NCBI GenBank assembly: GCA_963669155.1
Contig: OZ022581.1
Location: 20,802,138 to 20,866,137 of the forward strand
DNA length: 64,000 nucleotides
Direction: 5' to 3'
DNA from: Arbacia lixula
Lineage: Eukaryota; Echinodermata; Echinoidea; Arbacioida; Arbaciidae
Under the pieces are notes generated by a model that had not been told where the DNA came from, searched no databases, and worked only from the letters and a program-made list of their open reading frames with translations. A program made the position numbers and the translations under genes. Shown here piece after piece: positions 1 to 64,000 of the stretch; the first letter of the stretch is position 1, and every line of letters begins with the position of its first letter.

Positions 1-112
1 TCATCATCATCATCATCATCATCATTATCATCATCATCATTATCATCATCATCATTATCATCATCATTATCATCATCATCATCATCATCAACATCATCAT
101 TAACAACAACAA
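1..112. repeat. (TCA)n microsatellite
   Basis: Imperfect trinucleotide repeat of TCA, interrupted by TTA units, running from the window edge and ending in an AAC-rich tail near 112. Its left end lies outside the window. Confidence 0.95.
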
Positions 113-165
113 TTTAAAAAGTTCATTATTCAATGATCAATTAAGGTGATGTCTTTTTTCTCCAG

Positions 166-261
166 GTCGATGAATGCAGCAAATTACTGGAACTGAAAAG
201 TGAATTGAATGAATTATGGTCAAGTAGTCTTTTATCAAAACATCTGCAGACCCTTGTTTGA
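166..261 (+). CDS. possible 3'-terminal coding exon of an upstream gene (partial)
   Basis: A strong acceptor (pyrimidine tract then AG at 164-165) is followed by 31 open codons and a TGA at 259-261. The peptide is Leu/Glu/Lys/Ser-rich, with spacing such as LLELKSELNELW that looks helical or coiled-coil-like. An AATAAA lies about 290 bases after the stop, at 554-559. I do not recognise the protein, and the frame is short enough to be open by chance. It would be the last exon of a plus-strand gene that begins to the left of this window. Confidence 0.35.
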   Translation, partial: VDECSKLLELKSELNELWSSSLLSKHLQTLV

Positions 262-553
262 ATAACCTGTGATAAGGAATGATTACCTGTATGTACAAAC
301 TGGAAGAGGATTTCATTAACTATACATATTGCATTTTTTTTTAATCTTACATGCTGAATCTGAAAGGGAAATTACGAAAGAAAAAAAAAACACTAAGTGG
401 CATGTTTTTCATCGATTATTTTCATAGTTTACATTATTACACCATTTTATTTAACACTGGAGTTGATGATATTGCCTTCAACAGGGATAGGCACCAAGTC
501 GACACATCACCTTTCAGACTTCGGTAGACCATGATGGCTGCCTTCTGTCTCAC

Positions 554-559
554 AATAAA
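554..559 (+). promoter_or_regulatory. candidate polyadenylation signal AATAAA
   Basis: Canonical AATAAA about 290 bases after the TGA of the putative terminal exon ending at 261. Hexamers of this kind occur by chance in AT-rich DNA, so support depends on the exon. Confidence 0.25.
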
Positions 560-829
560 CCCATGACAGTGTTTAATACGTAGGAAATTGGTCCGCTTCA
601 TCCATGGTTTGCCATGTTCGTTTTGACCATAAGTAGAGTAATTTTCATGAAAACAAGTTTTACATAGCTTATCCTTTTTTTTTTCATTATTGCATGATGA
701 TGTTGCAAGGGGAAAATCAAACACTCAGCCTGCACGAAAAAAGTCACGAAATGAAGGCCGGGTAGAAGAAAGTGGGTGGGTGAAGGACCCACCTTGTATA
801 GGAGGGTGTGAGTTAGGCAGGCTTGGGAA

Positions 830-993
830 GTAGGTAGGTTTGGTTGGGGGGAAGGGAGTGGAGGTGGGGGTGGGGGGTGGGGGTGGGGGTGGTGGTGGTA
901 ACATAGTAGTGGGGCAGAATGGGCGTTGAGACCCGGAAATGGTGATTGTGTGCATTTGTCTCGATTTGCTTGTGGGAGAGAGACACACACACC

Positions 994-1049
<56 letters not shown>

Positions 1050-1070
1050 AGGGAGAGAGAGAGAGAGAGA
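830..1070. repeat. G-rich tract and (GA)n microsatellite
   Basis: GGTGGG-type purine/T-rich stretch at 840-900, followed from 996 to 1070 by (GA)n that passes through three GGGA units into more GA. The overlapping open frames on both strands are translations of the repeat. Confidence 0.95.
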
Positions 1071-1514
1071 AAGGTGTCATTGGCGGAGGAGGGTTGTACC
1101 TGGGTCACCGGCCCCTCCTTCCCTTTCCATCCTACCATTAGGCCTATGTAGTGTACGGCAAGAAAGAGAATGTCAACGTTTACATTCTAAAGTTTGACAT
1201 TTGCACTTCATCATCATCAAACAACGTACGCAGAGCATACCCTCGTTCCCGGATTCACTAATGATGTCAAAAACATGATTGTGAACAGATCGCGAGGAAC
1301 AAACGTTGCCTGAACCGTTCCTGTCCTTGGCGAAATTATATGGTGAATGAGCATGATCGTTTCTTCCACTTCGAAATTTAAACGAGGTGAGTGTTGTGGT
1401 GAAAGCAAATGGAAAACACGATCATGTACACATTCATACAATATTGAAACACATGCACGTATATGCACAAAATACAATGTATTTAAATTACTGAAAATAT
1501 GTAGAGGAAGGAAT

Positions 1515-1616
1515 TGAGAGAGAGAGAGAGAGAGAGAGATAATATTATACAGATATACAGACATAGACATACACAGACAGGCATACAGAGACAGAGAGAG
1601 GGAGAGAGAGAGAGAT
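1515..1616. repeat. (GA)n / (ATACAG)-like microsatellite
   Basis: Two (GA)n blocks, about 1515-1539 and 1590-1615, flank an AGATATACAGACATAGACATACACAG-like degenerate CA/GA stretch. Confidence 0.85.
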
Positions 1617-2900
1617 AGCAAACATCCCTTCATAGTCACGATAGCCATGACAGGGAAAGACAAAGAAAGATGAAGAAATGAAATGTAATCTCATCAGGTA
1701 ATGATTTACTGGTATGCTTGAAACAGTAATGACTATTACTTTACACGTAGATTGAGTTAACTTGAGTTGTTCGTCGAAACATCTCTGCCTTCCCTGTCAT
1801 GATTGATCTTGTAAACCTGCAGCTCCTCATGGGTACAACTATCCTACAGGTCAGCTGGTGATACATCATTTGTGATTACACTCCGTTCTCTCGTCATCTC
1901 GTAATCCAATTCCAGTTCCCTAACATTTCAAGTAAAATTATGTTATTGATGCATATTCAGCGTACTTATCTCTTTCCACTTTTTCTTAGTAGTACAATGT
2001 ACTCATAACTTCTCAGTTAAGTAATACAAATCATTACATTTTCTCATTTTCATACTTCGCAATACGCATTTTAATTTTGAATGCTTTAGTGCTATTGCCC
2101 TATAGCCTTTCAAATTATAATCATTGAAAATTATTGGCAGTACTACGGGAGCCCCGCTACGATGTCCCCAAGACATGAACAAGATATATAATGGTGTCCC
2201 CAACACAATATCGCGACATTTCAGAAACGGCAGTGGTGTCGTTTTCACGCGAGAGTAGTGAAAACGAGACTTATGATATTTACTTATAATATTTACAAGG
2301 GTGATTGTTTTGCAAATAGTGTTGCAAGGACAATGGTACCAAAGAGTTCGCAACGTAGAACTAAGTGCGGTAGAAATGTATAACATTATCATGATTTTTT
2401 TTCAGTTTTTACTCGTACAGTACAAGGAAATCTCAGTTTATCATTCTACTCTCGCGTGAAACTCGACCCTCAACCGGATCGCGTAGAGGTGGCGTATTGT
2501 ATTCAGCTGGTAGACTGATGATAATTCATGAAATAATGCGGGTACTTTGCGACCCAACACGTCTATAGGGTGGTGCACGTTATATGCCCTAACTAAATTC
2601 GTTATGGTAATCTCATCATGATATTTGTACGCAAAAAAACAGAAATTGAACATTTCTGTGTCAAGATCGTGAGTTTCACGCAATATGAATCATGACAACG
2701 GTGAGATGTTTGATGATGATGCCTTTATTAGTATTAATACTGTATCATAATCATAAATCTCAGCAGTGTTCTCATTCCTTTCATCTACATTGAATTCAGT
2801 ATTACTACCTATCAGTATCATTTTAGTAGTGTTCTTATTTGTTTGTATCATCATAATTGTTTATGCGAAAAAACATCGAAAGCAGAACAATGCAAAACAA

Positions 2901-2904
2901 GAGA

Positions 2905-2936
<32 letters not shown>
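2901..2936. repeat. (GA)n microsatellite
   Basis: Near-pure GA dinucleotide repeat of about 36 bases. Confidence 0.9.
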
Positions 2937-2940
<4 letters not shown>

Positions 2941-3693
2941 TCGAGTATGTGAGAGAAAAGCCGTATGTAAACAATATGCATGATAATGATCTCCTACAAT
3001 GCAAGTTTACATAGAATCTGTTTACCGTGCATACATGCAAATACATAATAACAGGTGCATGTGCTTCATCCATTCCAGGGTAACAGCTCATGATTCACTA
3101 ACGAACTATATGATTATGTTTTACATGAATATCATTCTTCATCTTGAAATAATGGGGTTATTCTTGTTCACGGAACAATGCATTAAGGATGGCTTGGCAC
3201 CATTCAATTCTACCATTACATAAACATAAGTGCACAAAATGTATCCTCCCATTGCAGTATCGTGTACAATTCTACAATTTTTATTTCATTGTTATGTCAT
3301 CATCACATTGCCGAGCATCATATCATATGTTTGTGTAAATGTATTTGTTCATCACATGATTTCTTATTATATATTATATCAGTTTTATCATACCACATTT
3401 CATATTGAATGAATATCGTATCATTTTATCTAATGTTTTACCATAATATTTTCCTGACTGTAGGCCTACTATTCTGGGAAGCTGAATAAAACATTATATT
3501 AATGGTTCACTCTTCCTTGAACGGAACGGATCAATTTAATAATCTTTCTCTACTCCCTTCTGATGATAATATTGTGGCGCGATCTTCTGCTCCGTGCTCT
3601 TTGTTTCCCGCATAATGTACACGTGTCGTCTCACAAAGAGTACTCGGTAATGACTATTATGTATGACAGTAAATCAGTTGTGAGTGCAATAAT

Positions 3694-3695
<2 letters not shown>

Positions 3696-3755
<60 letters not shown>

Positions 3756-4216
3756 TCTCCCTCTCTCTGCTTCTACCTGTCTCTTCATTACGCACACATA
3801 CAAGCACACACACTCACGCACACATACACACATACACACACAAAAAACTCCCTTTTTATCTCTCTCTCTCTCTCTCTCTCTCACTCTCTTTTTCGTTCTG
3901 TCTGTTAACATTAACCTCTCTGTCTCTTTCTTACTGTGTCCAAATTCTTCTCTCCCCCCCCCCTCTCTCTCTTTTCTCTCCCTCTATCTTCCTTTCTGTA
4001 AAGTATGTATGTTATCTGTCCCAGCTCTGTTCAATCCCCAATCCCACCCCTTTCCCCATCTCTCTTTCTGTATCTCTGTATCACTCTCTGTCTGTCTATC
4101 TTCTTTCACACACTTCTTTTCTTTAATTCTTTCTAACTTAATTTATTTCCGCAAGTCTCCCAGTCTCTGCCCCTGTCTCTCCAGGACCCAGCCATTCACT
4201 CTCTACCCCCCCCCCC

Positions 4217-4274
<58 letters not shown>

Positions 4275-4340
4275 TTTCTCTCTCACACCCACACACACCT
4301 ACACCCCCCCACACACACAAACACACACACACATACACAC

Positions 4341-4402
<62 letters not shown>
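3696..4402. repeat. compound (CT)n-(CA)n microsatellite cluster
   Basis: About 700 bases of pyrimidine-rich and CA-rich DNA: (TC)n at 3696-3768, degenerate CA at 3790-3843, (TC)n at 3858-3888, C runs near 3953-3963, C14 and (TC)n at about 4206-4262, then (CA)n including a pure block from 4346 to 4402. It behaves as a microsatellite cluster, not a gene. Confidence 0.95.
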
Positions 4403-4403
<1 letters not shown>

Positions 4404-4717
4404 GATTATGTACTTATGCATGTACCTGTAATAAAACACCGGGTCTGCGCCGTGTGTGCTTAGTATTACAACAACGCTCTCCGTCTATCCATTAGAATTC
4501 TGCCATGCACCATTTGTTCCATATGGCGTCAAAAATGCTAATCATAATTTCGTCATCTGGTCGCTGAAACAAAGCCGCTAGATTGAGTAGAATACTAGTG
4601 CCTTAGAGCCCTGTAGCTGTCGATAGAGTTGAGTGCAAATGAATATGCATGTGAATAGACTACAACGTGTCGTGTAGGGCGGGTTGTTTTTCACAACTTG
4701 TCCATACTATAGTGTTA

Positions 4718-4810
4718 ATTTTATTTTTAAAGGCGTGGATCTGCTACTGTCCGGTCTGTGATAGTTGCTCCGGACCTAGGATCGACATCATCATTTGAGC
4801 AAGGGTAAGT
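4718..4810 (+). promoter_or_regulatory. candidate promoter and 5' non-coding exon end of the esterase-like gene
   Basis: An AT-rich TATTTTTAA element near 4722 is followed by a stretch containing the short hairpin GTCCGG/CCGGAC and then an excellent splice donor, GTAAGT, at 4805-4810. A matching acceptor (CATGTCACAG) ends at 5784, 35 bases before the first ATG at 5819. Together they could form a spliced 5' UTR. This is inferred from splice consensus alone. Confidence 0.25.
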
Positions 4811-5818
4811 ACATAAGCTATGTTCAACAGTATCATCGAGTTTTAAATCCCTTTTCATCACTTTTTTGCCACTTTCACGTTTTGCTTTCATTTTGATCCG
4901 TTGTGATTATATCAGCATTATGGAAAAGGACGCGCTGATTGCAAATCAATCACGGTCTTGTTTCAGGACAGATTTGTTGCATTGTATGCATGGAAGGTGT
5001 ATGCATGTATTGCCTAGCAACAGCTTCTGTATGAAAACCACTCTTGGACATTGGAATTATCATCGTTGGTTACTCCAGCTGAGAAGAGGCTGCTTGACAT
5101 TTGCCAGTCCTGATGCGGAATCAACCATTATACAATTTCACTGAAAGAGGCGTTCCGGTGAAAAGACAAATTGCTCGTAATAGAAGCAGAACAATCTGTT
5201 ATCAGATTCAAAAACATGAAAAAGTTTTGAGCAAAAATTTGACACACAAAAAAAGATAAGAAGGTCGTGAAAGTTTTAATGATCGCTATTTTCGGGCAAT
5301 AAATTGGCAACACGCAATATATATTTCTTTCGATTAGTGACTCATCGTTGCGAGTTTGAACAAGCATTTCTCACTCACTACGATTATCTACTTTCATTCA
5401 ATGATTTAAATCAACCCAATGTCAGCAATGCTATTCCATGTTTCAAGTCAAAATTACGTAACCAGTGGTTACGGAACATCTCATGCGTACTATTGATGCT
5501 CCCCTGGTTCGTATCTTAGTTATGCAAACAAATAAAATATGATTAAATGAAATGTGATAGGACCCTTATTCTTTTCCGTATCCACGTTAAGATGGAAGAA
5601 TATATTTGTATTATTTTCATCATGTTCTTATAATGTATGTTTGTGTACGCTTCGTTAAAGTTCTGCAGAAGATAACACATTCAAGCGCAATTGCGGTCAT
5701 CTTGAGGAAAATCATAAAAGAAAATCATCACTTTTCAAACTCCTTCATCTTAAATGATCTCATTCATCGTATGTCATGTCACAGACTTGGCTTTCCTCTT
5801 GCAATAATCGACACGTCG

Positions 5819-6305
5819 ATGCTCAACATGATGGATTACGAGTACCACGACTACGAAGACGAATACACACCCCTCGACGGCAGCGGCAACAGTGATCGTC
5901 GAAAGCTGAGGAAAAAGAAGGAGTCTTCGTCGTCATCGTCGAAGAGAGTTCACCGCCGTCCGCCGCCATCGGACACGACGTACCGGGGCAAGAACTACGG
6001 GCCGCCCCAGAAGACGCGGGGGTGTTGCGCCTGGTTATGCCGCTGTTGCAGTTGCTGGCTCGTGATCGTTCTCCTGTGCATGCTATGGGCCACGTGGCTA
6101 ACTCTCTGGCTCCTCAGCACATACCTCCTCGGCCCCACCCCGGGGAGCCCCTCACACGGAGCTGTGGTAGGGGCGGGGCAGGGGAATGGGCAGGGGAGTG
6201 GGGTAGTGGGAGGGATGGCGCTGACGAGAATCCCGACTGAAGTAGCGAATGAGAAGGGGGCGTTCTGTCTTGACGGCACCACTCCGGCCTACTACCACAG
6301 AAAAG
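5819..6305 (+). CDS. esterase-like gene, coding exon 1 (cytoplasmic tail, membrane anchor, start of domain)
   Basis: Encodes residues 1-162: tail with a poly-Ser/Lys/Arg stretch, the Cys-rich juxtamembrane CCAWLCRCCSC, the hydrophobic anchor, a Gly-rich linker (about 115-132) and the domain opening FCLDGTTPAYYH. The donor is AAAAG|GTGCAC, a non-consensus but usable site, and the phase-1 join to exon 2 restores the family signature RKGSG. The frame stays open upstream to 5606, but those residues look like untranslated DNA. Confidence 0.85.
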
Positions 6306-6861
6306 GTGCACTTTTGATTTGTTTTGATCATGCTAATAAACATATTACTGACTGATATTTATGCAAACAAAGTACTTTTACTAGGATGGTTAAATTTAGT
6401 TCATGCTTGTCAACAAATCAGGTAACATGATGATCGAGATAATCTTACTATGAGTTTCACAAATCATACCCCAGGCCCAGACAAGTCAGACACGATCATT
6501 ATCATAATTTTAGTACTGTACTCATAAAAGGTCAAAGTTCATCATCGTTTATGTTCATGTTAGATTAAGAATAGAGACTCACTGGCAATATACTACATAG
6601 TGTACACAAATATCTAATGCATTTTGTGTTTGAATCTCCCACTTAAGAATATGTTTAAGAAAGGCAAACTGCATTTTATCTGTTTGGCATAATAACATTG
6701 ATTTTAGTAACACATTTTGATGTTAATCTATGTCATTAGGGAGTACTGGTAATGGTAGTAGATCTACATGGTAATAGTATTAGTACTGTTGGATACAATT
6801 GATAATAGCATAGTGGTTGAACGTAGTGGTAATAGTGGTGGTGGTAGTAGCAGCAGCAATA

Positions 6862-6900
<39 letters not shown>

Positions 6901-6935
6901 ACAGCAGCAGCAATAGTAGAAGTAGTAGTAGTAGC

Positions 6936-6981
<46 letters not shown>

Positions 6982-6997
6982 CTACTACTACTAGTAC

Positions 6998-7039
<42 letters not shown>

Positions 7040-7040
7040 C

Positions 7041-7090
<50 letters not shown>

Positions 7091-7956
7091 CAGTAGTAGT
7101 AGAAGTACATGTACCATGAATTATGATAAAAGTGAGGTATTGTATATGTCGATGATAACAATGATGATAATAATGATATCATAAATAATAGTGATCAATT
7201 GATTGATCATGTACAAAAAAAAAACTATGATTATCATTTGCTTATCTCCGGTCTATTACTTACCTCTCTCGATCCCTCCTCCTCCTTCAGGCAGCGGTAT
7301 CGGGTCCAACTCCTGGATCCTACACCTCCCTGACGGCCAGTGGTGCTATAACGTCACCAGCTGCTACCAGAGGAGTCTGACCTCCATGGGGTCATCTCAC
7401 GGCATCCCGTCGTCCATCGCTGCTTCCGGTCTCCTCTCCCAGGATGCCAGCGTCAATCCAGACTTTCACGACTGGAACGTGGTCCAGTTTCACTACTGCG
7501 ACGGCGCCTCCTTTTCCAGTGCGTTGCGTTTGTTACATTAATTTGTTAAAGGGATAGGTCACCCTGAAATTATTTTTCTTTAATTAAAAGCAGACACATA
7601 AATGAAACATATTAGAGAAGGTTTGATGAAAATCCGTCAAGGGATAAGAAAGTTATGATCTTTTAAAGTTTTGATTTTGTGACGTCATGTGCGAGGTGTT
7701 CTCTCATAATGATATGTTGTGTACAATTTTTTGTGCAAATTTAAATTTTCTCTAAAAGATATACATGCGTTTACTTGTGCATTTGATATATCATTAAAAC
7801 ACGTTTTTACACACATACCTCTGTGAAAAATATTTATTCCAAAGTCAAAAATAGAAAAGGAGCAATTTATGTTAGGGTTAACATTTTCAATGTTCGGGTC
7901 TAGTGCAAGGATGGGGATATGGGGAGAATAAGGTCACCCCTCCCCCCTTCCCCCCC

Positions 7957-7987
<31 letters not shown>

Positions 7988-9038
7988 TGCACAACCGGCA
8001 CGTCACACATTTATACATCAAAACATGCATTTGATATGTCTAATTTGTTGCTTGAAAGTTTGATAATGTATTTCAAATTTTATCGTCAGGATAAAGAGCC
8101 TCCTCTTTGTTCACTAGGTAACCCATCCATGCACTGTCATGATTATTGTCCAAAAAGGTTTCTTGTCTTCCGCTCTTCTCTCATTTAGTTCTACTCCCAG
8201 TTCGCCTATAACAGCACAACCTTCGAAGTGTCCTTAAATTATATGTGACCTTAATCACAAAAGCTAACAAAATAAAATAAACACAATTAGAAACGTACCA
8301 TCACTGATGCATTTTATGTTCTTTTGTGAAAGTTCCCCATTTTTTACCTTCTCTCTCCTTCCAGGTGAAGTCACATACCCGGTGAGTGTATCGGATGACC
8401 ACGTGATCTACCTGAGAGGCGCGCGCATCTTTGAGACCATTTTGATCTACCTTCTCAATACCACTGAGCTGAAGGCTGCATCTCGAATAATTTTCTCTGG
8501 GTCAGGATGTAAGTACTCCGTCCTCGCAGTGTGTGTGTGTGTGTATGTGTATGTGTGTGTGTGTGCGCGCGTGCGTGCGTGCGTGTGTGTGTGTCTGTGT
8601 GTCTGTTTGTCTGTGTGTGTCTGTGTGTGTGTCTGTGTGTGCGTGTGGGGGGGGGGGGGTAACGGGGGCATGATGAATATGCATGTTTCAGTTCTTTTAT
8701 GTTTTGTTATATCCTCCTTTATGTTTGTTCTATGGAGTCATTGAATTGAATATTTTCATACAGTTGATTTGTAATCTCCCATGTATGAAAGTTAATTATT
8801 TCTATTTCCTGTCATGAGAACTGTAATTTCCAATCCCCTGTTTATGAATAAGATGTTGACATTTATGTTATGGTTATGTGTATTCAATAATTGTAAATTT
8901 TATCATTATGCTTTGGAGGAATCACAATAACTTTTGTAAAAGTGCTTTTGTAGGGATGTGTTTTTCTTGTGTTTTTTACTGTTGCGAGAAAGTGCTTAAT
9001 TTTTCTTTCTCTATGTGTGTCCGTCTATTTCTTTCATC

Positions 9039-9109
<71 letters not shown>

Positions 9110-10538
9110 TCTCTACCCCTTGTAAAGCCGGTGGACTGGGCGTCTTCTACCACGCGGACCGCGCACGCAGCCTCCTCCCAGCCAACACCACCATGCACGC
9201 CCTGGTCGACTCCGCCTTCTACCCAGACAGTTACAATAGGTCCAACTATATGCACATCAGACTTCAGTTCCAGAGGCTATTCAACTTCCACCACCTCACA
9301 GGTAAACCAAGCCGCTCTTCCAATCATCTAGGCCCTGGGAATGAAATGAGCGTTCGAGTCAGATTAATCGCAACTCTTTATAAGAAGTAGCCTAGTTACT
9401 AGGCTATGGGTTCGTCTGAGGGGCCAGAACATCAAGTGGGATGAGGGCGAAGTCTATGTTACCACACATATTTGTTAAGAGACACAGGTGTGTCCAAGCA
9501 CTCCACAGCCTTGTAAGTAGGCTATAAGTCAAAGGGACATTGGGCAGTTTAAAAGGATCCGCAGTTGTGATTGGCCGCATTATGTCTTAATTTTGGATCT
9601 TCAACGAGAGGACTTGAGCCTAAATGTCACGTACTGTGTAAACACTAAGTGAGACCGTCATTTTATTTCATTTTTCCACATAAAGCTAATATAAATATGC
9701 ATTTCAAATAAAAATCGTTAACATAAAAATAATGGTTAGTATATAAGCAAACGTAACAGCATTGAGAACATCGTATTACATATTCTATGTGAAAAATTGT
9801 GAGTGATTTCCTAATCAGTAAAGGACAAAATCAATGCTATACACAATAATTTACTATGTGAAGGTGAGGAAGTATGGAGAAATGATGAACACACATTTTT
9901 TCGTCTTCCCGTGTTCAGGGAGCTTTGACGGAGACTGTGTACGGGCGAAGGAGTCGACGGACCCGGGCAGTGTCTGGCAGTGTATGTTCCCCGAGTACGC
10001 TGCTCGCTTCATCCAAACCCCGCTCTTCATCGCTACCTCCCTGTACAACCCCTGGTCTATGTGGTTCATTCTCGACATGCGGTGCCACCCCCTCGACTGC
10101 CCCGAACTCTCGCCGCTCATGGAGCGCTTCGGCACCGACACCCTCACCAAGCTGCGCGCAGCAGAGCTTCCGAACGTGGATGGTGTATACGTGACGTCAT
10201 GTTACGCCGATGATCTCATTGGACGAGGCTGGGATCACGTGACGATCAGCACGTCCAAAGTGACGCCAAAAGACGCGTTCGGAGCATGGTATTTGAGGCG
10301 AAGTACAGAAGCTTACTATGGCAGCAGCAGCAACGACGACGGTAACGCGACGGTGTCGTCAGTATCCATGGCGAATGACTACTGGTTTATGGATTGTTCC
10401 ACCAGTGCCTTGTGCAATGGGGAGTGCGACTGGAGCAAAGCCACATTTCAACATATTGCAGCGACATTGCAAGGCATGGAAGATTTCTTCATAGGGTCCG
10501 CCAATGTGGTTAACACATCGCTGCCACCTACGCAGTAA
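5819..10538 (+). CDS. membrane-anchored pectin-acetylesterase/NOTUM-family protein, probably catalytically inactive (5 exons)
   Basis: Joined exons 5819-6305, 7291-7518, 8365-8508, 9128-9301 and 9919-10538 give 1653 nt, 550 residues. Every intron is phase 1 with GT/AG ends. Residues 1-68 are an acidic then basic, Ser-rich cytoplasmic tail; a Cys/Trp-rich stretch leads into one hydrophobic segment (about 80-104). Lys/Arg before the segment indicates type II topology. Residues about 147-460 match carbohydrate esterase family 13: FCLDG, SGIGSNSWILHL, YCDGASF, RGARIF, a GSGSGG elbow, MFPEY, TPLF and SCYAD. From memory of the family, the nucleophile Ser aligns with Gly286, the Asp with Asn388 and the His with Asp442; the oxyanion GGGW reads DGQW (177-180). 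Several N-glycosylation sequons fit an extracellular domain. Active relatives deacylate pectin (plants) or remove palmitoleate from Wnt (NOTUM). Here binding without catalysis is more likely. ATG 5819 is chosen as the first before the acidic tail; ATGs at 5828 and 5831 are alternatives. Confidence 0.88.
6306..7290 (+). other. intron 1 of esterase-like gene
   Basis: Phase-1 intron of 985 bases carrying the large (AGT)n array at 6835-7104. The 3' end has a good pyrimidine tract (CCTCCTCCTTCAG). Confidence 0.8.
6835..7104. repeat. (AGT)n microsatellite with internal strand switch
   Basis: About 270 bases of AGT units with GCA/GTA variants. At about 6981-6991 the repeat switches to ACT units and then back through CTAGTACTAG to AGT, so the array is partly self-complementary and can fold on itself. 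Long open frames here in all phases are repeat translations. Confidence 0.97.
7291..7518 (+). CDS. esterase-like gene, coding exon 2
   Basis: 228 bases (76 codons, phase 1 both ends). Encodes residues 163-238: SGIGSNSWILHL, the altered oxyanion segment PDGQWCYN, an NVT glycosylation sequon, and the family motif VVQFHYCDGASF. The plant-type family equivalents of the last motif read YCDGSSF, so this exon ties the protein to the pectin-acetylesterase fold. Confidence 0.88.
7546..7870 (+). mobile_element. MITE family A (TTAA-type), 5' portion
   Basis: Starts TTAA-AGGGATAGGTCACCCTGAA and continues through the internal landmark TTTGTGACGTCATGTGCGAG shared with copies at 14762, 17877, 61180 and 62491. 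The match with the 61180 copy continues past the centre to about 7866 and then stops; the right terminal repeat is missing. Confidence 0.8.
7940..7986. repeat. C-run and (CA)n
   Basis: Homopolymeric C blocks separated by T, ending in a short CA repeat. Confidence 0.95.
8365..8508 (+). CDS. esterase-like gene, coding exon 3 (first half of nucleophile elbow)
   Basis: 144 bases (48 codons, phase 1). Encodes residues 239-286 including YLRGARIF, the conserved helix preceding the elbow, and RIIFSGSG. The exon ends GGA-T|GTAAGT: codon 286 (GGA, 8505-8507) is Gly at the position where active relatives carry the nucleophilic Ser, and codon 287 is completed in exon 4. No alternative in-frame donor nearby would restore a Ser there. 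Confidence 0.88.
8529..8660. repeat. (TG)n and G-run
   Basis: About 130 bases of TG repeat with CG and CTG variants, closing in a run of 13-14 G. Confidence 0.95.
9041..9113 (+). repeat. (CT)n tract acting as polypyrimidine tract of intron 3
   Basis: A 73-base near-pure CT repeat ends 14 bases before the exon 4 acceptor (AG at 9126-9127). The intervening bases are ACCCCTTGTAAAG, a weak acceptor context by themselves, so the microsatellite probably supplies the pyrimidine tract. Confidence 0.9.
9128..9301 (+). CDS. esterase-like gene, coding exon 4
   Basis: 174 bases (58 codons, phase 1). Completes the elbow as GSGSGG and encodes residues 287-344: GLGVFYHADRARSLLP, two sequons (NTT, NRS) and the VDSAF segment that corresponds to the conserved ADSG/ADAG region of relatives. 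The donor is CACAG|GTAAAC. Confidence 0.88.
9302..9918 (+). other. intron 4 of esterase-like gene
   Basis: Phase-1 intron of 617 bases. Bases 9400-9530 resemble one arm of the palindromic element at 12181-12378 (shared GGGATGAGG..AGTCTATGTTACCA and a GACACAGGTGTGTCC block). The rest is AT-rich without recognisable features. Confidence 0.8.
9400..9530. mobile_element. possible fragment of MITE family F
   Basis: Partial and diverged similarity by eye to the right arm of the palindrome at 12181-12378. No terminal repeats are intact, so this is a weak call. Confidence 0.3.
9919..10538 (+). CDS. esterase-like gene, coding exon 5 (terminal)
   Basis: 620 bases ending at TAA 10536-10538; encodes residues 345-550. 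Contains VWQCMFPEY, the strand TPLFIATSLYNPW and SCYADD. In relatives the catalytic Asp lies in YDSW-like context and the catalytic His in SCYAHC-like context; here the codons are AAC (10047-10049, Asn388) and GAT (10209-10211, Asp442). The tail has Cys-rich WFMDCSTSALCNGECDW and ends in SLPPTQ without a second membrane segment. Confidence 0.88.
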
Positions 10539-11248
10539 AACGTATGGCCTTGTCTACGTGCCTTCATGCCAATCTTCTGTGGATTACACCTACATTCATT
10601 TCTCGTGCGCCGAAGGAAAGATATGGAATAGCCTGCTTGAATAAGGCGGTTTTTAAAATGTTAATTTGATATAGAGAGAAGTGTAAAATGTCGATACTGA
10701 GGCTGATGTTCGAATAGACATGATAGATATACAGATTGTTGTATATACCTGTTGACAAATATGGGTTTTTGTTTCACGAAGATGCCTTCTTCGTGGAACA
10801 TCTTTGTTATTGTTTCAGTACATGTATATCAGTTACATATGCACCCACCCCCATCACCACCCCCCCCCCCTCCACAGACACACACACACAAACTCACACG
10901 CTTTATTCAAAATCTTTAGTGACATTTCATTAGAATGTTTTCGTAACACACGGCCAAACTCAGTATCAGGTCATGATTATAATCATATAATTACATAATC
11001 ATTATTTACCGGTGTGAATATGCTGCATGATACCTGTCGTGGCATTCAAGTCGCCTTTTCTTGTCAGTCTTCGAAATATCATCTTAAGTATTTATCATCG
11101 GTATGTACATTGACAAACGACGTCGGGATGTGACAACTCTTTTTGTTATGTCACAGGTTTTCGATGAAATCGCATTGCCATGATTGATATGGTGGCTAAG
11201 GGGTGGGATTGTAGGCTCATATATTTTGTAGCCCATACTGGTCACATT
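10539..11248 (+). other. probable 3' UTR / downstream flank of the esterase-like gene
   Basis: No coding signal after the stop. Holds a C-run plus (CA)n at about 10860-10890 and AT-rich sequence. Whether the transcript ends here or reaches the AATAAA at 11492 cannot be told from sequence. Confidence 0.35.
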
Positions 11249-11311
11249 TTAAAGGTAGCCCGTCCCTTTTGCAGACCTAATTCTAAAAGTTCCCCGACTT
11301 TGTCATCATTT

Positions 11312-11349
<38 letters not shown>

Positions 11350-11654
11350 CTATATAACCTTTCCCTGGAATCGACAAAGCGTAATATTCTGTTTTGAGGA
11401 AATAATCTTTGTAAATTGATCGAGCTTTCTTTTTTCGTACAACGAAAATAGTCGTGATTTCAAATTGTGTCGATGGTCGGCAATCAATTGGAATAAAATC
11501 TCGGTGAAAATAGTTCGATTTTTATTTATTATACGGGAGTTATAGTACCTCTGACCTTAAACTTTCACAGTTGGTATCCTAAAGGTACGTGCTAAATATG
11601 TGAAAACTTTCGCGAGTTTTACAGATGTTTGTAAAAGGGACGAGCCATCTTTAA
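11249..11654. mobile_element. MITE family B (TTAA-type), diverged copy
   Basis: Flanked by TTAA at 11249-11252 and 11651-11654. The left end reads AGGTAGCCCGTCCCTTTTGCA; the right end is its inverse, AAAAGGGACGAGCCATCT. Two other copies lie at 24344-25329 and 39698-40225. A (GA)n block of about 36 bases (11314-11348) has grown inside it. Confidence 0.8.
11492..11497 (+). promoter_or_regulatory. candidate polyadenylation signal AATAAA for the esterase-like gene
   Basis: The first canonical AATAAA I find downstream of the stop, about 950 bases away and inside a MITE copy (11249-11654). A long 3' UTR or a variant signal nearer the stop are both possible. Confidence 0.25.
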
Positions 11655-14262
11655 GCAATGCATTAGGCTACTATGTTATGAAATGTATATTGTATGTGAA
11701 TTTTTGTGTACATGTACATACGTTTGTAATTTGTTTTGATATGTTCCGAAAATATTCCTTAAAGTTTTTGTAGATTACAATTTTATTTAATGGAAAACAG
11801 CAACATTTTGATGCCAAGTTTGTTTGTTATAAGAATAACAAGAAAAAAAAATCACGTTTATATAAATTAGTGTTTGGGGAAAATAATGATATTGTGAATT
11901 TTGTAGACATCGTACTCACTAGCACTGAATGGTATATAACTAAAAAGCAATATAAAAACAAGTCATCAAACTAACCAACACGCATGAATTTTCCAAACAT
12001 TGGATCTTAGTAAAAAGTAGAATTAAGTTGTAAAATAATTCCTCGTAACTTTCCCGTTATCAAAATAACGTTACAGCGTGTATAATTTTCCTCGTTATCT
12101 TTGATTTTCTTACTGCATTAGCATACTAAATTGGAATTAAAAATTAGTAAAAGTTGTTGTTCGAACCGAGACCTAGTATCCTAGGTACCAGGCCGTGAGG
12201 TGCATGGACACAACCCAGTCTGTTAACAACTACATAACAGACTACGCCCTAATGACGTCATAGCCCCCCTGGCTTCTTGGACATGTTGGAGTGAGGATGA
12301 GATTGGGGCATAGTCTGTGTTACCAGACATTGTGGTCAACAGACTGGGTTGTGTCTATGCACCTTACCGCCTTCCTAGGCAGGCCCTGTACTACTGTAAA
12401 TAATCTAATGTAATTGTTGACACGTCTATCGTGTTTGTTGTAAACTAAATTCGCCCATATACGATGTATTTTGTTTTAAGGGTTTTAGGGTTTTGTATCA
12501 AATATTAATTCTGTTATTTGGGTCGTTTGGTGAATAGGGATTTTTCTACTTGTCGTGCATTCCCCATGTTAAACCGTTCATCCTGTCCTATGGTATAACA
12601 ATTGGTGTGTGTAAATTATATAAAAATGTTACATTGTTCGATTTGCAGTGCAACAAACCGTTAAATGTGGCATGCTATGATTATCCTTGAAAATCCGCTA
12701 CTAATAGAGCAAACAATAACTTAAGTGGTATTCTGAAATCCACCAGAGGTGAAAAATTGTTCTCCCTGAGATAAAATGCCCCTAAATTATTCATTGTTAG
12801 CATTCCGGAACAGATCTCTGAAAATATTAGCCACTGTTGATAAGCGTTTGCTGCGTATATCCTGTCTTCTCATGACCAATGACGAACGTCCGTTCATGTC
12901 GTCGTGCATAAATGAGGCCACGTGTTACTTTAAATATTCAAATGATTATGTTACACGTTAACTTGATGAATAAGGTGTCTTCTTCTCGTATTAAAGAAGC
13001 AAAGTCAACATTATCGTGAGTATTGCTATCGAAACAATATTTTTTTTTGCAATCCCTTGTGTCTTCCCAAATGTTTTCTTAAGTGCTTTAAAAAAAAACT
13101 GCGTAAGCACATTTGCATGAAATATTTTTCTTTGTGACTTGTTTGCATAATGTTGTTTATCTTTTATCCTTACGTGTCTTTCGGAACAAGATATAAACGT
13201 TTTTCCTAACTCTCCGACAGTCCGAGATATCTTGATGAGTTCCGTTTCTGTTTTTCGGAAGAGTTCAATGCTGAACAATAATGAAATGGTATAGCGCCCT
13301 CTTAAAGCTCTTTCACTCAGCACTCAAAAATGCACATGAGGCAACTCGACGCTTTGCAAATCTTGTATTTGCAACGGATTTGTTGAATGGTAATAATTTT
13401 AGAAACGATGACATTATTGATTTTTTTTCAAATACGCAATGTAAGTGGATAAAAAAAAACGAAGAAAGAAACCAACAAGAAAAAATACACGATGGTCGCT
13501 TATGGCCATTATTGTCACAGAGATAGAAGGAAAACAACAAATCAGACTTAAAATTAGAATTAGAACTGTTCATTCATTTACAGCCTCAAAAATAGAATTT
13601 GCCTTCGCCTTGATTTACGTAAAGAGCTTCCAGCACAACTCACTGAGCTTCCATGAACACCGATAGATGTTTAACGGTTTTTGTGTTAGAACACAATGCT
13701 CCGAATCAGTACCCGAAGTATTGTTCGTCATTGATCATGGCACTGCGTCGTTTAACTTGTTTTTAATTTTTGCACTATACTTGTAAATTAAATCATTTAG
13801 TCATTTTTTGTTAATGGTATAAACATAAACAATGACATTATTTGTGTCAAAACTAAGGTTGTCTTACATAGGCCCATTGGCCATACTGCTTTGATTATTG
13901 AAATATTAAAGTTGCTAATAACCACGACCGTTCTAGAAGAACTGTCTTCTGTTAAAATGGTGTCAAGTACCATAGTAATCTTATGCATAATATCTCGGAA
14001 TCATGAACTTTAGTATATTCACTGTTACACTGAATTGCCATCTCCATTGTGTTCTAAAGCTTCCATTGATATTCTGTGAAAGTGATCCATTAAACAGCTC
14101 ATGTAAAAGTGGCGGCTTTATTTCTCAGACTGTGATATCGCCCATTTAATTGAATACTGTACTTGCTCTGTTTCATTACCATACTAGCCTCAGGTAGCAC
14201 TGACAACCAAGAAGTAAAAAAAAAATACCTATATTGAAAATTAATGAGAAAAAGGTCAAATA
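11655..14262. other. AT-rich region with no supportable gene
   Basis: Apart from the palindromic element at 12181-12378 I see only AT-rich sequence with many stops on both strands. Open frames of 60-110 codons at 12776-13666 resemble no family I know and overlap one another on opposite strands. Confidence 0.5.
12181..12378. mobile_element. MITE family F, palindromic element
   Basis: Near-perfect long inverted repeat: the left arm contains GTGCATGGACACAACCCAG followed by TCTGTT, and the right arm carries its inverse, AACAGACTGGGTTGTGTCTA. The arms total about 75 bases each with a short centre (CATAGCCCCCCTGGCTTC region). No open frame; a non-autonomous, fold-back-like element. Confidence 0.8.
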
Positions 14263-14390
14263 AGGAGGAGGAGGAGGAGAAGAAGAAGAAGAAGGAGAAG
14301 AAGAAGAAGAAGAAGAAGAAGAAGAAGAAGAAGAAGAAGAAGAAGAAGAAGAAGAAGAAGAAGAAGAAGAAGAAGAAGAAGAAGAAGAAG
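14263..14390. repeat. (GGA)n/(GAA)n microsatellite
   Basis: Purine trinucleotide array starting as GGA units and becoming pure GAA for about 110 bases. Confidence 0.97.
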
Positions 14391-14558
14391 GATGAAGAAA
14401 ATGAAATGAATTAGATGAATATGAAGGAAAAGAAATAGATGAAGACGCTGGCGGCATAGTAATGATGATGAAGACGTCGGCAAGAATAAAAGTATGTGAC
14501 AGGTGCCGAAGCCGATAGACAGAGCTAGCCGCCCGAACTTAGTTGCTGTGTATTTGGC

Positions 14559-14560
14559 GT

Positions 14561-14591
<31 letters not shown>

Positions 14592-14594
14592 GGG
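14559..14594. repeat. (GT)n and G20 run
   Basis: Short GT repeat followed by 20 consecutive G. Confidence 0.95.
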
Positions 14595-14739
14595 AGTCGT
14601 AGGCCCTTCTTCACGAAATAGCTTTTGTCCATCATTATATGTAATATAAATGAATTTGAATGAAGTAAAAACCCTTAATGATGAGTATGATTAATAGATT
14701 TCTGTCCTGATGTTCCGTTTTCGCGGTCACCGAATAAGT

Positions 14740-14761
14740 GGGGGGGGGGGGGGGGGGGGGG
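14740..14761. repeat. G22 homopolymer
   Basis: Uninterrupted G run that directly abuts, and probably replaced, the left terminus of the MITE copy at 14762-15240. Confidence 0.95.
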
Positions 14762-15240
14762 ATAGACAATTTGTTTTTAATAAAAGCAGAAGCATGAAAG
14801 AAATATATAAGTGAAGGTCTGATGAAAATCCGTCAAAGGATAAGAATGTTACGATTGCTTAATATAGTTTGTGACGTCACGTGCGAGGTACCCTCCCGTA
14901 TATTTTACACTCTTTTCTCAAAAGGATAATAATGCATCATTAATTACCTGTGCATCATCATGATTAGACACCCGTTATCACTCACATGCCTCTACGAAAA
15001 GAATTGATTCCTTCATCACAAACAAAAAAAAGGAAAATTGTATGGAATCATATAACACACAGCACAAATTATTGGAGAGCACCTCGCACTTGACGTCACA
15101 AAATCAAAATTTCAAAAGATCATTACTTTTCGTATCCTTTGACGGACTTTCGTCAAACCTTCTCTTATTACATGTATGTTTCTTTCAAGTTTCTGCTGTA
15201 ATTACAACCAACTCAACTTCAGGGTGAACTATCCCTTTAA
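14762..15240. mobile_element. MITE family A, near full-length
   Basis: Palindromic copy: left arm GATGAAAATCCGTCAAAGGA ... GTGACGTCACGTGCGAGG; right arm the inverse, CACCTCGCACTTGACGTCAC ... GACGGACTTTCGTCAAACC; right end TTCAGGGTGAACTATCCCT-TTAA (15237-15240). The extreme left terminal repeat is lost at the G run. Confidence 0.88.
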
Positions 15241-15539
15241 TGTGAACAGACCATCGTCATGTGGAAGGGATCAATGTTGTTTTGTGTGCGTATGTGTGTG
15301 GGGGGTGATACAAATTATGTCTGTGTTGGAAAATAAGATATCTTTCCATGTTCATTAAAGAATTAATAAATTGCTTGATAGCTCTAGGTAGCATATTATG
15401 CGTATACTATAGGCTGGGTTCTAACAAAATAACAATTTTATTGATATGCCTACATCATAATCATTATAATCTGTATCGCCTAATTGCCATATTCAACCGA
15501 CATGACATTATTGAGAGTCAAGTACTGATCGATTCACTC

Positions 15540-16175
15540 GACGATGTGCTATGACAGGCAAGCAATACACGGGCATTGTATGAGAAGCGCCGCGAGGTTG
15601 TTGCATCTCCCTTGCCAAGTAGCTGCATGCACGTACTGCACGATGCTAAATGTAGCTAGCTTGCTTCACGCACAATCACACCCCACGTACCGTAGTACAG
15701 TCGAACTGTACACCAGCGATTCAATTCAACGTTACAAATTGCAAGCGAGAGCGTACCCACGGCTGCCCCGTCTGCATGTGGAATATCAGAGCAGAACTTG
15801 AAGTACTTTTTACTTTGGAGCCAACAATTACAGGTACTACCCATCCATCCTCTCGAACGGATTCTTAAGTACTTCCCGTGGATATTTTTGTTCAGCAGAT
15901 ACACTCCAACGAAATTGTGCCTGCCTTTGAAAAGTGAACTACAAACTTGGCACTGAACGACCTGCACCCTCCTACAAACCGGGGAAGTAGCGGGGTAGAC
16001 ATCCGCTGCGTTCACCCTTATCGCTCTCGTTTGAGCTGAGTGAGAGGCAAACAGGCTCCCGCTGCGCCTGGCTTGAGTTCATTTTGGCTTCAGCATCTGC
16101 TGTTTCACATTTGGGACTAAATTAGCGCCACGTGTAAAGCCAAGTCACATCCACCATGTCATCGTAATGCCAAGT
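15540..16175 (+). promoter_or_regulatory. CpG-richer stretch with a good splice donor; possible promoter/first non-coding exon
   Basis: Locally GC- and CpG-richer than its surroundings (AAGCGCCGCGAGG; GCTCCCGCTGCGCC) and ending in the donor GTAAGT at 16171. No TATA box or coding sequence is evident. If it is a promoter, the next strong plus-strand gene is the TMEM45-like one about 26 kb away, which has a spliced 5' UTR of unknown origin. Speculative. Confidence 0.2.
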
Positions 16176-17576
16176 AAGTTTGTTTTACCACCTGGGGTAA
16201 TACTTGAATTTTATGAGCATGATTGGAGGAACTCTGTTTGGGAAACTTAACTAAAGTAAAATAATGACTTTGTTGAGCCGCCTGTTTCATTGTTGAATAC
16301 AACATTATTCCTTATGTAGGAACTCTTTCTTTATCCTTTCTGTTATAGTGTCACAATGATTCAAGTTGACATGTAAATCTTATTTTTAAAGGACTAGTAC
16401 GTATATTTCATTGATTCCTTTTCTTCTTCAGAGGAGATGGGCAACGCGGAATGTTTTATCATCTTCTTCTTCTTCACCCCTAAATGGTCAAAGAGAATAT
16501 AGGCTTTAAACTTAATCCTGCCATTGAAGCTCAAGTCTTGGGATATAGTTCCACTTCAGTGAATCAAGTTAAGCCCACATGTAGGTCTCCTTGTCAAAAG
16601 CATTTGGCGTTGTGTATGTCACTATTGGGACTTACGGCGGCGCGCACTTGAGTTATTATGATTGAACCATGGCGCTATGATTGACTGAACAGACATTCCT
16701 TCTATGGCATGCATTGCATTGTGCATTCCATGACTAGATGACTGGCTCAACCAGAGCACATATTACATTACACCATTGGTCTTGAGAGATGACCTCACTT
16801 CGGACTTCCTATTGAGTAGTCTGAATCTCAGACCGTCCTTGTAATGGACAGTCTGTTCTTAACTCCCTTGAAAATGAGGAGAAAAGAGGCTTATAACTTT
16901 AAGCAATCTCTGATGAATGTATTGTTTGTTTTGCTGTGCTTTTCATCTCATAAAATTTCCCAAGATGAATTGCCAATCTTCCTAAAATGTGCAATTCCTA
17001 GTAAAATGAAGAGCAGTGAAAGCAATCATCTTAGAGGGTTCAGACTGCACAAGGCAAAATATACCCCTCACAAGTTACAACAGTTCCCTTGTCAACAACT
17101 ATTTGAAGGGTACACATCTAATTCAAATCATAGCTGAGAGCATTTGTCTTATCAGGCTTGAAGAGTTTGTAAAATTGTACTTTTCTCCTGAGATAAAGCT
17201 CGTGTGATGTGGCCTATAATGTACTAATTTATTGTTCCTGGGTTCGTGTGTTTATACATGTAGGTCCTGTGCTATGGTAATTACCAATTTCCCATACTTT
17301 AAGGTGGTGTAATATCCTCTTTTGTAGGCCTACAAATTTGAATATATGATAACAAACAAACAAGAAAAAACTCTGAAAGAACGTCAACATGTAAGAGATG
17401 AATATTTTCTTTTAGTGGGTTATTTTGACTGTCACAATCCAAATTTATGGATTTCTAAATGGGTGGTCAAAAATTATAGTTTGCTACAGTATGCAGACAC
17501 TTACAACTGATGGGTGACAGTGTTATTTGGACTAATCAGCTCAATCCAATTGATACTGTAGTGATGTATCATGTAC
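16176..17576. other. AT-rich non-coding stretch
   Basis: No recognisable gene, RNA or repeat unit seen. The open frame near 16844-17137 lacks splice context and family similarity. Confidence 0.45.
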
Positions 17577-17580
17577 ACCC

Positions 17581-17787
17581 CAGCTCAAAGGAATTGGCAT
17601 AGGGAAAGGGAAAGGGAAGGAGCCGCAGTTTTAAACCGTGGTTTATTTTGTACAGTTCAGCATGAAATGATTTTGAGGCTAAAGCATCGTGTTTCATGCT
17701 CAACTGGACAGAATATACCGCGGTTTAAAACCGAGGCCCCTTCCCTTTCTTCCCTTTCCCTTTCCCTATGCCAATTCCTTTGAGCTG
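17581..17787. mobile_element. MITE family C, copy 1 (palindromic)
   Basis: Termini CAGCTCAAAGGAATTGGCA and its inverse TGCCAATTCCTTTGAGCTG enclose GGGAAA-rich arms, inverted GTTTTAAACCG blocks, and a centre AGCATCGTGTTTCATGCT. About 207 bases, no coding capacity. The second copy, at 22665-22870, shares the whole architecture. Confidence 0.9.
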
Positions 17788-17876
17788 AAATGTATCTTGA
17801 CAAGTTTATGATTAAATGTAATTACAGGAGCGAACAGAATCTGATATTCATAGCTTCAACTTTTCAAGATTTTGCA

Positions 17877-18164
17877 TTTAGAGAGATAGTTCACCCTGAA
17901 ATTAAGTTGGTTTCAATAAAAGCAGACATAGAGAAGAAACATAATAGTGAAGGTCTGATGAAAATCCATCAAAGGATAAGAAAGTTGTGATCTTTTATAG
18001 TTTTGATTTTGTGACATCACATGCGAGGTGTTTTCCCATGATATGTACAATTTTTTTTTAAAGTTATGTCAATTCTCTCTAAAAAAAAGTGTATGTGCAC
18101 ATGTTCCTGTCATGTTTCTGCTTTAATTGAAACTACTAATCTTTAGTGTGAACTATCCCTTTAA
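17877..18164. mobile_element. MITE family A copy
   Basis: Left end TTTA-GAGAGATAGTTCACCCTGAA, internal TTTTGTGACATCACATGCGAG, right end GTGAACTATCCCT-TTAA (18161-18164). Shorter than the 14762 copy because most of the right arm interior is deleted. Confidence 0.85.
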
Positions 18165-20295
18165 AAAGAACTGAGCCTGTAGGCAGAACTACAAAGTGGT
18201 ATTCCATGCCTAATTTGAGTTCATACTGTTTTGTATGCTGTTCTCTTGGTTTTAAAAGCGATATTTTGAATACTGTGATTTTGTCTGCAAAAGGGATGCA
18301 CTGCCTTTTAAAGTTTTTAAAAGAGTTTGTACAAAATAGTGAAAGAAATGATCACAATACAATTAAGATTTTGAAAAAATCACTGTTGCTCACCTCTCTC
18401 ACTGGAAAAAGCATGATGTCATGTAATGCACACCCTACATCCTATCAGGAAAAACATTTCTTTACAATGTCTTTTGTTGTTAGCAGGGACTCTTTGTTTT
18501 TATTGACTGGTATTAAATCTGTATGGCACTAATCCCAGGTGTCTTCTCTTCACCTTTTCTCTCTACTCTACCACCTCCTTGTACTTCAGCATGCAGTACA
18601 AGCTCAGACACATTATTTGAGTTTATATTGTAAACAAATCTGCAAAACCCTTCCATGGGATACCCCTCCCCCCCATAAACAGAATGACTTCATGATGTAT
18701 TTTGAAACCTGTTCATGTACAGTGACCATATTGTGTACAATGTAACATAACCTGCATTAGCCTTCAGCTACACAGAGGCTTGCAAAAGAAGGAACGAGTA
18801 ATGTACTTAACATAAAACAGCCATTGTCAGCAGTACGCTATGCACTAATACGCCACTTGCAGGAGTGAATCAGACAAATAAAAGCACAGTAATTTGATTT
18901 CATCCCCCTTTGTTAAAAACTGTTTTATAATGACATTCAGATGTTTTTGAGATGTGATGCAATAAGGCCACATACTCATGTCCGCATACCAATAGTAGTT
19001 CGGAACAATCCCTTCTTTAATTTGATTTACACTTCCAGGGGCTTGCCTTATTAATCTACTTCAGAAGAAGGGTATGCAATGAGTCGCGATGTGAGTTACT
19101 GCTACATACACCCCTGATGCCAGCACCAAATTAATTTGATTTAAGGCACTTGTGCTTGTGAGTCTGCCTGCTGCATGGTAGTGTGTTGCATAGTAATCAT
19201 ATTTATTGGCGCGGACTCTAAACCCTGCTCGGGGCGGAGTCAGCCCCGGCCTGGCTACTTGATACACCCTTCCACTGCCTCTCCCATTGAGGGAGATCCG
19301 CTTTGCCAGTAATCAGACAACTTATCCTGGATTTCATAACCACTTGGACCCACGGCTGCTCTCGGGGCGCGGGATGTAAAGCCAGATCGAATGTCTGCAT
19401 CCACAATTCCCGCATTTTCCAGGGCTTTTCTTTGACAAGCAGTTTCTTGAGTTTCAAACGCATGCTTGCATTACAAACAGCAGAGTGTTGTTAAAGTACA
19501 ATGTACCATCTTCTCAGTGACATCGTGCCTTGTAGCAAAAATTTGCAATTGCAATCAATCACAATTGCAGAAAGGATAACACTTGTAAAACACATATCTA
19601 GCCAAAATAATTTGGAAGTACGTAAACATGACAAGTACACTTAAGATTTGTTTTGGAATTTGATATTTCTTTCATCATCCGCAGGAAATTTGATTCACAT
19701 CACATCAATAGTACTAGTAACAGTTTGGAAGGGAGTGCCTCAATTTAAAGACTGCATACTTTCAAATCAATTGTAGCTCTGCGCTCCTCAATCATGGAAT
19801 AGTTAGTTCTAAATGAAGCAGTAAAGATATGAATCATGAAATCATGAGAATAATAACAAAGTTATTCCTTTGGGCAGTACTCATTGTGTACAAGGTCCAA
19901 AAGAAATTCTCAGCCAGTGACTTCCCCTGTCCTTCTCACTGTAATGCATCACATCCTGCAATTGAGTTAGAGTTTGAATCTTGTTATTCACCTGACTCAA
20001 CCTCACTTTATTGCAGACAAAAATGCCTAGAGCCAATTTTTTCATCTTCTCAGCTCACGATATGATCCTAACCTTTCCTGTCTACAGTGAGTGGTAAGAA
20101 AAGATGATGGAAACTGGCTAAATTAAATTGTCACGCTCTGGGCATGGCGGTATAGTGCACGGAGACCCGAGGTGATGGGGAGAATATTGGCCACTACTCT
20201 CTAGTATCCATAGAGAGAAGTTCACATAGACACTGATCCAGCAATAATACCATGGTGTTGCAAATAAGTTGTGTTCAGACATGGAAGGCCTGAAA
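18165..20295. other. non-coding stretch with a small GC-richer patch
   Basis: AT-rich sequence without a supportable gene. Bases 19200-19400 are GC-richer (CTCGGGGCGGAGTCAGCCCC) and open on both strands, but neither frame shows splice sites or recognisable motifs. It could be a conserved regulatory element. Confidence 0.35.
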
Positions 20296-20300
20296 AATCC

Positions 20301-20305
20301 GTCTG

Positions 20306-20347
<42 letters not shown>

Positions 20348-20354
20348 CATCTAT

Positions 20355-20406
<52 letters not shown>

Positions 20407-20450
20407 TATCTATCAATCTACCTTTCTACGGTACCTATCTACCTACCTAC

Positions 20451-20489
<39 letters not shown>

Positions 20490-20520
20490 ACTTTCTTTTA
20501 TCTATCTATCTATCTATCTA
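20301..20520. repeat. (CTAT)n tetranucleotide array
   Basis: About 220 bases of CTAT/TCTA units with CTTT and CTAC variants. The overlapping SIYL-type open frames are repeat translations. Confidence 0.97.
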
Positions 20521-20809
20521 AGTGCCATATCATGTGTTAAGAATCTTTAAGATAGATCATGGAATGCCACAACTCTCTGTCCTGAACTGTTTATATCGGC
20601 TCTATGTTATGGTAAACAGTTCCTTGATCTGCTAATCAGTCGGTCAGACTTAAAGTACACACTATTACACAGATCGTGAAACGTGACACAAACAAAAATG
20701 TGAACATGATTTGGCTTTACTACTGGTACATGTAATGTACACCTCATTATCTTCAAATCATGTAATATACACCTCATTATTCTGCTCTCATACAGTGCAC
20801 CTGTGTTAT

Positions 20810-21220
20810 ACTGTATATATGCAGTAAATGTATGACAGATGGCCAAGTTTGCTAATCACATTACAATAAATTAATATGTGAGTATTTAAAGCAGAGCTCT
20901 AAACCGTTTTTTGTTTTGACGGGGTTTAGCTTGTTATATTCCCCCTTTACCTGTGTAGTACAAACTTTACAGTACATACTGTATGACAGAGGGCCAAGTT
21001 TGCTACATGTAATTACATCACAACAAATCAATATTTGAGTATTGAAATCAGAGCTCTGAACAGGTATTGTTTTGTAGGGGATAAGCTTGTTATTTCCCTG
21101 TGTAGTACAAACTGTACACATGACGCACTCAGATGGCCAAAGCAAATCACTTAACAGCAAATCAGTGTCTGTGTAAGCAGAGCTCTTAAGTGTTTTTTTT
21201 TGTAAGGGATTAGATCTCAG
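20810..21220. repeat. short tandem array, 3 diverged units of about 150 bases
   Basis: Three successive units share TGACAGATGGCCAAGTTTGCT, then ACAACAAATCAATAT, GCAGAGCTCT and GGGATTAGCTTGTTA-like blocks (units start near 20815, 20978 and 21124). Sequence divergence and small indels indicate an old duplication. Confidence 0.75.
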
Positions 21221-21355
21221 ACTGTTGACTTTTGAGATTTATGGAGCACTTAAAAAGTGGCCATACACAAAGAAATTAGAGGTAGAAACTTATAGTTAGA
21301 GATATGCTGTACAAAAAGACCTGCATGATAAGTTGAAAAACTCAAATGGATGCTA

Positions 21356-21504
21356 TTAAAGGGATAGTCCACTCTGATATTAAGTTGGTTTTGATAAAAG
21401 CATTAACATGAACACATGGCGTCACACCATTGAAATTTCAAACCTTCTTTAATGCGTTTCTATATTGAAACCACCTTTAACTTCAGGGTAGACAATCCCT
21501 TTAA
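21356..21504. mobile_element. MITE family A, short (149-bp) copy
   Basis: Bounded by TTAA at 21356-21359 and 21501-21504. The left end is AGGGATAGTCCACTCTGA and the right end TTCAGGGTAGACAATCCCT. Internally deleted, leaving both termini; this copy best shows the TTAA target duplication. Confidence 0.88.
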
Positions 21505-21889
21505 AATAAGCTGCTAATTCTTAAACATAATTACTAGCTCTGAATTCTGATCATGAGCAGTCGTGGCCAGCCCCATTGTTCCAATGTTCTTGGGTACCAT
21601 GCTTATCATGCCAGAGCATCACTTATCTTTCTTGGAATTACAGACCAAGACTACAGGTCTACTGATTAAGGTTGTTTTAACACAAATGTCTTCTTTTATT
21701 GTAATACATGTATGCCTGAGTTTTCCTAAAGTTTGCCCTCCTGTTTCTCTGATTGTTCTGGTTTGATTCCTTTCAATGTAATCAAGGTTTCGTTCCCCAT
21801 TAAATGCCAATAATCATTTTGACAATACTAAGGGAAGAGCCGCAAAGTCTAAAGTGAAAATTTGTGTGAGGTGGTGGTGTGTGTGGGGG

Positions 21890-21905
21890 GGGGGGGGGGG
21901 GGAGG
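21890..21905. repeat. G-run
   Basis: About 16 G with a preceding GTGTGTG. No other content. Confidence 0.9.
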
Positions 21906-22014
21906 GATTTCATTAAATATTTAAATATAAGATAGTACAGTATGTTATAGCATGAATAATCATGCAAGAAAAGATTCGATTCAACTAAATTCAATATTTA
22001 TTCAATAAGATGAG

Positions 22015-22560
22015 AGGTACAATCTACACAGGCTGAGTTGAGCTCACTCACTTTCTTATACCTCCTAGTAGGTCCATGATATGATGGAAGATGATCTTAG
22101 AGCCAAAGTGGCCATGAATACAACGAATAACAAAACAATTTTTGTTTGATAGATAGCAAATCAGTAGACTGAAAGACTCAATGATAAAATGAAATCATTT
22201 GGCAAGATAATTGATTGCTAACTGATTCCAGAAAGCACTCTAGATTTTCTTACTATGTATTGTGTGTTTCTCTATGATCGTCCATAGTGATCAGTGTGAA
22301 TGTATACAGGTATTATATGGATACTTCGTCCCCAACCCTGACAGTAGCGGTATTCTAGCAAGATGATTGAAAAGCGCAGCATGGCAATCCATCACTGTCA
22401 TGTATGTGGGCTTTGGTGATTACTTGAAGAGTATGATGGGGCTCGCTCGCTCGGCTTTTATCGCACTTCCTTGGTATGATGGAAGATGGTACATCGCTTA
22501 CAGCCATTGTATACAGCCGTGAATAATAGGAATTACAAAATGATTCTTGTTTGAGTGATC
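22015..22560. repeat. two diverged direct copies about 395 bases apart
   Basis: Around 22070 and 22465 the sequence repeats: CTCRCTC..CTT..TATGATGGAAGATG, then CCRTGAATA, then ACAAAATGATTCTTGTTTGA. Each unit is about 120 bases of clear similarity within a longer diverged spacer. Confidence 0.6.
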
Positions 22561-22664
22561 TCTCTCTCTCTTTGCATTACCATGCTTTGAAAATATAATG
22601 TTAATGGGATTATATTGAGTGTGTTCACTCTGTGTGCATTTTTGCACAGTACACATGTACACTA

Positions 22665-22870
22665 CAGCTCAAAGAAATTGGCAGAGGGAAAGGGAAAGGG
22701 AAGAAAGGGAAGGGGCTGCAGTTTTAAACCGTGGTATATTTTGTCCAGTTCAGCATGAAACATAATGATTTTTAGTCTAAAGCATCATGTTTCATGCTGA
22801 ACTGGACAAAATATACAGTGGTTTAAAACTGCAGCTCCTTCCCTTTCCCGATGGCAATTCCTTTGAGCTG
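22665..22870. mobile_element. MITE family C, copy 2
   Basis: CAGCTCAAAGAAATTGGCAG at the left and its inverse CAATTCCTTTGAGCTG at the right, with the same GGGAAAGGG arms, GTTTTAAACCG blocks and AGCATCATGTTTCATGCT centre as the 17581 copy. Confidence 0.9.
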
Positions 22871-24343
22871 TTGTGTATTCCATGTACATTGATTAGCATA
22901 CAACTTTTAAACTTATGTGCCTGGTTTGCTCCTACAGTAGGATAGGCAACACATTATCTTTCTTCTTAAATTAATGTGAATAAAGAGATGGATCGTTTGT
23001 AGTGCTACATCTAGTGATGAGTTTCTACATCATGAAGCATCGTTACAGAATGATTCATTCTTGGAGAAGGCTACAAACACTCTGTTATGTTAAACTTTTA
23101 ATGAATGTGTTTCCTCTTTAGAGAATTCACACAATTTATCTTAAAATACTTCTCCTTTGCTCATGCAATGCTTTTCTGTGTGTGAAGCCCTTTTGGTTGC
23201 ATGCCAATATCTGGAAAACGGATGTACGTGTATAGATGTGTATGTAGCTGTAGTTGTGACTGTCTCTCCTATTTGTGTATCTTTTGTGCATTTGGGTTAC
23301 ATTTGTATTCAGCTGGGGCATCTACAGTACATACCAATTAACTGTGTACACATACCATCTATCTAAGTGCCATATCCGGAGACGTAGGCGATCATGGAGT
23401 GCCACAAATCTCTGTTTCTAGCTGTTTGAATCAGCTCCACCTCCCGCTGACCCTCACCTATTTCTGTAATCCATGCATTCAGACTGGTCATCCAATTCAT
23501 TCGTTTCCTTCCTCTGCCCCTCTTTCCCTCTATCTTTCCTGTCAATGCCAAATTTTCAAGACTATGAAATCAAAACAAGAACACATATTTGCATGCATTT
23601 AAATTCTTGGGCCACAACTCTAAACTAAAACTCCACAAGATCATGTAAAGCTGCCAAACATTAATACAATGAAAGAAGTTGTCAATTCTCCTCTTTTGTT
23701 TTGCTCTGTTCCTCTTATCCATCTGCTTTTATTGAAAGCAACCATGTTGAGGCTGGTGTTCCCCTTTAAGTTAGGAAAATATATTGTAGACTGCACTGAG
23801 AGTAGACTTCAGAATAAGTGCTATATACTCTGTAGACGGACAATGACGGGGTGGCGCGATGGATGACATTTTAATTTGTTGAATTTTAAATGATAATGGA
23901 TGTCTCGCAGTGTACTACACCCACCCATTCTTGATAACTGATCAAGTCTAGAAAGGCAAATTGCTGATTCATTTACAGCTACTAGACAACATTGCCATTA
24001 GGCAGAGGGAACAGAGGTCTGCACGCATTATCAATAATAAATGAACTGGGTGCAGACAGAATGATATTAGATGAATTGAATAGAAGATGACATGTATGTC
24101 ATTTTATAGGACTCTGACTGCAGTTCAAATGCACCCTAAAGGCACTTTGAAAAAGCAATAGAAGAAAGCATTTCTGTTACATAACATAAAATGGTTGTGT
24201 GTTGCTTGTTAACATCTATCTGATGTAAATACATACAGTACGATTTCACAAAAATTATTATTGCATAATTTACCTGTAAAAACATTTCATGGGTTTTAAC
24301 GCATTTGGGTATGTCAGTGGCTCCCTGTACAGTGCCATTCCCT
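22871..24343. other. non-coding stretch
   Basis: AT-rich sequence without recognisable gene or repeat. Short open frames on both strands (e.g. 23136-23602) resemble nothing I know. Confidence 0.45.
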
Positions 24344-25329
24344 TTGAAGATTGTCCGTCCCTTTTGCAAGCTTAAAATTTGAAATCTTCTATCATGATCG
24401 TAAATTGAAGAAAGTGTGATTCAAGACCAGCGTGCTACATAAGCGCTTGCCCGATGGCCCGGGGCCAGTGAAAATCCCGTTCGGGCAAGCTATTTTGATG
24501 ATTGTGGGGAAAGTACTGGCCCGAATCGGGCAAGCAGATTATTACAGCTAGTTAATAGCTAATCAAAATGCAAGTTTTCCTATTTTGTAATCATAAAAAG
24601 CTAAACAATCTTCTTCATGTTCGATTCAAAAACAAGAACATATTAAAGCAAAAGTGTTTTGTTACCAGGAAACAGTGGTCTGTGTGTGTTTTTATTTATT
24701 GTGACTGTATAGGTTTATGTATACGGCCCATAAAATAGTTAAATTGAATTTTATGTAAGAAATGTAGCATTAATGTGTTTTTTTTTCGGGCAAGTGAAAT
24801 TTCATTTCGGGCAAGTGATTTTTCATTTTTTCAAAATCTGCTTGCCCGAACGGGCCAGTGCTAAAAAAAAGTTATGTAGCACCCTGAAGACCATTTCTAA
24901 GAATATAGCATGTTGAAGCTTTCTGTATATGTAAAAATTTCAGCCGTTAAATTTCAAATCGACTTTTTTCGTACTACGAAAAAAGTATTAGTATGTGGTA
25001 TCTATGTGGTTATTATGCATGTGTGAAATCCTAATTTTATGAGTAATTACCAAACTTTGGAGATGATACCTTCTATAGAACAATTTTTTTCATAATGAGT
25101 TTTATAATTTAATAAACAGATTAATCAATAAAGCAGATATTTCAACACAAACTGCTAAGAGCCTGAGGTAAAGACTATTAATCAGACGTTGTTTACGTGC
25201 ATTATTTGAATTTTACACTACGTATCAGTTTCAAATTATGAATATACAGCTTGCTAACACTTCTCTATATGTTTTGCCAATGCATTGATGGTTTTGTGGA
25301 GATCTGAAAAAGGGACGGGCTGTCTTTAA
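24344..25329 (-). mobile_element. MITE family B (TTAA-type) carrying a nested insertion
   Basis: Reverse-orientation counterpart of 39698-40225. Left end TTGA-AGATTGTCCGTCCC, right end GGGACGGGCTGTCT-TTAA (25326-25329). The two copies are colinear over about 520 bases, including a hairpin CTTTTTTCGTACTACGAAAA, except for the extra block 24428-24886. No open frame of transposase size. Confidence 0.9.
24428..24886. mobile_element. nested 459-bp non-autonomous DNA element with 5-bp target duplication
   Basis: Absent from the uninterrupted family B copy. Begins CAGCGTGCTACATAA and ends TTATGTAGCACCCTG (15-bp inverted ends, one mismatch). AAGAC occurs at 24423-24427 and again at 24887-24891, while the empty site has it once. 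TTCGGGCAAG-type motifs recur near both ends. The superfamily is unclear: the CAG start recalls hAT, but hAT duplicates 8 bases. Confidence 0.88.
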
Positions 25330-26160
25330 CTCTGAAAGTGCTATTAATGCATTTTTTTTGTGCAAGTAATACATGTGCACGAATGGCACAGAGGAGCAGC
25401 TTGTCTGTCACACAAAGGGTTAATAACATGGGATGAGCCACTGCACGTTCACCTCTTAAAACAGAGGGCAAGTAGCATCGGATGAGAGTTGAAGTATGAG
25501 GCTTGTAGTTGATGGAGACAGCCAATTCTTCAGCAGAGTCTGGCAAAGCAATCTTTGGAGGGGGGCAAATAATGAGAAAAGAAATGGAGAGCCTGCTCTC
25601 TGAAGTCTCTTCAATTCAGAGCTCTCATTTCTCCCAGAGATGTACCATTTGTATTTAAAACTCTCTGTGTGCATGGGACCAACTTAAACTCTATGGAAGG
25701 TGTTTTAGATAATGGTAAAAAGATACACTTTGGCATGTTGGCATGTATACAGTTGAATGAATCCTTGGGTGTGGTAATATGGTGCAATGGAGACTGAGGG
25801 AGCTCTTATTTCAAGACTGACATCTTTTCTTTCTTTTTTTCTGAACAGGGGCTCTTTTGTCATTTGCAGGGGATCACTTTTGCACTCTGTGGGCCAAAGT
25901 AATTACATTTCCCCCCTGACCATGTGTATTTTTTCACTGATATGATGCCATTGATCAGTTGATCTTTCACAATGTTGCTTTATTTCTTTTAATTCCCATA
26001 GAAGAATACCCTTCCTTGCTAGTTGATAGTTCCTTGGGAAAAGGAGACCTCAATTAGTGTCATCTTGCTGATTTGGGTTACAGTGCTCATTATATGCATG
26101 ATACAAATTCAACTAAATGACATCCTTTTCAATCATAGCATCCTGTTTATCAAGGAAAGA
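25330..26160. other. non-coding stretch
   Basis: No exon or repeat unit recognised. Minus-strand frames near 25265-25674 lack motifs and run into the MITE above. Confidence 0.45.
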
Positions 26161-26164
26161 AGGG

Positions 26165-26315
26165 CAGAGGTACACTGCCCTAGATTGACAAAAGGACGCA
26201 ATTTACAAAATAGACAATTTTTTTCATAAATTCCTAGCAAAATGTGTCCTTGCTTCATTTGCATTGGAATCAAAGCAGCATGGACTACATCATGTAAAAT
26301 TGAATATCTGTGATT
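26165..26315. mobile_element. partial copy of MITE family G
   Basis: Matches 37184-37330 by eye: CTGCCCTAGATTGACAAAAG, AAATGTGTCCTTGC, ATGGACTACATCATGTAAAA. The right arm is absent. Confidence 0.6.
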
Positions 26316-26559
26316 TTCCATAAAGATTTGTTGTATTACCACAATTTTTCTTATGATGATCATACATGAAGTGATTTCTCTGTCTCTGTCATTTTAAAGA
26401 CAGTTTTAGGACCTAATTTGTTTGTTTACATGTCGCTGCTACCTGTTCTTTTATGTCAGGGATCCTACAGTCCCTTCAACTGGCGCCTCTTGTCCCAAAG
26501 GTGCTATGCATGTATAGCTGTCACTATGATCCAATTTGAGCCCGCCATCCATTGGATAA

Positions 26560-26918
26560 TCGATGGAACAGCGGTGCCCCAGAGGCATTTACGATAGTGT
26601 TATTCTTTCCCTGCCTTCTCCGTCTCTCCCTCTCTTTTCCCCTTCCTCTATCTCTTTTCCTGTCTCTCCAGGCCAGGTACACATACCGTCACCGGGTCAT
26701 TGTGAGATTCATGTTGCACTTTTCATGGCGTACTTAAACATTTCTTCACATCGTATTGGCAAGGATGTATGAAGCACTTGCCTTTTACATAGGCAGCACT
26801 ATTGCTAGTTTCCCCCTAAGGAGCAAGTTTACGATGCAATGGTGAAATGCGTTCACTGCCTTCTCCATCAGTTCCCTCCCCCCCTCCTCTCCCCCACTCG
26901 CCCCCTCTCCTTCTCTCA

Positions 26919-26960
<42 letters not shown>

Positions 26961-27115
26961 TCTCTTTCCCTGTCTCTTCAGGCATGTTATACATAACATG
27001 TTCGTCACTGAGTCATTGTGAGATTCATGTTGCACTTTTCTTTGCGTACTTGAACATTTCTTTATATAGCATGGCAGTGTTGTTTATGATGCGATTGGCT
27101 TTTATGGATATTGCT
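26560..27115. repeat. two-unit direct duplication (about 317-base spacing)
   Basis: Each unit has a pyrimidine tract (TCTCTTTTCCTGTCTCTCCAGG), then TACACATAC-like, then TCATTGTGAGATTCATGTTG (26698 and 27015), then TACTTRAACATTTCTT. The duplicated CCAGG/TCAGG after a pyrimidine tract mimics a splice acceptor, but the downstream frame is not conserved. Confidence 0.7.
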
Positions 27116-27569
27116 TGTAACAAATGGATGTCATGGGAATGGCATCATTAAACAAACATTAGGCAATATATCATATATATCATATCATAAGAATAGAAGC
27201 CGTCTTCAAATTTAAGTCTCATTTAAAATAGCCATCATGTATTATTCTGGCCTACAGATGGAGGTGGCTATAAATAAGCAATGAAAAAAGAAGAAGAAGA
27301 AATTGAGGTCAATCAAATGAAATTTTAACCACAGTGTAGGCTGATTAAATATGGTGTCAAACCTGCTTCATGCTTCATATTGAGTGCAATCATTCACATC
27401 TCCTGTAGTATTGTACAGAATTACTACTGATGTGCAGTGAATGGGTTGAAAATGAAAAACCAGATGGTCACTTTCAAACCAATTATGCAATATTATGTCA
27501 CTTTACATCAAAATCAATGTACATTAAATGTAAGCATATGATTGCTGCTGATGGACCAGTATTAAACAT

Positions 27570-27725
27570 CTGGGCCATGTTGCGTAGGTTTTCAATCATT
27601 GTAACTTAACATCCACAGTGTCTACTAGGCAATAGCCAATGACCTCCCATTATTGCACATGTTGCCATGGTAGTTACCGTTGATGGTAAGTTACAATAAT
27701 TGAATACCTTTGCAACATGGCCCAG
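27570..27725. mobile_element. MITE family D, copy 1
   Basis: Palindrome: CTGGGCCATGTTGCGTAGG at the left, its inverse TGCAACATGGCCCAG at the right, inner arms TTCAATCATTGTAACTTA and TAAGTTACAATAATTGAA. A second copy is at 44293-44450. Confidence 0.88.
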
Positions 27726-27904
27726 GGGCTATTTCACCAAGCTGTTCGTCAGTTACAAATGACTTTACGAACAACTGGTGATCCCTCCTTGTGCTAAATG
27801 CGATACCACACTTTGTCCATTGAGAATCTGATTTAGCACAAGAAGGGATCACCAGTCATTTGTAAAGTCATTTGTAACTTACAAACAGCTTGGTGAAACA
27901 CCCC
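27725..27904. mobile_element. MITE family E (single copy here, palindromic)
   Basis: Left arm GGGGCTATTTCACCAAGCTG, right arm CAGCTTGGTGAAACACCCC. Inner arms include AGTTACAAATGACTTTAC and GTAAAGTCATTTGTAACTTAC, then ACTGGTGATCCCTCCTTGTG and its inverse. It abuts family D with no spacer. Confidence 0.88.
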
Positions 27905-28619
27905 ACAGGAGTAGTAGTGATAAAGACTGCTGGACGCCGTGACCAGTCTCATCAATGGAGTGCCAGATGTGCCATGATCACAGGGCACACTCTTGCTCTA
28001 TTTCAAGACACCATAAAGGAGTCTTCTCAAAATGATGAAATTTGTTTGAAATCTTTAGAAATCAGAACCCTTGTGAGGATGACAACTTTTTTGCAATAAT
28101 TATAACCTGTGCCCATTACCATCAGTTCTACTACAGTTTAATCTAAAAATGCAATCCACTTTATTTTGTGGCTCCCAGAACTGTACAATGGATCTATTTT
28201 ATGACTTATCAATTTGGAAATACAGTTACTCTAGTAGTAGTCGATCATGTTAGTAAGTGTAGTCAGAAATATTCCCCATACGTCATGTGTGATTTGTACT
28301 TTATGGAGAAAATGGAGAGTATGATTTTGTAATATATGTTGGGCAATGTAATATGAAAGCTACATGTATTGGTGTATGAAGGTTGATTTTTAGTAGACTT
28401 TTAAGTTTCACCAGCTTACTATAAGAAGTTTTGTATGCATCATACTGAATTCCACATACATCTACTGTGCATCCTTATGGTACATGTATGTACCCAATGA
28501 TAAAGCCATTGCAATCCCACTATCTGACTACAGTATACTATAAGCTAGTAACTTGTCAGAATTTGGAAAATGCCCGGGAAAATGACTGCAAGTCTCTTGT
28601 CTCTTGCTGCTCACAGTGT
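27905..28619. other. non-coding stretch
   Basis: No recognisable gene or element seen. Confidence 0.4.
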
Positions 28620-29345
28620 CTACATGCACTGGAGCCAGGGTGCTTCCATTTACATGTATAATCGGTGTTCTTGAAGAATCCCCAGAAACTCTGTTCAGAC
28701 AGACAAGGCTTAGAAAAAAAGCCTGCCTCCATTCAGCATGGATGTCTGTGTATGGCAGTGTCATGTACTGGAGCCTTTGTGCTTTCATTTACATGTCTAA
28801 ACAGTGGACTCCAACCCCATACCCCCTTAAAGAAAAAAGAGAAATGAAGAAACACTCTGAAGAGAGGGAATGATTTGAAATACCCTGCCTTCAATCAGCT
28901 TTTGGTAATTAAAATGCTTAGGTGTCTGGGTAATGGATAGAAGCTATACATGTATGTACATGTGTATATGCACTGGAGACAGATTTCTACCATTTACATG
29001 GATTATCAGAGGTCTTAAACGCACCCCCTCCCCTCCCATTCCCATCTCCCATCCTTCCCTCCCCATATCTCAAACTCTGTAAACAGAGATGGGATTTGAA
29101 CTACTCTGCATTCATTTAGCCTTTGGTAATTAAAATGCATCATGGGTGTCTGGGTATGGCTTTACATAACATGCACTGGAGCCTGTGTTCTACCATTTAC
29201 ATGTATAATCAGAGGTCTTGAAACCCCTCCCTTTGCTCCCCCCAAATGTTAACTCTTTAAAGAGAGATGGGAATTTAAACCATCCTGCATTTATTCAGCC
29301 TCTGGTAATTAAAATGCACCCAATGGGTGTCTGGGTACGGCATAC
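28620..29345. repeat. tandem array, 4 diverged units of about 140-205 bases
   Basis: The anchor TGCACTGGAGCC followed by CATTTACATG recurs near 28627, 28764, 28968 and 29169. Most units also carry ATCAGAGGTCTTGAA, an AAAGAGAGATGGG-like block, TTTGGTAATTAAAATGC and GGTGTCTGGGTA. The units are diverged and C-rich inserts differ, indicating an old local amplification. Confidence 0.85.
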
Positions 29346-29595
29346 AGCTACAGGTATGATCAGGGAAGGAGGGTGTTTATCACGCACAGTTCACTTAAAC
29401 ATCCATCATCTGGGACATGTTAGCAAGTGTAGAACTCACTCTAGTGCTTCTGGTTGAAGAAAGATATAGAATGACTGTTTCATTATCTCCCTATGGCTCT
29501 CCAGCTCCCCCTCTCTCGTCTTCCACGCTCTCTCTCCTCTCCCACTCTCTTTCCCCTCCCTCTTTCTCATTTATACTGTATCCCCCTTCTTTCTC

Positions 29596-29618
29596 CCCCC
29601 CCCCCCCCCCCCCCCCGC
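29596..29618. repeat. C-run
   Basis: Uninterrupted C stretch of over 20 bases within a pyrimidine-rich region (29480-29690). Confidence 0.95.
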
Positions 29619-29779
29619 CTGTTCGCATCCCTCTCCTCTTTTGACACTTTCTTCCATGATTCTCCCCTTCACCCTCTCTCTTTTGCATACAGTCTGTATG
29701 TACATGTACAGGTACAGTACAGCACATGTGACCTTCTAGAGATGCGGATACTCTCATGGAATATAGGCAAAATGTGCAC

Positions 29780-29935
29780 AGCAATCACTGCAACATACAC
29801 CACATCATGAATACATGTATCTCACAGCAAGATAAACATTTCGCATCCAGATTTTGCCTGTACATCAGTAACTCAAATTTGGGTGATTTGTCACTTGCTT
29901 TCATTCGACAAAATACGGCAGCATTAAATAGGGCC
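29780..29935. mobile_element. partial copy of MITE family G
   Basis: Shares with 37265-37433: CCACATCATG, CTCACAGCAAGATAAACATTT, CAGATTTTG and GATTTGTCACTTGCTTTC followed by a decayed GACAAAATACGGCAG terminus. The left arm is missing. Confidence 0.6.
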
Positions 29936-30221
29936 CCCTTTAATTGGTGTGTGTGTTGTGGGGGGTGGGGGGAGGGGTAGAGGGGGGGGGGGGGACAGGC
30001 CCCTTGGGTGCAACAGGCTGGCTCTACATGTATGCACTCCCTTGGCTCTAGTCAACCTCGTTTCCACAATCCTGAATGAAATGATGAATGATGCATTCAT
30101 GCCGCGTACAGCCAGGGAGGGTAGAGTCTAGCGGGGGAAATGTCAACTAGTTCTCCAGGATTGCAAGAGCACTTCAGCCTCATACGAGACTCTCCCCGTA
30201 GTTGTCAGCCCTTCCTTCTCC

Positions 30222-30545
30222 CCCTCCAAAGTGTCCTGGCTTTATGTTTCCTTTTATTGCTCCCATCCATCACACATTTTGCCCATCTTTCAATCCCTCC
30301 CTCCTTCTTGCCCTTCTTATCACTGCTCTCCATTCATCTTCATGTAAGGCTCTTCTTCCTTCTTGTCATCCCTTACTTTTTCTATCCAAAGTGTGCTGGC
30401 TCTTTATTTCTTTTGAATACTCCTATATGCAAACACACATTTTGCCCATCTATCCATCCCTTCCCCTTTGCTCATTCTTGCTCATCTTGCGTCTCTCGTA
30501 CCTCTCCTTGTATCACCCTCTTCTTTACTTTCCTACCCTGCACAG
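30222..30545. repeat. two-unit pyrimidine-rich direct duplication
   Basis: CCAAAGTGTCCTGGCT at 30226 and CCAAAGTGTGCTGGCT at 30387, followed in each by ATTTCTTTT, CACACATTTTGCCCATCT and CCATCCC-like blocks (period about 161). The open frame spanning it reads the repeat, not a protein. Confidence 0.75.
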
Positions 30546-31010
30546 ATATCTCAATGAATCTCAAATAAGCTTTGGGATTACCACTGCAGGAATTTGTGTA
30601 TAACATTTGCATACATTGAGAAAATGTTCTATTTAGTCATCGAACCTCCTTTGGTTTTGAATGCACTATACCGCACATTCAGGTAAGAATCACCATAGGA
30701 TGCAGAGTCTTTGAACCATGGAGGAAATATTGCCTCAAGATCCTCTGTGTGAAGATGAATGAATTGAATACAACTGTATATCGTGGGTGGGTGACACAGT
30801 GTCAAACAGAGAAGTCTTCTGCTCCTCTCTCAAGCTCAAACTACACATTTGGAAAGAAAATACTCCATGCCATGCTTTGTTTTGTCAGTTGGCAGGTGGC
30901 AAAGTGCTCTTGACTAGAGTTTCAGTATTCTGTTCATTGTATGTTCACATCTAAAGTGGATCGCTATGTGACATTAGCTATTTGTGATCCATACTCCTAC
31001 ACTGTGCTAG

Positions 31011-31600
31011 TAGTCTATACTCCATACCCATAATGTATGTTGATGTGCAGTCTTTCTCTCTTGATACACCATACCTAGGGTCTTCCCATTCTCCTTTGTG
31101 TGTTCTGAGTACCCCCCCCCCCCCCCCACCACCACAGCTACCCACCTCCACTGCACCCCCTTCCCCTTTCCCCCATCCCATACCCATGCTGCATGTTGTT
31201 GATGTACAGTTTTTCTCTCTCACTCTCTTATACCCCTTTTGTATCATTCTTCCTGGATATTCTTGGAGAACCCCCCCCCCCTTCTACTCCTACTTCATCC
31301 CTTCATACTTCTAGTCTATACTCCATACCCATGTCTATCACCCTGTCTGATGCAGTGTGCATAAATATATTCATGTGCAATATCTTAACACCGCTTGTAC
31401 CATTCCTCCCATTTCTATTACACCTTTCTTTCACCTTTCTTTCACCTGCTGCCCCCTCCTCTTTCCACCCTCATCATCTTAGTCTATACTCCATACTCAC
31501 ACCATATCACTCTGCTTGGAGCAGTGTGTGCATATTCTCCCTCAAGTATCATTCTGCTGGTATAATATATTCCTAGATCCCCTCCCTGCCCCCCCCCCCT
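31011..31600. repeat. tandem array, about 4 diverged units of 140-168 bases
   Basis: The anchor GTCTATACTCCATACCCAT recurs near 31013, 31174 (partial), 31314 and 31482, each followed by an AGT/CAGT-rich segment and a C-rich stretch. C-run lengths differ between units. Confidence 0.75.
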
Positions 31601-31666
31601 TCTGTGCTTCAATCTCTGTGTGTATTCTCAGTATGCTTTCCATTGAAATGGAAACTAGGTGGACAT

Positions 31667-31747
31667 TTAACTCTTTGAGGGCTACTGATGCAGTGATGCA
31701 TACACACCTGACAGAGCAGCCATTGTGTCTGGCATAATAAGGGTTAA
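31667..31747. mobile_element. 81-bp TTAA-bounded mini-palindrome (family K)
   Basis: TTAACTCTTTGAGGGCTAC at the left and CATAATAAGGGTTAA at the right. Similar-sized elements with TTAACCCTCTTAGTACCA-type ends lie at 57829, 59450 and 62378. Confidence 0.6.
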
Positions 31748-31789
31748 ATCATCTGCATGTTCACTTGTTCCACCAGGTATTACCTTACC

Positions 31790-32560
31790 AAGCCTGTGAT
31801 GGTCTGTCTTGGTGTTTTGTTTGATGATCAATTTACAATGCACAGCTATGTTAGTTCTAAATGTCGTTCTGCATCATTTGCGTTGCAAAAAATTAGCAAA
31901 ATTCGGCCTTTTATTGACAAAGGTACCACTGAAAAATTAGTACATGCTTTTGTCATGTGTCACCCTAGACTATTGCAATAGCCTGTTGTATGGAGTACCG
32001 GATATTCAGTTTCAGAAACTGCAGGTCATTCAAAACTCGGCTGCAAGGCTTGTGACAAGAACAAACAAACGTGAATCTATATCATCTGTACTAAGAGCCC
32101 TCCACTGGTTACCATCAAATCACGTGTTAAGTTTAAGATCTTGCTACTTGCTTTCCACTGTTTTCATGACATAGCTCCTTCTTATCTATCAGAGTTAGTT
32201 GTAAAGTACGAACCTGTACGGAATTTAAGGTCAATTCAGAAAGACCTTTACAATGTACCTGTAGTCAGAACAAAGTGGTATGGTAAAAGGGGCTTTTGCG
32301 CATGCTGCGCCAGAACTGTGGAATAGTATCCCATGCAGTGTGAGGCAAGCTAACACAGTTGAGCAATTTAAAACTGCTCTGAAAACATACTTATTTAATT
32401 AAGCTACATTTTACTTAGTACAAGACATTCACCTCGCAGCAACTTTCCCTCTCTTCTTCTTCTTAATTTTCTTTTTCCTTTTAAGCGCTTTGAGACCTTT
32501 TTCAAAGGTGTAATGCGCTATACAAGAACTGTTATATTATATTAATATTATTATTATTAT
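31790..32560 (+). mobile_element. 3' fragment of a non-LTR retrotransposon (CR1/L2-like), decayed
   Basis: Translations in shifting frames show the C-terminal end of a LINE reverse transcriptase: LGVLFDDQFTMHSYV, TLDYCNSLLYGVP, LQVIQNSAARLVTR, LRALHWLPSN, APSYLSEL and APELWNSIP. The frame shifts near 31955 and 32115-32140, and again after 32280, ending at TAA 32400-32402. The 3' tail has AAGCGCTTTGAGACC, GTAATGCGCTATACAAG and a terminal (ATT)n, the usual end of CR1/L2-clade elements. The 5' part is absent, as with truncated insertions. Confidence 0.9.
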
Positions 32561-32675
32561 GGTCTTCATATATTCATATCCCTTCACAATTCTTTCTTTT
32601 ACCCTTTGAAATCTGCGTGGGTACTCCTCATTTCATTAATTTGTTGAGTGTAGACCCCTATCTTCCATACACTCT

Positions 32676-32782
32676 AACACACACACACACACACACACAC
32701 ATTTTACATGTCACACCTACATACACACATACATACGTACACACACTTACACACATGCACACATACATACACACACACATTC
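32676..32782. repeat. (CA)n with CATA variants
   Basis: Interrupted CA/ACAT repeat of about 100 bases. Confidence 0.9.
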
Positions 32783-33550
32783 TATATCTCCCTCACCTTC
32801 TGTCTCCTTACATCTGCCTTTCTTTCTCTCTTTCTCCTTTTACTCTCCAAACATCCTCCTCATCTTTACCCATGCCATTCCTTAACAAAAATGCTCCTTT
32901 TTCTGATCCAGTTTGTCCTAATCAGGATGGCATTTTTGTAATAACCAGACCACTCCACAAATCCCTCTGCCTTTGCCATATTTATCGGGGATAGAAAACA
33001 CCTGCATACCGTCATTAGTGTACGTGGTCAAATAGATATCATTTGTCAAAGTTTTGACCTAGATATCTGCTGTGTGTGGCAGATTGATTGAAATGCAATA
33101 TATCCCTTCCCTCTCTCCAGAACAACAACCCCCCCAAAATTGGGTATATAGGTTAGGGTCCTACTGGTTTGGAGTGGACCGGCCGAGATGGCGAGTCTTG
33201 AAGTGGCTTCCTTTTAAGTGCCATGATTTCTCAAAAAGAATTTTTCCACGGTCTTCCGCAAACCTCTCCGCTCAGCTGTTTGCTCCTTTTCTTTCGCAAC
33301 AGGGAATAAATTCAATCGCACTGCTTGTAGCAAAAACACTTTTAACATTTATTGTGCCTGTAAGAAATGATGTAGCTGTTTGGTGCTTGGTAAAACTTAC
33401 TGAATCTTCTATCAGGATTGCATGATACTCCTCACCACATATAGCATAAAGTCCTCCCATAATGCAATGCTCAGCAAAATTCTAAGTTATTTTCTAGTCA
33501 TACTTACATAATACATGGTAGGGCATGAGACTGGCAGCGGGTAAAAATAA
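32783..33550. other. non-coding stretch with one unrecognised open frame
   Basis: The 33072-33425 frame (117 codons) resembles no family I know and lacks flanking splice or start context. The first part is pyrimidine-rich. Confidence 0.4.
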
Positions 33551-33693
33551 TCCAAATGTGGATCATTTGAGGGCAAATAACTTTCAGCAAGTTTCTAAAA
33601 TGGACAATACATGAATTTAAGACTATTAGCCAGAAGATTACTCACGAGCACCTTTTGAAGGCTTTTTTTGTCTTCCCAGTACAGAATATTCCC
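33551..33693. mobile_element. MITE family L, one arm
   Basis: Matches the right arm of 50408-50716: CATTTGAGGGCAAATAACTT, CAGCAAGTTTCTAAAATG, ACAATACATGAATTTAAGAC and TTTTGAAGGCTTTTT. The other arm is absent. Confidence 0.75.
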
Positions 33694-35190
33694 TATAATG
33701 TGATCAAAAATGCAAGAAATCCCATCTTACAAACCTATTAAGCTGGTCAATAATTTGCCTTAGCATTGTTGGTTTGTTGTTATGAGAAAATCCAAACAGA
33801 AGTCTCAAGTGTACTTTATTTTCAGAGCCACAGAATGCATTATTCTGCCCTGGTTTTGAAGAGGTACTGTATACTGTTGTGGAATCTTTTCAATTTATGG
33901 GTTACAGAATTTTGTACTCGCCATGCCTCACTCGGCCTCACACTGATCCATGCAGTCAGCTATGAGTGATGATACTGTATGCTCAAAGGGACGGTAAGAA
34001 ACCGCACATATTGCATAATAAATCTATAGATAGATTTGCGAAGTCCATCTTGGGGCATGGAAGAAGGGAAGTCGCAATTGAATAAAGGATGGATCTGAAC
34101 ATTGGTTATGGGATTGAGAACATGCTATATGTTAATTTGAAGCACTATGCTCTCTGGAAGGTGAACTGCTTATGTACAATGATGTTATTATGTGTAGTAT
34201 ACATTGAAATTTTATTTTCCTGCCAATAGAAATGTTTTTGATTGCTTTGAATATCTTTAATTAGGTACCGGTATGGCATTAACAAAATATGAATGTAAAT
34301 GTAAACTTAAGGTTTAATAGTTCCACATGGTTAGGGTTAGTAGGGTTAGTTAATGGTTAGTTAGTTAATCAAGGACAAAATAAATGAATGAGTTGTTGAT
34401 GCAGTTGTATTTACTTTTACCTCATTTGGAATCAAAGTATTTCAGAGGATCATATCACCAATGCATATTTACAATAGCTTTGCTGAGCATTTTATTGCAT
34501 GCACTTCTTTTTTTGAAGTTGATATTGTGTGATTGCATCTCCTGTACACATAACACAAAATGTAGAACTTCTCAATGCTACTTCAATAATGTTGTCATAT
34601 GGTGGGTTTCCACCTCACTTACCACTCAGTCATGACTGATTAGGGATGCATGTACGTAGTTTACAGTCACATACCCATGTCCGTTCCACAGTGCATAAAA
34701 TCAGAGTCTGAATTCTGAGACTACCATAGGCCATGCGCTGCATCTGGAATGGACAATTATTTTTACACACAGGGAATCATTTCCCTGGTGTAGAGGTGCA
34801 ACTTGCTACACATTTTGGGCAATTTGTTCTACAATGTCCAAGATACAGTATAGCAGTCATTGGAAATTGGTCCACACATTAATTTCTCACGGATACTGTA
34901 GGAGTACGCTGATTGGAATTGCTCCTCAAATTCAAAATCCGCACACTTCACTCCAGACATGAAATTTGTGTGTCAAATTAGAGTCTGTGCTTATAGACTA
35001 GGATAGCATTAAATGCATGGATATACTATTGTGTACTGGTGAAATTGACCCTTCCATCTACCAGTACATGAGAGCAGGGATGAAATGTGTTCATATAGGA
35101 AGGTGCTTTGAAGTACAGCTATTGATTCTCTCTTTTATGGATGGATGGGGCAATTTAGCCACAACTCAGCATGGGGCTACGGAAGCGTGT
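33694..35190. other. non-coding stretch
   Basis: AT-rich DNA. It includes GGTTAGGGTTAGTAGGGTTA at 34329, a short telomere-like patch of fewer than ten units. No gene is evident. Confidence 0.45.
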
Positions 35191-35193
35191 GAG

Positions 35194-35206
35194 TGAGAGA
35201 GTGGTG

Positions 35207-35241
<35 letters not shown>

Positions 35242-35470
35242 GGGGAGAAATAGAAAGAGGAAGGATAGAAGCAGAAACAGATTTAACAGAGAGAGGGGGG
35301 GCGTGGGCTGGATGGGTTGTGATGTGAATGAGGAGGAGAAAATGAGTGAGAGAGAGAGAAGGGGCGGGGGGGGGGGGGGGGGGGGGAGAGTAGAAATAGA
35401 GAGTGAGGGGAGGGAGGATGTGAGAGGAGAAATATGGAGGAGAGAGGTAGGGCAATCAGGAGATAGAAGT

Positions 35471-35501
<31 letters not shown>

Positions 35502-35625
35502 AAGAGAGAGAGTGTGTGTGTGTGTGTGTGTGTGAGAGGGCATTGGAGGGAAAAAAAAGGTAAAACGAGGGAAAGATTGGGAGGAAATAGAGAAGGAGTA
35601 AGAGAGTGAGAGAGAAGTAAACAGG

Positions 35626-35679
<54 letters not shown>

Positions 35680-35700
35680 CAGAAAGAGTAGAGAGAAGGG
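35194..35700. repeat. purine-rich (GA)n/G-run cluster
   Basis: About 500 bases almost free of pyrimidines on this strand: several (GA)n blocks, G runs near 35229 and 35365-35386, a (GT)n at 35512-35534, and a (GA)n of about 55 bases at 35626-35674. Confidence 0.95.
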
Positions 35701-37183
35701 GAGAAAGCATTAAGGCATGATGGTTGAGCAAATCTAGATTCAATCAAATTCATGTTTTATGGACTGCTAAAATCGATATGGAGAGATCCTTTATAGTGAG
35801 GCTGTCAAGGATGCCACATTAAAGAGTAATCCATCCTGGTTTACAGAGAGAGGCGCTTTATAAGGAACCATAAACCTGGATGATCACATTGCATTTGAAG
35901 GTTGGAAGTGTGACATTTACAACATGTGTAATATCACATGAAAAAGCCTGAAACAAGCCAAAGGTACACTGTAAAAGCCTACTGCTTGACCATGACATTA
36001 CAGTGCTGTATCTGTCAAGGTAACACATTGTAAAGTGCTATTTATTTGACTGAGTTTCCATTACACATCTATCCTAGTACTCTTTTATTGATCACAGTGT
36101 CAGATTATTAGGGGCTAGGTACCACTTTAAGGTAAATCAATGATACATGGACCACTGGTGCTGGCTCATAAAACATGGGTAGAGCCACTGTACCTTCACT
36201 GGAAAAGATAGGTTGGTGGTATCACGTATGTATGCATGTAGTATGCTCTATGTACACCAATTGCCACACAAGTATCATTCATGTGCGATTGAATTCTTTT
36301 TTTTCCAATTGAGGACTTAATATGTTCTATAAACTAACCCTGCCCCATTTTAGGTGACATTATTTAATCCACCAGGGACAAAAATAAATACATTGTGGGG
36401 GCTTCTTTTAAACGAACACCTTAAAATACCATTTCAGGAAAAAGTATTTGTTCCAGGGGCTATTTTAGTTATTTTGCAGGGGCTTAATTACCCCGAACCC
36501 CTGTGTATTTGTTTTTGTCACTGCAGTCTACGATCGTACCTCTCCTTGTACCTCAAGACATGTCAAGACATTATGCTGTGTACATTGCACTTCATATCCA
36601 ATACAACATCTGTAGAGCCCCAAGTGAAGAGGGTGGAAAACACTCGGGCAGATCAGTTTGCTTTTCTGCTCCTTCAGAGACAAGGTCTTAGGAAGTGCTC
36701 ACTCAAGAATAGATCTATGGAGACGGTTTTAGGATCATCCTGCCATCAACATTTAACCATTTGTTTACAAGGTACCTAATTACTGTATATCACCACTTCA
36801 CAAGTACTCTTATAGTCTGTGCAAGCCAATTGAAGAGTGTTTTTCTGAGAAGCTCACAATATCTGTCCATGTACTTTGTAACTGTTTCTATTCAAGTATA
36901 ATATGTGTCACTGTTGTGTGCTGCATAATAGGGTGTGTCATCTTTGATGTATATATTATCATATATATTGCATTGATATTAGAAAGGTTAGGGGAAGAAT
37001 TGGAATTATTATGTGATGTTTTTAATCATGTGAACATGGCATGTGGATCAGCTGTCTCCACCAGGGTCTGGATTTTCTTGAATTTCATTGATTTTATCAG
37101 TTTGCAGTGAGTCCTATTGTGGTATTCCTGAAATAAAAATGCAATGTAGAATATAACCCATGGTGATGGCAGAATGGCACTCC
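35701..37183. other. non-coding stretch
   Basis: No convincing exon. The 36354-36779 frame begins in low-complexity AT-rich DNA and has no family similarity I can see. Confidence 0.4.
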
Positions 37184-37433
37184 AATTCTGCCCTACTCTG
37201 ACAAAAGGAAGCAACTGACAAAAGAGACTTTTCTTGCAAATGAGCCAAATATGTCTTTTCTTGCATTGTGCAACACCACATCATGTTAGATTGAATGTCT
37301 CGCAGCAAGATGAATATTTCTTGTCCAGATTTTGACAGTATATAGGGAGTGTTGGGTATAATCTAAGAATACAAATAACCCAGATTTGAGTGATTTGTCA
37401 CTTGCTTTCTTTTGTCAGAGTAGGGCAGTATTG
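37184..37433. mobile_element. MITE family G, complete palindromic copy
   Basis: Left end AATTCTGCCCTACTCTGACA then AAAGGAAGCAA; right end TTGCTTTCTTTTGTCAGAG then TAGGGCAGTATT, the inverse. About 250 bases without coding capacity. Partial copies are at 26165 and 29780. Confidence 0.85.
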
Positions 37434-37549
37434 ATTATACATACATCAACTATTACCTTTAAATGTAAACGTGCCTAACACACAAATAATCTGAATGTTT
37501 TCAACTGTTATGCCATAGACTGTACACATACACACCCTCAATACACCAC

Positions 37550-37745
37550 TCAAATTGACATACACATGTTTAGTAAAACAAAAACACTGATAATTGAAAT
37601 GTAAACATTTACATGTAACTCAAATTGACATACACAGTATGTATAGTGAAACAAAAACACTGATAATTGAAATGCAAACATGTATGTGTTACCCAAATTG
37701 ATGTGTATGTGCAGTTAAACAAAACCACTGATAATTAAAATCTGG
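37550..37745. repeat. three-unit tandem repeat, period about 67-70 bases
   Basis: CAAATTGACATACACA followed by AAACAAAAACACTGATAATT and GAAATGTAAACAT is repeated three times with few changes. Confidence 0.88.
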
Positions 37746-38005
37746 AACTCATATTGATTGAAGATAAAGATTTCGTGACTGAGCCATTTCATACATTATT
37801 AAGTCATTGTCATCAGTTGATCATGAAGTCACACTTATTTTTGGATGCAAGCTGTTCACATTACTGCCACAGCTGGCCATTATTACAGTTCATCTGTAAT
37901 AATGTAATCTCGAGACTCACATGAATGTGTACATGTATGCTATCCTCCGATACTAGATTCTAGGCACTAGAGAAGTGCCTAGTAGAGCTACATTTATCAT
38001 CAAGT

Positions 38006-38394
38006 AATTCTCCCTATCGCATATAGCCCTCCGAATCTGAACGTGTGTGGCGCTCTAATTATTTTACCTTTAATTCTTGGGATACGAACTTCCGGTCCAC
38101 GTACATCCCGTACAATAGGGACCACGGTTTCCCACTAATTTTATGAATTTTAACTCTAAAGCTAACCCTGACCCTTACCCTAACCCTAAACCTAATTCTA
38201 TACCTAACCCTGACCATAACCTTAACCCTAGATAAATTGTTCACTGATTAATTCATCCAAAAAAAGCGATTTCTAGATCACTTTGCGCCGACAACAAACT
38301 CTTACCGGAAGTATATGTTCCAAGTGCAATCGATCAGATATCGGTATCGCGAGGTGATATCGCTGGATATCGGCTATATGCGATAGGGAGAATT
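38006..38394. mobile_element. inverted-repeat element enclosing telomere-like repeats
   Basis: AATTCTCCCTATCGCATATA then GCC (38006-38028) is repeated exactly inverted at 38372-38394. Inside, 38158-38236 holds degenerate CCCTAA/CCTAAC units. No open frame. TIR plus short size indicates a non-autonomous DNA element. Confidence 0.75.
38158..38236. repeat. interstitial telomere-like array (CCCTAA-related)
   Basis: About a dozen CTAACC-type hexamers with substitutions (CCTGACC, CCTAAAC, CCATAAC), in the C-strand orientation of the animal TTAGGG repeat. Confidence 0.8.
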
Positions 38395-39697
38395 GTATGC
38401 AGTCGAGACCTTGACATTTGTCAGATTTCAGAGAAATAACTGAGAGGAAATCATTACTTTCTATATTGAAGGCTAATGACACCGAGGTGATATTTCCTAT
38501 CATCAGAGATTTAATTTGCCCATTAGACCTCAGATGAATGTAGAATTGAATGTTTCATGATCCATCAAATCATTAGATGGGGGGGGGGGAGCTCAGGGTG
38601 GAAAAGTGCCTGTAATGTGAAAAAGAGCCCCTGGAAATGTTTGAGTTTGAAGTTTTATTATCCAAATAAAAAGTATATTTTACAAAACATCGCGAAACTG
38701 AAAGTTTTACAAAAGTATTAAGAGGATAAATATTGATGTGTAAAATATATTTTACTCTGCAGATTAAGTACAATGCATAGCATAGTCTAGGGCACTCATT
38801 TCATGACAATAGGCTTGAAGAGTAGCCCCTCTACATAAAAAAAAAATGATAATAATAAAATGGAAATGAAATAATCTGCAAATCTTCAAAATGGCTAGAA
38901 ATGCTGGAATTGTTAAAAATCACACTTTTGCTTTTCAAATGTTCACAACAGCTCTAAATGATTTTTGTTGATGTTATTTTGATTTAATGCATGATCAATT
39001 CCATGCTCCAAAAAAAAATCTTATTGAAAGAAATATGTTTTAGTGCCAATTTACAATCAAAACTATGATTTGTGCTGCTCTTAAAGGGCCCTGGCCACAA
39101 TGAGGTATGATAATACTGCATACATTTGGGAGCTACACAACATGCGGAGTGTGTACAGTAGCAATTCCTCTGTCCCCCCTGCGGTTAAGAGTGTGGATGG
39201 ACGGTGTACCCCATCACCTCTCCTCGCTCCTCGGTCATTAGTGTACATAGGTGCTGGCCGCTGGGACAAACCACTCGCCCTATTACGTGATTAGAATCTA
39301 TTTATAGCAGACCTTAGATCCCTGGGAGTGGAGGATTGCTGATGAGAACATCGCTCTAACTGTCTAACATCACTCTAACTTCTCTCTAAGGTAACTAATT
39401 AGTTCAACATGTCCGAGCATTGTAAGTACTTGTAGTGTGGATAATGCACAGTATACATGTAGATTGTTTGATGGACACTAGCTACATGTGATAAAATTGC
39501 ATGTGGATGGGGAGGGGGGGGGGGGCTGTGGGAAAAAATTGATTGAGCCACTGCATTGCAATGCAATATAAAAAAGACCCTGATATGTACAGTAGGTACA
39601 CATGAAATACTAATGAAAAAAAAACCTTACATTGGAGGGAGGAGTGGGGATTGGAGGGGGGGGGGGGGTAGTATGATTAAGGCACTGCAATGCAAAC
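38395..39697. other. non-coding stretch
   Basis: Includes G runs at 38580-38589 and 39511-39525. The patch at 39080-39300 is GC-richer and open on both strands, but has no motif support. Confidence 0.4.
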
Positions 39698-40225
39698 TTA
39701 AAGACAGCCCGTCCCTTTTGCAGATCACCACAAAACCATCGAAACATTGGCAAAACATATCGAGAAGTGTTAGCAAGCTGTATATTCATAATTTGAAACT
39801 GATACGTAGTGTAAAATTCAAATAATGCGCCTAAACAACGTCTGATTAATAGTCTTTACCTCAGGCCCTTAGCAGTTTGTGTTGAAATATCTGCTTTAGT
39901 GATTAATCTTTTTATTAAATTATAAAACGCATTATGAAAAGAAATTGTTCTATAGAAGGAATCATCTCCAAAGTTTGGTAATTACTCATAAAATTAGGAT
40001 TTCACACATGCATAATAATCACATAGATGCTGTAACAAAGACTAATACATTTTTCGTAGTACGAAAAAAGTCGGTTTGAAATTTAACGGCTAAAATTTTT
40101 ACATCTACAGAAAGCTTCAACATGCTATATTCTTAGAAATAGTCTTGAATCACACTTTCTTCAATTTACGATCGTGATAGACGATTTCAAATTTTAAGCT
40201 TGCAAAAGGGACGGACAATCTTTAA
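39698..40225 (+). mobile_element. MITE family B, uninterrupted reference copy
   Basis: Bounded by TTAA at 39698-39701 and 40222-40225. Ends AGACAGCCCGTCCCTTTTGCA and TGCAAAAGGGACGGACAATCT. Colinear in inverse orientation with 24344-25329 and lacking that copy's 459-bp insert. Carries the hairpin TTTTTCGTAGTACGAAAAAA. Confidence 0.9.
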
Positions 40226-42195
40226 AAATGACATTGGGAATAAAAAAAAAATCCCTGTAAAAGAAAAAGGAAAGATTTTCCCATAGGGCATAATGACAGT
40301 GTCAGATATATTTCAGGTATTTTGTTTCACGACACCAGGTTTAGAAAATAGCTCCTTTTTATTGTCTTGTTTTCCCTGACAGCTACATTGAATGTACAGA
40401 AGAGGGCAGACACACATACATGTGATGATGATGATAAAAGAATAAATTGAATTGATGGACGAGTAGATGAATTAGTCAGTAATAACATTTGTAAACTGGA
40501 TGTACATTATACAATGACCTACAGATAGATTTATTTTCAGTACTCTGTGTTTCACTACTGTATTAAATTAAATATGAGTGCTGCCTCTGGAGTAAATGAA
40601 GAGAACAAGGGTAATGCTAACAACTTATTTACTGGGGCTACCTTGCAAGCTTGATATCATGACATGACAGCCTGTACCATCATACATGTGCATGTAATTA
40701 ATGCATCAATTCACATCCACAGGGGATCCTTTTGGCTTTGCCCTGAGCACTGAGCCCAAGATAAATTGTTTTCTTTGGTAGAGTAAGGGAACGTTGTCTC
40801 CATCCTTCCCTGTTCTTCTTCTCTCTTTGTACGCTCTGCCCTAATACCATCTCTCTCTCTCTCTCTCTTTCTCTCTCTTTCTCTTTCTCTCTCTCTCTCT
40901 ATCACTCTTTCTCCCTCATTGTTTTTGTCTCTGTCCGCTTCTCTCTATCTCCGTATCTGTCTGTCTGTCTGTCTGTCTGTCTCTGTCTCTCTCTCACAAA
41001 CTCTGTCTTCCCCTCTCTGCCTCACTTTTTTTTTTACTATCTCTTGAAATATGAGTATGGCCTAGGGAGTAAATATAGAGTACTGGTGTTTTTCTCCATC
41101 CATCCATTTTCCTTATCTCTTTTCCTACTCTCTGCATGTATTTTGTTCCTCCGTACTCTCTCTATTTTACTCTCTCTTACTCTCTCTATATGTCTCACTC
41201 ACTGTCTAGAGTCCCTAGTTCTTGCTCTAGTCCCTTCATCTCTGCCCCTCTCTTTCTTGCTCTCTTCTCTGCCGCTTTCTATAAACTCTTGTTTGTTTAG
41301 GGCTAGCTGATGACTATCCTGGCCCAAAGACTCAGACCTCTTATTTGCGCTGTAATATTTATCGTCCTCATCTACCTCAACGGTACAAATTAACCTTGAT
41401 TGTAAGACTGCCCAATGTCAATATAATCACCATCTATCAACTTTTACAGCACACTTAAGCCCTCAACTCAGGTACATGTAATCCCAAAGTCCACACAACA
41501 AGTACAGCACAATATTGTCTCTCAGCTCCCCAATAGCCATTATAGGAAGACTAGACAACAGCGCAGATCAATTGGTTTGATGAATTACAGCGCATAGGGT
41601 GATCGGATAGTTTTTTGTCCAATGCAATTCAGACACAAAATGCTTTCTGATTGCTTGTCAGTTCTTATAAGTGAGTAGACACATGTGACTGGAGGCGAGT
41701 GCTCTTGTTCTCTGTGGGATTGCCTTGTGTTGCCCAGCGTGTGAATGTCACATTCAATGATGTTTTAACCAGAACAAGATTTACCGCAGGCAACGACTCT
41801 TTTGCAAACTTCATTGTGGAGATGTGCAAACCCATTCAATCAGCAAACTGCCCGTGGTGCATCTCCAAAGATGGAAATTGAGGTTCTGAGTCTAGTGCAT
41901 CCTGCTCATCTTGATTTGTGACAGTGCGCAGTGCAGGAACTTGTGGATTAGCTATACTTCATATTTCACTGCATTTACACTCTTCTGGTGCATGCCCAGT
42001 ATTTGAACCTTAGCTTTTCTTCTGGATATTGTGAACATAATTGTTCTCTCATATGTTTTCCTTATTTCTGTTCACTCTGTTGTGCAGTGTTGATATGTAT
42101 GTACATGTCCTCATGAAATGTACAGGTTTAAATGTCATAATGTCAAGAGTTATGGAAATCACGAATGTGAGTCACAGTCTTTTCAAAAGTTTAAC
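40226..42195. other. non-coding flank upstream of the TMEM45-like coding exon
   Basis: Contains pyrimidine microsatellites at 40847-40900 and 40961-41000. An open frame at 41699-41881 has a protein-like composition but no recognisable family. Probably intronic if the TMEM45-like 5' UTR starts further upstream. Confidence 0.4.
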
Positions 42196-42429
42196 ACTCT
42201 CTCTCCTTCTCCCTCTTCCCCTTTCTCTCTTCCCTTTCTCTCCCCCTACCTCTCTCCCACCCTCCCCCTCTCTCCCCCTTTCTTTCTCTCTCTCTCTCCC
42301 TATCCCTCTCCTTCCTCTCTCTCTTCCCACTCTCTCCCCTACCTCTCTCCCTCCATCCTTCCCCCCTATCCCTCTCTCTCTCTCTTCTCCCTCTCTCTTG
42401 CATTCCTACTCTTTGCTGTCTGATTGCAG
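42196..42429 (+). repeat. long pyrimidine tract ending in the splice acceptor of the TMEM45-like exon
   Basis: About 215 bases of C/T (CTCTCC, CCCTT units) followed by GTCTGATTGCAG, with AG at 42428-42429. The tract is microsatellite-like and serves as the intron's polypyrimidine tract. Confidence 0.85.
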
Positions 42430-42565
42430 GCATTGTCCTGAGACTGCGAGGCAGCATGAGAGTTGTTGGAGGACAACCCTAGTTTGTGCAACAGTAGACA
42501 GTCCCTGACCCTATATGCCAGCGGGCCAGCCAGCCAACCAGGCATCGACCGAGACCCACAGAGCG
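42430..42565 (+). other. 5' UTR portion of the TMEM45-like gene's last exon
   Basis: From the acceptor to the chosen ATG. An in-frame TGA at 42506-42508 bars extension of the coding frame upstream. An in-frame ATG at 42515 would add 17 residues, but its context (TATATGC) is poorer. Confidence 0.6.
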
Positions 42566-43501
42566 ATGGCTGTCATGTGGCAGGACTTCACCCTGTTTGG
42601 CTCCTTCCTTTTCTTCGTGGCGGTGGGCTGGACCTTCAAGCAGAGCTATGAAAAGTTCACCCGCTACCGGGAGAAGACCGAGCTGGAGGTGGAGATGGAG
42701 AGTGTCATGATTGAGCAGTGCTTCAAGCGGTCGTGGATCGAGGGAGTCATGGTGGTCACCAGCGTCGCCGTCATGCTACTCATAGAGATGCTCCCGCGCC
42801 ACCAGGAGCAGTCGACGACCAGCAAGGGGAAGGCCGGGGCGGCGACGTCAGATTCGGACTCTCGCTGGTTTGTCTACATCATCTGGTTGCCATATGCCTT
42901 ATACAGCGTGGTCTTAATACTCTGCGATTTCTACTCGGCGTGGGTTAAGGTCTTCGTCAAACCTTGCATACTCTTTGCTCTACTCTGCGAGTACGCCATC
43001 GTGGCGGCGCACCTCAACAACCTGCCGAGCGGCACCGACCGGTGCATGTACACACCCGTCTGCACCCTGATCTACTTCTCGGCGCTGGTGGTGGTGGGGG
43101 AGCTGCTGGTGCCTGAGCTGGAGCAGCTGTGCTGGCTGCGATGCGGCTGTACCCTAGTCCAGGGCACCTGGCTGGTGCAGGTGGGCTGCACCCTCAGCAT
43201 GACGGGGCGGGAGTGGCGGCGGGACGAGGGCGTCGGCCTCACCGTCTTCGTCATCTTCCTCTGGCACTGCGTCCTGGCATGGATCGTCGTCCGCGTCCTC
43301 AAGAGAACGGTTAAGGTGGTCAGCACCTCTAAACCCACTGCGGACAACGCCTGGGAGTACTTTGACTTGTACAGTGACGACGATGATGATTTTTATTACG
43401 GGACCAAGTCCACGAAACACGACGGGTGGATGCAGAGAGGCGGTATAGCCCTAACTCCAGAGCAGATCCTCGCCATGGGATACAGAGCCGAATACTCATG
43501 A
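42566..43501 (+). CDS. TMEM45B-like: TMEM45-family (DUF716) seven-helix membrane protein
   Basis: 311 residues from ATG 42566 (context GAGCGATGG) to TGA 43499-43501, in one exon. Hydrophobic segments lie at about 8-24, 57-76, 101-123, 129-150, 163-183, 197-212 and 224-245, giving seven helices, as in the TMEM45A/B family. Family hallmarks seen: the opening FGSFLFFVAVGW, the sixth-helix LVQGTWLVQVG (relatives have LQGTWFWQIG) and the seventh-helix FLWH (relatives CWH). The acidic tail DLYSDDDDDFYYG and the C-terminal extension are longer than in human TMEM45B (275 residues). Codon use is GC-rich compared with the flanks. Known family roles are poorly defined (endomembrane proteins); no enzyme motif is visible. 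A spliced, non-coding upstream exon is implied but not located. Confidence 0.9.
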   Translation: MAVMWQDFTLFGSFLFFVAVGWTFKQSYEKFTRYREKTELEVEMESVMIEQCFKRSWIEGVMVVTSVAVMLLIEMLPRHQEQSTTSKGKAGAATSDSDSRWFVYIIWLPYALYSVVLILCDFYSAWVKVFVKPCILFALLCEYAIVAAHLNNLPSGTDRCMYTPVCTLIYFSALVVVGELLVPELEQLCWLRCGCTLVQGTWLVQVGCTLSMTGREWRRDEGVGLTVFVIFLWHCVLAWIVVRVLKRTVKVVSTSKPTADNAWEYFDLYSDDDDDFYYGTKSTKHDGWMQRGGIALTPEQILAMGYRAEYS

Positions 43502-43821
43502 CAGAGGGCGCTCCTCTTGTGTGCAGTAGTGTCAGCTCGCTAACCTTCTTTCAGCTTTCAGTAAACATAGAAAAGGCAATTTATTGTGGGTTGATTCCAT
43601 GGCACTTTTGCAGGCCTGAACTCAAGACGCATGACAGCGTGATCTGTTTGCCGTAAGACATTTATCACATGGCTTTCAGACTTACAGCAAGCAGCTGAGT
43701 TAAAAATTGACTTGTTTGTAATGCACACACGTTCACGTTGCTCCACACAGCACACCTTGTTTTGTTTGTGATCTTCGCATTTCTAATGTTCAAAACAAAG
43801 ACCAACTCATGTCAAATACTA

Positions 43822-43827
43822 AATAAA
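43822..43827 (+). promoter_or_regulatory. polyadenylation signal AATAAA of the TMEM45-like gene
   Basis: Canonical hexamer 320 bases after the stop, in the context TACTAAATAAAAATC. Confidence 0.55.
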
Positions 43828-44292
43828 AATCTCTTTTCAACGTATTTATCAGTAGATGATACATTGTATGCCTTGTCTTGAGCGCAGTAAAGTTCACCTT
43901 ACCTTTAAAAAGCTCAGGAAATGTCCTTCATTAAAGAATCTGTTCTGATTTTTATTGTGCATGTATTGACCTTTCATGCAAAGTATTGTGTTCTTTTAAG
44001 TATATACCCATATACAGTGTAGCATTCAATTAAAAAACACTTCTTTTGATAGATAAGGCCTGTATGTTCTATTTGACAAAGGTGAAAGTGAAAAAAACCC
44101 ATTAAAACATTAAAAATATTAGAAATACCCACCAGATCATTATCATAAAGTCTCTCTCTCAGTCACAGAGCCCACTTTTTGTTGGTATGTTATCGTTATG
44201 GTAACCATGATAACATGTGTCGCAAAAATTAATTATCTGGTCCCAAGGATTGTATAATAGAGCCTGCTACCCTAGCTGTACAGTATACTCAC
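43828..44292. other. non-coding stretch
   Basis: AT-rich sequence after the TMEM45-like gene. Contains the near-palindrome TATCGTTATGGTAACCATGATA near 44190. No gene. Confidence 0.45.
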
Positions 44293-44450
44293 CTGAGCCA
44301 TGTTATATGTTTTCAATTACTCTAAGTTACCATCAGTGGTAAATACCTTGGCAACAGGTGATAGAATGAGAGCTCATTGGCTGTTGCCGTGGTAGTTACC
44401 ATTGATGGTATGTTACAATGATTGAAAACCTATATGCAACATGGCCCAGG
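44293..44450. mobile_element. MITE family D, copy 2
   Basis: Ends CTGAGCCATGTTATATG and TATATGCAACATGGCCCAG. Inner arms CTAAGTTACCATCAGTGGTA and its inverse TACCATTGATGGTATGTTAC. Matches 27570-27725. Confidence 0.88.
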
Positions 44451-47055
44451 ACATGCAAGCATGATGCAAGAGAAATTTAACCCTTTGGGTGCCAGGTCAA
44501 CACCTGCTCTATAGGATTTGTGTATATTTCTTGTGCCAAAATGCAACAATACCACACAGAGGGATTTTCAACAAAATGGACTGTATTGTATATCTTGCTA
44601 TAGATTAAGCATATCGGGTATGTGCCGATTTGTTGCATGTAACATATATTTACAAAGATGAACAGGGTATTCATTCAAGTATGTACATGAATGTTGGTGT
44701 AATTGTTAGCAATATGTCATCATACATACATGTTCACTTATTTTTATGTATGGAGCTGGCCTCAGTAACATGTTCAATTACTTTCAATCAGTTTTACATG
44801 CAAGTTGAATGAATTAGTTTGCACTGAGTAATTTGTTAATAAGAAAGTCGTTGATAAGTTTTTAATGTGAGCTCATGATATGTGTTACGTGCCAAGTAGG
44901 GATATAGCCTAAGAGCATCATGTTTGTAAAAAGAAATATGCCTTTATTTCACCTGTTCTTCAGACACGGAGGGAATATAGCAGGGATAGCATACCTGGGC
45001 AGTGTTCAATACATTAATAATTGATATGACTGAGCTGCGCCGAGTCCCTGACCTATTGTGACAAACACTCTCCACTGTCAGTTCTAACACCAAGTTGACT
45101 GGCATGATTGCACTGAGCAGAGACATAAGTATTACTCATGAATGCCTACAGCACTTAACGTCATCGCGCATTTTTGGCTAAGTTTGCACTTGTAATTGGC
45201 CATGTTCAATATGCATGGAAATGGTTATGCGGGGTATCTAACAATATATGGTATTCGTGGTAACTTCAAAGCATGTCTGAGGTTTGTCTGACCAGCAACA
45301 ACTGATGGGTTCATAGTGCATTCCACTTATTGAAATTGAATCACTCTGGTCAGGGAACGTCATAACTAAGCAGTCGAAATGAAAGTTATAAATTTTAATG
45401 AGTTATGAAAACGGCTTTTTAAATGATATATAGGCCTACCTTGCACATTGCTACAGTATCAAATATCTAAATCGAGGTAAATACAAGAAAATGGGGATAA
45501 AAAGAATGTTCCGTGAAGTTTTATGTACTTTACAATAGGCGCTTTCACACCTATACCGATCAGGAAAATACCCGTAGTTTTCAGGCCCTGGAAATCCCTG
45601 ATAGTTATTTCATGCATTCACACCTTCCAAGATTGGCTAAGTTTTTCGTACCTGTGAGCACTATTGTTCCTTACTTGCTTTCACAATACAAATATTCCCG
45701 CGATCTTGGAAAAAGCCCTGTACTTTTGAAACTGTTGCAACAATAGTCTGAGAACTTTGCTTTCACCGTGTTCACACGGGCAAAATAACGGGTATTTTCA
45801 TATCGGGGTTGAGTACTTGATCACAAAATACAAGGTCGGTTCTGATCAGGGAGATGCAAAAGCGGCCAATGTGTATCATACATCGATGGCCCCTTTGTCT
45901 GATTGTTATGACTTCTATTGTTCTCAGATACTGCTATCTTCTCGAGACAGTGACAGATGCAAGCCACCATCCCGCCGAACAAAATTAAAAAACACTCAAA
46001 AAAATGACATGATGGAATATCGCTGCCAGCTGATTGCATTTGCTATGCGTGGATATTTTGAAGGAGTGGTTTTTCAAATGAAATGAGATGCTTTCAAGCC
46101 CAGAACATCAAGGCTTGGGTAAGCTGTGTATGGAACCACAGAGAGGCAAGAAAAGGGATGGATCTTCTGTGTTTCACCGTCACCATAACATGTACCCTCG
46201 AAATCCAAAGTCAATTAGCCATGTGCTTTCTTGAAGGATTACTTTGTACATGCTACCAATATATCATGAATATCATGAATATGTCGCTCAACCGCATAAA
46301 GTGCCACATCATTATACAGTTTTGATCTGGCTCTGCAAGAAACAGCAGAACCTGTCAGATTTTGAAAAGCTGAGCACGAGTCTAATGATGTAGAAATGTA
46401 GCATATGGGAAGATTTTTTTTTAAAGGAACTCTCCATTACATCTACATGTATTATCTTTGAAGTGAACTATCGTTATATTGTATCTACATTTGCTATGTA
46501 TGTAAAATTCATTCCTTATGTCAATGATAAGAGAGAACGAAGGGGAAGATCTATTGTAATGTGCCAAATAACGTAAAGCAGTATTCATTATAAATTCAGC
46601 CTTGCCTTTCTTGAGTAGAGACAAGGCCGCGCTGAACTGTAATTCTTTTACATTTTGACTGTAATAACACTGATGGAACGACTGTTTTATGCAGATATCA
46701 GTATATCAGCTGCTAGCCAGCTCCTTCATGTATGTATACATGTTCATCTGCTTTCATGTCGTACGGTATGTGGTACATTTTTTGTGTTAAATAATATTCG
46801 TTGGGAATTGAATCATTTCATTAAAGAGGCAATATTTGGTATTTCATTTGATATTGTTTGTCATTTTGTTTCTTCTTTTTGATAAATGATATTGGAATAT
46901 GCCATGGCAAATACCAACATAAAAACAAATTATTTGAACTTCATTTCGATAAACCTATTTGATATAAGCAGGAGCAAAAGTGATAGTTGATAACAATGGT
47001 CATGGTATAATGATAACATTGGTGTCACTTATTTCTGCATGTTGATGATGGTCAG
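44451..47055. other. non-coding stretch, possibly a decayed transposon at 45535-46090
   Basis: Two consecutive open frames (45513-45746, 45757-46086) sit in sequence with repeated TTTCACAC/TTCACACGGG motifs near 45541, 45620 and 45762. That pattern suggests a mobile element, but I recognise no transposase motif. The rest is AT-rich and featureless. Confidence 0.3.
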
Positions 47056-47110
47056 AGAGAGAGCGCGAGAGAGAGGGGAGAGAGAGGGGGCAGAGAGAGA
47101 GATAGGGGGT

Positions 47111-47190
<80 letters not shown>

Positions 47191-47206
47191 CGGGAGGGGG
47201 GGGGGA
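47056..47206. repeat. (GA)n microsatellite with G-run
   Basis: GA repeat with GCGAGA and GGGG interruptions, about 80 bases nearly pure, ending in a G9 run. Confidence 0.95.
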
Positions 47207-49084
47207 TAACACTTGACTAAGCTTTGTTGGGACTTGGGATAACGCCACAAACCAAGACTACACATTCTGAATAGAGACTACCATGCGAGATGAAAAATTG
47301 ATGCCCCGGGGCGACGTGTGTCAGCCCTTGGCAGGTCGGGATGCCGCGGGCAACGGGGCTCCCTGAATCTAACTCCTAGGAACACCCAGGGGGTTTCGAA
47401 CCCTAGGATGAGACATGAAATGCGGGACATGACATCTGCGCGCCCGTGAGTGAGTGTGTGTGTGTATATGTGAGTGTGTGTGCGTGCCTATGTCTGTGCA
47501 CGGACCCTGCTTCGAAAAGATGTAGTAGAAGTAGGGTCTATCTGTGTCTGTAACACATAGCCCATGACACGTTCAGGGATGTGTTATGGAATGATATGAA
47601 CCAACTTTCTTTCTTTGAACCCAAGTACCACGCCTCTGAAATGTTATTTGTTCTCAACAGGTGCTGTTCAGGTGTTTGAACAATATGATTGTGTGGCAAC
47701 GGCTTCTCAGAGAGAACAAAAGAAATGTACAGTCTCATTTCGCTTGTCCCGTTCTGTTAACGGAAGTAATGCTTTCATGAGCATAACATGTACATGAATC
47801 AGAAAACACAAATAAACAAGTTTTTCAAGTAAAATATCACCGCTGCACGCAAACGCACACAAATACCGTTAATGATAATAGATGTCATTTTGAGAATGGT
47901 TGAATCCCACAAATGCACAAGATGTCGCAAAGTGAAGGAATTGGTCAATTTTGTAAGTAATACAAATATCTTATATGTCCGATTTTTTTTTAATGATTCC
48001 TCATTACTTTTCAAAACAAAAGCAGAGTAACGGATCTGTCATAATCTTCCCTTAACTTCCTTATAGTTTGCGAACAAATTTGTCAAAAACAAAGCTTCTA
48101 GAGGCAAATGGGCAATTAAAGAAATTTCTGCACATGGAACATCAAAGCATTGTCATGATTATGGAATGCTTTTGACATTCATGAGCACGTTTTAGAACCC
48201 ATACATGCCATACAGATGTTTGAATGTATTACGCTCCTTGTTCTCATTACGTACACCTTACTGATACGTTTATGCGCCGGTATGCTATTTCTGTACGAGC
48301 GTTTTACATCGATTTCACGCTTTATGCACAACTTCTCCAAAGCATTTCTTGATCGGTATCTTGAAAGGAAGGGGCTTTCATGCGTTCATCCTATCCCGCA
48401 AAAATCGGCTGTTTTGTTCCGCTTCAGAATATCTGGAGATGCAGGCTACCCTCTGCACACGCTTTCACATTATCAAAACACGCACCCGCCCCCCACCCCC
48501 ACCCCCCACCCCCCTGCCCTCCGTCCAACCTTTCACACCTCACACTATCCATTCTTGATTGGTGAACACGGATTTTCAATTAAACTAAATATATTTTTTT
48601 TTTACCGAATGAAGAATGCGAGCGATCATTCCACTTTCAATTTTTTTTTATGCATGTTGTCAGGACTAACATACAGTAAGTAAGAGATAAGCCGATCATG
48701 GTGATCGATAACTATGACCATGGACCCTAGCACGAATGACTGATAACTGCATAACTGGCACGGTTGGAGGAGCGTTCACACAGGGGCGAACTATTGCCGC
48801 CATGTTCGCACAAATGTCTACCCTACTACTGACCCGATCACATGTCTCTCTACTCAGGGAAGCGGCGAGTCGTTCACATTGCGAGACTGACAATCTCCGA
48901 CAGGTGACGTATCTTTCATTGCTTTGCCGCACGCAGTGACCGGGCGGAGCGGCATTGGTAAACTCTCGTCTATGCGAACACACCCTGGTGTGAGACGTAT
49001 GATCGGCACGAACAGGAGTACTTGTACTTTCTTGAGACGTGCGAAGGAGGGAAAGAGTGATCAGTGAGACGTGGGGACGAAGAG
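47207..49084. other. non-coding stretch with CpG-richer patches
   Basis: 47290-47400 (CCCCGGGGCGACGTG) and 48750-48990 (ACTATTGCCGCCATGTTCGC) are GC/CpG-rich relative to the flanks. I find no splice-supported frame, though either could be an unmethylated promoter or an old repeat. Confidence 0.35.
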
Positions 49085-49126
<42 letters not shown>

Positions 49127-49246
49127 AGGGAGGGAGAGAGAGAGGGGGAGAGAGATACAGAGAGAGAGAGATACAGAGAGAGGGGGGGAGGGAGAGAGAT
49201 ACAGTTATATATGATAAGATAGACAGTTAATAAATGGGATTAAAAT

Positions 49247-49297
<51 letters not shown>

Positions 49298-49315
49298 AGG
49301 GAGGGAGAGAGAGAC
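49085..49315. repeat. (GA)n microsatellite pair
   Basis: (GA)n with ATACAG interruptions at 49085-49203 and a second (GA)n at 49250-49312. Confidence 0.95.
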
Positions 49316-50407
49316 GGGGTGTTCAATTCATTAGAGAAATCAAAACATCGATATGAGCGGATGCACTCTACCTTTGGGCCAATGACTTGTACCATACATG
49401 ACATCGTAGGAGCGAAAAATTGATTCAATTTTGTTGAGGCGAAAACTCCCTCAGACCCACCTTTGGAAGACGAACACGAGCTAGCTTTGCAAGACATCGT
49501 TATGTCATAAACCATATCTACAGTGCATTGGTGGTATTCAGTCTCTCAAACGTTCTTCGGATCTTCCATCATCATGTTGACATAGTATAATATTGAAATT
49601 AGATACTGACTGTAATAACGACAAAGGTAATTACAGTACAATAGCACGTTGCAATGTTGTAAAACTGCAACTGAGCATAATCATGCCTCTATCGTTTCGG
49701 CAACGAATCATTTATCCAAGAGTTCCTTTTCTACGATCCTCTATCTACCAAACTCTTCCTCCTATCCATCTCCTCATATTTTCTCTTTCTCTGTCCCTCC
49801 TATCATTCTCTCTTTCTCTCACTGCTCAACGCATGAGTTGGAAATTGATAAATAGCATCAAGATTTTAAAAAAAAGAGAGAAAAGAACACGCACGTAATT
49901 ATGATGCTAAGATAAATAACACGAAACCAAAGTTCATACCTATAGCAGAATATGCGTCAACACGCATTCTAGCGCTCCTCCCCCCCCCCCCCCCCGCTCC
50001 TCCTCCCTCCACCTGCAGTAAATGAAATGTGGGGACAGTGGAGCAGTTTCAATAAACAGAACAGTAACCCGAATTCCATAACGCAAGACTTCGCTCTGAC
50101 ATTAACTGTTATCGTTGTCCTCATTCATATTTGTGTTCCGAGGCATTATCATTGAGTTTTTCCATAATCATTTCCGTGTCTGGATGATTTCCTGGATGAT
50201 TCCCTGGATGATCCCCACGACGATGCACGGAGAGCAATGGGGTTCAGTGGAGAGGGGAAGATTGCCAGTCAAGATGGATCCCTCATGGAGCACCGGGCGC
50301 GACCACAGCTATGGGCCGCGTTGAGACGGACCACGAGAGGAGAAGCTGAAGATGAGTTGAACGAGGTAGATATTAAAGAGAATATAGTGTGCAGGGAAAA
50401 CAAAACG
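49316..50407. other. non-coding stretch
   Basis: Contains a C17 run at 49979-49995. Frames at 50115-50422 are open in two phases and include tandem TGGATGATTCCC units; they resemble no known protein. Confidence 0.4.
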
Positions 50408-50716
50408 TTTCAAAGAGGGTGATCGCGAGCAATTTTCTTGCCAATGGTCTTAAATATTCATGTATTGTCCATTTTAGAAACTTGCTGAAAGTTATTTGCC
50501 CTCAAATGATCCCCATTTGGAATAGTTAGTGAAATGAAATTTTGAGGATTTGTAATTTAATCACTAATTTCTCCAAATGTGGGTCATTTGAGGGCAAATA
50601 ACTTTCAGCAAGTTTCTAAAATGCACAATACATGAATTTAAGACCATTGTCAAGAAGATTGCTCACGATCACCCTTTTGAAGGCTTTTTGTCTTCCTAGT
50701 ACAGTATATTTCCTTT
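50408..50716. mobile_element. MITE family L, complete palindromic copy
   Basis: Left arm GGTGATCGCGAGCAATTTTC, CAATGGTCTTAAATATTCAT, TAGAAACTTGCTGAAAGTTA; right arm is the inverse, closing GCTCACGATCACCCTTTTGA. The centre is a short AT-rich spacer near 50530. A single arm recurs at 33551-33693. Confidence 0.85.
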
Positions 50717-51186
50717 AAGATGCAGGGAAGTTGAAGGAGGGGAGATGGAGGATGAGAAATGAAGGATGATGGTGAAGGAGGAGATATGATGAAGGAGGTA
50801 AGAAGGAGGTAGGCTGAACTTTGCGGGAAGCGATGCAGTGAGAGGATTGCCCGTTAAGCAGACGGTGATGTTTGCAGACTGGACTCGAGTCAATATGTTG
50901 TCTTGCTTTGTTCCAACAGAACACAGCACGTAACCAACATACTTATTTTTAACTCGATCGTGAGATGACAAATTAGTAGGTCTGATGCGCAATGCTACAT
51001 TTAATTTTCTGTAGTCTGTTTTCATACAAAGTTCACGAATCGATAGATAGGAATTGGCCAGTAACTCACATGCTGCATAATCATTATTTCTTTCTTCCCG
51101 CATGCTAGGTTCAATTATCCATTTCGCACATGAGGAAAGTCGTCCAACAGTGTACCTAGCAGCGACGTCCTGATTTCTATTTCCTG

Positions 51187-51240
51187 TCATGTCCGCTTCC
51201 GATCTCATACACTAGTACACGAGACCGGAAGCGGACATGA
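51187..51240. other. strong hairpin: 20-bp stem, 14-base loop
   Basis: TCATGTCCGCTTCCGATCTC at 51187-51206 and GAGACCGGAAGCGGACATGA at 51221-51240 pair over 20 bases with one mismatch. GC-rich compared with its surroundings. Too short for a typical animal pre-miRNA; function unknown. Confidence 0.8.
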
Positions 51241-51463
51241 GTGTGAGAAAAATCTGAATGTAGCTGCGCAGTGCATTGCCGGATGACCTTTCCTATTATG
51301 CGGTATGGAAAATTGTTGGTCTATATGCTTTGACTGCTGGTTGGATAACGACTCATAATAGCTTTGGGTAACGTTACCTTATTGGAATGGGTAACGTCTC
51401 AAGTACGTTTAGAATGAGACCAGATAGAAACACGAGAGTTGTGATATGGTGCAAGAGGTTGGT

Positions 51464-51480
51464 TGGGGGGGGGGGGGGGG
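51464..51480. repeat. G17 run
   Basis: Homopolymer within a purine-rich stretch (51455-51530). Confidence 0.9.
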
Positions 51481-52035
51481 TGGAGGGGCAGGCGGAAACT
51501 ATTCAAGGGAAGGGAAGTATTGGGGAGGATAAGATATATTAAGGATGTACATCCTAGGGTATATACATGTATAACTCTGAGTAAGAAGTTTGCAGCAAAA
51601 TACGATACACAAAGAGGCTTAGTTCTCCAAGTGAAGTCACTGAACTCATCACGCTTATTACATGTATTGTCTGCTCCGATTTCCTGAAAAAAAAAACGTG
51701 ATTGCTAATTCTCGGAGATGAGATGGAGGCGGGTCCTTCGGAGCGTTACCATGGTAACCCATATCGGGACTTACAAGATATGGACAGGAATGGGGCCATT
51801 AGCAGTCACAGGTATTCCTCCGAGTGTACTTGGTGTTCAGGATCTCACACCGAGAAGGTTGTAGAAGAGCAGTGACGTCATCTGTCTATGTTCTTTCTCA
51901 GTGATAATGTGACTGAACGTGTGTACATGACACTATTGATGCATTCCTTGGTTTATGCCTGTGTATTTTTTCCTTGCGATCGTTGTAGACGATTGTAGTG
52001 ATACATATAGGCGAGGGGCTAGGTACAGAGCTACA
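51481..52035. other. non-coding stretch
   Basis: Nothing recognisable. A short GTTACCATGGTAAC palindrome lies near 51746. Confidence 0.4.
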
Positions 52036-52089
52036 GAGGAAGAGAGAGAAAGAGGGAGAGAGAAAGAGAAAGAGAGAGAGAGAGAGAGG

Positions 52090-52122
<33 letters not shown>

Positions 52123-52125
52123 AGA
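52036..52125. repeat. (GA)n microsatellite
   Basis: GA repeat with AAGAGA and GGGAGA variants, ending in a G10 run. Confidence 0.95.
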
Positions 52126-52248
52126 TAGAGAGATTAGCGAATAGTAAGGGTGGAGAGGAAGAAGAAGAAAAAATAACAACGATCATAAAGTATCATGCTA
52201 CTTTCAAAGATTACCGGAATTGGCTCATGATACACAATTTGAAGGAGG

Positions 52249-52470
52249 GAAGAAGAAGAAGAAGAAGAAGAAGAAGAAGAAGAAGAAGAAGAAGAAGAAG
52301 AAGAAGAAGAAGAAGAAGAAGAAGAAGAAGAAGAAGAAGAAGAAGAAGAAGAAGAAGAAGAAGAAGAAGAAGAAGAAGAAGAAGAAGAAGAAGAAGAAGA
52401 AGAAGAAGAAGAAGAAGAAGAAGAAGAAGAAGAAGAAGAAGAAGAAGAAGAAGAAGAAGAAGAAGAAGAA
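52249..52470. repeat. (GAA)n trinucleotide array, about 74 units
   Basis: About 222 bases of uninterrupted AAG/GAA. The long poly-Lys/Arg/Leu/Phe open frames in every phase are repeat translations. Confidence 0.98.
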
Positions 52471-53320
52471 AGATAGCAAAGGAATCGTCCTCTTCAAGTG
52501 TGTGAAAAACTACCACACTGGGTGAGTTACCGCATCTCTAAAGAATCTCTGCCGAGCTGCAGCACACCATTTTTTTGTTTCTTCCTCCCCAGCCATACGC
52601 CAGCCACGCTACGCCGGTCTTTAAGCTGATTTTATTGATCTCCTCTCACTCAGCAGTCGCTGATCTGCTTCAGTCCCATTTCCTGTGTCTCTGATGTGTT
52701 AATTCAGGCCCCGACAAGCAAGACAAGACGCCGATTCCAACACGTGGGATCGTTGTAGAATGACGCATCGGGAGACAAGAAGGTGTACTAAATAATTCAA
52801 TCCACAATAACGAGTATGTTACACACAGACCATATGATAGCGTTTAGAAGTGGAGGCTGAGAGGAGTGGGGAGGGGAGGCAGGGAGGGGGGGGGAGGCGG
52901 AAGATGCCTCCAATGGTAGCCGCTTAAAAAACAGTTCATTCATTGACTGAGACTTTATTCAAATATATGTATACAAATATAAATGACCATTATTACATAT
53001 TACACTTATTGAAAAATAACAAGAACAACACACCCGAAGCAATATCACGGAATGAGGGGACAGCGAAAAAGGTATTTACATACTATGTGCGACCGCACGC
53101 ACACATAAAACTTACAAATTGTTATTCAAATCATTTTGAAAAGCAACATGAAAATATATCACAGATTTAATTTACCCACATACATCGACTGTTCATATCG
53201 GAATTATAGACCCGTGATCTAATGAGTGCTGTATATTGTGCCAACATACAATCGAGTTGAATTGAAATGCAATGATCTGATGATGATAATGGAAATGAAT
53301 TCACACTCTATACTAACATA
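52471..53320. other. non-coding stretch
   Basis: No gene seen; a G-rich patch lies at 52855-52905. Confidence 0.4.
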
Positions 53321-53321
53321 T

Positions 53322-53394
53322 CACGCACACATACACATACACACACACATACACACACACATACACACACCTATACACACACACACACACATAC

Positions 53395-53446
<52 letters not shown>
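53322..53446. repeat. (CA)n followed by (GA)n
   Basis: Interrupted CACATA repeat switching at 53400 to pure GA for about 46 bases. Confidence 0.95.
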
Positions 53447-53447
<1 letters not shown>

Positions 53448-54109
53448 CATACGTTCACACACGTGTGCTCCAATACATACTTACATTTTGTACATATATA
53501 CCTACATCTACAGTATGTACAGTATAATGTTACTGTTTCTGAATAATAGTACTGTAGGTCCATGGACTTAATTTAATCTGCTTTTTTAGGTTGAGGAGAT
53601 ACAGCTACTGCATTTTACCAACTTGACGGATATGCCATTTATATTCAAATGGCATGTAAACAGCCACAATAAGAGAATTTATAGAATTGCATTAGAAGGA
53701 TATATCCATTAGCCTGTCTTTATGGTTAGCTCTTTTTCCAAACAGCAAAATACGATCGTATTTTCCTCCACCGCCTCGTTCGTATCTTAATTTCACCTTT
53801 TGTAGTAGCGATCAAGCGCACTGAAATCCTAAATGGGGTCGTTTATAGACATTTCAATGATAAATCGCTTTCTTCACCAGTACCGACGGTGCAGGCTATT
53901 TTCATCAAGTCAGGACACTTACTGGGAAATAACGTTGTTGAGTAGAGTGTAGAGGGTGATTTGTTACGAGCATTAGGCGTGCATTAAGCGTGTTAGCCGC
54001 CAAATGCTGGCGTCTGAGTTAGCCGAGAGCCCATACAGGGTGTCCCATGAAAACAATAGGCAGAGAGAGAGAGAGATTTTTGTTTTCTGAATTGTTTTTC
54101 ATTCATTTG
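53447..54109. other. non-coding stretch
   Basis: AT-rich; no recognisable feature. Confidence 0.4.
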
Positions 54110-54530
54110 AAGGGCTCATTTGCAAAAGGGGTTAGATCTATTTTTCATCAAATTCGATTTTTTTTTTGTCTCAATGTATAGATTTGAAGTAGATCTATAA
54201 GATGATAATGAAACAAAAGTTGAAATTCCCTTGAAAACATGAGCAAAAAATGGGAACGAAAAATCACTTTTTTTCAAAAGGAGTTAGATCCATTTTAGTT
54301 TGTTTTCAAAAGGGGGTAGATCGACAAAGGTACTTTTTGGAAAAAAAAATATTTTAAAAATATGAAGACAGATAGATTTCTTTTACACCCAATTTTATGT
54401 TTACATGGTGGCGTAGTATATCATAACAATTTAGTTTCGCATAAGAAAATTGCAATATGGGAGAATAAAACAGTAGATTTTCTCAGAATGGTCTAATGTG
54501 GATCTAACCCCTTTTGCAAACAAGCTCTTC
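54110..54530. mobile_element. MITE family H, palindromic with iterated internal motif
   Basis: Ends GAGCTCATTTGCAAAAGGGG-like and CCCCTTTTGCAAACAAGCTC. AAAAGGGGTTAGATC or close variants occur near 54126, 54278 and 54306, and inverted near 54508. About 420 bases, no coding capacity. Confidence 0.85.
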
Positions 54531-55606
54531 ATTTACAGGATGGAGTATGCTATCCTTACTACATTTATGTTTCTTTACAAAATTTAGATTACCCCAGAAA
54601 GCCCTTTCACTTAAATCTAGCCAGATATATGTTTATTATTAAAAATGCATACATACATTCTAAACATATATAAACCATTTATACACATAATGTATACCGC
54701 TAGGATCATACATATACATGTATATACATACAATCAAGAGAAGCACATAGTTATCAAACGTAATCTACACACGTGAATCAAAGACTATGTTTTACATGCA
54801 TACTAACATTTGTAGATGTTGAGGTCTACGAACAATCATGCAGATACTGAACTTTTGTACCACACTATATATATAAAACATGTATAGGGTTAAAACAAAT
54901 AGGGTAAAAAAATGAATCATTATCTACACCACTGTACGATAATTATGTCCTTTAAATGAGGTTTAAAGAGAAGTGAGAAGTGTATGAAACTACTCTTCTA
55001 ATGCACACTACATTTAATCATAAAATCAGTTAGACATAAAAACAATTAGACTATTAGACTACGATTAGGATAAAATAGGCGGTTTCACAAATTTAAGTGA
55101 AAGGCACATGTTGGATTGCCCCGACTGGTGGTAAACATGAATGGTTAATCTATTTCAGGGAAGGTTAAAACAGTGGGGAAAACAATTAATCGGGTGCTGA
55201 AGAAAAGGCAGCTGCAAATTTTCATAATAGTTTCTCGGATGATAGGTTTGATAAGTTCAAAACTCTAAAGTTTCCATCCGACTGGGTTAGGTGATCAGTC
55301 TCATCCGCCCCGTGGTCTTTGAGGTATAGCTGCCTGGTCTGGAAGAGACAGAGACATATGGTGAGATGGAGGGCGGGGGTGAAGTGTGAATGTGAGGTGT
55401 TGGGAGATTCTCAGAGGAATTTTCCAGTTAAATGTGGCCTATCATGAGGGAGAGCGAATGATTGTTTCAACTTGATATTTTTCGACATTAGACCTCACAA
55501 AATGTACGGATTACTATGATTATGATTATGATTCTGATTATCATGACTGTGGTGGTTCTCGTCATCCCCTAGTCAGTTCCTTTATCTTTATTTGTCTTTC
55601 TCCCTC
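54531..55606. other. non-coding stretch
   Basis: AT-rich sequence with many TATA/ATACAT motifs (54650-54900). No gene. Confidence 0.4.
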
Positions 55607-55607
55607 T

Positions 55608-55659
<52 letters not shown>

Positions 55660-55666
55660 CTCTCTC

Positions 55667-55699
<33 letters not shown>

Positions 55700-55785
55700 T
55701 TCTGTTTTTTTTTCTCTCTCTCATGTCTTCTCTTCTCTATCTCTCTCTGTCTCTGTCTATCTGTCTGTCTGTCTGTCTGTCTCTC
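55607..55785. repeat. (CT)n and (CTGT)n microsatellite
   Basis: Near-pure CT for about 90 bases, a T9 stretch, further CT, then TCTG units to about 55782. Confidence 0.95.
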
Positions 55786-55937
55786 TAAGAGTTGTACCAG
55801 TGTCAGAAATTGACCGCGGAGACGGATCAAATTCATGGAACTGATTCCATCTCGACCACTCATCTCATTGTACGTTTGTGTGCATAATCTCCTCTAATCA
55901 TGTGCACATTGATGTTACGTTGCTAGTTGATCAAGTA

Positions 55938-56276
55938 AGAGCTCATTTCCAAAAAGGGGAAACATTCTTCATCAAATTTGATTTTTTTCTTCTAAATGTA
56001 TAGATTTGAAGTAGCTCTATAAAATGATACCAAAGAAGAGTAGAAATTCCCATTAAAAAGTGAACAAAAATGGCAAAGAAAAGTCACTTCTTTTTCAAAA
56101 GGGGTTAGATCCACTTCAGTTTGCTTGCAAAAGGGGCTAGATCCACAAAGCTAATCTTTGGGAAAAAATATTTGAAAAATATGCAAAACAGGTAGATTTC
56201 TTTCATACCCAATTTTATGTTCATATGGTGGGGTAGTATATCATGACAATTTAGTTTCGCATAAGAAAATTTCAAA
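55938..56276. mobile_element. MITE family H, truncated copy
   Basis: Same order as 54110-54450: GAGCTCATTTCCAAAAAGGGG, ATGTATAGATTTGAAGTAG, CAAAAGGGGTTAGATCCAC, GCAAAAGGGGCTAGATCCAC, TTTCGCATAAGAAAATT. The right terminus is missing. Confidence 0.85.
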
Positions 56277-56619
56277 TGTTAAATGCATGCAATAGGCGTA
56301 GTCACTGTCATCGTCTCCTCATCTACATAAGCTAATGACTTTGCGTGGGATGAATGATGTAACAAAGGATGAACGACCTCAATGACAGTGCATTGTATAA
56401 CATCCGTTCCCTCGGGAGCAAATACGCCAGTGCATAACAAAAAAAGTCGCAATGATCGCAAACAACGTGAGGCAAATGATATAAGAGAAAAATCATCAAT
56501 TACGGGTGCAAATCTTGCAAGCGAAGATGCGTGTGCAATGTTATCATAGTAGAAATCCTACATACCATCAGCCAGCAAAAGGTGTTTCTTTACATGTGGT
56601 CGCTAAAGCAGGTTTCACA
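56277..56619. other. non-coding stretch
   Basis: No recognisable feature. Confidence 0.4.
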
Positions 56620-56878
56620 TGATAAAGGAATAAATATTTTTCATAGAGATATGTGTGTAACAACATGTGTCTAGTGAGATTTCAAATTCACAGGCATAAT
56701 GCTATATATTCTTTTGAAAAAAAAATGAACACAACTTATAGTAGAGTAGTTAGAAATTGACGTCACAAAGTTTATAACTCTGATATCCTTTGAGGATTTT
56801 TTTGTTAAGCCTACACTTATTTTGTTCCTTTCATCTCTCTTCTTATATCAAAAGTGTTTTAACTTCAGAATGGACAAT
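56620..56878. mobile_element. MITE family A, right half
   Basis: Matches the right arm of 61180-61646 (TTTTTCATAGAGATATGTGTG, then ATTGACGTCACAAAG, ATCCTTTGAGGATTTTT) and ends in the decayed terminus AACTTCAGAATGGACAAT. Confidence 0.75.
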
Positions 56879-57400
56879 GAATGTATACACAGTGTAATGT
56901 CAGCTGACAGCTAATTGAATTTAGATTTGACATCATAAAGATTATATCTTATAGCTCTCAAAGGATCTACATGTTAAAACTCTGATGTATACAGTATAGT
57001 AACTTTTGTAAGTTATGTTAATGCTGCTCAGTCGCACTATCTTCAAGAGTACTTTTCGGCTTAGGTGGCTTCATTATATCTTCTTCCCTCACTGGTCTCC
57101 ATTCACCCTATCTCGTTTATATTCTATACTCTCTTAATGCATTTTGTCGGACGACGTGTGAAACTTCCGAAAGGTCAGCATTGCATTAGTTTGCATAATG
57201 CACAAGACGCTTGTATATCCGTGTTACATGTATGCTTAAATATAAATATGACTCCGATTAGTATACTCTGTCTTCGTATTAGGGCTTTCAACATTGTTTC
57301 TTATCCGGACAGGGACGTAACGAGCTTCGCCAAGATTGTTCAAAGATTTCCCGCAAAGTCTCCACCCCGTTTAAGGGGAAAATAGTTTCCCTTCCATGCG

Positions 57401-57559
57401 CCAGGGAACACGATTGGATCAGTCGTGCGACTCTGCGACTGACCGAATCGCAGGGCCCGACCATTGGGTTTCTGTGAGATGGTAACGTCACATTTCCCGT
57501 CGTAGGCACTTGCGACAGCAGAATCGTGGCAAAATCGTGTCGCCTGCTGTGGTCCTTAT
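57401..57559 (-). mobile_element. family I repeat, reverse orientation
   Basis: Shares in inverse orientation with 58303-58478 the blocks GACACGATTTTG, ACGATTCTGC, AAATGTGACGT, GCGATTC and CGCACGACTGATC. About 160 bases, CpG-rich for this window. Confidence 0.8.
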
Positions 57560-57828
57560 CCATCATGTCCATTGGGGTCCATTACGTGACCGTGACTATT
57601 AGAATGTCAGCAATGGGGAACCATTTCTTGAATGGCAACACGATCATGTCATGTGCGTATAGCCTTCGGTTAGGGCAACGTTGTTACGGGCGTGTTGCCA
57701 TTCAATCAAATTAATTTCACGATGCTGAGCACTGCGCTCCCTCGAAAATGTGGAGTCCTCGATTTGAGGTCAGATGACCATGGTGTCAGAGAGTAGAAAC
57801 GGCAAATCTTCAGGAATATAAAATATCG

Positions 57829-57910
57829 TTGAACCCTCTTAGTACCAGTGATGTGTATTATGTGTACTTAATCTAATGGGCTTTAAATACCTTGGTACCA
57901 ATGGGGTTAA
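57829..57910. mobile_element. TTAA-type mini-element (family K)
   Basis: TTGAACCCTCTTAGTACCAG at the left, TTGGTACCAATGGGGTTAA at the right; 82 bases. Confidence 0.7.
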
Positions 57911-58302
57911 ATGTTTTCGATACTGGCGAGCCTTCACCACTTGTGCGTTGCTCACAGATCGAAATGATTAGCCTCAATTATGAATAATAGGCTTTGTCCC
58001 CATTTCGTCACCGTGAGCCATGTTGATACTTGTTTCATAATTGTCTGTGATGGCATGGGTGGGGTGGGGTCGATAATTCATGTTGTTGAAGGCACAACAT
58101 CCGGGATATCTAACAGGCGGGATAGAGAGGGCTGATTGGGATCACGTGAGCATGGCTAATCAGGCAATAACGCCACGTTTCCTGAACTTGTTAGCAGGAT
58201 ACTAGAGTGTATATAGCTAGACCCGGGAGAAATTACCTGTGGAGGTACGTATCACATTACGCATTTTACAAGTGTCTGCGAGAGTGGTCATATACTATGT
58301 TA
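57911..58302. other. non-coding spacer between the two inverted family I copies
   Basis: No gene or repeat recognised. Confidence 0.4.
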
Positions 58303-58478
58303 AGGCCCACCGCAGACCATGGCAGACGACACGATTTTGTCACGATTATCCCACGATTCTGCAGCCACAAGCGCCTGCGACTGGAAATGTGACGTCACCT
58401 TCCTTCACAAATCCAATGACCTGGTCCTGCGATTCAGCCAGTCGCAGCGTCGCACGACTGATCGGATCGTGTCGCCTG
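58303..58478 (+). mobile_element. family I repeat, forward orientation
   Basis: Begins AAGGCCCACCGCAGACCATG then GCAGACGACACGATTTTG, and ends CGCACGACTGATCGGATCGT. The pair with 57401-57559 is inverted, about 740 bases apart. Confidence 0.8.
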
Positions 58479-59449
58479 AGGTGAACTCTAGCGATAAAAG
58501 CATCTCTCATACTCACAACAATGTCAAGAATGCGCAGAAACTGATGATGAAAGAAAAACGGGGAAACGAATTGACCGAATGAGAATGTAAATATAAGAAG
58601 GTTAACAGGGTGATGTGTGAATGAAACCGTCGGGCAAACGTAATCATTTGTTCATGTTCCAAATGAACACTTTGTGTACCAAGAATGAGAATATGAATAC
58701 AAAGTGTGATCCGGCGATATGTGGGTGAAACCGGCGGGCAAAATGTATCAATTTCTTCGTGTTCCAAATTGAAGACGCGATGACTCTCCATTCGAATGTT
58801 AACCCGGTTAAAGGGAATAATCCGTACGTAACAGAGGTTTTACGCAAGCAGTGTACATTAACAAGATTATACCCAGAATACTACTTGCTTACCTTTGATT
58901 CAGAGAGCAAATTTACAGGGCTAATGATTGCGCATTATAAGCACAAATAACTTCCTCATGACAACGTTTATGTCTGATTTTCTGCTTTCATCAGTGTTAA
59001 CCTATTATAGGTGTTGGATTACCCTGAATATAAATCAGAAATCACACACGTATCATTTCATATCGCGCCACACATCTGTGCATATGCCGAAACGCTATAC
59101 ATTGTTGTCATGGCAATATGAATTAATATTTAACTCAATGTGATGGGTAATGTTGTTTGCAGCAAAGGCTTAAATTTCACCAATGTCACTAACACGCATA
59201 CACACAAACACACAAACACACATTCACATTCACTCATTACATACCCTTCACGTATGCACATACATCCACACACAAACGCAAAGTTTCACACACACAATCA
59301 TAAAAAATACCAAGTCAAACACCTTTCCGTACATTACACATCATGAAAGGTAAATTTCCACACTCACATACCAGCATACGTAATTATAAAGACACGTATA
59401 GACGAAGCCAAAACAATTGAGTTCAGAGAGAGGATGACACTTAAACGCC
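58479..59449. other. non-coding stretch with a local duplication and (CA)-rich DNA
   Basis: 58605-58665 and 58690-58770 are diverged direct copies (GTGTGAATGAAACCGTCGGGC and GTGGGTGAAACCGGCGGGC, each then CAAA...ATTTSTTC and TTCCAAAT). (CA)n with many interruptions lies at 59190-59320. No gene. Confidence 0.5.
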
Positions 59450-59534
59450 TTAACCCTCTTAGTACCAAACCAAGAAAAGCCCACTGTATTGACTTATTAC
59501 TCATTTCATGTATCTATGGTACTGTGAGGGTTAA
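59450..59534. mobile_element. TTAA-type mini-element (family K), best copy
   Basis: TTAACCCTCTTAGTACCAAA and ATGGTACTGTGAGGGTTAA; 85 bases, bounded by TTAA at 59450-59453 and 59531-59534. Confidence 0.75.
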
Positions 59535-60228
59535 TCCACTCAAGTGATATTATGTTCTCTCCTTTTCTCATCTCGCTCTCGAGGCAGCTCTTTCCAGAGT
59601 TATTTCGAAAGAATAAACCCAACAGTCCTTGTCAGAACACAAACAATGACGTACCGTGAAAACTTATCGTAAATCAGTAATAACTTTTATAAGTTTTAGT
59701 TCAGCCCCTCTTCATAATGTTATTGACATTTCTCACTTAGTCGTAGGACTGTATTGTGTTTTATCTCTGTACTTTTTACGTTACGATACACTACACATCT
59801 GTTAACGATTCTGGATAATATGTCATTATCATTTATACAATACAATTCTCCTCCATGTACAGTATGTATCTATGCATTCACGTCTCTGTATAAGAATCAC
59901 TCTTTCTCTTTTCCATCTGTGCACTTAATTCATCTCTCTCCTTTAATTATGCTCCTTCTCCGCCAGGTCCCTTTTCATCCCCTCTTCTCACCATATTTGC
60001 GACCTTTCGACATGTTCAGCATGTTCAGTGCTTGCCAATCGTAGCAATCATGATAATGACAACACAGTGCAAAGCTCTGCTTCCCCGGCCGTCTCCCCCG
60101 CGCACACACTGTGCTGATTGTACCGCGAGATGCCTTTGGGACAAGGCGCCAAGATTGTTCAAACAATTTCCGCAAACTTCGCGTCCTGTTTACACGCATG
60201 CAAACTGGTCAAAATTAACGCCGGGACC
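59535..60228. other. non-coding stretch
   Basis: Contains a roughly 50-base repeat, GCCAAGATTGTTCAAACAAT then TTCCGCAAA, near 60147 that also occurs near 57330. No gene. Confidence 0.4.
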
Positions 60229-60241
60229 CCCCCCCCCCCCC

Positions 60242-60305
<64 letters not shown>
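60229..60305. repeat. C16 run and (CT)n
   Basis: Homopolymer C followed by about 60 bases of pure CT. Confidence 0.97.
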
Positions 60306-60310
<5 letters not shown>

Positions 60311-61179
60311 TCAGAGCTCTAGCATCATGTCTAGCTAGACTCTCGTCTATGTATGGTCATGATAGTAGTTAACCCCTTGCGCGCAAGACAAACTGTAGCT
60401 ATATAAGGTTTGTGTGTAATACGTGTACCAATACGCATACTGTAGGTGAAGACAAACAAATTAAATGAAACGCCGGAGAAGAAAAATCATTCGAATTTTC
60501 AGTCATGTAGGGAAAAAGATTAGAAATAATTATCATGTTAATAATCACTTTTTCGAGAGAGGTAATAGATAAGCAGTGAGAGCTCTAATTCATCTGGGAC
60601 ATCTGGAGGAATAATCCGTCTTATCCAACCATAGCATGTGACCGCACTCAATCTAGGACACAGATATCTTTGCTTCCAGGCTGTTAGGCATTTCTTATTC
60701 AAACTATTTAATATGGTTTCAGTAGACTAATCGTTATTGTTTTCTACTCTGGCTCACCAAAACACGTGGGACAGACTGATGACGAGAATGATAACGTAAG
60801 TAATCTTATGAGAAGTAGACTTTATTTTTCAGTTTGTATTAAAAATGTCAAACAGCGTGGAAGACAGGCTATAGACTAAAGAGGCCGATTTACTGGAAAC
60901 CATGAGGGTCTCAGGGGTTGTGCTTCCCGAGCGCCCCCGTACGCCATGCTCCTTATCAAGGCTCAACGGGCCCATTTACGTCGTAGGTCCCCCTACTGAC
61001 GTTTATGCTTTTTAGAAAGGAGTATGTCTGTCGTCTTGGTACTTCATAAGGAACAGGGTCCGTTTAGGTCGCCATATGCCCTCTGCAGCCCCCCCCCCCC
61101 CCTCCACCCCTACTCGCGATGTGCTGCGAATATACGGATAGTATGCCGACATTGGTACTTCGTAAGAAAAAGGAGGCCA
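60306..61179. other. non-coding stretch
   Basis: TTGGTACTTCATAAG (61038) and TTGGTACTTCGTAAG (61154) mark a short duplication; a C14 run lies at 61089-61102. No gene. Confidence 0.4.
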
Positions 61180-61646
61180 CCCAAAGTTAGTTTGGTTGCA
61201 ATCAAAGCAGCAATGAAAGATACGAATGAGTGAAGGTTTGACGAAAATACGTCAAGGGATAAGAAAGTGATGATCTTTTGAAATTTCAATTTTGTGACGT
61301 CAAGTGCGGGGTGCTCTCCAATATGTTGGTTGTGATTCCATTAAGTTTCCTTTTTCTGTTTTTGATGAAGATTTTTTTTTCATAGAGATTTGTGTGTAAA
61401 AACGTGTTCGTAATGATGTATGAAATGCACAAGTAAAATTATGCATATCCTTTTCAGAAAACAGGCATTTACCAAAGAATTGTTCACAACAATTAGGAGA
61501 GCACCTCGCACGCGACGTCACAAAAATCAAAACTTTAAAAGATCATAATGTTCTTATACTTTGACGGATTTTTGTCAAAACTTCACTAATATGTTTGTGT
61601 TATCTGCTTTTATTAACACCAACTTAATTCAGGGTATAGACTTTAA
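61180..61646. mobile_element. MITE family A, near full-length
   Basis: Both arms present: GACGAAAATACGTCAAGGGA and GTGACGTCAAGTGCGGGGTG, mirrored by CACCTCGCACGCGACGTCAC and TTTGACGGATTTTTGTCAAA. Right end TTCAGGGTATAGACTTTAA (TTAA 61643-61646). The left terminus has decayed. Confidence 0.88.
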
Positions 61647-62377
61647 ATCGTTAGGCCCGCTCGTATAAAAGAGACCCTCCTCCCCCTCCCCCTCCCCGTT
61701 TCCTTTATTTGCGATAGGCTTTGAAAAAGGTGCCCCCCCCCCCCCCCTCCGTTCCCCTACTGTCGATTGGCTGTGATAAAGGGGAATGCTTATCGCCTGG
61801 GTACTCTTTTGTTACTAGATATTATGACTCTTTAGACTTCCCCCCCCCCCCCCCCCCCCTCCTCTTCACCATCACCCTTCCCTCAGTCCAATGCAACGCA
61901 GGTGCCGCTTGGATGTCCGTCGCGTGCTTAGGATCGGGTCGAATTATGCGGCAGTAGGGCCTTTTCCTGCGAGATTACATCTGAACAAACAGACTTATGC
62001 AAAGAGACACTGGTGTATCGAGCTTGCAAGCCGACCATGTTCACATGTTCAGGCGGCTAATGATACTGCGCTCGGACAAAATGACGGAGGCGAAGAGAGA
62101 AAATCCGGGGATTTTTATCCTCCCGGAACTGTGCTCTACCTAGACCTGTTTGCTTGCCTTGACTAAAGCAGAACACGGTCATGTAAGCCGAGCTACGCGG
62201 CTGATAGTGCCGGTTAGTGTGCACATGTATTTGACGCGCTCCGACTGCAACCTTTCAAGCAAAAATTGCACATTAATTTCAAGGACACCATATAAGATTT
62301 CCCCCGGCGTGCTTAGGGAGAGTCGGTGATAATTTTGTCATGAATTACACCCAGGCACTTTTTGGACTTTGTTTTTC
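61647..62377. other. non-coding stretch with C-runs
   Basis: C runs at 61733-61748 and 61841-61859. The frame 61891-62166 is open but has no splice context or recognisable motif. Confidence 0.4.
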
Positions 62378-62465
62378 TTAACTCTGTATGTGCTACGTTT
62401 TTTTTTCTTCTGTAATATACACACATTCCCATAGAGCTGCATGTTCCTGGCGCAGAAAGGGTTAA
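62378..62465. mobile_element. TTAA-type mini-element (family K), diverged
   Basis: TTAACTCTGTATGTGCTACG at the left and TGGCGCAGAAAGGGTTAA at the right; 88 bases. Confidence 0.55.
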
Positions 62466-62490
62466 AACGTACAATGCACTGAAAAACAAG

Positions 62491-62570
62491 TTAAATGGAG
62501 AGTCCACCTTAAAAATTTCGATTTTGTGACGTCACGTGCGAGCTTCTCTCCCATATGTTGTTATGAAAAC
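62491..62570. mobile_element. MITE family A, left-terminal fragment
   Basis: TTAA-ATGGAGAGTCCACCTT followed by ATTTTGTGACGTCACGTGCG and CTCTCCCATATGTTG, as in other copies; the remainder has been lost. Confidence 0.7.
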
Positions 62571-62989
62571 GGACCTATCAGAGACGACGCTCGTTTAATG
62601 TGTGAGGAAAATTGAGCGGTATAATGATACGAGGTATGAGTTTTAAAGACGTCAAAACTTAAGATGTATGAAACTCAACTTCAGACTGACCTTCAAAGAA
62701 ATGCTTCGACTTCGAACTCCCGCCAAATATCGTGACGAAACGTGAGCAACTTACAACTTGCAACTTAAAGACTTCACTTTAAAAATCAATGATGTTTGAA
62801 GAACAGGCAGGTCGTTATTACATCAGATCATACATTTGTTGTAGCCAAATTCCATCCACTTACATACCCGTTTTTCATGCTGATTGTAATTCCCCCTACA
62901 ACTCTTCTTTTCTGGAGATATATTTCTATATTTGAACTCTTTGTCAAGTATGAGATGTTGGTTCTCGTTATTGTCTGTGCATGCTGTGA

Positions 62990-63189
62990 NNNNNNNNNNN
63001 NNNNNNNNNNNNNNNNNNNNNNNNNNNNNNNNNNNNNNNNNNNNNNNNNNNNNNNNNNNNNNNNNNNNNNNNNNNNNNNNNNNNNNNNNNNNNNNNNNNN
63101 NNNNNNNNNNNNNNNNNNNNNNNNNNNNNNNNNNNNNNNNNNNNNNNNNNNNNNNNNNNNNNNNNNNNNNNNNNNNNNNNNNNNNNNNN
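62990..63189. other. assembly gap (200 N)
   Basis: Exactly 200 N, directly followed by a G-run (63190-63211). The round number suggests a placeholder of unknown true size. Confidence 0.99.
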
Positions 63190-64000
63190 GGGGGGTGGGG
63201 GGGGGGGGGGAGTCGTCCTGTGGAAGGGTGTGCCTGGGTAGGGCATTCCTTACCTGCTCCACGAACCACGATATCGCCGCTCAGAGTAGTTCATTCATTC
63301 ATATCATCATTCACCTAATACCAGGCACCTATTACACCTGGGTGTAGTGTGGAGATATATACTAAGAATCTTGCTGAATGACATACATGCCGTGATGGGA
63401 CTAGTCCACCCCCTGGACTGTATTTAGCAATCCGCCGACAACGAACGTTGGTGGCGCATCAGGCCTGAACCTGGGACCTCCATCGGGAGCGTGGCCACTA
63501 TACCTATGATTCATCACACACTTCCACCATTGTGTGTACCCTAATTTTCATGTTCATTTCGGAAAGAACCTGAGCCTGAGAGAAACCCTGCGATGCTGTA
63601 TTTCCTTGATATTTGTACAACCACGTAAGAGTTTTGGTTGATGTTCTGATAAAACTGGAGCAATATGCTGTGCCTGTGGTTCGTACAATATTTTACAGAA
63701 GTTGGCAATGTCTGCCTAGTGCATATACATGTACCACTGTTCAATTCGCCGCATTCTTCTTATGGTAGGATCTTGTGTGCATCATTTCGCATGATTCTGA
63801 GAAAACATGATTTATATTTTTTATCAAAGAAACCGCAGGCAGACGGCGAGCGAGCAGACACCCAAATCCCTGCGACAATTTACCGATTATCGGTTCCATT
63901 TGTCAGTCCGATATACCATTAGACCATCGATGCGAACAATCACACAGAGCAATGCTCTTTAGCCGCCATGGGACGATGGGGAAGAATAAAGAGAGAGAGG
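63190..64000. other. window end, no supportable gene
   Basis: After the G-run the sequence is non-coding as far as I can tell. 63430-63510 has a faint tRNA-like look on the minus strand (GGTATAGTGG and GGTTCAGGCC) but no tRNA fold. The last bases enter a (GA)n. Confidence 0.4.

Follow-up and report, generated by a model that had tools for sequence, protein, structure and literature searches.

A pectin acetylesterase-like protein of Arbacia lixula with its catalytic triad replaced: a probable pseudoenzyme with a predicted membrane anchor

The window analyzed here is a 64,000-nucleotide stretch of the Arbacia lixula genome, positions 20802138-20866137 of OZ022581.1 (contig C6) in assembly GCA_963669155.1, which comprises 607 Mb in 590 contigs. 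Scripted splicing of window positions 5001-14000 yields a gene on the forward strand at 5819-10538, in which five exons encode a pectin acetylesterase (PAE)-like protein of 550 amino acids followed by a TAA stop codon. Its features, in window coordinates, are the following:

5819..6305, + strand: exon 1, with the N-terminus, a Cys-rich, putative hydrophobic anchor at residues ~69-99, a stalk, and the start of the PAE domain with CLDG
7291..7518, + strand: exon 2, the PAE domain up to residue 239, with the LPDGQWC oxyanion motif and YCDGASF
8365..8508, + strand: exon 3, with RGARIF and the strand preceding the elbow; it ends in GSG, Gly286 being at the nucleophile position
8509..9127, + strand: intron 3, phase 1, inside codon 287
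9128..9301, + strand: exon 4, which completes the elbow: SGGLGVFYHADR
9919..10538, + strand: exon 5, with the remaining PAE domain, YNPW, SCYADD, and the C-terminal tail; the stop codon is at 10536-10538

All four introns are of the GT-AG type and in phase 1. By eye, the donors AAG/gtgcac and CCA/gtgcgt are weak and the exon 3 donor, GAT/gtaagt, looks strong. The GC content of the exons is 0.49-0.61, with a GC3 of 0.72, and that of the introns is 0.33-0.40. A second in-frame ATG occurs at 5771 and the open frame extends upstream as far as 5591, so the first residues of the protein are provisional. The motifs referred to below are PDGQWC (residues 176-181), GSGSGG (284-289), YNPW (387-390), and SCYADD (438-443). 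Seven neighbouring open frames were compared with Pfam; six had no family, and the remaining one matched DUF716 below the cut-off. Matches to AATAAA (88) are not clearly in excess of chance, since as many were obtained in 9 of 100 shuffles. The promoter and terminator scan that was applied is made for bacteria and is uninformative for this animal locus.

Residues 143-473 match the Pfam PAE domain (PF03283) with 259.4 bits and an E of 7e-77, the alignment covering positions 17-353 of the 355 in the profile. The gathering cut-off of this profile is 26.6 bits, so the protein belongs to the family by homology, and a score of 259 bits is not that of a chance match. When PDB sequences were searched with phmmer, eight of the nine listed were NOTUM, the best at 63 bits, and the ninth was at chance level (E 0.93). 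The protein shares the full-length domain and the CLDG, YCDGASF, and SCxA motifs with plant-type PAE (CE13, PF03283). It differs from these enzymes in its N-terminal hydrophobic anchor and in three of their motifs: the text excerpted from PMC5465549 gives GCSxG, NxayDxxQ, and HCQ for plant PAE, where the window protein has GSGSG, TSLYNPWS, and DDL. The palmitoleoyl-protein carboxylesterase NOTUM belongs to the same family and has the family cysteines in common with the window protein, which scores ~63 bits against fly NOTUM. In contrast to NOTUM, the window protein has no triad, and its intron layout departs from that of the 11-exon NOTUM found in the same genome.

Bacterial relatives for comparison were drawn from four loci found by genome scan, 15 matches in those four genomes, and the loci of 30 further matches taken from a Pfam search that covered 377 genomes from a single phylum and matched 201 of them. 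Some of the resulting 47 loci overlap; once scored and cleared of duplicates, they gave 39 domain sequences. These were aligned with MAFFT in 43 rows, together with the window protein, the genome's own NOTUM, fly NOTUM, and one plant PAE; the near-identical pairs L015/L017, L037/L038, and L031/L033 were retained. The plant row, here and in the profile comparison and tree, is a single sequence that we take to be that of a plant PAE. An HMM was built from 35 rows, with the window protein and the plant row left out, and scores the former at 175 bits and the latter at 179. Elsewhere, viral contigs gave no relatives (16 pattern matches, none confirmed), plasmids gave no match by tblastn at E 10, and a two-row alignment searched against Bacteroidota at E 1e-20 matched one of 395 genomes, which was already known.

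In this HMM, the catalytic Ser corresponds to Gly286 of the window protein, the Asp to Asn388, and the His to Asp442. The register was checked in four ways: by phmmer, by the 43-row alignment, by the HMM of 35 relatives, and by pairwise global alignment to the genome's own NOTUM. The assignments of Gly286 and Asn388 were the same in all four, and that of Asp442 was the same wherever the third site was reached; the phmmer alignments to human NOTUM end at residue 390-391 and so cover the Ser and Asp sites only. With fly NOTUM, phmmer placed GSGSGG on GSSAGG, YNP on FDE, and SCYAD on SCIGH. Since the elbow alignment is free of gaps, Gly286 is in register. These same three substitutions had been proposed by eye in the initial annotation, and each is confirmed by the phmmer alignment to fly NOTUM, the MAFFT alignment, the HMM, and the pairwise comparison. 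Ser-Asp-His is present in 33 of the 38 rows that have a residue at each of the three sites (33 of 37 when the window protein is excluded); five bacterial rows that are gapped at the Asp or the His were left out of this count. The other five rows are the window protein, with Gly-Asn-Asp, and L042 (Glu-Asp-Pro), L046 (Asn-Asp-His), L057, and L058 (both Ser-Asn-His), making the window protein the only one of the 38 without any of the three catalytic residues.

The oxyanion hole of human NOTUM, as described in an excerpt of PMC8172013, is formed by the amides of Gly126-Gly127, Gly127-Trp128, and Ser232-Ala233. Gly126 is replaced by Asp177 in the window protein, Gly127 is retained as Gly178, Trp128 is replaced by Gln179, and Ser232-Ala233 corresponds to Gly286-Ser287. 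A loss of the oxyanion glycines, which had also been claimed, thus holds for the first of the pair and not for the second. The protein has neither the nucleophile Ser, the catalytic Asp, nor the catalytic His of an active PAE/NOTUM carboxylesterase, and it lacks the complete pair of oxyanion glycines. Because nucleophile, acid, and base are all gone and the oxyanion hole is damaged, the sequence rules out catalysis by the family mechanism, and the view that the protein would be catalytically dead in this sense is supported.

The rest of the domain was compared through columns with a conservation of 90% or more among 35 relatives; this set includes both NOTUMs and omits the plant row and six rows that aligned poorly. 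Only one of five catalytic or oxyanion columns is kept in the window protein versus 18 of 22 other conserved columns; the one-sided Fisher value is 0.017 at the 90% cut-off (0.043, 0.047, and 0.031 at 0.8, 0.7, and 0.6), in a test that rests on five catalytic columns and on conserved columns that come mostly from bacteria. Both NOTUMs, which are among the 35, keep 27 of 27; for the plant row the figure is 19 of the 22 non-catalytic columns. Those lost from the window protein are 235, 239, 255, and 287, the last being the residue after the nucleophile. Column 235 is changed in the plant row as well; 239, 255, and 287 are kept there but lost in the window protein, and to that extent the fold has been altered. 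The six family cysteines, at 150, 181, 187, 232, 351, and 366, are all present. Together with the full-length Pfam match and the 18 retained columns, they bear out the earlier statement that the fold signatures of the PAE/NOTUM family are kept. Catalytic residues lost from a conserved fold are the pattern expected of a selected pseudoenzyme, and at the level of sequence the column counts show this pattern.

Genome searches with the window protein, Pfam PAE, and fly NOTUM were used to look for further copies. The window protein gave five matches, all of which fall on the exons of its own gene; the weakest of them (E 0.0016) corresponds to exon 1 extended into the adjoining intron. Pfam PAE gave three matches, to exons 2, 4, and 5 of the same gene. 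Fly NOTUM found exon 2 of the PAE-like gene and, with four matches, a second locus on contig C10, which was assembled as an 11-exon NOTUM with GSSAGG, LYDE, and CYAH, that is, with Ser-Asp-His intact. These searches score best candidates only, and the true NOTUM was missed by the Pfam PAE search. A second plant-type PAE copy was not found in the assembly by any of the three best-candidate searches; "single copy" accordingly means that no other was found. Intron 3 of the PAE-like gene lies 2 nt downstream of a NOTUM intron that is in phase 2, within the catalytic Ser codon. An elbow intron common to the two genes was considered as proof of common animal origin and rejected, as the two differ by 2 nt in position and also in phase; given ten NOTUM introns, such proximity is plausible by chance and is not used as evidence.

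A tree was inferred with IQ-TREE from 36 rows and 336 columns, after seven bacterial rows that were short or nearly duplicated others had been dropped. The window protein and the presumed plant row are joined at 100/98, and L026, a long-branch bacterial row, joins them at 97/27. The two NOTUMs are grouped apart (100/99), and the NOTUM and plant-type groups are joined at 89/76. By this tree, plant-type PAE and not NOTUM appears to be the nearer relative of the window protein, a placement weakened by its dependence on one presumed plant sequence and by the long-branch bacterial row in the group. Leu151, Asp233, Gly234, Ala235, and Phe237 are common to the window protein and that row and are not found in NOTUM; they agree with the plant-type placement but rest on the same presumed plant sequence. 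A NOTUM duplicate or orthologue was rejected on the grounds of this grouping and of the separate, intact-triad NOTUM in the genome. Horizontal transfer from bacteria is not supported, given four introns and the grouping with the plant row, although L026 joins at 97/27. The placement suggests that animals have a plant-type PAE lineage in addition to NOTUM, a matter relevant to the rise of the Wnt deacylase from a sugar-esterase family.

Outside the PAE domain, the strongest hydrophobic stretch of the protein is at residues 81-99 (mean Kyte-Doolittle 2.39), and no window elsewhere exceeds 1.6. Seven cysteines fall at residues 69-87. Lys and Arg number 15 in residues 1-70 and 0 in 106-125, and six N-x-S/T sequons occur at residues 183-543, each beyond the hydrophobic segment. 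Hydropathy, charge bias, and sequons, all of them predictions from sequence, agree with a type II surface protein. The predicted topology, which places the N-terminus inside and the PAE domain outside, is drawn from hydropathy only, with a provisional 5′ end. YTPL at residues 16-19 fits the short motif Y-x-x-hydrophobic, presumably a sorting signal. The hydrophobic anchor does not figure in the initial annotation.

On balance, the PAE-like protein is moderately likely to be a maintained pseudoenzyme of the plant-type PAE/NOTUM branch (CE13, alpha/beta hydrolase), with a role in binding or adhesion as a tethered protein. A cell-surface binding role is the most likely one, since the fold is kept, all three catalytic residues are lost, and a membrane anchor is likely. 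One N-terminal hydrophobic segment would hold the protein in the membrane with its N-terminus inside, and the PAE domain, with its family cysteines and glycosylation sequons, would face outside. The kept fold and its remodelled pocket could then bind a partner, which may be an extracellular glycan, a proteoglycan, or a surface protein. As Asp177, Asn388, and Asp442 would make the pocket more polar, a putative glycan or protein partner is favoured over a lipid.

Several other readings have to be weighed against this one. A working active site hidden by an assembly or splice artefact is highly improbable. Sequencing is difficult in long repeats of GT and CT such as those that the exon 3 donor and the exon 4 acceptor adjoin, but the three substitutions are at separate sites, one in exon 3 and two in exon 5. 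An alternative splice at 8508/9128 that restores a Ser, named at the outset as a possible refutation, was looked for among GT or GC donors at 8440-8600 and AG acceptors at 8700-9200, in frame-keeping pairs only. None of the 104 in-frame pairs restores the elbow by yielding G-x-S-x-G or G-x-S-x-A near the junction, and Asn388 and Asp442 are independent of this splice since both are in exon 5. It is also quite improbable that the protein is still a hydrolase that relies on a different set of residues, for example Ser285 or Ser287 with Asp442 or Asp443, or a migrated His. Two elbow serines adjoin Gly286, His451 lies nine residues past the family His column, and some annotated pseudoenzymes have migrated residues or were proven active, according to excerpts of PMC10211241 and PMC12037411. 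Against such a rearrangement are the loss of the acid, the base, and one oxyanion glycine as well, and the gap-free alignment of the elbow.

That the gene is recently relaxed or decaying, its substrate having vanished and its catalysis having been lost before the frame was broken, is unlikely, even though two of its donors look weak and the evidence comes from a single genome. By closed calculation, the neutral joint probability of the three named codons being changed and 550 codons remaining open is at most 7.3e-5 without indels, and at most 3.2e-6 when 0.1 indel per substitution is assumed. A rougher simulation, with frameshifts uncounted, gave three changes and no stop in 1 of 4000 runs at distance 0.1 and in 0 of 4000 at each of seven other distances, agreeing in direction with the closed calculation. 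The branch of the window protein (1.26) is near in length to that of the plant enzyme (1.11), so no strong acceleration is indicated. The joint probability argues against plain decay; a recent, separately selected loss is compatible with it. The original observation that plain decay is hard to invoke is therefore upheld by a joint probability of at most 7e-5, by a 550-codon open frame with GT-AG splice sites, and by a retention of structural columns and family cysteines comparable to that of the presumed plant enzyme. Neutral decay appears unlikely from the sequence, and we infer selection for a non-catalytic role. Such a role might lie in the Wnt/NOTUM pathway, where a tethered competitor would bind palmitoleoylated Wnt or glypican without cleavage and oppose NOTUM. 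An intact-triad NOTUM is encoded in the same genome, and the excerpt of PMC8172013 describes a lipid pocket and separate heparin/sulfate-binding sites in NOTUM. Wnt binding would not be inherited by default, however, because the tree places the window protein with plant-type PAE, apart from the two NOTUMs, and a pocket that has gained Asp177 and Asp442 would seem ill-suited to a lipid tail; this reading is improbable.

For the preferred reading, that of a maintained and tethered pseudoenzyme, a binder or decoy role would fit. A decoy for an active plant-type paralogue is unlikely, since the best-candidate genome searches turned up no family member besides NOTUM. Adhesion or recognition is, by analogy, the most likely role, and the ligand and any signalling are at present a matter of guesswork from the same analogies. 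The PAE-like protein would act as an adhesion or recognition molecule or a receptor, as do neurotactin, which is a type II protein, and the neuroligins on a cholinesterase-like fold. Neurotactin, neuroligins, gliotactin, and glutactin are described in an excerpt of PMC5943944 as adhesion proteins with an alpha/beta-hydrolase ectodomain that has no functional triad, and the window protein likewise has a triad-less alpha/beta-hydrolase domain as its predicted ectodomain. These proteins belong to the cholinesterase/carboxylesterase family, however, and the analogy is one of design, not membership. The inactive polygalacturonases of beetles are GH28 enzymes, glycoside hydrolases with a different fold. 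The likeness here is that of animal pseudoenzymes in a pectin-enzyme family (PMC8213348).

Asp177, Asn388, and Asp442, with the adjoining Asp443, may form an Asp/Asn cluster at the former triad site. There is an outside chance that an ancient polysaccharide deacetylase had its active site converted in this way into an Asp/Asn binding site, giving a new class of tethered animal glycan receptor or adhesion protein. If so, the receptor would possibly be cation-dependent and would be distinct from NOTUM and from the cholinesterase-like adhesion molecules. Pseudoenzymes are well known in general. Among the matches listed in the open-licence literature there was none from the NOTUM/PAE family, and the combined topic of GID1 as a pseudo-hydrolase receptor had no match there. 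If it is maintained, the PAE-like protein would represent another route by which an animal alpha/beta hydrolase became a membrane-tethered recognition protein.

Altered catalytic sites occur among bacterial relatives of the PAE-like gene as well. In the alignment of family relatives, an open reading frame on the minus strand of a bacterial genome (locus L042 of G168) carries Glu at the nucleophile site, within the motif GTEAG, and Pro at the His site, within GQPIW. With both changes in a frame that is open over 365 residues, L042 is a candidate for a further pseudoenzyme of the PAE family. A second bacterial relative, L046, aligns with Asn in the nucleophile position.

NOTUM itself is present in the Arbacia lixula genome with its Ser-Asp-His triad intact, and a phase 2 intron interrupts the catalytic Ser codon (AG|C). 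This locus, which lies outside the window, and features of the window itself are as follows.

Contig C10, 10666831-10677321: NOTUM (L009, L010), 11 exons
Window 6860-7100, 8530-8640 and 9040-9110: long simple repeats (AGT, GT, CT) in introns of the PAE-like gene
Window 12190-12372: inverted repeat with 88% complementarity between its 41-nt arms, spacing 101 nt
Window 42509-43498, plus strand: open frame of 330 residues with hydrophobic stretches
Window 57402-57554 with 58315-58478: long inverted repeat with 81% complementarity between its 138-nt arms, spacing about 800 nt

Two of the three intronic simple repeats directly adjoin the exon 3 donor and the exon 4 acceptor of the PAE-like gene. 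Downstream of this gene, the shorter inverted repeat may represent a small hairpin-type mobile element. The arms of the longer one, when translated, give similar peptides on opposite strands. The translation of the 330-residue frame, a possible TMEM45-like protein, matches DUF716 of Pfam weakly (17.3 bits, below the cut-off of 25).
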